Positions 1 through 32,226 of a stretch of DNA of 32,226 nucleotides are shown here, in pieces (within the stretch, counting starts at the first letter, position 1; each line of letters begins with the position of its first letter). The stretch is taken from assembly GCA_937927835.1 (NCBI GenBank), contig CALGJS010000448.1:1-32226 (forward strand), given 5' to 3'. The notes under the pieces were generated by a model. That model did not search any database. It was not told the origin of the DNA and saw nothing but the letters and a program-made list of their open reading frames with translations. The translations under genes and the position numbers were made by a program. This DNA comes from an uncultured Saprospiraceae bacterium (GTDB lineage Bacteria > Bacteroidota > Bacteroidia > Chitinophagales > Saprospiraceae).

Positions 1-113
1 GCGATGCTGTACGGTAGATCAATTAAATCATTTTTTGGATGTAAAACTTCGGCTAAACGCGTCTCGTCTCCTGCGATAAAGAAAGGTAATTGTGGGACGT
101 GTTTGGTGATCAT
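1..113 (-). CDS. Cupin-like protein, N-terminal part (runs off the window)
   Basis: The minus strand reads an open frame from ATG at 113-111 to the window edge, about 37 residues beginning MITKHVPQLPFFIAGDETRL and continuing through a LHPKND motif to a PYSIA-like end. This opening resembles small cupin-domain proteins of Bacteroidota, in which an N-terminal phrase such as AGD..-L.E.LHP leads into the beta-barrel. The barrel with its metal-binding His/Glu motifs lies outside the window, so the function cannot be tested here. The proposed ATG is followed upstream by AT-rich DNA without a Shine-Dalgarno site, as is usual in this phylum. The right end of the IS110 element lies about 100 bp upstream of this start, so the insertion could affect its promoter. 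Confidence 0.5.
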   Translation of the reverse strand, partial: MITKHVPQLPFFIAGDETRLAEVLHPKNDLIDLPYSI

Positions 114-269
114 TTTGTTGTTGAATTGTTTAATCGTTTAAAATTAATTAATAATTTTTTAATGAAGAATTAATAATGTTCTTTTAGCGTGTATATCTTT
201 CCTGCCTACCGGAATTCTATGATTCAAGCAAGAATAAATGAGAATATATTTTAAAAATAGAAATACATA

Positions 270-1283
270 CTAATAATTTAATTCGACAAATGGAGTTCCT
301 CTTTTAACCACTGCAAAGATACGTGCTACCAGTTTATTTTTTACTGCATTATAAACACATCCCTCACTCTTACCTTGTGCTATCTTTCTTTTAAAATAGG
401 CTTTAAGTTGTTTATCATGCTGGATGGCTGAACAACAAGCATTGCTAAAAAGAGCTTTAATTTTTTTATATCCTAATTTACTAACCTTAGGATCTTTATT
501 TAAACAAGTTCCAGAGCTTTCACCGAAAGGAACTATTGCGATATAACAGGCAAATTTACGGGCATTTTTAAAAGCCTTAAATGCGTTAGTATGAACAATC
601 ATTGTAGCTGCGATCACCAATCCTATTCCTTTTACAGATACCACCAATTCGTAAAGTCTATTTAATTCATCATCATCTTTAATGATCTGTCGTATCGCTT
701 TCTCAACCATTTTGATTTTAGCTTTTAATACCTTTATACAATCTGCTGAGTCTGTTGTGATCAGTTCTACTTTGAAAGCTTCGGGCATACATTGGTTAAA
801 CTCTTTTGAAGAAGCTTGAAGCATCACTTTTTGCTTAACTAATCTTTCTCGAAAAGAGAGTAAGCTTTTTAGTTGCATTAAGGTTTTTGATGGCAAGTTA
901 TTGATCTTTAAGTCTTTATAGTGAGTAAAAGCATATTTTACGATATCTTTAGAATCCGACTTATCATCTTTCCCTCTTTTGATACCTGAAGACCTTTTGA
1001 TCTGCAGAGCAGACTCCATAGAATAGTCTAGTCCTCTATCTTCCAAAAATACACAAAGTGCAAAGGTGTACACCCCGGTATGCTCCATACAAAATAACCA
1101 GTCTGAATCGACTCGATTATTAGTAGCATACCTTTTAATCCAGGCTATTAACTTTTTAAAGCCCTTTAAATTGTTGTCGAATTTACAATGATTCATCCTA
1201 GCTTTGTCGCCATCAGTTGTTAAAGCGGCATCAATCGTCTTTTTTGAGATATCAATACCGATGAAGAGTCCATAATTTTTCAT
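270..1283 (-). CDS. IS110-family transposase (DEDD recombinase)
   Basis: 337 residues, normal length for the family. The N-terminal RuvC-like DEDD domain (about 5-160) begins FIGIDISK, with acidic residues visible at D11, E67 (MEHTG), D110 and D113 (KSDSKD). The C-terminal Transposase_20 domain (about 210-300) starts with a helix-hairpin-helix-like segment (SVKGIGLVIAA, 216-226) and continues to FGESSGT (253-259). The serine pair there sits where IS110 enzymes carry their catalytic serine. The gene looks intact, with no frameshift or internal stop. IS110 recombinases move a circular double-stranded intermediate and are guided by a non-coding RNA from one element end; the candidate RNA lies 28 bp upstream of the start codon. 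The family assignment is secure; activity is inferred from intactness. Confidence 0.95.
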   Translation of the reverse strand: MKNYGLFIGIDISKKTIDAALTTDGDKARMNHCKFDNNLKGFKKLIAWIKRYATNNRVDSDWLFCMEHTGVYTFALCVFLEDRGLDYSMESALQIKRSSGIKRGKDDKSDSKDIVKYAFTHYKDLKINNLPSKTLMQLKSLLSFRERLVKQKVMLQASSKEFNQCMPEAFKVELITTDSADCIKVLKAKIKMVEKAIRQIIKDDDELNRLYELVVSVKGIGLVIAATMIVHTNAFKAFKNARKFACYIAIVPFGESSGTCLNKDPKVSKLGYKKIKALFSNACCSAIQHDKQLKAYFKRKIAQGKSEGCVYNAVKNKLVARIFAVVKRGTPFVELNY

Positions 1284-1310
1284 AATTTTAAGTTTATGAT
1301 GTTTTATAAT

Positions 1311-1490
1311 ACTCTTGCAGTTGAAGATAAAGTACTAATACCTTTAGTAGGCCATTATGCCTATAATTCTATTTGGTCCTGCACTAGCGATAACTAGTGT
1401 TAGTCTTCTAAAGTTGAGGACGGTCTAATTCCGGCAATAGGCATTCATAGCCTTGGCAGACAGATAGATCACCGTCTTCAACGCAAGAGT
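1311..1490 (-). ncRNA. Candidate bridge RNA of the IS110 element
   Basis: Read on the minus strand from 1490 to 1311, this 180-nt segment folds into a clear architecture. Outer arms ACTCTTGC (1490-1483) and GCAAGAGT (1318-1311) close the whole RNA. The first domain has a 12-bp stem (1482-1471 with 1424-1413, one A-C mismatch), two internal loop strands (1470-1454 and 1438-1425) and a capping hairpin (1453-1439). The second domain is closed by GAAGA/TCTTC. It holds a perfect hairpin CACTAG/CTAGTG (1399-1382), then loop strands around a TAGGC/GCCTA hairpin (1363-1348). Loop 1 contains ATCTGTCTGCCA (1465-1454), close to the left flank, and TGCCGGAATT (1436-1427), complementary to the right flank. 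Loop 2 contains ATAGAATT (1372-1365), identical to the right end of the element, and AAAGGTA (1345-1339), complementary to its left end. This is the target-loop then donor-loop order known for IS621. RNA ends are estimates. Confidence 0.75.
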
Positions 1491-1588
1491 GTTTTCCTAA
1501 AATAAAAAAAAATCTCTTGAAAAACTTATATATCTTATTTTTTATAACATTAACTTCTTTAAGCTAATTCAAAGGTAAAGGCAGGCAG

Positions 1589-1614
1589 GTTCCGCCACAA
1601 GGGCATGGTGGTAC
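1589..1614. repeat. Short imperfect hairpin between hscB and the IS110 left end
   Basis: The arms CCGCCA (1592-1597) and TGGTGG (1606-1611) pair with one G-T wobble around an 8-nt loop, three bases beyond the hscB stop codon. No T-run follows on the minus strand, so it is not a canonical terminator. The adjoining phrase ..TACTTCT resembles the GCACTTCTTTC edge of the REP-like units at 2165-2278, so it may be a diverged member of that family. Confidence 0.3.
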
Positions 1615-1616
1615 TT

Positions 1617-2138
1617 CTAAGACGCAAACTTACCCAAATTTTCCCTAATCCGCAACAAATACCGCTTTTTCAAATAATAATCTACTACCCCATCTAGTCC
1701 TTCATTATTCGTCGGATCTGCATCAAAGCGAGCGAGCAATGGCGCTACTTCTGCTTCTAGTTCCGCTTCCTTTTCAGAGAGCTGTTTTTGGATGGTAATA
1801 ACAGCCGCTGGATCTGGATCAAATTCTAATTCCATCAAGCCTTCATTCATTTCCATCATCTCCATCAAAAAATCTGGTGGGAGCTTATTCGTCCCCTCCT
1901 CTCCCATCGCACCAACCAGCGAAAGGATATATTTCATCCGTCGATCTTCGTCTCCTAAGGTTTTATAGGCCTCATTATTCAACGTAGAAAGGTGCAAGAT
2001 TTCTGCTTGCTTTTCTTCTGATTCTAACGTATAAAAATCCGGATGGTATTTTTTACTCAATGCATAAAATCGCTTCCGCAACGCTTCTGCATCTACACTA
2101 AAGCTGACCGGTATTTCGTAAAACTCAAAGTAGTTCAT
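1617..2138 (-). CDS. hscB: HscB-like J-domain co-chaperone for Fe-S cluster assembly
   Basis: 173 residues, the usual size of HscB. The J domain occupies about residues 1-75, opens NYFEFYEIPVSF and carries the diagnostic HPD tripeptide at 32-34 (KYHPDFY). A conserved helical C-terminal domain follows (about 90-170), rich in Glu and Leu, as in the HSCB_C region that contacts the scaffold protein IscU. In known systems HscB delivers IscU with its nascent cluster to the Hsp70 HscA and stimulates ATP hydrolysis. Neither hscA nor isc genes are next to it here, and the IS110 element lies directly downstream. A plain DnaJ-domain protein is the alternative, but the length and acidic helical C-terminus favour HscB. 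It ends with TAG. Confidence 0.85.
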   Translation of the reverse strand: MNYFEFYEIPVSFSVDAEALRKRFYALSKKYHPDFYTLESEEKQAEILHLSTLNNEAYKTLGDEDRRMKYILSLVGAMGEEGTNKLPPDFLMEMMEMNEGLMELEFDPDPAAVITIQKQLSEKEAELEAEVAPLLARFDADPTNNEGLDGVVDYYLKKRYLLRIRENLGKFAS

Positions 2139-2164
2139 GTATGTATTCTAATGAATAATTTTTT

Positions 2165-2278
2165 AATGAATAATGCCTGCGTACCGAATAAGGTAGGGCA
2201 CTTCTTTCTTTTAATTAATAATGAAAAATTAAAGAATGAATAATGCCTGCGTACCGAATAAGGTATGGCACTTCTTTC
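2165..2278. repeat. Two REP-like hairpin units, 70 bp apart
   Basis: Two 44-bp units at 2165-2208 and 2235-2278 differ at a single base (G2196 versus T2266). Each contains an interrupted palindrome in which TGCC pairs with GGCA and TACC with GGTA around a GAATAA loop. They are embedded in AT-rich ATTAATAAT-type filler. Similar filler recurs near 140-178, 2298-2330 and 19038-19078. The units look like members of a dispersed intergenic family; copy number elsewhere in the genome cannot be seen. Confidence 0.6.
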
Positions 2279-2334
2279 GCGTATCCGCGATCGAGAGCAT
2301 TATTAATTATTCATTAACCCATTATTAATTAACC

Positions 2335-2372
2335 AATCCACACATCCGCACATCAAACAATCCGCACATCTA
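2335..2372. repeat. Copy 1 of an intergenic repeat abutting a stop codon
   Basis: This stretch is built of AATCCACACATCCGCA followed by a second CCGCACATC. A near-identical copy lies at 16583-16621. Both copies sit at the 3' end of minus-strand genes and overlap or touch the stop codon (stop at 2370-2372 here). In transcript sense each reads GATGTGCGGATT-type units. No stable hairpin is evident. Confidence 0.5.
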
Positions 2373-3416
2373 AACGCCCCAAACCTCAATTTCCATAATC
2401 GCATCTACGTGTGCTTGCGCGATCTGGTCTCTTACTTCGTCGCTTAATAATTTTAAACATTCAGCTTTATTATTATAAAAACCGTTCTCGGTTAAGACTG
2501 CGGTCATACCCGTTTTACGGAGCACAAAAAACTGATTACCTGGACGAGATTTGATATGTCTATTTTTAAAACCTGTTTTCTCAACCAAATGTTTTTGAAA
2601 AACAGCTGCCATTTTTTTGCCTCGACGACTATTGTGATAAAACCATGTTTCAATTCCGCTGATCGACGGTGCCGACCATTTACCAAAAGGTGCTGGTGCT
2701 GCATTCGCGTGTACGGAAACAAATAACTTGGGTAAGGAAGAAGATTTTTGATTGGCTCGTTTTACGCGACCTTCGAGGAAGTTGTCGGTATTTACTTCCG
2801 GAACGACGATAAAATAAGCGACCCCAATTCGTTTTAACAAAATTTCTATTCGACGTACAATATCTCGATTAAAACGATACTCTAATAATTGGCGACCATC
2901 TGCTAATTTTGGCGAACGTTTTCCTGCTGTTTTACTTCCATGACCATTGTCTAAACACCAAAGGTAACGTTGCGTATGTGGCTTCGCATTTTCAGTAGGC
3001 GTTTCATCTTCTGGTGGATCAACCACCACTGTTCCTGGCAAATCAGGAATCTCTGGTTCCTCAATCGTTACCGGATCTTCCTCCGTAATAATGACAGGAT
3101 CCATCTCATTGATCACGACCACTTCGATAGAATCGGGCGGTACATCAGAACCATCTTGGGCAGCCAGTGAATCTTCTTCACTATCTATTACTTCAGGGTC
3201 AGGATTAGGCGTGTCGGTTCCGGGACGATCAAGATCAACTTCTGGAATAACCGGATCATCTGGTACCCACGGGTTGTCTTCGTTTTTGTCTTCCGGTTCA
3301 TCGAAAACGGGAGGATTCGTTTCTTTACGGGGAGGAGGCGGAGGTGTTGTCTTCTTTTTACCGCCAAACAAGCCCGAAAATAGGTTTTTGAAAAAGTCTA
3401 GTATTCCTTTTAGCAT
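2370..3416 (-). CDS. N-acetylmuramoyl-L-alanine amidase (Amidase_3 type)
   Basis: 348 residues in two parts. Residues 1-25 form an amphipathic Phe/Leu-rich and Lys-rich N-terminus. Residues 25-145 are a low-complexity Pro/Asp/Glu linker that starts with a polyproline run. The catalytic domain spans about 150-345 and shows the zinc amidase pattern: H159 in DNGHG, E179 in LLEYRFN, H236 in VSVHANA and catalytic E310 in LTENGF. Family enzymes cut the bond between MurNAc and L-Ala in peptidoglycan. No classical signal peptide is visible, so export is unclear; the N-terminus could associate with a membrane. The gene follows hscB in the same direction but the REP-like spacer of about 230 bp separates them. 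Function is confident, cellular role (division, recycling or lysis) is not. Confidence 0.88.
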   Translation of the reverse strand: MLKGILDFFKNLFSGLFGGKKKTTPPPPPRKETNPPVFDEPEDKNEDNPWVPDDPVIPEVDLDRPGTDTPNPDPEVIDSEEDSLAAQDGSDVPPDSIEVVVINEMDPVIITEEDPVTIEEPEIPDLPGTVVVDPPEDETPTENAKPHTQRYLWCLDNGHGSKTAGKRSPKLADGRQLLEYRFNRDIVRRIEILLKRIGVAYFIVVPEVNTDNFLEGRVKRANQKSSSLPKLFVSVHANAAPAPFGKWSAPSISGIETWFYHNSRRGKKMAAVFQKHLVEKTGFKNRHIKSRPGNQFFVLRKTGMTAVLTENGFYNNKAECLKLLSDEVRDQIAQAHVDAIMEIEVWGV

Positions 3417-3459
3417 GTTTGAAAAATTTGGTGGTCAAATATAGGAATTTTAGGCTTAA

Positions 3460-3585
3460 CTTTTATGTAGATACCTCTTTAAAGATAGTTGCAAAGAAAC
3501 TCAAGAGGACCTTACTGATGCCAAGGTTACCTTTACTTTTAAGTTTGACGAAACTCAAAAACGACTAAAGCGTATAAAAGTATAA
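3460..3585 (+). pseudogene. Possible 3' remnant of a lost gene
   Basis: A 41-codon open stretch without a start codon runs from just after a TAA at 3457-3459 to TAA at 3583-3585. Its translation is protein-like and includes QEDLTDAKVTFTFKFDETQK, followed by a basic end RLKRIKV. Alternating hydrophobic residues suggest a beta-strand end of a domain. No family is recognised. It lies in the otherwise gene-free gap between the amidase and the protease genes and may also be chance. Confidence 0.3.
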
Positions 3586-3672
3586 TAATTCCCCAGATTG
3601 GTATAATAACCAAGAAATTGTATTCTAATTTTATGTAATTTGACTTATCTTAAAATAATTAAAATAAGTTAA

Positions 3673-4938
3673 ATGAAAAATCCTATACTATCATCAATCA
3701 TCACATTTCTGATTGCTTTATTATTCATGCCCTCTTTCCTATTTGGACAAGCTTGTCAAACTTCTCATAAGAGAACTGCACGAATTGCCCAACACCCTGA
3801 AATATTGGAAGATATGAATCAGATAAATCACTTTACAGAGGAATGGATTAGCGCTCAACAAATGACTGCACAGGTAAGAGAACTCGTTACCGTCCCTGTT
3901 GTCGTTCACGTGGTTTGGCTAGAAAACGATGAAAATATATCTGAAGCTCAGATTATGTCTCAGATAGATGTATTAAATGAGGATTTTAGAAAATTAAATG
4001 CCAACTTTTCGACCACCCCAGCTGCTTTTCAAGCCATCGCTGCTGATGTTGAAATTGAGTTTTGCTTAGCAAGTATAGACCCTAATGGAAATCCAACCAA
4101 CGGAATAACTCGTACACAAACAAACATTCAAGAGATAGGAGAAACGGAAAGCTTCTACGATAGCTCAGCAGGTGGTCATGATCCATGGGACAATACCCAA
4201 TACATTAATATTTGGGTTTGTAATCAGGAAGAAGGAAGTTTAGGATTTGCTACTCCTCCCGGAACAGCATTTCCAGAAGAATCAGATGGAGTGGTCATTC
4301 CTTCTGTCTATTTTGGAACAATTGGTACCGCAGCCAACTCAGTACCTAATCATCTAGGACGAACCGCAACCCATGAAATGGGACATTACTTTAACCTAGA
4401 ACATATCTGGGGTCCTGGTGATGGTGGTTGCAACGAAGATGATTTTATTGCTGACACACCAAGTCAAGAATTTGAGTCCGGAGGTTGTCCAAACTTTCCT
4501 TTTACAGATGGTTGTACACCAAATGGAAATGGAATCAATTTTCAGAATTACTTAGACTACTCTGACGATGATTGTATGACTATGTTTACGGAAGGTCAAA
4601 AGATGAGAATGTTGGCTGCACTCAATGGTCCAAGAGCTTCACTTCTGACGTCTAATGGTTGTAATGCAATGGTTGCTACAAATGATCTTAATAATTTTGA
4701 AAATTCGGTTCGTATTTTTCCAAATCCAACAAATCAATTGATAACTATCACAATTGAAAATACTTATGCTTCACAGAACCTAAATTGGGAACTTTTCGAT
4801 ATGGTTGGAAAAAAATATCTAGAATTTTCCATGACTGAAAAGAAAGAATTAAATCTATCAAATTTACCAGAAGGTGTTTATTATCTTAGCTGTTTGAACT
4901 TTTCAAAATCAGTAAAGAAAATAGTTATTACAAAATAA
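3673..4938 (+). CDS. Secreted M43 (pappalysin-like) zinc metalloprotease with T9SS sorting domain
   Basis: 421 residues. A signal peptide covers about 1-26 (hydrophobic core followed by FLFGQ). The protease domain (about 70-330) has the extended zinc motif HEMGHYFNLEH at 234-244, so H234, H238 and H244 bind zinc and E235 is catalytic. A metzincin Met-turn region lies at 293-305 (YLDYSDDDCMTMF), typical of M43 cytophagalysins. The C-terminal domain from about 345 (VRIFPNPTNQ) to the final KKIVITK is a type A T9SS sorting domain, so the protein should cross the outer membrane and be released or anchored at the surface. The Cys pairs in the catalytic domain suit an extracellular protein. A lipoprotein gene follows after only 6 bp, so the two are probably co-transcribed. 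Confidence 0.93.
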   Translation: MKNPILSSIITFLIALLFMPSFLFGQACQTSHKRTARIAQHPEILEDMNQINHFTEEWISAQQMTAQVRELVTVPVVVHVVWLENDENISEAQIMSQIDVLNEDFRKLNANFSTTPAAFQAIAADVEIEFCLASIDPNGNPTNGITRTQTNIQEIGETESFYDSSAGGHDPWDNTQYINIWVCNQEEGSLGFATPPGTAFPEESDGVVIPSVYFGTIGTAANSVPNHLGRTATHEMGHYFNLEHIWGPGDGGCNEDDFIADTPSQEFESGGCPNFPFTDGCTPNGNGINFQNYLDYSDDDCMTMFTEGQKMRMLAALNGPRASLLTSNGCNAMVATNDLNNFENSVRIFPNPTNQLITITIENTYASQNLNWELFDMVGKKYLEFSMTEKKELNLSNLPEGVYYLSCLNFSKSVKKIVITK

Positions 4939-4944
4939 ATAATC

Positions 4945-5421
4945 ATGAAGCATACCATTATCTCTTTTTTAGTTCTTAGTCTACTACTGTTTTTAGTTGC
5001 TTGTAAAACTAAAAAAAATACTCCAACAACAGCTAGTGAAACAAGTAATACTCAATTAAAAAATCCTACTATGACACTTTCCAAATCCAGCTGTTTTGGT
5101 AAATGTAAAGTGTATCACGTTAAAATATTTCAAGATAAAACAATTTCCTACGAAGGGATAAAAAATGTAGAAAATATTGGTATTTTTCGTTCTTCTATCA
5201 CCACAACAGATTATCAATCTTTAGTCGAAGCTTTTGAAGCTGCTGACTTTACGAATCTTGCCTCAACCTATTTGACAGGGATAAGAGATAAACAAAAAAC
5301 AACACTTGGATTTTCTCAAAAGGAAGTTCAGTACCAAAGTCGAGCAGCATCAAATGAATTGAAAGCTATTACAAAAAAGATAGATGCCATCCTTAAAGAT
5401 CTAGATTGGGAAAAGGAATAA
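4945..5421 (+). CDS. Lipoprotein with DUF6438-like domain
   Basis: 158 residues. The first 20 residues form a lipoprotein signal with a lipobox ending LVAC at C20, followed by KTKK. After a short Ser/Thr/Asn-rich spacer, the domain from about 40 to 150 begins with MTLSKSSCFGKCKVYHVKIF. The C-FG-C-x-VY pattern followed by YEG and a G-I-F phrase is what I associate with DUF6438 proteins, whose function is unknown. The two Cys of the motif may form a disulfide in the periplasm. It starts 6 bp after the protease gene and ends before a strong terminator, so the pair forms a transcription unit. A role linked to the protease is possible but unproven. Confidence 0.75.
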   Translation: MKHTIISFLVLSLLLFLVACKTKKNTPTTASETSNTQLKNPTMTLSKSSCFGKCKVYHVKIFQDKTISYEGIKNVENIGIFRSSITTTDYQSLVEAFEAADFTNLASTYLTGIRDKQKTTLGFSQKEVQYQSRAASNELKAITKKIDAILKDLDWEKE

Positions 5422-5460
5422 TTTATTAGGATCAGTTCAAGATTACCAATACAAATCATA

Positions 5461-5504
5461 AAAAAATAGTAGCACTTTCCATTACTGAAGTGCTACTATT
5501 TTTT
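5461..5504. terminator. Strong bidirectional intrinsic terminator
   Basis: The arms 5461-5477 and 5488-5504 are perfectly complementary over 17 bp around a 10-nt loop. The inner part is GTAGCACTT/AAGTGCTAC, with A-runs on one side and T-runs on the other, so it can work on both strands. It lies between the convergent lipoprotein gene and the CoiA-like gene. Confidence 0.9.
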
Positions 5505-5545
5505 CATCTCAATCAATCAATTATTATTCTGCCCCTTAAGACTTC

Positions 5546-6955
5546 TCAATACCCACTCGCCCGCTGAAACTGCGTTTGCGAAAAGGTACCTTCCATTTTA
5601 GCAATAGATTTACGTTTTTCTAAAACACTAAGAATGTCATCTGGAAGCTCAAAACCCATTTGTCTTAATTCCTGTATTCTTCGATTGAGATTTAAAACAT
5701 CGCGACTGTATTTATTTTTAAAAATAAGTTCGACACACTGTGCAGTGGTAAGATCCTTAAAACGCTTTGGATATTTATTTTCAATCTTATCGGATTCTAT
5801 TCTATTTTGCTGGGCAACCTTTCTTTGTTCCGCTATTTTTGCCAATCGAATCTCTGCGGCCTTTTCCATCCACTCCTGCTTTATCTTTTTGTCGCGCTTT
5901 TCTGCTTTGGCGCGTTGTGCAGCTAACTTTTTACGATGTTTTTCAGCCGCCTCTTTCTTTCTTTTTTCTTCCAATAGTCTTGCTTTTCGCGCTTCTTCAA
6001 AACGTTCAACTGCGATGATGCGTCCATGCATTTTTTCTTTTTCGATTCGTTTTCCTTCGTATTGAATTTGTGCCGCCAACTCTTGTTTGGCTTCATTTAA
6101 TTTTCTATAAAATGGAAAAACATAAGGCTTAAACGTCTCTGCATCAATATGAAGATCTTCCAAAGCAACTAAGCTGTGCTCCCAGGAAATTTCAATCGTC
6201 ATTTTTTCAAAATTAACCTGAGGAACTCGATAATGGCAGGTAAGGAATAGTTTGTTGGCCACCTTGGATGCCTCCATGGCCGCTTGGTCTAGGACGAAGG
6301 CGTTGACTTCTGGATTGTTATATATGATATCAGCTTGTGTCAATTTGACGTCTGACGATAATGGATCAAATTGGTTGAATACCCAAACGATCGCAACTTT
6401 TTCTTTTTTGTAAAAACTATCTCTGGCTACAATATCACTTAACCCTGTATTCGAATTTTGAATTTCAAATACCATGTCTTGGTGATTATAATTGCAACTA
6501 ACATCGGGACGTTTCCAGGTAGATAATACCTTTTTTCCTTTTACGATCTTTTCTATTTCTGGTGCACCAATTATTTTGGAATCCATCTTTAAATGATCGT
6601 GAATAAAATGCTTTAACTTTTCATGCTCCTCTGCTTCCTTGGATGCATTATATAACTGAATCCTTTGTTCCGTATAACTCAATTTATCCATCAAGGCACA
6701 CTTCACTCCTTCTTCTCTTTGATTGTGCTGAAAGAAGAAAGTTCCGTCCCTACCTTTTTTAAGTTCTACCCCGGTTTTACAACTGGGACAGCCATACGCT
6801 TTCTTATTAGCTCTTAGCGCATATCTTAATTTGATAATGGTTTCATTGTCTTGACTAAGCCAAGAATCTGCTTGTTCTATTTTTCCAGTGTTGAAATTAA
6901 AGATCTCAAGCATTCGTAAATTGTAAGCATTCTGCTCCTTATATATTGCATTCAT
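5546..6955 (-). CDS. CoiA/DUF6035-like putative nuclease with zinc motif and coiled coil
   Basis: 469 residues. The N-terminal part has a likely zinc-binding set, C56-x2-C59 (GCPSC), H77 and C86, inside a segment containing FFFQHNQ, as in the front domain of CoiA-like proteins. Next comes a PD-(D/E)xK-type core: KRPDVSCNYNHQ with D151, then MVFEIQNS with E164 and Q166, an E-x-Q variant typical of CoiA and DUF6035. Residues about 285-400 form a long charged Lys/Glu/Ala-rich coiled coil, and the end is a short basic domain. CoiA itself aids DNA uptake and recombination in competent bacteria; the role in Bacteroidota is not established. It stands alone on the minus strand. A generic restriction-like DNA-processing protein is an alternative. 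Confidence 0.65.
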   Translation of the reverse strand: MNAIYKEQNAYNLRMLEIFNFNTGKIEQADSWLSQDNETIIKLRYALRANKKAYGCPSCKTGVELKKGRDGTFFFQHNQREEGVKCALMDKLSYTEQRIQLYNASKEAEEHEKLKHFIHDHLKMDSKIIGAPEIEKIVKGKKVLSTWKRPDVSCNYNHQDMVFEIQNSNTGLSDIVARDSFYKKEKVAIVWVFNQFDPLSSDVKLTQADIIYNNPEVNAFVLDQAAMEASKVANKLFLTCHYRVPQVNFEKMTIEISWEHSLVALEDLHIDAETFKPYVFPFYRKLNEAKQELAAQIQYEGKRIEKEKMHGRIIAVERFEEARKARLLEEKRKKEAAEKHRKKLAAQRAKAEKRDKKIKQEWMEKAAEIRLAKIAEQRKVAQQNRIESDKIENKYPKRFKDLTTAQCVELIFKNKYSRDVLNLNRRIQELRQMGFELPDDILSVLEKRKSIAKMEGTFSQTQFQRASGY

Positions 6956-7304
6956 AATGTCAATGATTAAGGGTAAAAAGTCACGCGAACGTAACTATTT
7001 TGATAGTGTTTCATTATAAAGATAAAATAATAGTTACACATATACAAATTATTTCTAATAAATAAATTTCCAAATGACGTTTGGCTTACATTTTATATGC
7101 CATAAAAAACGAATCTTTAAATATATTGAAAATCAGCAAGTTACAATCATATATAAATGAACACTATCATTAAAAGGTGCTAACTACTTGATAACCAAGC
7201 ATATTTCCACTTTTTCAAATCCTTCAATCTTTTGCCCTACGACAGACCATCATTTTTTTTCCGATCTTTAAAACCTTAGTTAAAAAAATAATGTTAGAAT
7301 TTGT
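6956..7304. promoter_or_regulatory. Divergent intergenic region with an inverted GATAGTGTT motif
   Basis: This 349-bp AT-rich region separates the divergent CoiA-like and AraC genes. GATAGTGTTTCATTATA-like sequence at 7002-7018 recurs in inverted form at 7152-7168 (15 of 17 bases when gaps are allowed). On the minus strand a TATCTTTA box lies near 7023-7016, close to the Bacteroidota -7 consensus and directly before the first copy, suitable for the CoiA-like gene. No small ORF is convincing here. A third copy of TTTTGATAGTGTT lies at 20607-20619. Confidence 0.35.
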
Positions 7305-8153
7305 ATGAAACTAGAATACACTACTTTTAAAGATGGAGATCTATTCACTTTGACGGATTTTAGCTGTCAGCCGTCCTTGGCATTATTGGAAAAAAAAGGC
7401 TTATTTAAAATAGTCTGGTGTCGAGAAAATGCGGCAACAATTACCATTGACGGTTACGAAGTACACCTTGAGAAGGATCAAGTAATTTTTTGTACACCAA
7501 TGAATATCATCCAAATGGATACATCGATAAAAGGGATTATTTCTTTCGTTTTTAATAAAGAATTTTTCTGTATAAAAACCCACGATGATCAAGTGTCTTG
7601 TAATGGGCTTTTATTTTTTGGATCTTCTCAGCCACAGATCGTTTCTTTAAAAGGAAAAGAGAAAAAGTTATTCAACATGATTTTTGATTTCTTCGAAGAG
7701 GAGTTTAGTATCAAAGATCATATTCAGGGGGAGATGCTTAGAACGCTTTTGAAACGATTGCTCATCTTAGCGACTCGAATGGTCAGAGAGGAATTGCCGG
7801 AGCCAAACATTTCCAAAACCCAAGTCGATATTATTCGAAAATATAACTTATTGGTCGAAGAACATTTTCAAGAACTACATCAGGTCAAAGATTATGCAGA
7901 CCTCTTATTTAAATCTCCTAAAACGCTTTCCAACCTATTTAAAAAATATGGGGAAAAATCTCCTTTGACCATCATCAACGAACGAATCCTTTTAGAGGCA
8001 AAACGATTATTTCTCTACTCTGACAAAACAAACGAAGAGGTCGCCAATAGCTTGGGATATAAGGATGCAGGACATTTTTCTAAGTTTTTTAAAAACCATG
8101 AAGGTCTCAGTCCCATGGCGTTTAGATCAGAACGACAGAAAGCACCTTTTTAG
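7305..8153 (+). CDS. AraC-family transcriptional regulator
   Basis: 282 residues. The N-terminal half (about 1-140) looks like a cupin-type ligand or dimerisation domain (strand-rich, with KDQVIFCTPMNIIQMD). The C-terminal AraC DNA-binding domain has two helix-turn-helix units: VKDYADLLFKSPKTLSNLFKKY and, after a linker helix, NEEVANSLGYKDAGHFSKFF, ending with the family signature GLSPMAFRSE. The ATG at 7305 fits the beginning of the cupin part. The next gene in the same direction, 577 bp on, encodes the triple cupredoxin-like protein. Just before that gene are direct repeats with 21-bp period, the spacing typical of AraC half-sites, so I infer that this regulator controls it. The ligand is unknown. 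Confidence 0.88.
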   Translation: MKLEYTTFKDGDLFTLTDFSCQPSLALLEKKGLFKIVWCRENAATITIDGYEVHLEKDQVIFCTPMNIIQMDTSIKGIISFVFNKEFFCIKTHDDQVSCNGLLFFGSSQPQIVSLKGKEKKLFNMIFDFFEEEFSIKDHIQGEMLRTLLKRLLILATRMVREELPEPNISKTQVDIIRKYNLLVEEHFQELHQVKDYADLLFKSPKTLSNLFKKYGEKSPLTIINERILLEAKRLFLYSDKTNEEVANSLGYKDAGHFSKFFKNHEGLSPMAFRSERQKAPF

Positions 8154-8205
8154 ATTTTTTTTGAATTTGCACTTGAATTTACTTTTGCTCTCAGGTAAAA
8201 TACTG

Positions 8206-8246
8206 CGATCTCTTCCGAATCAAGCTCGGAACATAGTCTGAGATCG
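8206..8246. other. Intergenic hairpin downstream of the AraC gene
   Basis: CGATCTC (8206-8212) pairs with GAGATCG (8240-8246), and inside it TTCCGA (8213-8218) pairs with TCGGAA (8226-8231), with an 8-nt bulge on the right arm. It lies 53 bp after the AraC stop. There is no T-run, so a REP-like element or a 3' mRNA structure is more likely than a terminator. Confidence 0.4.
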
Positions 8247-8438
8247 TTCCCAAGTATCTAACCAATCACATAACGACTACCACCTTCCAGATCTTTAATC
8301 CCAGTCTCTCTATTTCCTCCACATAAAATCATTCTACCTCTAGCCACCAAACTTCCCCTTGAAAGTTGTATCTGCACCTCTTACGCTTGATTTTGCTTTT
8401 GATTTTGAAGTTACAGTTGAAAAACACAAAAATTAGAA

Positions 8439-8570
8439 CATTCCCATTCCCATTCCCATTCCTATTCCTATTCCTATTCCTATTCCTATTCCTATTCCTA
8501 TTCCTATTCCTATTCTAATTCTAATTCTAATTCTAATTCCCATTCTAATTCCCATTCTAATTCTAATTCA
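8439..8570. repeat. Degenerate hexamer tandem repeat (NATTCN), about 22 units
   Basis: The run has four CATTCC units, then eight TATTCC units, then about ten AATTCT/CATTCT/AATTCC-type units, all in one hexamer phase. It lies between the AraC gene and the operator-promoter of the cupredoxin-like gene. Related hexamer filler (TTTTGC) occurs at 8385-8410 and 30883-30905. Copy-number change by slippage is plausible; a regulatory effect is unproven. Confidence 0.85.
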
Positions 8571-8600
8571 AACCCTCTTCTATTCCCCGCCTCTTTTACA

Positions 8601-8670
8601 CAAAGGGAAAAATCTCCCTACCAAAAGGAAAAATCTCCCTATAAAAACCTCGTTATCTCCCGCATCTTTG
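8601..8670 (+). promoter_or_regulatory. AraC-type direct-repeat operator and promoter of the cupredoxin-like gene
   Basis: Two near-identical 20-mers (8601-8620 and 8622-8641; CAAA-R-GGAAAAATCTCCCTA) repeat with a period of 21 bp, two helical turns. Each holds a GGGA/TCCC or GGA/TCC dyad. A -7-like box CATCTTTG lies at 8663-8670, 21 bp after the second repeat, and the start codon follows 60 bp later. The spacing is that of AraC I1/I2-like half-sites. No convincing -33 TTTG is visible, which fits an activator-dependent promoter. Confidence 0.6.
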
Positions 8671-8730
8671 TAGTAGCAAAAGAGAAAACTAATTATCTCT
8701 ACTTTTTTTAATAATTTAAATTTTTTAGTC

Positions 8731-9696
8731 ATGAAAAATATACTAATAACAGCGTTAAGCGCAATTTTAATCCTTCTTTCTTTTTCTTCCGCTTCGGCTC
8801 AAGTACACAACGTCAAACTGGAACAAACACCGGGTGCATTTGTCATTCAGGATCTTACCTTAGCAGAAGGTGATTACCAATTTGAAATCGCCAACGTAGG
8901 TGTTGACCATGAAGTGGGTTTCGTACTCGTACCAAAAGGAAAATACGAAGCAACTGACCATATCAAAGCAGCTTATGTGAAAGCACCGGCTGGAACCAAC
9001 AAAAGTTCTATGACCAACATCGTTTCACTAAAAGCAGGAGACTATGAATATTTTTGCCCTCTAAACCCAACTCGTAAATATGCACTTACAGTCAACGCGC
9101 CAGAGAGCATTAAACTAACACAGGTTCCTGGTAAATTTACCACCAATGCTTTGACCGTAAAAGAAGGTCAATACCAATTTGAAATCGCAAACGATGGCGT
9201 GGATCACGAAGTAGGCTTTGTACTGGTACCAAAAGGAAAATACGAACCAGCCAACCATATCAAAACTGCTTACGTAAGCGCACCAGTACCTAACGGTAAA
9301 TCTTCTTTGACCAGTGTGGTAAATCTACAGGCGGGTGACTACGAATATTTCTGCCCTCTAAACCCAACAGAGAAGTATCCACTAACCGTAAGCAACCAAA
9401 TCAAAAGTATCAAATTGACACAGCTACCTGGCAAGTTTGAAACAACTTCCCTAACCCTAAAAGCAGGTCAGTATCAATTTGAAATCGCAAACGATGGCGT
9501 GGATCATGAAGTTGGTTTTGTACTCGTACCAAAAGGAAAATACGAACCAGCCAACCATATCAAAGCAGCTTACGTAAAAGCACCCGTAGCAAACGGCACC
9601 AGCTCCCTAACCAATGTAGTTTCATTAACAAAGGGAGAATATGAATATTTCTGCCCTTTAAACCCAACTGCTAAAAATAGCTTGACAATCGAATAG
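8731..9696 (+). CDS. Exported protein of three tandem cupredoxin-like domains
   Basis: 321 residues: signal peptide about 1-23 (ending SASAQ), then three domains of about 99 residues (about 26-122, 127-221, 227-321). Each shows QFEIAN.GVDHEVGFVLVPK and ends with YEYFCPLNPT. The arrangement matches the plastocyanin/azurin fold, with one potential copper-ligand His (H60, H159, H259) and Cys (C109, C208, C308). The second His and the Met that normally follow the Cys are replaced by the LNPT stretch, so a normal type 1 copper site is unlikely. Domains 2 and 3 are almost identical at the DNA level over 90 bp, pointing to recent duplication. The gene has its own operator-promoter and terminator. 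Possible roles are metal binding, structural or adhesive repeat protein; none is shown. Confidence 0.7.
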   Translation: MKNILITALSAILILLSFSSASAQVHNVKLEQTPGAFVIQDLTLAEGDYQFEIANVGVDHEVGFVLVPKGKYEATDHIKAAYVKAPAGTNKSSMTNIVSLKAGDYEYFCPLNPTRKYALTVNAPESIKLTQVPGKFTTNALTVKEGQYQFEIANDGVDHEVGFVLVPKGKYEPANHIKTAYVSAPVPNGKSSLTSVVNLQAGDYEYFCPLNPTEKYPLTVSNQIKSIKLTQLPGKFETTSLTLKAGQYQFEIANDGVDHEVGFVLVPKGKYEPANHIKAAYVKAPVANGTSSLTNVVSLTKGEYEYFCPLNPTAKNSLTIE

Positions 9697-9738
9697 GGTG
9701 TAGAAATTATTAAATAGACATCCAATCAACCATTAAGG

Positions 9739-9772
9739 GCCAATTCGACATCTTGTTGAGTTGGCTTTTTTT
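9739..9772 (+). terminator. Intrinsic terminator after the cupredoxin-like gene
   Basis: The arms 9739-9750 and 9754-9765 pair over 12 bp, including two G-T pairs, starting GCCAA and ending TTGGC, and are followed by seven T residues (9766-9772). It lies 43 bp after the stop codon. Confidence 0.88.
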
Positions 9773-9988
9773 GTTTAGAACAAAAACTTAAATAAACTCC
9801 TACAATGCTCGTTCATACCCTTGATTCACATCACATATTATAGGAAAGGTGGCATAATTTTCGCTCTCAATATTTGATTAAAGTCTACATATGAAAGTAG
9901 CCCAAACCAATAAGTCTCAAAAATATGAACAGGAATTCAAAATATCTTTTCCTAGTTTTCATACTTCTATTCTTCTCGGTTCTACCTA

Positions 9989-10022
9989 ATACTGTTTTAG
10001 GCCAGATACTGTTTTAGGCCAG
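9989..10022 (+). repeat. 17-bp tandem duplication inside the signal-peptide region
   Basis: The unit ATACTGTTTTAGGCCAG occurs twice head to tail (9989-10005 and 10006-10022) without a mismatch. Since 17 is not a multiple of 3 it shifts the frame and brings in TAG at 10015-10017. Loss of one copy restores the reading frame from the signal peptide into the large ORF. Confidence 0.95.
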
Positions 10023-10139
10023 TGCCCAGCCACCGGATGTGCCTATACAATCACAGGGACAGATAGTGGTAGCTACACTGTAAATGTTGGGGAGAAGATA
10101 TGTTTAGATCCTGGTGCTGACTTTACAGGAACCCTAAAC

Positions 10140-12908
10140 TTGTTTGGAGGTGAGCTAGTGAATTGTGCAACAAATTCTCAGGTTTTCACAATTTCTACAA
10201 ACTCTTCGAATGACAATAGTGTTGTAAATAATTATGGAATAATTGATTTTTCATCTAATACTATTTTTACTGATTCCCTTATCGTCAATAACTATCTGAC
10301 CCTTAATGTAAATGGAGATTTGGATATAAGGTCTGGTGCTATCTATCATAATTACGCAGGTTCATTTATAGATGGAGATTTAACAACTCAGAATATTTTA
10401 ATCAACGATGGATCTTTGACGATTGCAACTTCTCTTAGTGATAACAGTAATGGTTATTTGACAAATTCAGGGAATATAACCACAAATAACTGGACCATAA
10501 ATGGTGAATGGATTAATCAAGGAACTATTGATGTTAATTTTTCATTTGTTCAATCTAGTGGATCGATTGGGACTATTGCAGGAGGATGTATGAGTGCTAA
10601 CAATTGGACTAACAGAGGTACTATTACTGGAACAACCTGTGGCGATATTAACATTGCCTCTTCGAGTGAACAGACAAGCAGTGGTTCTGTTTTAGGTGAT
10701 ATCGCCATCATTGATGCTACTCCTCCCGGTGCAGCTCCTTTTATTGATACTCAGAATGGAACGGTTGGACCCAATATTGTTTGGATTAGCTGTAATTCTT
10801 GCCCCTCTGAAGAAATTTGTAATAACAATATTGATGATGATGGAGATGGATATACCGATGGAGATGATCCAGATTGTATCACCGTGGGTAATTGTGGTTG
10901 TCCTCCAGGTGGAACAATTATTACCGATATACCTTTTGCATACTCCATCCCTGCGGGAAGTTCTCATTGTTTAGATGCAGACGAAACACTAAACACTGCA
11001 TGGAATAATGTTTCCATTGCTGGAAATTTGTACATCCTTTCTGGGAATACGTTAACCGTTAATTCTGGGGATTTAAATTTTACTGGAGATGGAAGTATCA
11101 TCCTATGTGACGGGGCGGGTTATGTCAATGAAGCGGCTGTAACCAATCCTACAAAAATCTATAACTATGGATGGTTACAAATTTGTGGCAGTACTATTAA
11201 CACAGCTGAGCTCATCTTAGGAGAAAACTCTATGACCGCATTCAAAGGGGATGATATAACTATAAATGATACGATAAAATATGTTGGAAACCCAGCAGGT
11301 AGTGCTTATATTTTTGCCGATCCAACTACCAGTTTAAATGGTATTTCCTCTGGCAATACTTGTATTCCTGGCTCTACAAAGATCCGTCTACAATCAAACA
11401 ATCCATCTATCACTCCTACTTGTGTAACAGATTGTAATGGATGCCCTGAATTATCAACAATTTCTGGAACCTGTCACGATGGTTCTGTCGAAGCAGCTTA
11501 TTTAGCTTTAAATCCTAATTTAGAAATATGCGGCAATAGTATCGACGATAATAATGATGGCAGAACCGACGAGCCTTTCCCTGGTGGCGTACAGACGGAT
11601 ATGCAACTTTGGCTAAAAGCCGAAACCGGAACCAATACCACCGTAGATGGCAATGATGTAACCGCTTGGGCAGACCAATCTATCAACGGGGTAACCGCTT
11701 GGGCAGACCAATCTATCAACGGGTATTCTGCCAATGCAGATGTCAACTCAACGGATGATCCCACCTACTCAGATAATGAAATCAATTATAATCCCGGAAT
11801 TGTTTTCGATGGTACTTATACCGATGATTTTTCGGATGGCCTTCATTTAGGATCTGATTATATTTACTCAACCAATGATGGACTCCATATTTTTGCGGTC
11901 GTCAATACAGCAGCGGGTGGTCTTCAATATGATAAGGTCTATGATTTTGGTGGAGTCGTCAGTGATGGTTATAGCCTTGGATGGTCTGAAAATACGACTA
12001 GATCAACTACACCAGGCAGTTATGGAGGAGCTACTAGTTTCATTAATCATTTTACAGGACCAGCCTCCTCTTTATTAGAATTTGAAATTAAATTCAATGA
12101 CAGCCAAACAGTTTTCCAAGACGGTGCTACCGCCGTTACAACTCCAATAACTTTAAGCCAACTCACTGCTACTGAAATAGCAGAAAGCGATCATTATGGG
12201 ACTGCCACCAATGGAGATCATACTTCCGGGCCTGTTTCTATTGGTAGAAAATCAGCCAGTCAGTATCTGGACCAGAATCGGGTATTTATGGGCGCCATAT
12301 CAGAAGTATTGGTGTATAATGATACCTTAGCTCAGATAGAAAAAGAAAAAATTCAATCTTATTTAGCCTCAAAATATGGAATAACGATCAATCATAATTA
12401 TCTTTCTTCTAGTGGAACAATCATTAAAGATATAAGCGATGGATACACAAATAATATTACGGTTATTGGGCGAGACGATTGTTCTGGTCTAAACCAAAAA
12501 CAATCTAAGTCTGCTGATTCTGATGGAATTATTTCTATCTCGCGTTCATTTCACGCTGCCACAAATGCTGCGAATACGAATACTATTTCAAATGATGAAA
12601 GTTTTCTCGCTATTGGTAATAATGGGGCAACAGCAAATTCGAATTGGATCAATGTCGTAGATACTTTTGCTGTAATAGACCGAATTTGGAAGATAGATCC
12701 TACCAATTATTCACAGACTGTAGACGTAAAGGTTAACGTTGATAATCCAAATTTTGATCTACCTCCAATGCCCGCAAATGCGAATGGAACCTATTATTTG
12801 TTAACCGACGATGATGGAGATTTTACCAATGGTGGACTTCTTAGGTACCCATTGGAGACTTTTGATGGAATCTCATCCTATTCTAGAGTTACAGGAATTA
12901 GCCTATAG
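10140..12908 (+). CDS. First long fragment of the broken LamG/DUF8202 gene
   Basis: The frame is open from 9990; 10140 is only a TTG codon inside it and not a likely real start. About 920 residues remain. Residues 1-220 are Asn/Ser/Thr-rich repeats of beta-helix type. Two Cys-rich linkers follow: EICNNNIDDDGDGYTDGDDP near 233-252 and EICGNSIDDNNDGRTDEPF near 465-483. A LamG/concanavalin-like module starts at MQLWLKAETGTN (about 494). A DUF8202 module follows, recognised by YLASKYGITINHNYLSSSGT and IGRDDCSGLNQKQSKS. It ends at the in-frame TAG. Without the upstream signal peptide this piece would not be exported, so it is probably not functional as it stands. Confidence 0.6.
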   Translation: MFGGELVNCATNSQVFTISTNSSNDNSVVNNYGIIDFSSNTIFTDSLIVNNYLTLNVNGDLDIRSGAIYHNYAGSFIDGDLTTQNILINDGSLTIATSLSDNSNGYLTNSGNITTNNWTINGEWINQGTIDVNFSFVQSSGSIGTIAGGCMSANNWTNRGTITGTTCGDINIASSSEQTSSGSVLGDIAIIDATPPGAAPFIDTQNGTVGPNIVWISCNSCPSEEICNNNIDDDGDGYTDGDDPDCITVGNCGCPPGGTIITDIPFAYSIPAGSSHCLDADETLNTAWNNVSIAGNLYILSGNTLTVNSGDLNFTGDGSIILCDGAGYVNEAAVTNPTKIYNYGWLQICGSTINTAELILGENSMTAFKGDDITINDTIKYVGNPAGSAYIFADPTTSLNGISSGNTCIPGSTKIRLQSNNPSITPTCVTDCNGCPELSTISGTCHDGSVEAAYLALNPNLEICGNSIDDNNDGRTDEPFPGGVQTDMQLWLKAETGTNTTVDGNDVTAWADQSINGVTAWADQSINGYSANADVNSTDDPTYSDNEINYNPGIVFDGTYTDDFSDGLHLGSDYIYSTNDGLHIFAVVNTAAGGLQYDKVYDFGGVVSDGYSLGWSENTTRSTTPGSYGGATSFINHFTGPASSLLEFEIKFNDSQTVFQDGATAVTTPITLSQLTATEIAESDHYGTATNGDHTSGPVSIGRKSASQYLDQNRVFMGAISEVLVYNDTLAQIEKEKIQSYLASKYGITINHNYLSSSGTIIKDISDGYTNNITVIGRDDCSGLNQKQSKSADSDGIISISRSFHAATNAANTNTISNDESFLAIGNNGATANSNWINVVDTFAVIDRIWKIDPTNYSQTVDVKVNVDNPNFDLPPMPANANGTYYLLTDDDGDFTNGGLLRYPLETFDGISSYSRVTGISL
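11658..11723 (+). repeat. 33-bp in-frame tandem duplication in the LamG module
   Basis: The 33-bp units at 11658-11690 and 11691-11723 are identical and encode VTAWADQSING twice. The second module of the same gene has the segment once (VTAWGDQSING), so the duplication is recent. It keeps the frame and adds 11 residues. Confidence 0.95.
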
Positions 12909-13028
12909 AACTATTTTACGATAGCGGTTGCCATAGCTCCGTCAGTTGATGAAATCTGTAACAATAATTTAGACGACAACGGAGATGGTAGAATCGATGA
13001 AGCCTTCCCAGGTGGTGTACAACAAGAC

Positions 13029-14378
13029 ATGCAGCTTTGGCTAAAAGCCGAAACCGGAACCAATACGACCGTAGATGGAAATGATGTTACCGCTTGGGGT
13101 GATCAATCTATCAACGGGTATTCTGCCAATTCGGATGTCAACTCGACAGATGATCCGACCTTCTCAGAAAATGCCATTAACTTTAATCCAGGGATAGATT
13201 TTGATGGAACCTTCACCGATGCTTATTCTGATGGACTACACCTGGGCAGTGATTATATTTATGGAGAAAAAGACGGCGTTCATGTTTTTGTAGTTTGTGA
13301 TACAGATGTACCGGCTGGTAGCGATAAGTACGTATTTGATTTTGGATTACAAGCCAATGGTGGATATGGGATGATCTACTCTGACAATGATTATGGTATG
13401 TATACCAATAATACGAATGGTGGAACTAACTCAGAATTTTTCCATACAGAAGGAGAAGATCCTGCTTTAGTAGAAATGAAAATAGACTTTGACGATTCTC
13501 AAGCGTTTTATAGAAATGGTAATCCCTTAGGGCCATCTGTGTCCGTGACCATTCCTGACTTAGATGAATCAAACGTCAATGAGGCACCTGCTTATGGACC
13601 ACTGAATAGCAGTGCGGGGCCCGTATCTATTGGTAGAAAATCAGCAAGTACGTTTTTAGATTTAGACGGAGGTAGAATTTTTGATGGAAGAATATCAGAA
13701 GTCATCGTATTTACCGATACCCTTTCTAGTATTGAAAAACAACAAGTAAATTCTTATTTAGCCATCAAGTACGGCTTGACCATGGCCCAAGATTATCTTT
13801 CTTCCGCTGGAACAATCCAAAAAGATATCAGCGATGGCTACGGTAATAATATCGCAGCAATTGGAAGAGATGATTGTTCTGGCCTACACCAAAAGCAATC
13901 AAAATCAGTTAACTCAGAAGCCATCGTTACAATCGGTCAAGGAACCATCGCTACCACCAATGCACTCAATGGAAATACCATTCCAGCAGATGAAACCTTC
14001 TTGGTTTGGGGAAATGATGGTGCACCTGCTAATGCTAGTTGGGTAGACCCAAATGTGACGATCCCCGGTACTGACCTGGCCAGCATTGACCGTACTTGGA
14101 AATTTTCAGAACAGTTCGATATTACCAATACCCTATTCCAAATTGAAGTAGACAATCCCAACTTCGATCTTCCTGCCATGCCTCCCACCGCTGACGGTAC
14201 CTACTACCTACTCCGCGATGATGATGGCGACTTTACCAACGGTGGTACGACCTACGAACCGATGTCTCTCGTAACTGGAGATATCTGGGAAGTCAATATT
14301 GCAGATCCTACGAATGAATATTTTACGATTGCCGTGGGAAATACTTGTGGTGCGGTGGCTCCGGTGTTGTCCAAGTAG
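13029..14378 (+). CDS. Second fragment of the broken LamG/DUF8202 gene
   Basis: 449 residues from an internal ATG; the frame is open back to the TAG at 12906-12908, and the 40 codons between (NYFTIAV..EICNNNLDDNGDGRIDEAF..) clearly belong to it. It repeats the module of the first fragment: LamG part from MQLWLKAETGTNTTVDGN, then DUF8202 part with YLAIKYGLTMAQDYLSSAGT and IGRDDCSGLHQKQSKS, ending FTIAVGNTCGAVAPVLSK. There is no signal peptide and no T9SS sorting domain. The two modules share long identical stretches, consistent with internal duplication. Independent translation from 13029 would give a non-exported orphan; I treat it as part of the pseudogene. Confidence 0.6.
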   Translation: MQLWLKAETGTNTTVDGNDVTAWGDQSINGYSANSDVNSTDDPTFSENAINFNPGIDFDGTFTDAYSDGLHLGSDYIYGEKDGVHVFVVCDTDVPAGSDKYVFDFGLQANGGYGMIYSDNDYGMYTNNTNGGTNSEFFHTEGEDPALVEMKIDFDDSQAFYRNGNPLGPSVSVTIPDLDESNVNEAPAYGPLNSSAGPVSIGRKSASTFLDLDGGRIFDGRISEVIVFTDTLSSIEKQQVNSYLAIKYGLTMAQDYLSSAGTIQKDISDGYGNNIAAIGRDDCSGLHQKQSKSVNSEAIVTIGQGTIATTNALNGNTIPADETFLVWGNDGAPANASWVDPNVTIPGTDLASIDRTWKFSEQFDITNTLFQIEVDNPNFDLPAMPPTADGTYYLLRDDDGDFTNGGTTYEPMSLVTGDIWEVNIADPTNEYFTIAVGNTCGAVAPVLSK

Positions 14379-14409
14379 GATATTAATTTAGGAACTATCG
14401 GATAATTTG

Positions 14410-16122
14410 CTATCTATTTCGCAGGTCTTCTTTTGATAAAATTTTTCCCTCTGAATCTTTAAAGATGATTCTATCACGAACCCTATTCTGCTGGTGAATA
14501 TTTCCTTCTTTTTCGGTGCCATAATCATAAATGGTATAGAATTTTTTACGAGTGTTAAACGTTTCCCATACACCAATTTTCCATCCCATATCATAGTATC
14601 CTTCCTCGGTTCTCGAACGACTTATACTACGGTATAGTCCATCCAGATAACCGTTCATATAATTTTTAAGCGTCAACGTATCTCCTTCCGGAGACAGTGT
14701 AAATTGTGGACCGTGAAACTGATCATTTTTATAAGCGTTACTGGCCCGAAGTTTTCCATCCTTATCATAGGTTTGAAATAAGCCATCCTTTTCTCCATTT
14801 TTATAACTTTCGGTAGAGCTTAATTTTCCTTTTCTAAAGTACTTTCCAATCCCGTGTTTTTTACCATCCACAAAATTAAATTCACTCCTGAAATTTTTAT
14901 TTGATCTCCGGACAGTTCCATTCAGTTGTCCATTTTTGTAGTGGACATAAAAATGAGGGTCTCCATTTTTAAGAAAATAATTCCATCGTCCTGCGGGCAT
15001 TCCCTGATGTAAACTTCCCTGCATTTTTACAGTCCCCTCCGGATGATATAGCGTAACAAGATTTTCGGGACGCTCAGGAGTTTCGTAAAATTTCTCTTCC
15101 TTAATCGTACCATCCTCGTGGTACCATATCCAGTGCCCTACCCTGGCGCCCCAAAAATAGGTTCCTTCCTCAAGCAGTACACCGGTTTTTGAATATCTCC
15201 GATGGATATGGTGATGGATGTTTCTAAGGTCATTTGGAAGGTTATAATCATAATCGAGTTTCTTTAATTTCAGGGAAGAGGTTTCCTGCTGTAAGGTATC
15301 TTCTCCTGAACTGGATATAGTCTTGGTCAAAAGAAAAGCTCCAAAATCCGTATATTCCCTGAAAGCAGCCAAATAAGGTCCGGTTGTTCCCGGATACCAG
15401 GTTTCTGTTTTTAATAAAAATCCATGATCATAATAATTATGAATTTCGTAATCTTGACGATGCCGGCTTAGGTGTTGAATAGTTTTCCCGTTTAGTTTTC
15501 CGTCAATATAAGTAGCCTGACTTTTTAATAAATGCTGCCCTTTTTTTTCACCGTATTTATTAGTTTCGTAATGTTTAAATATTCCGTGAGGAATTCCGTT
15601 TTTCAGAAAACCTTCCATATAAACTTTCCCCTCATGTTCCAGTTGAATAGCACCAGTATATTGATTTTCTACTTTTTCAAAATAAGATTTAATAAAAACC
15701 ATTGGATCCATTCCGAAACGATAGCTTTGCGGATTAGCAGGGAGCCGGCGCGAAAATTTATCACAAACCAATCCCCCATAATCTTTACCGTTACGGGTTC
15801 TACTCACCAACAAATATTGTTCTCCCTTTATTAAAAAATATCCTCCGGCTGAAGAATTCCCGGAACCACTTCTAATGGTAATACCAGCATTTTTTGGTGG
15901 ATGCTTATAAGTTTTATTAACCGTTGCCATACTCCAAAAACCAAATTGCTGATCGGTCCAGCTACTATCGACCGTCACCACCAGAATAGCACGCTGATCG
16001 GTCGTGCTTACTAATAGTTCAGTAAGGCTGACCGGATCTCCCGCACAACAAGCAATCGCAGAATTGGTTTTCACAATACCTGAGAATAGCAAAGCGATAA
16101 AAATTAACTGTTTAACATTCAT
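14410..16122 (-). CDS. Exported MORN-type repeat protein
   Basis: 570 residues. A signal peptide spans about 1-24 (ending NSAIACC; a lipobox is not convincing). Residues 25-150 form an N-terminal domain containing ACCAGDPVSLTE and DYGGLVCDKFSRRLP, which resembles the CxC-type opening of secreted cell-surface proteins. From about 160 to the end run MORN_2-like repeats of 20-25 residues with the pattern G.L.G....Y..G, for example GFLKNGIPHGIFKHY, GSLHQGMPAGRWNYF, DGKKHGIGKYFRKG and GEKDGLFQTYDKDG. Databases often label such proteins YwqK-family antitoxin, but nothing here suggests a toxin-antitoxin pair. MORN_2 repeats are generic beta-hairpin modules. It converges with the broken surface gene and has an AT-rich gap upstream. 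Confidence 0.78.
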   Translation of the reverse strand: MNVKQLIFIALLFSGIVKTNSAIACCAGDPVSLTELLVSTTDQRAILVVTVDSSWTDQQFGFWSMATVNKTYKHPPKNAGITIRSGSGNSSAGGYFLIKGEQYLLVSRTRNGKDYGGLVCDKFSRRLPANPQSYRFGMDPMVFIKSYFEKVENQYTGAIQLEHEGKVYMEGFLKNGIPHGIFKHYETNKYGEKKGQHLLKSQATYIDGKLNGKTIQHLSRHRQDYEIHNYYDHGFLLKTETWYPGTTGPYLAAFREYTDFGAFLLTKTISSSGEDTLQQETSSLKLKKLDYDYNLPNDLRNIHHHIHRRYSKTGVLLEEGTYFWGARVGHWIWYHEDGTIKEEKFYETPERPENLVTLYHPEGTVKMQGSLHQGMPAGRWNYFLKNGDPHFYVHYKNGQLNGTVRRSNKNFRSEFNFVDGKKHGIGKYFRKGKLSSTESYKNGEKDGLFQTYDKDGKLRASNAYKNDQFHGPQFTLSPEGDTLTLKNYMNGYLDGLYRSISRSRTEEGYYDMGWKIGVWETFNTRKKFYTIYDYGTEKEGNIHQQNRVRDRIIFKDSEGKILSKEDLRNR

Positions 16123-16616
16123 ACAGTTTTTTTAATAGACTGAAAAAGATAAGGTTGAGAAGTGGGGCGGCTTTATAATTGAATTTAAGATTTAGAGGGG
16201 TTATATACTTCCCAGACGAATTTGCAGGCTGGATGGTTGCATGTAGAGAAAGTTAGGGATAATCCAAGTTTGAAATTGCGGGACAACAAAGACTAGATGA
16301 CGCTTCTTTCCTACTTCTTCCAAAATAGATTTCGATATGATTACTATATTGGTTTTTATATCGTTATCCACATTTTATTAACATAATGGAGACCATTTAG
16401 CACATAAGCATCACATAAAAAACAACTGATAATCACCAAGTTATACATTTAATATCCTAATTTTAGCACATAAGCGTCACATAAGAATCCTCAAGCCCAG
16501 AATGGGACATATTTAGCATATTTTTTAGAAGAATTATTTGGGTACATAATCTTTGACCAACTACCTTAAAACCATTTAAAAAAATCCACACATCCGCATA
16601 TCAAAAAATCCGCACA
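16123..16616. other. 494-bp intergenic region with repeats and possible decayed ORF
   Basis: On the plus strand a frame from 16189 encodes LYTSQTNLQAGWLHVEKVRD and more before TAG at 16294-16296. The same frame then continues MTLLSYFFQNRFRYDYY to TAA at 16384-16386. It has no good start and may be a decayed gene of unknown family. Two 24-bp direct repeats follow (16395-16418 and 16461-16484; TTTAGCACATAAGC, then TCACATAA). Near the end lies copy 2 of the stop-codon repeat. No terminator or clear promoter is seen. Confidence 0.3.
16395..16484. repeat. Pair of 24-bp direct repeats
   Basis: 16395-16418 and 16461-16484 match in 22 of 24 bases (one difference is A versus G in AAGC[A/G]TCACATAA). 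Each unit holds CACATAA twice, 11 bp apart. The start-to-start distance is 66 bp. The function is unknown; it may belong to a dispersed family. Confidence 0.55.
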
Positions 16617-16621
16617 TCAAA
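16583..16621. repeat. Copy 2 of the intergenic repeat abutting a stop codon
   Basis: AATCCACACATCCGCA followed by TATCAAAAAATCCGCACATC matches the copy at 2335-2372 in about 36 of 40 positions. It overlaps the stop codon of the molybdenum hydroxylase large subunit (16617-16619), just as copy 1 overlaps the amidase stop. Confidence 0.5.
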
Positions 16622-18770
16622 CCCGCATCGGCAAATCCACCACCCTTTTCCCCGTCAATCTCCGCACCGCATTTCCAATCGCAGCACCAATCGGACCAAT
16701 CGGCGGCTCTCCTACCGGTAGCGGCACCTCCGCTCCTTGTACCAAATGCACATCAATTTCTTTAGGCGAATTTCGCATCAAAGCCATTTCGTAAGGACCA
16801 TAAATCGTTGGATATAGCTGACCATCTTTGATCGTCATTTTTTCGTGGAGGGCACCACTCATGCCCATGACAATCGAACCTTCACACTGTGCGCGTACTT
16901 GATCGGGATTAACCGCTACGCCGCAATCTAACACACAAGTTACTTTATGCACTTTGATCTCTTTATCTACAATCGACACTTCTACCACTTGCGCACAAGG
17001 AGAACCCGTATCGATCGAAGCCGCAAAACCCATCGCTTTATTTCCAACTACCTCGTTCGTATAACCGGACTTCTCTGCAGCCACTTCAATTACCTTCCGA
17101 ATTCTTGCTTGATTGCCTTCTGTGCCGAGCATGGCCAGTCTAAAGCCTACCGGATTCTTTCCAGCCTTCAATGCCATTTCATCTATAAAACTTTCGATGG
17201 CAAAAGTATTCGCCAATAATCCTAGGCTCCGCCACCAGCTAGTTGCAAAAGGTAAAGTGGTATGCCATTGTACGGAACGATGATTTTTGATTTTTCCATA
17301 CATGATATTGGCACCACGCATCGCACCGATATCTGTTCCTAAAATCGTATTGGCAATACCAGGCATCAAAACAGAATTGATCGCTACATCTCCACTGGCA
17401 TAATGGTGTTCAAGGCTATCTAAAAATCCATTGGCATTAAGTTTTCCACGCATGATATGATGCGTCGGTGGACGGAAGGTATCGTTTTGAAATTCTTCTT
17501 TTCTAGTAAAAAAATATTTGACAGGCTTCCCAACGGCTTGCGATAATTTAGCCGCGGTTACGGCGTGTGAAGTATTTAATCGTCGACCAAAACCACCTCC
17601 TAAAAAGGTAGGAATGATGTTTACGTTTTTTTTCTTTAATCCCAATGCACTGGCCACTTGCTTTTGCGTGATGCCGACTACTTGGGTAGAAAGAATGATC
17701 GTTGCCTTTCCATCCGCTACGTGGGCGACGGCGCCATTTGGTTCTAGTTGTGCATGCGCACCAATCGGACTAGAGAATTCCATTGAGACTACTCCCTCTT
17801 CTTCTGAATCTAATGCTCCACCTATTTTTTGCGTAATCATCCGGTCGCCTTTTCCGACTTGCAGCATTTCCTTGATCTCTGATTCGGTCCATTTTTTAGG
17901 AATATCCCATTCTACTTTTATCGCTCGCTTTGCGGATAAGGCTTGAGAAAATGATTTGGCGATGACGCCTACCCAGTCTGGTGTTTCTACGATTTTTACC
18001 ACTCCACTCATGCCTGCTGCTTTGCTGGTGTCTACCGACTTAAAAGTCGCACCGATATGCTCGGGGCGAATCACCGCAGCGTGTAACATATCTGGCATCT
18101 CGGCATCCATTCCAAAAATAGGGTCTCCAAAAACCTTGGCTGCTAAATCTACGCGTGGGACAGGTTTACCAACATATTTATACGTATCGACCGATCTTAA
18201 ATCTGGCGTACTTGGAACGTCCCAATCGGTGACATCCTTAGCAACTTCTGCATAGGTCATCGTCTTTCCACCACCTGAGACGACGCCATCTTTGGTCGAT
18301 AGACTAGAAACGGCAACGCCCATTTTTTTGGCAGCTTCGCCTTTGACCATCTCCCGCATGGTCGCGGCCATTTCCCGTAGCGGCACCCACAAAGAAGCAA
18401 TCGATAGACTTCCTCCGGTACTCAATCCATCTACGATTCCAGTAGCACTCGCCGCACCGACTACGTTTATTTGCTCGATAGAAACATCCAATTCATCAGC
18501 GACCATCTGCGCCAATCCAGTAAAAGTTCCTTGCCCCATTTCTACTTTAGAAGAGTGTAGAACGACTTTATTTTCCTTAGTTATTTCAAACCATAAATTG
18601 GCTTCTGTTCCTGAACCATTATAAGGCGGAATTAAGCTTTCTGAAATCTCCAATGTTTTACGACGAATTGGATTTCTAAAAACATAGGTTCCAATGGCCA
18701 AGACTCCTAAAGTTCCCAGGCCACCTTTAACTAAAAATTTACGACGGGAAGTTTTTTTATTGTTACTCAT
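16617..18770 (-). CDS. Molybdenum hydroxylase large subunit (IorB-like, xanthine dehydrogenase family)
   Basis: 717 residues. A Tat signal (SRRKFL at 8-13 followed by a hydrophobic stretch) sends the folded cofactor-loaded protein to the periplasm. The molybdopterin-binding regions are recognisable: GQGTFTGLAQMVADELDV near 79-96, FLGGGFGRRLN near 391, and the C-terminal VGEPPIGPIGAAIGNA, whose Glu is the conserved catalytic base of the family. These enzymes hydroxylate N-heterocycles or aldehydes with water as oxygen source; isoquinoline 1-oxidoreductase beta subunit is the closest named relative. Its partner Fe-S subunit lies upstream in the same direction, 312 bp away, and a MITE-like element sits between them. 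No cytochrome or XdhC-type maturation gene is nearby. The substrate is unknown. Confidence 0.9.
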   Translation of the reverse strand: MSNNKKTSRRKFLVKGGLGTLGVLAIGTYVFRNPIRRKTLEISESLIPPYNGSGTEANLWFEITKENKVVLHSSKVEMGQGTFTGLAQMVADELDVSIEQINVVGAASATGIVDGLSTGGSLSIASLWVPLREMAATMREMVKGEAAKKMGVAVSSLSTKDGVVSGGGKTMTYAEVAKDVTDWDVPSTPDLRSVDTYKYVGKPVPRVDLAAKVFGDPIFGMDAEMPDMLHAAVIRPEHIGATFKSVDTSKAAGMSGVVKIVETPDWVGVIAKSFSQALSAKRAIKVEWDIPKKWTESEIKEMLQVGKGDRMITQKIGGALDSEEEGVVSMEFSSPIGAHAQLEPNGAVAHVADGKATIILSTQVVGITQKQVASALGLKKKNVNIIPTFLGGGFGRRLNTSHAVTAAKLSQAVGKPVKYFFTRKEEFQNDTFRPPTHHIMRGKLNANGFLDSLEHHYASGDVAINSVLMPGIANTILGTDIGAMRGANIMYGKIKNHRSVQWHTTLPFATSWWRSLGLLANTFAIESFIDEMALKAGKNPVGFRLAMLGTEGNQARIRKVIEVAAEKSGYTNEVVGNKAMGFAASIDTGSPCAQVVEVSIVDKEIKVHKVTCVLDCGVAVNPDQVRAQCEGSIVMGMSGALHEKMTIKDGQLYPTIYGPYEMALMRNSPKEIDVHLVQGAEVPLPVGEPPIGPIGAAIGNAVRRLTGKRVVDLPMRV

Positions 18771-18839
18771 TTTTTTATTGTTGAAGCGCTGCGCTTGTTG
18801 ATTTGTTGATTTGTTTAATCGTTTAATTGTTTAATCGTT

Positions 18840-18994
18840 GAGAGTGTTCAGTAAAGTGTGTCATCTTTGTCGTATTAGCATTGCGTAATACGAAACCGAT
18901 TAACCAATCAACTAATTAACATTAACTTATATATATTAAATGTTTACTATGTGGCTTAAGTTAATTATCTAGACACAGTTAATTGAACACCCCC
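18840..18994. mobile_element. 155-bp MITE-like element with 23-bp inverted ends
   Basis: The ends 18840-18862 and 18972-18994 are inverted repeats matching in 18 of 23 positions; both contain GTGTTCA and TGTGTC. The element is flanked on each side by the 8-bp sequence TAATCGTT (18832-18839 and 18995-19002), a possible target duplication. It has no ORF but carries an internal hairpin TCGTATTA/TAATACGA (18870-18893). The 8-bp duplication would suit an IS256-type transposase. The flanking DNA is itself made of TTTAATCGT-like repeats, so the duplication may be partly coincidental. Confidence 0.55.
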
Positions 18995-19082
18995 TAATCG
19001 TTTAATCGTAAGGTAAAAAAAACACGATAAAAGAACATTATTAATTCTTCATTACCCGATTATTCATTAATAATATTAAAAA

Positions 19083-19547
19083 TCACTCCTGCCCCAATTC
19101 TGCTGCTCGGTGGATCGCTTTGCGCATTCTGGTATAAGTAGCACATCGACAAACATTCACAATATTATTATCAATGTCTTCGTCCGTTGGATTCGGATTT
19201 TCGGCAAGCAGTGCGGCTGTCGCCATCATAAATCCTGGTTGGCAATAACCGCATTGTGGTACGACATGTTCTATCCAAGCTTGCTGAACTGGATGTGGGT
19301 TGTCTCTGGTTCCAAGTCCTTCAATGGTGACGATATTTTTTCCTTCGGCAAATCCTATTGGCAAAATACAAGACCGGACTGCTTGTCCGTCCACATGTAG
19401 CGTACAAGCCCCACAAGCAGCCTGTCCACAACCAAACTTGGTTCCTTTTAAATTTAAGATATCTCGTACTACCCATAGCAAAGGAGTCGTTTCATCTTCG
19501 ACCTCCACCGATTGTGGTTTCCCGTTTATATTAAATGATACTTTCAT
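19083..19547 (-). CDS. (2Fe-2S) small subunit of molybdenum hydroxylase (IorA-like)
   Basis: 154 residues, normal size. The plant-type [2Fe-2S] ferredoxin part carries C40, C45 and C48 (FGCGQAACGAC) and C60. The second, helical [2Fe-2S] domain carries C99 and C102 (QCGYCQPG) and C133 and C135 (NVCRCATYTRMRKAIHRAAE). All eight ligands are present. In the family this subunit passes electrons from the molybdenum centre on the large subunit to an external acceptor. It has no signal peptide, so export probably occurs by hitch-hiking on the Tat signal of the large subunit. It is the first gene of the pair. Its start faces an AraC-family gene across a short divergent region with nested palindromes. 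Confidence 0.93.
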   Translation of the reverse strand: MKVSFNINGKPQSVEVEDETTPLLWVVRDILNLKGTKFGCGQAACGACTLHVDGQAVRSCILPIGFAEGKNIVTIEGLGTRDNPHPVQQAWIEHVVPQCGYCQPGFMMATAALLAENPNPTDEDIDNNIVNVCRCATYTRMRKAIHRAAELGQE

Positions 19548-19573
19548 CTTTTTTTTTGTGTTTTAAAAAATTG

Positions 19574-19631
19574 AAGTTAACATTTTTTCATAAAAAATTT
19601 GCTTTGAAATTTGTTAACTTTAAATTTCAAA
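19574..19631. promoter_or_regulatory. Nested palindromes in the divergent IorA-like/AraC promoter region
   Basis: AAGTTAACA (19574-19582) and TGTTAACTT (19612-19620) are perfect inverted repeats 29 bp apart. Overlapping them, TTTGAAATTT (19603-19612) and AAATTTCAAA (19622-19631) form a perfect 10-bp dyad around a 9-bp loop. They occupy the gap between divergent start codons and are good operator candidates. No clear TAnnTTTG box is seen. Confidence 0.4.
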
Positions 19632-19664
19632 TAAGTGATAAGATTTGCTAGAACACTTTCTTAT

Positions 19665-20537
19665 ATGAAAAAGAAAAATATTGAGGATATTCCGCTTGGA
19701 CAGGTAAAACGGCAAACCGTCCCTTTTGACATCAGTACTATTGCGGAATTATATCAACGCTTTGAGGGTTCTCTCATCAATCTATTCCAGCCACACCGTA
19801 TTAAGTTTCATGGGCTCACTATTATTACCTCTGGTAAAGGTAGCCATTTTGTAGATTTTGAAAAACGAACTTTCACTCCTGGCACTATTTTGCCTTCCTT
19901 AAAAGGTCAGGTCCATGCTTTTGAAAAACAACGAAAAGTGGATGGAATCGTCATCTCCTTCGACGAATCTTTTATTTCCGGAGGGATGAGTGAATCCAGT
20001 CTATTTCATTTTTTGCATCTTTATTATACCCCACATTTACACATCGGAGAAGAAAATATTCGGGAACTACTTCCTTTCATACAGCAGCTCACTGAACTCC
20101 AAAAGAACCCCAACCCAAATCTTAAAGCTGCCCTCATTCAGACGATTTTCACTTCTCTTATTTTACAGATAAAAAGACATACCATTTATCAGCATAAAAC
20201 TTTTCAAAGTCAGCGATACAAGGATTTCGTAAAATTTCAGGAACTCATTTCAAAGCATTATACCAAAACACATAATGCCCACGACTATGCCCAGATGATG
20301 CATATTTCCTACAAATACCTGAATGATGTTTGTAAAGAAATGGTAAAAAAAACACCTCGGTCCCTAATCAACAGCTACCTCATTCTGGAAATTAAAAGAA
20401 AGCTGACGGAAAATAAATATACTTCTCAGGAAATTGCCTTTGATACCGGATTTAAAGATCCTTCTAATTTTATTCGATTTTTTAAAAAAGAAGAAAAAAT
20501 CACGCCCTCCAAATTTTCTAAAACCCACCTCGGTTAG
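19665..20537 (+). CDS. AraC-family transcriptional regulator
   Basis: 290 residues from ATG at 19665. An in-frame GTG at 19635 would add ten residues but lies 4 bp from a strong dyad, so I prefer the ATG. The N-terminal half is a cupin-like sensing domain (FHGLTIITSGKGSHFVDFEK). The C-terminal AraC domain has two helix-turn-helix units, YAQMMHISYKYLNDVCKEMV and SQEIAFDTGFKDPSNFIRFF, followed by ITPSKF. A direct repeat with 21-bp period begins one base after the stop codon and precedes a promoter for the NTF2-like gene. I infer that this regulator activates that three-gene cluster. It may also act on the divergent molybdenum hydroxylase genes. The inducer is unknown. Confidence 0.88.
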   Translation: MKKKNIEDIPLGQVKRQTVPFDISTIAELYQRFEGSLINLFQPHRIKFHGLTIITSGKGSHFVDFEKRTFTPGTILPSLKGQVHAFEKQRKVDGIVISFDESFISGGMSESSLFHFLHLYYTPHLHIGEENIRELLPFIQQLTELQKNPNPNLKAALIQTIFTSLILQIKRHTIYQHKTFQSQRYKDFVKFQELISKHYTKTHNAHDYAQMMHISYKYLNDVCKEMVKKTPRSLINSYLILEIKRKLTENKYTSQEIAFDTGFKDPSNFIRFFKKEEKITPSKFSKTHLG

Positions 20538-20598
20538 ATATTGACCATTCTTATTATAATATTGACCAAAGTTTTACCTGCGCTTTGGCCTATCTTTG
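20538..20598 (+). promoter_or_regulatory. AraC-type direct-repeat operator and promoter of the NTF2-like gene cluster
   Basis: ATATTGACCA occurs at 20538-20547 and again at 20559-20568, a period of 21 bp. A perfect Bacteroidota -7 box TATCTTTG lies at 20591-20598, 22 bp after the second repeat. The layout matches that upstream of the cupredoxin-like gene (8601-8670) although the repeat sequence differs. The leader to the ATG at 20703 is about 100 nt and contains GATAGTGTT. Confidence 0.6.
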
Positions 20599-20702
20599 CT
20601 GTATCGTTTTGATAGTGTTGTTTACTATTTTTTTCCTTAAATGAACAGGCTCCAAGCGATTATTGCTATAAAATTCTCTAACATTTTAAAAAAAATAATA
20701 TT

Positions 20703-21113
20703 ATGAATAGTGTAACAGAAAAAACCAGCACTGCCGCTGTTAAGCAAACCATCTTGGATTTGATTCAGGCAGGGACTACTTTTGACATTGCTGCTCTGGA
20801 CCGTATTTATCACAATGATATGCAGGTGGTAAGCATTGATCTGGAAGGCAACCTAAATATCGCCAACAAAGACGCCTTTAAAGGACTTTTTGAAATGAAA
20901 CTGAAAGCGGGTGATCCACCATTACAGACCTGGGCGGAGTTTAACCATATCGAAGTAAAAGACCATACGGCTCACGTACTTATTTCCCGTAAAGTTAATC
21001 TGACAGGGGAAGATCAGTTTTTAGTACTCAGTATCGACTTAGTTTACGAATCAGACCGATGGCAGGTAACCAGAGAAGTTATTTTTGCCCGTCCGGATGA
21101 GAACGTTGCATAA
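20703..21113 (+). CDS. NTF2-like / SnoaL-fold protein
   Basis: 136 residues. The pattern is that of small NTF2-like proteins of the DUF4440/SnoaL type: an N-terminal helix (VKQTILDLIQAGTTFDIAAL), then YHNDMQVVSIDLEGN, a helix with NKDAFKGLFEMKL, and beta-strands ending in DLVYESDRWQVTREVIFAR. Members are cone-shaped proteins that bind small ligands or catalyse isomerase-type reactions, but many have no known activity. No signal peptide, so cytoplasmic. It is the first gene after the AraC-type operator and promoter, and an isochorismatase-fold gene follows after 67 bp. It may act with that neighbour on the same small molecule; this is inference from position only. Confidence 0.72.
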   Translation: MNSVTEKTSTAAVKQTILDLIQAGTTFDIAALDRIYHNDMQVVSIDLEGNLNIANKDAFKGLFEMKLKAGDPPLQTWAEFNHIEVKDHTAHVLISRKVNLTGEDQFLVLSIDLVYESDRWQVTREVIFARPDENVA

Positions 21114-21180
21114 AAATGTTTAAAACAATTCAATCTTGTTTCAAAACTTTATTTATTCATCTTTACAAAAAAATACAAAC

Positions 21181-21798
21181 ATGAAATTTTCATTTGATGC
21201 AGATAAAGCAATTCTGGTAGTCGCTGATATGCAAAAACTATTTACGGATCCCAGCAGTCCTTACGGTAACGATGCCAGCCCACTCATCGAACCTACCAAC
21301 AATCTAACAAAATCCGCACGGGCAGCGGGCATCCCCGTCATCCATACCTCCTATCAACTAAAAAAAGATGGTAGTGACCAAGGGCTAAGATCAGACTGGC
21401 CGCAGATTGGCGAGGGATATTTTGATCCGAAATCTCCGTGGGCAGCGTGGGACCACCGTCTGGAGCAAGAACCAGCAGACCATATTCTGAACAGAAATCG
21501 TCCGGGTATTTTTCATAATGGCCAACTGGAGGCACTACTTAAAAAGCTGGGCAGGGAACAAGTAATTCTCTCCGGACTGAGTATCAATTACGCGATTAGC
21601 TTCTCCGTACACGAAGCCTTCTCCCGTGATATTCCAGTATTCTTAGTAGAAGATTTAAGCACCTTGACCGCTTTCGAAGACCAGAGCAAAAGAGATTATC
21701 TACACCAGACGCTTGATATGTGGGCTTGCCAATTAATTAGCCTCGAAGATATGCTGGACAAACTGGACGTCTCTAAAACAGCAGACGCGCTCTCCTAA
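21181..21798 (+). CDS. Isochorismatase-fold hydrolase homologue lacking the catalytic Cys
   Basis: 205 residues from ATG 21181; an earlier in-frame start at 21136 adds 15 residues that look like untranslated leader. The alpha/beta isochorismatase fold is clear: AILVVADMQKLFTD with the usual acidic residue D16, and GREQVILSGLSINYAISFSV leading to HEAFSRDIPVFLVEDLST. In active cysteine hydrolases the latter motif reads like TNVCV, with the nucleophilic Cys. Here that position is Ala (A138), and the usual catalytic Lys appears to be Arg (around 105-107). The protein is therefore probably not a classical nicotinamidase- or isochorismatase-like hydrolase. It may bind a ligand or use another mechanism. 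It lies between the NTF2-like and the peroxiredoxin-like genes. Confidence 0.8.
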   Translation: MKFSFDADKAILVVADMQKLFTDPSSPYGNDASPLIEPTNNLTKSARAAGIPVIHTSYQLKKDGSDQGLRSDWPQIGEGYFDPKSPWAAWDHRLEQEPADHILNRNRPGIFHNGQLEALLKKLGREQVILSGLSINYAISFSVHEAFSRDIPVFLVEDLSTLTAFEDQSKRDYLHQTLDMWACQLISLEDMLDKLDVSKTADALS

Positions 21799-21985
21799 TA
21801 TATAGAGTGTGTGGTAAATCGAAGCATTCGTCACGCACGTTAATATTTTCTATTTCCAAATATAAATTTCTCAACTATTTTTTCCAAAATCTGAGGTAAG
21901 TAACACTTACGTCCTGGGACTTTATTGTCCCGAAATAAGGAGGAAGGCATTAAAAGGTTAAGTTAATTTTATTAAAACAAATATC

Positions 21986-22633
21986 ATGTTATTAAAAAAT
22001 AAACTGCAACAAATTACGGAGGCTGGCTTTCAAAAAATGCCGCAGCCTATTGCTCAAATAATCACCGACGGCATTACTGAACTAAAAAACAGTGATCTAA
22101 AAACCAAGGCACTCAAAGTCGGGGATACCATTCCTGATATATCACTAATAGATTCAAATAATAAAACGGTAGCATTGACCGATTTTATCACAGAAGAGTT
22201 TCTGGTCCTGAATTTTTACCGAGGCGGATGGTGTCCTTATTGTAATCTAGAGCTACGGGCCTATGAACAATTGACGGCCAAATTTAAAAGAAACAAAACA
22301 AATATTGTGGCGATTAGTGGAGAACTACCTAATTTCGCCCAACAGACCGCTCAGAAAAATATACTTTCTTTTCCGATACTGACCGATCAGGATGGTACAC
22401 TGATGCAAGCGCTCGGAATCAAATTTACACTAGGAGAAAAGCTAAGAAAAGAATATAAAAATTTCGGACTTGACCTAGATCGTTTCCATGGTAATACCAA
22501 CCAGGAATTGATGGTTCCCGCAGTTTATATCATCGACAAAAATCTGAAAATAATTTTTGTACACCTTGAGGAAGATTATATGACCAGAGCCGAACCACAG
22601 GAAGTTTTAGACTGTTTGACTGTTTTAAGCTAA
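21986..22633 (+). CDS. Peroxiredoxin-like (AhpC/TSA) protein
   Basis: 215 residues. After a helical N-terminal extension (about 1-42) the thioredoxin-fold domain starts at VGDTIPDISLIDSNNK. The active-site segment is LNFYRGGWCPYCNLELRAYE, with C83 as the likely peroxidatic Cys and C86 making a CxxC pair. Later motifs are FPILTDQDGTLMQALGI and VPAVYIIDKNLKIIF. This matches the peroxiredoxin-like group of the AhpC/TSA family, which reduce peroxides or act as thiol oxidoreductases in the cytoplasm. It is 187 bp after the isochorismatase-fold gene; the gap has a small GGGAC/GTCCC hairpin (21916-21931), so it may have its own promoter. A role in oxidative or electrophile stress is likely but unproven. 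Confidence 0.85.
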   Translation: MLLKNKLQQITEAGFQKMPQPIAQIITDGITELKNSDLKTKALKVGDTIPDISLIDSNNKTVALTDFITEEFLVLNFYRGGWCPYCNLELRAYEQLTAKFKRNKTNIVAISGELPNFAQQTAQKNILSFPILTDQDGTLMQALGIKFTLGEKLRKEYKNFGLDLDRFHGNTNQELMVPAVYIIDKNLKIIFVHLEEDYMTRAEPQEVLDCLTVLS

Positions 22634-22639
22634 ATAAAA

Positions 22640-22686
22640 AACGATCAAGGGAGTGATCCGAAAATTCGAATCATCCTTTGATCGTT
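22640..22686. terminator. Convergent terminator hairpin
   Basis: AACGATCAAGG (22640-22650) pairs with CCTTTGATCGTT (22675-22686) with one bulged T. The inner part is also paired (TGAT/ATCA and CGAA/TTCG). On the minus strand it is followed by a T-run, which favours termination of the DUF1501 gene. It probably also slows transcription from the peroxiredoxin-like gene. Confidence 0.75.
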
Positions 22687-22742
22687 CTCTTTAAGGTCTA
22701 CTCTTTACAGATCGTCAAACGCAATTTATTAATATCTCATTC

Positions 22743-24677
22743 CTAAATCACGACCAACTTCATCGTTGCAATATTTCTACGTCCTTTAGCGAGGGTAACG
22801 GTATAATTTCCGTTTGCTAAATCTTCAATCGTCCAATTAAATTTATTAAAACCCTTTTCGATTCGTACAGATCGTTCTTTTACTTTTTTACCACGTAAAT
22901 CAAAAATTCGGATTACGCCATCATAAACCTGCTCCGTAGTCAGTACTAAATTCACATCATATTTAGCGGGGTTTGGATAGAGCTTTATGTGTTCATTAGC
23001 AACGCCTTCATTCCGAACCGACCGTACCTCGGTATACTCAAAACTATCATCAAGATCGATTGATTTGATTCGGTAATAAGAGATTCCCGGTAAGGGCTGA
23101 TCATCGGTCGTTTCATACTTTTGGGTAATAGTGGAATCTCCTGCACTATCTACAAGTTCGATATCCACGAAGGTCCGTCCGTCTGCGGATCGTTGTACTA
23201 AAAAATGTGAATGATTGACTTCTGATTCCGTTTTCCAGAATAAGGCTACTTCCTTTTCCTGCACTATATACTCGGCTGTGAATTCAGAAAATTCAACAGG
23301 CAAAGCAGTTGTTATATTATAACATCCTGGTGGCACAACCAGTCCAGGTGTGACAAGTCCGGCAATTTTATTATAACTACCAAAACTGGCACCATTGAGA
23401 ACATCATCGCCTGCGGCCAACCAGTCTTGCAATAAAGTTTTCCAGATAGAACGGTAATCATGTTGCAAAGCAGTGGCAGGTAAATTACCCGCTGCATCGA
23501 GTGCATTCGGGTCAATATTGATGTTGGTACCGCGTACACCAGGAGCAGCGCCTGAACCAAATAAAAAGACAGGAGCAAAATTTCCGTGATCGGTCCCCAT
23601 ACTTCCGTTTTGAGTAATCCGACGTCCAAATTCAGAGAAAGTGGCGGTCAATACATTCTGTTCCAATCCAAGGTTGGTTAAATCTTCGGTAAATGCTTTA
23701 ATGGAATCAAAAACATCTTTTAATAAATTAGCGTGCGTTCCTAAATTTGTACTTCCTGACTGTACTTGGTTGGCATGTGTATCAAATCCGGGTTTATGTA
23801 CTAAAAACAATTTGGTCTTACTACCTCCATCCAGAAGGCGGGCTACCGTTTTAAGCTGGTTCCCCAGATTACTGCTGGGATAGGCAGTTCCTGAATTATT
23901 TCCACTATTATAAACATTGGAAATTCTACCACCATAAGCATTGGTCGTATTTTCGACCCCCATGATATGATTGATATTATCTCCATAGTCAGAAGTAGGA
24001 ACCGTTCCGTGTGCAGCAGTTCCCAAACCATTTAACAATCCAAATAAATTACCTGGATTTTGATTACTTAAATTTACACCGATGTATTCATTGCTATGAT
24101 CATGAAATCCGATCGAAGGTTTGGAGTCTCCCAATTGAATACCCATTGGATCTGGATAAAGGGGCGTTGGCCCTGAAAAAGCACCAGGAAAAGCGGTATC
24201 GAGATAGCGTCCCATCCATCCACTATCAATATTAAAATTAGCGGGCGTACCATCTCCTCCGGTTAACCATAAATCAGTAGATTTAAAATGAGATTGATTA
24301 TAACCAGGATAACCTACCGCCTGAATTAAACTGGCCTGTCCAGCATCATACATCGCTTTAAAAGAGGTCATTGCCGGATTTAATCCTACTTGATCTTCTA
24401 TCGGCAACGTAGTATCAAGATTTATATAACTACCTGCATTGATTCGAATATTAGGACGTAAGTTCGCATAACGACTATACTGATCAATTGGAATAATCGT
24501 ATTTAATCCATCATTTCCTCCTTTAAGAAATATGATAACCATCACCCGGTCACTGATTCCTTGACAATTAGTTGGTAAGTAGCTAGGAGAGGCAAAACTC
24601 CGCAACGGCATTCCGTTTAACAATAGTGGAGCGGCGGATAATTTCGTTATATTATTAAGAAAATTTCTTCTTTTCAT
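22743..24677 (-). CDS. DUF1501 protein with T9SS C-terminal sorting domain
   Basis: 644 residues. The N-terminus MKRRNFLNNITKL has a Tat-like twin Arg followed by a hydrophobic stretch. The DUF1501 domain (about 40-455) has the hallmark VIIFLKGGNDGLNTIIP, then HANLLKDVFDSI, TATFSEFGRRITQNGSMGTDHG and a final DYRSIWKTLLQDWL. DUF1501 proteins resemble alkaline-phosphatase-like or sulfatase-like folds; their substrate is not known. A fibronectin-like linker (LPVEFSEFTAEYIVQEKEVA) leads to a T9SS sorting domain starting near IKLYPNPAKYDVNLVL and ending MKLVVI. It is the second gene of a tight operon, 2 bp after the DUF1800 gene. The proteins are nearly always encoded together and probably act at the cell surface. 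Confidence 0.92.
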   Translation of the reverse strand: MKRRNFLNNITKLSAAPLLLNGMPLRSFASPSYLPTNCQGISDRVMVIIFLKGGNDGLNTIIPIDQYSRYANLRPNIRINAGSYINLDTTLPIEDQVGLNPAMTSFKAMYDAGQASLIQAVGYPGYNQSHFKSTDLWLTGGDGTPANFNIDSGWMGRYLDTAFPGAFSGPTPLYPDPMGIQLGDSKPSIGFHDHSNEYIGVNLSNQNPGNLFGLLNGLGTAAHGTVPTSDYGDNINHIMGVENTTNAYGGRISNVYNSGNNSGTAYPSSNLGNQLKTVARLLDGGSKTKLFLVHKPGFDTHANQVQSGSTNLGTHANLLKDVFDSIKAFTEDLTNLGLEQNVLTATFSEFGRRITQNGSMGTDHGNFAPVFLFGSGAAPGVRGTNINIDPNALDAAGNLPATALQHDYRSIWKTLLQDWLAAGDDVLNGASFGSYNKIAGLVTPGLVVPPGCYNITTALPVEFSEFTAEYIVQEKEVALFWKTESEVNHSHFLVQRSADGRTFVDIELVDSAGDSTITQKYETTDDQPLPGISYYRIKSIDLDDSFEYTEVRSVRNEGVANEHIKLYPNPAKYDVNLVLTTEQVYDGVIRIFDLRGKKVKERSVRIEKGFNKFNWTIEDLANGNYTVTLAKGRRNIATMKLVVI

Positions 24678-24679
24678 TT

Positions 24680-26335
24680 TTATTTATTTTGAAATTCTTG
24701 TGAGGAAATCAGCGCAGTAAACAAACGCTCCAGAGGAATTCTTACACTAGTAGCATTCCCCGAATTTTCGTAAGCCTGCCATTCAAACTGCCAGTTGAGC
24801 AACGACAAATCATCTAAGAATACTTCATTCAAAAAATAGTTGCGACGAGCTAGCAGCGGTGCCTCCGCAAATAAATATCCGATCAAACCATCTACGATCT
24901 CCATTCCATCCGCCGGATCAGAAACAACTCCACTATTCTGAATAAAACTTACGACATTCAAAGGAAAAGCTTTACTATCACCTGGTAATAAAACCCTTGT
25001 TCCCGTAAGTAGAATTTCCGGCAACTTATATCTTGCAATTAACGTACTTCCGCCGAACCAGTTTTTATCGTAACCCGGTGCCTGGTAATAAGCAGCATAT
25101 CCTGCTACATTTTCAGGTCTAAAAAAAGTCATACCCGCTCCCTCGTGCAACACTAATGCCACCGACCTCCAATACCAATAAAAATAATGATCTTCTCCGT
25201 CCGTGACTGGATCGGGAATTTGGAGATTAAAAAAAGTAGCTGTTTGAATCCAATTTTCCATCGGTGATTTTATGAGTCCACCAATCACATCGTCCGTCGC
25301 ATCGCCATCTCCTGTATCATAAAAATGCTGAGACCGAAGCAGTTGTTTAATGGTTGGTTCTAAATCATAATCATCCCCTATCAAGGTTTCTGATAACGGC
25401 GTGATAATATCTGATTCGATTTCTTGGGTAATATTATGATGGACAAAATATCGATATAGTTTTCGACAAATATTCTTAGCTGTTTCAGGTTGTGCAAAAA
25501 CCATTTCCACAAAATCATCTAATTCTCGAAACATATCGTCTTGATTCACTGCTCCCAGAATAGTTGTATTATTAAAAGCAGCGGTAAATGTTTTGTCGCC
25601 AAGATCATGGGCCCAAATAGCAGGGTGTCCTTGGGTGATTCCTGTAACTGGATCACGATACATATCATTTCCACCTAAAGGACGATCCCAAGTTGGCCGC
25701 CAACCTGTCAATACTCGAGCAGCCGTTACAATATCGTCTTCTGTATAATTAGTATAATTACCGGGACCAATTTGAGGACCTTTTCCAATGGTAAATAATT
25801 CAAAAAATTCTCTAGCATAATTTTCGTTAGGACTGTCTCTTACGTTGTCATTACCATTAAGATAACGAAGCATCGCGGTGTCAATCGTCACTTTTTTTGC
25901 CAGCGTTTTATAATTTCCAATGGAATAAAAAGATAATAAATCCAGGTAGTCAAAATATTGAAAAGGACTTACTTGGGTGTTAGACACCACGAAAATACTA
26001 TGTAAAAAAAAAGTCATCCGATGCTGAATCCCTGGATTTTTTTCTGCTTCTCGCAGCCACCAGGCGGTTACATTTCGTCGCTTCTTAAAATTTTCAAGAC
26101 CTTGAGGAGGAGATAAATTTACTCCGGAATTAATAAAGGGTTGTCCGGAAATATAATCGAGTGGTTCGTCCATATCCAAGGTATAGGGATTGAACAAACT
26201 ATTGACTGCATTGGTAACAGACATTCCAGCCAAATTGTCGACAGCCGTAGGTGTATAACGATAGGACGAACGGCGCAAAAGATGTTTTGCCAATCGTACA
26301 CCCAATGTCCCTGTGTGAGGTTGAATAGATGCCAT
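24680..26335 (-). CDS. DUF1800 protein
   Basis: 551 residues. The hallmark motif is complete: MLRYLNGNDNVRDSPNENYA followed by REFFELFTIGKG. Other family features are HLLRRSSYRYTP near the N-terminus, AARVLTGWRP, and a C-terminal segment with ALISSQEFQNK, typical for DUF1800. The protein lacks a visible signal peptide and a sorting domain, unlike its partner. It opens the operon with the DUF1501 gene, whose start is 2 bp after this stop codon. Function is unknown; the pairing is well conserved in Bacteroidota and Planctomycetota. A long hairpin lies in its leader (26373-26409). Confidence 0.92.
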   Translation of the reverse strand: MASIQPHTGTLGVRLAKHLLRRSSYRYTPTAVDNLAGMSVTNAVNSLFNPYTLDMDEPLDYISGQPFINSGVNLSPPQGLENFKKRRNVTAWWLREAEKNPGIQHRMTFFLHSIFVVSNTQVSPFQYFDYLDLLSFYSIGNYKTLAKKVTIDTAMLRYLNGNDNVRDSPNENYAREFFELFTIGKGPQIGPGNYTNYTEDDIVTAARVLTGWRPTWDRPLGGNDMYRDPVTGITQGHPAIWAHDLGDKTFTAAFNNTTILGAVNQDDMFRELDDFVEMVFAQPETAKNICRKLYRYFVHHNITQEIESDIITPLSETLIGDDYDLEPTIKQLLRSQHFYDTGDGDATDDVIGGLIKSPMENWIQTATFFNLQIPDPVTDGEDHYFYWYWRSVALVLHEGAGMTFFRPENVAGYAAYYQAPGYDKNWFGGSTLIARYKLPEILLTGTRVLLPGDSKAFPLNVVSFIQNSGVVSDPADGMEIVDGLIGYLFAEAPLLARRNYFLNEVFLDDLSLLNWQFEWQAYENSGNATSVRIPLERLFTALISSQEFQNK

Positions 26336-26372
26336 TTTTATTTTTTAGGTTATAAAAAAATTTTAAGCACGG

Positions 26373-26409
26373 GTTCTTATTTCTTTTTAGAATTAAAAAG
26401 AAATAGAAC
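26373..26409. other. Hairpin in the leader of the DUF1800-DUF1501 operon
   Basis: GTTC plus TATTTCTTTTTA (26373-26389, one bulged T) pairs with TAAAAAGAAATA plus GAAC (26394-26409) around a GAAT loop, giving 16 bp. It lies 38 bp upstream of the DUF1800 start and 110 bp after the end of the glycerate kinase gene. It could end transcription from the kinase gene or regulate the operon. The same 185-bp gap holds an 18-bp AT palindrome (26495-26512). Confidence 0.45.
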
Positions 26410-26520
26410 GAAAAAAGCATTAAAATTCGTTAGATTTTTAAGGAAAGATTTCACTTGATTGAATTCGGTAATTCATTCGGCAGTCTAAATGTAGTTATTA
26501 TATATATAATAAACGAATCC

Positions 26521-27654
26521 TTATAATATTTTTTTCTGAATTAGTGGTTTTTTAAACAGTGAAATATCCGTTCCTATTTGCTCCAAATAGTTTGCCGCTC
26601 CCCGAATAGCATATTCTACAGAACCTGCCTTTTCCAGAACCGTATAAATTTCCTGCAAACCTAACGCATCCTTTTCTTTTTTAGACAACTTGGATTTTCC
26701 AACCACCGCAACCAATGGTTTTTGATATTCTCTACAAAGTGTGGCTACCCCACCAACCACTTTTCCATCTAAAGAAGTTTTGTCCAGTTGTCCTTCTCCG
26801 GTAATCACCAAATCTGCTTGCATCACTGCTGTTTCTAAATTGGTTTGTACTTTAACAAACTCAAATCCATTGGTAATCTGGGCATCAAATAAACCCGCTA
26901 AACCGGCTGCAATTCCACCTGCGGCACCACCGCCAACCAGTTCTGAAATGGAACGCCCTGTCGTTTTTTCAATCAGTTGAGCTATATGGCGTAAGCCGCG
27001 ATCAAGTAATTCAACGTCTCTATCCGTAGCGCCTTTTTGTGGTCCAAAAACATAGGCGGCACCGTTGTGTCCATACAATGGATTGGGAACATCAGATAGG
27101 ATTTTTAAAGAATTGACTTTCGCTGCTTGGCTAGTATCTATGCTAAGGATTGCTAATAGATTCCCACCAGAAGGAAGGATGGAATTTTTATTTTTATCAA
27201 AAAAACGAACGCCCAATTCGTAGGCAATTCCCAGTCCTACCTCCGTCGTACAACTTCCTCCTAGACCAAGTACCAAATCACGTGCACCTGCCTCTACTGC
27301 AGCACGCATCATACGTCCGGTACCGAGGGTGGTGGTACGGAGCGGATTGCGTTCCTCATTTTTCAATAGGGAAATTCCAGAAGCAACAGCCAACTCAAAA
27401 TAAGCGGTTTGTCCTTCTATTAAAAAAGGAGCGATAATCGAACGGCCAAGCGGATCAATAGTTGATTGATGGGTAAAAGGAATATTGAACGATTGACCTA
27501 AGACGGCTAAGGTACCATCACCTCCATCCGCCAACGGGTGAATGATCGTAGTAATTTTAGAGTCCCTACTATTTAATCCTTTAGCCAGCGAAGTATTGAC
27601 ACCTACGCTATCTAAGGAACCTTTAAATTTATCACAGGCAAGGAGTATTCTCAC
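26521..27654 (-). CDS. Glycerate kinase (GlxK/GarK family)
   Basis: 377 residues, normal for the family. It opens MRILLACDKFKGSLDS, the typical N-terminal phosphate-binding phrase, followed by PLADGGDGTLAVL. Later motifs are GLGGSCTTEVGLGIAYELG, the Gly/Ala-rich GGGAAGGIAAGL and the C-terminal DLVITGEGQLDKTSLDGKVVGGVA. The enzyme phosphorylates D-glycerate, giving 2-phosphoglycerate in this family, and feeds glyoxylate or serine-derived carbon into glycolysis. It stands alone here. No glyoxylate carboligase or tartronate semialdehyde reductase gene is in the window. Confidence 0.95.
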   Translation of the reverse strand: MRILLACDKFKGSLDSVGVNTSLAKGLNSRDSKITTIIHPLADGGDGTLAVLGQSFNIPFTHQSTIDPLGRSIIAPFLIEGQTAYFELAVASGISLLKNEERNPLRTTTLGTGRMMRAAVEAGARDLVLGLGGSCTTEVGLGIAYELGVRFFDKNKNSILPSGGNLLAILSIDTSQAAKVNSLKILSDVPNPLYGHNGAAYVFGPQKGATDRDVELLDRGLRHIAQLIEKTTGRSISELVGGGAAGGIAAGLAGLFDAQITNGFEFVKVQTNLETAVMQADLVITGEGQLDKTSLDGKVVGGVATLCREYQKPLVAVVGKSKLSKKEKDALGLQEIYTVLEKAGSVEYAIRGAANYLEQIGTDISLFKKPLIQKKIL

Positions 27655-27848
27655 TAGGGTATTTTTATTTTTTAAGAACTATAAATCTAAGGTATTAAAA
27701 ATTGCTGAAGAACTATTTTAGATATATTTTTATTTAGCAGTACTTCAAAACTTTGCTCCACCAAAATTAAAAGACTAAAATTTGGCCACGCTGCGCTTTT
27801 TATCTATCTTAACGACTAAGCCCAAACCAAACCTACTAAAATGAAAAC

Positions 27849-29810
27849 ATGTTCTTGTCTAATTTTAAAATTGCTCGGCTAACACCGGCACTCAAAAAGC
27901 AGTTTTTTCTTTTTGTTGTATTATTAAATATTCTACCATCCATCCGTTCCCTTATTTTTTATGGACTGTTTGGGTTTCCTATTTATGTACAAAATTTCAG
28001 AGTATCTGAACCGCTTTTCCTTAAAGTACTGATGGTGGCTACCGCATTGGGTGTGTTGGGAATCATTGGTTGTTTGATTCGTCACAAGAATCGTGATATC
28101 ATCGGGCTTCTTCCAGTTTTCTTTCCCTTTGCATTTGCCCTTGCAGTCAATTGGGGAATGCCAGATGTAGATGAGCAAGGTAATTTAAGTCCACTGGTCT
28201 ATGCTTTTTACGCCTGTACTCAAATTTCATTTTTATATTTTATTAGTAAAGGGAAATTACGTTCTATCTCATTCCTCGCCATCTTATTTATCATTTTTCT
28301 TTGGTCGGGTTTACTAGAGGCCTTGTTATTTTTATTATATGCGCTATTGTTTCGATTTTTATATTATGCTACAAAACAGAATATAGATACTTTTAAAAAT
28401 ACCGGATTCATAGACCTCTTAAAACTATTTGGAAAGACTTTCCTTTATTGGTGTCCACTATTACTGCTGATCATTCCTGGATCAATAATCACTAATAAGG
28501 TTTACAAATCTGCGATGGATGCGGTCTATCGACATAGCTTTGTCGTCTCTACAGATTCTGAAAAAAAATATGAAATTCCACAATTTGAAAAGGATCTAAA
28601 AAATTCAATAGATGACCAAACACAGGCGACTTACCACCGAATCAACGAACAAGAAAAAGCGATGATCAAAGAGGCTAAAAAAACTGGAAAAGTTCCTAAA
28701 GATATGGTCCAGAGATTTGGAAATGATATTCCAAATGATTTAAAAAAAATATCTAGTGGATTCAAACAGGAAGACTGTGGTTTTTTAGGAGTCAAATGTG
28801 AAGTGAAAAATTGGACCAAACGGGAACTCAATAAAACTTATAAAAGCGTTAGAAAGAAATCGCTTAAAAACCTCGAAATCCAAGCTTCCGAAAAAGGAAC
28901 AGCAGGAGCAGCCCAAGCAATTGCTGCCATCGAAACGACGGCCAATCGTACTTGCGAGGAATTAGAAGGCTTAAACCAGAAAACCCAAAAATCTATTTCT
29001 TTTATTTTTTGGTCTGTTTTATTATTCAGTATTACGATGGATATTTTATTAGGACTCGTGATCTTAAAAAGTTTTATGTATGTTTTTGCTCGCGTAGCTT
29101 TTTCCAATGACACCCAAAACTACGTTACCTTTATGGAAAGTGATGCCAAGCCTTCTCAAGGTACGATTCGTAAAACGGGTAGTCAATATATCATCCCTGC
29201 TGAGGAAACCACCAATTACTTTGTATCTCGTGCTTATGAACCGAGTGGTAGAGCACCCAAAATCACTTTACCTCAATTCACCAAAGCCATCTTAGCTAGG
29301 ATTTTCACTCGCAATTATTTGATGAATAAAATCACGATGGATAACCGAGATGAGCCCGTCTATTTTAGAAGCATCGGTAGTCAAGAATTTGTGGAATGGG
29401 AAGTAAAAGAAGGAGAAGAAATTATTTTCCATTTTTCTAATTTTGTCGGAATGAGTGAGACGCTTCAGCTATCGGCCATTATCAGTTTCCGGCTTAGTTC
29501 TTTATTAATGGGTCGAATTATTTTCACTTCTGCAAAAGGGCCAGGAAAAATCATTTTGCTTTCTCAGGGAAAACCTGCCATAACCGGAGATCCAAAAGCA
29601 GAAGCGAGTGTATCCACCAGTCGGATTCTTAGTTGGGATAAAAATGCACGATTCCATGTTGAGTCTGAACTAAATATTTTTGACGTATTTCTAAGTGGAA
29701 TTTATCTAAAGAAAAAACCAGAAGACTTTGTGCTCATCGACGCCGATGCTAAAGGAAAGGCGAAAAGCGGCATTGCCCAATTCATTAAACATTTTTTATT
29801 ACCCATATAA
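27849..29810 (+). CDS. Multi-pass membrane protein with AIM24-like C-terminal domain
   Basis: 653 residues. About six hydrophobic segments occupy 18-215 (for example FFLFVVLLNILPSIRSLIFY and SFLAILFIIFLWSGLLEALL). A charged, helical soluble region follows (225-375), with Gln/Lys-rich stretches and several Cys (LGVKCEVKNW, CEELEG). A further membrane segment lies near 380-420 (FIFWSVLLFSITMDILLGLV). The last 210 residues are beta-rich, with MGRIIFTSAKGPGKIILLS and IFDVFLSGIYLKKK, reminiscent of the AIM24 (TIGR00266) fold. I do not recognise the whole protein; homologues with this domain order are known to me only as hypothetical proteins. It is divergent from the glycerate kinase gene and followed by a permease gene after 171 bp. 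Confidence 0.55.
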   Translation: MFLSNFKIARLTPALKKQFFLFVVLLNILPSIRSLIFYGLFGFPIYVQNFRVSEPLFLKVLMVATALGVLGIIGCLIRHKNRDIIGLLPVFFPFAFALAVNWGMPDVDEQGNLSPLVYAFYACTQISFLYFISKGKLRSISFLAILFIIFLWSGLLEALLFLLYALLFRFLYYATKQNIDTFKNTGFIDLLKLFGKTFLYWCPLLLLIIPGSIITNKVYKSAMDAVYRHSFVVSTDSEKKYEIPQFEKDLKNSIDDQTQATYHRINEQEKAMIKEAKKTGKVPKDMVQRFGNDIPNDLKKISSGFKQEDCGFLGVKCEVKNWTKRELNKTYKSVRKKSLKNLEIQASEKGTAGAAQAIAAIETTANRTCEELEGLNQKTQKSISFIFWSVLLFSITMDILLGLVILKSFMYVFARVAFSNDTQNYVTFMESDAKPSQGTIRKTGSQYIIPAEETTNYFVSRAYEPSGRAPKITLPQFTKAILARIFTRNYLMNKITMDNRDEPVYFRSIGSQEFVEWEVKEGEEIIFHFSNFVGMSETLQLSAIISFRLSSLLMGRIIFTSAKGPGKIILLSQGKPAITGDPKAEASVSTSRILSWDKNARFHVESELNIFDVFLSGIYLKKKPEDFVLIDADAKGKAKSGIAQFIKHFLLPI

Positions 29811-29981
29811 TTAATCCAATAATGCAAATCAGGGGTTAGAAATAAATATATGAATTAAAGAAACATCATCTTCTAATTGAACTTGGGATATTTTGCTTCT
29901 TGCTTCTTTTCAAAAAATTATTTTTTTTCATATTCCATATATTCCCACAACCTTCCCACCGCTCAATTGTAGTATATACCT

Positions 29982-30815
29982 ATGCTCACAAAAGGAATCG
30001 CCTATATTTTGATCGCTACTCTATCCTTTGCCGTAATGAATGTTACCGCCAAAGACATAAGTAACCTTCCTGCCTTGCAAGTAGTCTTTTTCAGAGCCTT
30101 TGGTAGTTTTATTTTTATCTTTCCTTATATGCTGTATAAGCGAGTTTCCATCATTGGACATCAACCCAAATTTTTATTACTCCGAGGTCTTGTAGGCGTA
30201 ATTTCGCTCGCGACTTTTTTTTTAGCTATTCAACGAATTCCGTTGGGTTCTGCTATTTCGATCCGTTATCTAGGTCCTATTTTTGGCGCCGGACTTGCCG
30301 CCTATTTTTTAAAAGAAAAAATTAATAAAGGACAATGGATCAGTTTTGCGATTGCTTTTTCGGGTGTCATTATTCTAAAAGGATTTGATCTTCGCATTGA
30401 TTTTATTAGTCTTGGCCTTGCGATGACTTCTGCTGTTTTTGTCGGAATGGTATTCGTGTTGATTCGTTACCTTGGTGCCAAGGAACATTATCTGACAATC
30501 ATTAATTATTTTATGGTTATCTCTATGGTAGTCGGAATCTGTTCTTTACCTTGGTGGCAAATGCCCGTCGGTAACGAATGGTGGTCAGTCATCAGTATTG
30601 GTATTTTTGGTTTGATTGGACAAATTTTTATGACCCGTGCTTTTCAACTAGAAGAGACCAGTGTCTTAGCTCCCTTCAAATATATGGAGTTGATTTATGC
30701 ACTGATTTTAGGGTATTTTATTTTCGGTGAAACGTATCAACCACTCGCCTCTGCTGGGATCATCCTGATCTTAGTTGGAATGCTTTCGAATGTATTTGCG
30801 AAAGGAAAGAAGTAA
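29982..30815 (+). CDS. EamA-family (DMT superfamily) permease
   Basis: 277 residues with about ten hydrophobic segments in two EamA halves (about 1-130 and 140-277). Motifs typical of the family are ATLSFAVMNVTAK near the start, FFRAFGSFIF, GSAISIRYLGPIFGAGLAAY at the end of the first half, and FQLEETSVLAPFKYMELIYA with ILGYFIFGE in the second. DMT carriers export or import small metabolites such as amino acids, purines or drugs; the substrate cannot be told from sequence. Inner membrane. It converges with the MFS gene; the gap of 107 bp has no clear terminator. Confidence 0.9.
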   Translation: MLTKGIAYILIATLSFAVMNVTAKDISNLPALQVVFFRAFGSFIFIFPYMLYKRVSIIGHQPKFLLLRGLVGVISLATFFLAIQRIPLGSAISIRYLGPIFGAGLAAYFLKEKINKGQWISFAIAFSGVIILKGFDLRIDFISLGLAMTSAVFVGMVFVLIRYLGAKEHYLTIINYFMVISMVVGICSLPWWQMPVGNEWWSVISIGIFGLIGQIFMTRAFQLEETSVLAPFKYMELIYALILGYFIFGETYQPLASAGIILILVGMLSNVFAKGKK

Positions 30816-30922
30816 TTTTTTTACTTAAAAAAAACAAATTAACAGAAAGATTTTCAACCAGCAAGACAAACGCGATTGCGGTATTTGCTTTTGCTTTTGC
30901 TTTTGAAAATTTACGATACAAT

Positions 30923-32104
30923 TCATGAATGATACAATTCATAAATTGTATCTACAGCCCCTATTCCCAAAATGACATAAAGCCACTCGCCGGGAAAGAC
31001 ACCAGACAGCCAAGTCAATAATTGAATACTGATAATCGTAATCGAAAACCCTAAACAATTCACCAACGTAAGCGCCGTTCCTTTAATTTCTGGAGGCGCA
31101 TTATTGGCCACCAAAGTAGAAAACATAGGAGAGTCGGCGATGACCACCATTCCCCAAAAGAATAAAAATAAAATGAAAACAGGAAAGGAAAAATAAAAAA
31201 ATAAAGGCGATAAAAAACAACAAACCCCAGATAATCCAAGTGCTAATCGAGCCGTTTTAGCTGTACCAAATTTTAAGGATAACTGTCCACTCAATACACA
31301 AGCCAGACCTCCTATCGCAATCACTAAAAATGACCACCACGATACATCTAAGTTGGTACTCGAATGCAATTGTTGATGCGTTGCTAACATCACCGGAACA
31401 AAAGCCCAGAAGGCATATAGTTCCCACATATGGCCAAAATAACCGAAGGCAGCTGCTCGAAATTTAGGATAGCGAAACACCTCAAAAATAGCGGTTCCGC
31501 TCAATCGTTGCCCTGGTTTACGATAAGGTCCATCAGGAACAAAAAACCACATCATTAAGCCACCAAAGGCAGCCAAAATAGAAGTTGTGACGACGACTGC
31601 CCGCCATGATAAACTTTCGTTGGTGATCACTTTTAACAAATGTGGAAAAGCAGTACCTAGTACCAAAGCCCCCACCAAAAACCCTAAAGATCGTCCTAGT
31701 TTTTCAGCAAAATAATCTGCCGATATTTTCATTCCAACGGGATAAATACCTGCTAGAAAAAACCCAGTTATAAATCTTAAAAAGAATAGACTACCAAAAC
31801 TATGACCAGACCAAATGACACCTAGATTAGCCAGCGCTCCCATCATAGCTGAAAAAAGAAAAACTAGAGAAGGAGAAAAACGATCAGCCAAAGAATACCA
31901 AGCAAATATTAAAGTGCCACTAATAAATCCAAATTGGACCGCCGAAGTCAATCCTCCTAAAGCTTTTGTTGATAAATTAAAATCGGCAATTAAATTATCC
32001 ATCACCCCATTACTAGCAAACCAAAGTGAGGTGCAGCAAAATTGGGCCGCTACAATAACAGGGAGTACGTAAGGAGCAGGATCTGTATTTTTCGTGATTG
32101 ACAT
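30923..32104 (-). CDS. Major facilitator superfamily (MFS) transporter
   Basis: 393 residues from ATG 32104. A TTG nine codons upstream (32131) is less likely, since the region between carries no helix and ATG starts are the rule here. About twelve hydrophobic segments. MFS features: the loop after helix 2 has WYSLADRFSPSLVFL, a degenerate form of motif A. FFLRFITGFFLAGIYPVGMKISADYF is typical of helices 4 and 5, and VPDGPYRKPGQRL marks the central loop. The substrate is unknown. The 3' end of the gene overlaps a perfect dyad GATACAATT/AATTGTATC (30931-30952), and GATACAATTCAT occurs twice there. The gene probably stands alone on the minus strand. Confidence 0.88.
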   Translation of the reverse strand: MSITKNTDPAPYVLPVIVAAQFCCTSLWFASNGVMDNLIADFNLSTKALGGLTSAVQFGFISGTLIFAWYSLADRFSPSLVFLFSAMMGALANLGVIWSGHSFGSLFFLRFITGFFLAGIYPVGMKISADYFAEKLGRSLGFLVGALVLGTAFPHLLKVITNESLSWRAVVVTTSILAAFGGLMMWFFVPDGPYRKPGQRLSGTAIFEVFRYPKFRAAAFGYFGHMWELYAFWAFVPVMLATHQQLHSSTNLDVSWWSFLVIAIGGLACVLSGQLSLKFGTAKTARLALGLSGVCCFLSPLFFYFSFPVFILFLFFWGMVVIADSPMFSTLVANNAPPEIKGTALTLVNCLGFSITIISIQLLTWLSGVFPGEWLYVILGIGAVDTIYELYHS

Positions 32105-32226
32105 GTTAATGGGACGAACGACTTTGGCCAAAATGATAAAACACCCTTAGATAAAAGGCCATTAAGTTTTAAATATTCAGAAACTGTGCGCGATCAAATC
32201 TATTTTTTAGTCTCCAAATTAGCGGC

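What the first reader, a model, noticed from the sequence alone, without database searches (positions are those of the whole stretch)
213..1590. IS110 element with a bridge RNA whose four guides match its own flanks and ends
Seen: the leader RNA (minus strand, 1490 to 1311) has two domains, each with a stem, two internal loop strands and a capping hairpin. Domain 1: ATCTGTCTGCCA (1465-1454) resembles the left flank ACCTGCCTGCCT (1590-1579) in 9 of 12 positions; two of the three differences become U-G pairs. TGCCGGAATT (1436-1427) pairs with the right-flank AATTCCGGTA (216-207) over 10 bases with one G-T. Domain 2: ATAGAATT (1372-1365) equals the right end (220-213), and AAAGGTA (1345-1339) pairs with left-end TACCTTT (1577-1571). 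Known: in IS621-type bridge RNAs the first loop reads the target and the second the donor junction, each with a left guide like the top strand and a right guide complementary to it. All four matches fall in the predicted strand and order. Inference: this is a functional bridge RNA, with a guide pair unlike IS621, in a Bacteroidota host.
Basis: partly seen in the sequence, partly recalled or inferred. Interest (0 to 1): 0.85.

Follow-up and report, generated by a model that had tools for sequence, protein, structure and literature searches.

The report
RNA-guided jumping gene in Bacteroidota
This stretch is a small mobile DNA element that appears to carry its own guide RNA, which reads both the element's ends and a repeated palindrome of the host genome; it belongs to a known kind (bridge-RNA elements such as IS621), but to a Bacteroidota branch in which the crossover core seems reduced to one fixed base.

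Summary
Window 213-1581 (minus strand) is an IS110-group element with a DEDD/serine recombinase (1283-270) and a two-loop bridge RNA upstream of it. The fold is supported by changes on both sides in 23 of 25 pairs. Guides follow flanks across relatives: left target guide 6.05 of 7 against 3.12 for other elements' flanks (n=46); right target guide 4.71 of 6 against 2.09 (n=41). The target is a REP-like palindrome, CCTGCCTGCCGGYAGGCAGG, found at 17 other places in the same genome (up to 2 mismatches), reversed control 0.

Two corrections. TACCTTTG fits the -7 box of a Bacteroidota-type promoter whose TTG half lies in the right end, so it is complete only in the excised circle (23 of 41 elements, always 20-nt spacing). 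And "TGCCGGAATT" is right target guide plus handshake guide.

Possible novelty of the branch: the guide facing the core is G in 48 of 48, so the fixed base is C, and its neighbour is read from the donor by the target loop in 18 of 19 informative cases. No activity was tested.

The parts
213..1581 (-). IS110-group element, one core base (C1581) counted with it; right end at 213, left end from 1580
   Evidence: Ends match conserved ends of relatives (left end TTTAG-like, right end CATAGAA-like); flanks rejoin to a palindrome present elsewhere in the genome
270..1283 (-). recombinase, 337 aa, DEDD RuvC-like domain plus Tnp (serine) domain
   Evidence: PF01548 8.2e-21, PF02371 4.2e-14; phmmer to ISCro4 7.4e-24 and IS621 9.1e-22; D11, E67, D107, D110, S257 align with IS621 D11, E60, D102, D105, S241
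1313..1490 (-). bridge RNA stretch used for the alignment: target-binding loop about 1482-1413, donor-binding loop about 1378-1333 (outermost aligned helix pairs)
   Evidence: Fold z -4.66; alignment A2 of 23 sequences, 87.6% of cells paired against 64.7% shuffled, 23 of 25 pairs with a change on both sides; RNAalifold finds the same four helices
1454..1465 (-). left target guide (LTG); C1456 reads core base C1581
   Evidence: 6.5 of 7 at positions 2-8; best of 45 other flanks 6.0
1431..1437 (-). right target guide (RTG) UUGCCGG; G1431 pairs core base C212
   Evidence: 5 of 6 at positions 10-15; G at this place in 48 of 48
1427..1430 (-). handshake guide AAUU of the target loop, pairs with right-end AATT 216-213
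   Evidence: Where target and donor differ, this guide pairs the donor base (Watson-Crick) in 18 of 19 at position 8, 34 of 34 at 7, 24 of 32 at 6, 14 of 32 at 5
1365..1372 (-). left donor guide (LDG) AUAGAAUU, same as right end 220-213
   Evidence: 8 of 8 here; own-end identity 39 of 41 at position 1 (other ends 56%) and 41 of 41 at position 7 (other ends 49%); positions 2-6 are nearly invariant anyway
1341..1345 (-). right donor guide (RDG) AAAGG, pairs with CCTTT 1581-1577; U1340 and A1339 can pair target G1582 and T1583
   Evidence: G facing the core in 48 of 48 and positions 10-12 paired 2.99 of 3, but RDG pairing helped to place the left ends and the crops
1570..1577 (-). -7 box TACCTTTG (TAnnTTTG) of the circle-junction promoter
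   Evidence: TAnn[TC]TTG at this place in 23 of 41; spacing to TTG 20 nt
229..232 (-). upstream box CTTG of the circle-junction promoter, in the right end
   Evidence: TTG at this place in 31 of 41 right ends against 3 of 39 integrated left flanks
1581..1590 (-). left target half, ACCTGCCTGC including core base C1581
201..212 (-). right target half, core base C212 then CGGTAGGCAGG
   Evidence: joined halves give CCTGCCTGCCGGTAGGCAGG

Best explanation
A bridge-RNA-guided IS110-group insertion sequence. Proposed cycle: the recombinase and its bridge RNA excise the element as a circle; the circle joins right end to left end and so re-creates a Bacteroidota-type promoter (CTTG-N20-TACCTTTG) that transcribes the bridge RNA and recombinase; the donor loop reads the circle junction (LDG with the right end, RDG with CC-TTT of the left end); the target loop reads a dispersed host palindrome, CCTGCCTG-C-CGGYAGGCAGG (LTG with the left half, RTG with the right half); strands are exchanged at a shared C, and the handshake guide AAUU pairs with the donor bases next to the core. 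Shown by computation: element limits, fold, guides that follow flanks, host repeat, promoter halves. Inferred: expression, excision, insertion and the order of steps, all by analogy with IS621.
For: Recombinase domains and catalytic residues. Two-loop fold in 23 aligned sequences, 0 of 500 shuffles as good on any measure. LTG against own flank mean 6.05 of 7, other flanks 3.12; sum 278.5 against at most 176.5 in 20,000 permutations; 39 of 46 at 5 or more. RTG 4.71 of 6 against 2.09, sum 193 against at most 115 in 20,000 permutations; 37 of 41 at 4 or more. LDG 6.95 of 7 against 5.81, sum 285 against at most 261. Multi-copy relatives sit at repeated sites: five copies in G1095 share a near-identical target motif that their guides read. 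Predicted target at 17 distinct places in the own genome with up to 2 mismatches, control 0. Junction promoter in 23 of 41 at 20 nt, null mean 0.06.
Against: No empty orthologous site was found: the same locus in four congeners has an intact tRNA-Leu and no palindrome, so this target is inferred from repeats elsewhere. One copy in the genome, so no second insertion of this very element. Seven of 46 relatives have LTG scores under 5 (L070, L073, L118, L120, L131, L135, L136) and four of 41 have RTG under 4 (L112, L120, L124, L137). The handshake on the donor-loop side is weak: at position 6 the RDG-side guide pairs the donor's own base in 24 of 32 and the target's in 1 (plus 9 wobbles). No Rfam match. 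No RNA or recombination data. Left ends were partly located with the RDG, so the RDG figure is not independent.
Confidence: 0.93

Rival explanations
1. A bridge-RNA element that is now inactive: RNA and guides are inherited, but this copy no longer moves. (Not exclusive of the best explanation: same kind, different state.)
For: Single copy in a 4.7 Mb assembly; its target match includes wobble pairs (two U-G in LTG; G-T and U-G in RTG).
Against: Open reading frame intact with all five catalytic residues; guides, promoter halves and ends in register. The assembly is 74.7% complete, so further copies may be missing.
Confidence: 0.3
2. An ordinary IS110 whose target choice is made by the protein; the RNA matches are coincidence plus a structured 5' leader.
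Against: Guide letters change together with flanks over 41-46 relatives, and the fold is kept by changes on both sides.
Confidence: 0.02
3. The flanks are an assembly chimera: the two sides of the element do not lie together in any cell.
For: The left flank is the first 15 nt of a tRNA-Leu(CAA) gene, cut short; the right flank is a dispersed repeat; window 1-141 is an exact 141-nt overlap with the end of contig C196.
Against: The element is single copy in the assembly, so a collapsed repeat is unlikely; both flanks carry the two halves of one palindrome, in register with both guides.
Confidence: 0.07

Closest known systems
IS621 (IS110 group, Escherichia coli), bridge RNA and recombinase (PMC11208160, PMC11208158; PDB 8wt6)
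   Same: RNA upstream of the recombinase gene; target loop before donor loop; left guide like the top strand, right guide complementary; handshake guide; [quoted passage not shown] five catalytic residues.
   Different: The fixed core base is C, not T, and its neighbour is not shared in 19 of 41 relatives; the junction promoter is of Bacteroidota type, not sigma-70 type; here the right target guide can pair seven bases, against four (extendable to seven) in IS621; other target; IS621 A61 and N84 align with H68 and S91.
ISCro4 recombinase (PDB 9t56)
   Same: Best sequence match among solved structures, 7.4e-24; same domain order.
   Different: Its guides and core were not compared here.
IS1111-group elements with seekRNA (PMC11187229)
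   Same: DEDD transposase with an RNA from a non-coding end that reads both target strands.
   Different: There the RNA usually lies downstream of the gene, the order of target matches is reversed and subterminal inverted repeats are present (abstract); here the RNA lies upstream.
L057, uncultured Saprospiraceae bacterium CALFBH010000004.1
   Same: 55% identical recombinase, aligned bridge RNA, same donor end and RDG.
   Different: Other target: LTG GUUAAAAC and RTG CAAUGG fit its own flanks GGTTAAAAC and CCATTG.

Membership tests
IS110 family (IS110 group) | DEDD RuvC-like domain and Tnp domain with catalytic serine | tested here: met
   PF01548 and PF02371 above cut-off; D11/E67/D107/D110/S257
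IS110 family (IS110 group) | Long left end, short right end, bridge RNA upstream of the gene | tested here: met
   Left end 297 nt (1580-1284), right end 57 nt (269-213); RNA within 1490-1313
IS110 family (IS110 group) | No long terminal inverted repeats (IS1111 has 7-17 bp subterminal repeats) | not tested
   The repeat search had a minimum length of 20, too coarse for short subterminal repeats
IS621-type bridge RNA | Target loop with LTG and RTG matching own flanks | tested here: met
   Window LTG 6.5 of 7, RTG 5 of 6; guides follow flanks over 46 and 41 elements
IS621-type bridge RNA | Donor loop with LDG and RDG matching own ends | tested here: met
   LDG 8 of 8, follows own end; RDG AAAGG with CCTTT, but RDG helped place the left ends
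IS621-type bridge RNA | CT core dinucleotide shared by target and donor, second base T nearly invariant | tested here: not met
   Guide facing the fixed base is G in 48 of 48 RTGs; the adjacent base differs between junctions in 19 of 41, in the window G against T. The C in the DNA was required by my search rule, so the RTG is the independent witness. CT is described for IS621 and related orthologues, not as a condition for every IS110
IS621-type bridge RNA | Handshake guides that pair the partner DNA after strand exchange | tested here: inconclusive
   Target-loop side clear (donor base 34 of 34 at position 7, 18 of 19 at position 8); donor-loop side mixed (position 7: target 13, donor 9 of 34; position 6: donor 24, target 1 plus 9 wobbles of 32)
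IS621-type bridge RNA | Promoter reconstituted at the circle junction | tested here: met
   Sequence only: TTG-N20-TAnn[TC]TTG in 23 of 41 junctions including the window, 2 of 39 integrated left ends
IS621-type bridge RNA | RNA expressed, bound by the recombinase and required for recombination | not testable with these tools
   Needs experiment

The most novel reading that the evidence does not exclude
A Bacteroidota branch of IS110 recombinases works with a single fixed core base (C) instead of the CT dinucleotide: the base before it has left the core and joined the handshake, so that the target loop reads the donor's base there. The same branch drives its guide RNA from a Bacteroidota-type promoter that exists only when the ends are joined in the circle. 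If so, donor and target need share only one base, which would relax the main sequence constraint described for IS621.
Probability: 0.5. Interest if true: 0.6.

Novelty: new variant of a known kind. Interest (0 to 1): 0.5.

Why it matters
Bridge recombinases are being developed as RNA-programmable tools for inserting, deleting and inverting DNA. The text I read on IS621 reports a strong preference for a CT core in both partners; other first bases worked less well when changed in donor, target and guides together. Here are natural relatives, in another phylum, whose RNAs and junctions suggest that one shared base can be enough and that the neighbouring base is handled by handshake pairing. That is directly testable by swapping guides. 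The split promoter also suggests how the circle-junction promoter was refitted to the host phylum's sigma factor. And a dispersed REP-like palindrome as target matches the REP insertion known for IS110 elements, in an uncultured Bacteroidota host.

Tried and rejected
Rejected: my own first frame with a CC core (note); relatives fixed the frame by the RTG/RDG columns. My idea that target and donor differ at the base after the C (note) came from a frame shifted by one and was dropped. A numbering in which the fixed C equals IS621 position 8 rather than 9 is not excluded; I prefer 9 because the top-strand cut after 9 (PMC11208158, section 12) then fits both junctions. Either way only one base is shared in the 19 differing elements.

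No result: Rfam; single-protein scans of genome and viral contigs and an alignment scan of viral contigs; orthologous empty site; the palindrome within the fetched loci of the three Y1-transposase genes (up to 4 substitutions). IS621 N84 aligns with S91 here, but the clade is mixed (15 S, 15 N, 9 P, others), so I did not use it as an explanation. Structure prediction was not run, since solved homologues exist.

What was counted and dropped. 71 oriented loci (window, 7 of the loci, 26, 37) were parsed; L010, L016, L019 and L021-L039 were fetched but not parsed, and L011 and L059 show the same element as L057. Of the 71, L129 had no leader, four lacked the LDG motif (L017, L020, L127, L130), nine were exact duplicates; 57 were aligned. 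L060 and L128 carried no alignable RNA, leaving 55; five were dropped for a weak left end and two for repeated guides, leaving 48. The left flank was long enough in 46; the right end was found by my rule in 41. The loci are best hits of capped searches, not a random sample, and related rows are not independent. The rules for both ends require a C at the core base; the crops were chosen partly on the RDG motif. My first LTG count (two offsets) gave 5.47 against 2.84; the count quoted allows three offsets for own and other flanks alike. For the fold, 27 rows of one RDG type were selected and 23 given (L069, L018, L116, L118 left out); its helices were chosen on that alignment.

Full report
What is there. 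On the minus strand, 1283-270 encodes a 337-aa protein with the IS110 domains PF01548 and PF02371. Its only relatives among solved structures at E up to 0.001 are ISCro4 (7.4e-24) and IS621 (9.1e-22). The IS621 catalytic residues D11, E60, D102, D105 and S241 are kept in 47, 48, 48, 47 and 48 of 48 clade members, and all five in the window. It is the only copy in a 4.7 Mb, 74.7% complete assembly; a second IS110-like protein there is 24% identical.

The RNA. The leader folds at -59.8 kcal/mol, z -4.66 against 200 shuffles. Rfam has no match. I collected relatives by protein searches among relatives, order, class and phylum and from named genomes (L057 Saprospiraceae, L058 Cytophagales). In an alignment of 23 leaders a structure with a target-loop stem of 11 pairs, its cap, a donor-loop stem of 3 pairs and its cap has 87.6% of cells paired (shuffled mean 64.7%), 23 of 25 pairs with a change on both sides, covariation score 0.674 (shuffled 0.241), 0 of 500 shuffles as good. 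RNAalifold on the same alignment predicts the same four helices, in part shorter, plus three pairs inside the first. The helices were picked on this alignment, so the slid controls lean towards them, and relatedness of the rows inflates the shuffle comparison.

Guides. The geometry is from two papers: PMC11208160 (passages and section 12) and PMC11208158 (passages and sections 11 and 12). There LTG equals target positions 1-9, RTG pairs 8-11 (extendable to 14), LDG equals donor 1-8, RDG pairs 8-14 with a gap, and handshake guides after RTG and RDG pair positions 7 and 6 of the other DNA. Here the guide letters follow the flanks. LTG at positions 2-8: own flank 6.05 of 7, other flanks 3.12, n=46; sum 278.5 against a maximum of 176.5 in 20,000 permutations; own score 5 or more in 39 of 46, others in 101 of 2070; own flank alone on top in 30 of 46. 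RTG at positions 10-15: own 4.71 of 6, others 2.09, n=41; own 4 or more in 37 of 41, others in 127 of 1640. LDG: own 6.95 of 7, others 5.81; most of that contrast sits at positions 1 and 7, as the rest hardly varies. Window: LTG 6.5 of 7, RTG 5 of 6, LDG 8 of 8.

AAAGGTA in the RNA is conserved in L057, but the DNA heptamer TACCTTT is not: L057 has CCTTTAGTTTTG. What is conserved is CC-TTT, which AAAGG pairs at 1581-1577. RDG pairing was used to place left ends, so its near-perfect score (2.99 of 3) is not independent. TACCTTT belongs to TACCTTTG, which fits TAnnTTTG, the -7 element of the Bacteroidota primary sigma factor. The consensus (TAnnTTTG, and TTTG near -33) is quoted from passages of PMC7366714, which add that the -33 motif was not found in Flavobacterium johnsoniae.

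Circle-junction promoter. When right end, C and left end are joined, 23 of 41 elements, the window included, show TTG-N20-TAnn[TC]TTG. Spacings 17-19 and 21-24 give none; 14, 15, 16 and 25 give 1, 2, 1 and 1. Markov resampling gives 0.06 of 41 on average, at most 2. The integrated left end, with target DNA in place of the right end, has both boxes in 2 of 39. In 18 of 41 the two boxes as I wrote them are not both present. So the promoter is split between the ends and complete only in the circle. For IS621 a sigma-70-like junction promoter is described (passages). My paper searches listed no paper that, by title or start of abstract, treats this in Bacteroidota; the library holds open-licence PMC papers only and the lists were capped.

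Target. Joining the flanks with one core base gives CCTGCCTGCCGGTAGGCAGG in its context. The own genome has 15 forward and 15 reverse matches with up to 2 mismatches, at 17 distinct places; the reversed control has 0. In the listed orientation 10 of the 17 read GGCAGG where the occupied site has GGTAGG, and 3 read GGTAGG. With C there, RTG G1435 makes a Watson-Crick pair instead of G-T, so the guide fits the common repeat better than the site itself. A congener carries the right-flank repeat uninterrupted, TTTAACGTGTATATCTTTCCTGCCTGCCGG, 28 of 30 identical to window 183-212. IS110 insertion into REP sequences is known (PMC11208160, passage; PMC1525189, search listing only).

No orthologous empty site. 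In four congeners (G002, G004, G005, G006) the same place beside the hscB-like gene holds an intact tRNA-Leu(CAA). In the window only its first 15 nt remain, followed by the left half of the palindrome; the rest of that tRNA was not found in the incomplete assembly. This is unexplained: a repeat may have entered or rearranged the tRNA before the element came, or the contig is wrong. Window 1-141 equals the last 141 nt of contig C196, which looks like an assembler overlap (recalled).

Core. The guide base facing the fixed core base is G in 48 of 48 RTGs and 48 of 48 RDGs, so this base is C; IS621 has T. The C in the DNA was demanded by my rules for both ends and the RDG motif helped to choose the crops, so the RTG is the independent witness. 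The base before it (position 8) differs between left and right junction in 19 of 41. In those the RTG base pairs the donor's base in 18 of 19 (Watson-Crick) and the target's in 0 (4 wobbles); the RDG-side base pairs the target's base in 4 by Watson-Crick and 11 by wobble, the donor's in 7 and 1. Where the junctions agree, both guides pair in 22 of 22. Further out, the RTG side pairs the donor base in 34 of 34 (position 7), 24 of 32 (6) and 14 of 32 (5). So on the target-loop side position 8 behaves like a handshake position. Against this: 22 of 41 elements still share an NC dinucleotide; the donor-loop side is mixed at position 7 (target 13, donor 9 of 34) and at positions 6 and 5 pairs the donor's own base (24 and 26 of 32); I took the left junction as showing the target's base; and the numbering against IS621 rests on the cut after position 9.

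Assessment. As a system this is a bridge-RNA IS110 element, a known kind. The Bacteroidota branch differs from IS621 in core and promoter, which I file as a variant. Natural retargeting and RNAs that follow targets are already described for the family (PMC11208160, passages; PMC11187229, outline and sections 12 and 13). That this element works is inferred from conservation, not shown.

Noticed in passing
window 1590-1604 (minus) and flanks; L092-L095: First 15 nt of a tRNA-Leu(CAA) gene, cut by the palindrome half next to the element; four congeners have the intact gene at this place, and the remainder was not found in this assembly.
   Followed up: partly
window 1-141: Identical over exactly 141 nt to the end of contig C196, probably an assembler overlap; it holds the start of a small protein gene that continues on C196.
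   Followed up: partly
window 142-200, 2149-2332; many contigs of G000-G006: AT-rich dispersed repeats of TTAATTAATAATTTTTTAATGAA-like units in this genus; in the window two copies carry GCCTGCGTACCGAATAAGGTA-GGCAC stretches.
   Followed up: no
G000 loci L149, L150, L151: Three Y1-transposase (PF01797) matches in the same genome, a kind that can mobilise REP sequences (recalled); the CCTGCCTGCC palindrome was not found in their fetched surroundings.
   Followed up: partly
L142, L145-L148 (one single-contig genome, G1095): Five copies of an IS110 relative sit in a dispersed repeat reading CGTTCCTC-GAAATGACA (GGAATGACA in two copies), fitting their guides; a good system for experiments.
   Followed up: partly
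L112: Left target guide fits its flank (6 of 7) but the right target guide does not (2.5 of 6), as if it had inserted at a half-matching site or its right flank had been replaced.
   Followed up: no
window 1617-2138 and 2370-3416 (minus), 3673-4938 (+), 5546-6955 (minus): Ordinary neighbours: hscB-like co-chaperone, N-acetylmuramoyl-L-alanine amidase, M43 peptidase with Por secretion tail, protein with a CoiA-like nuclease domain.
   Followed up: no
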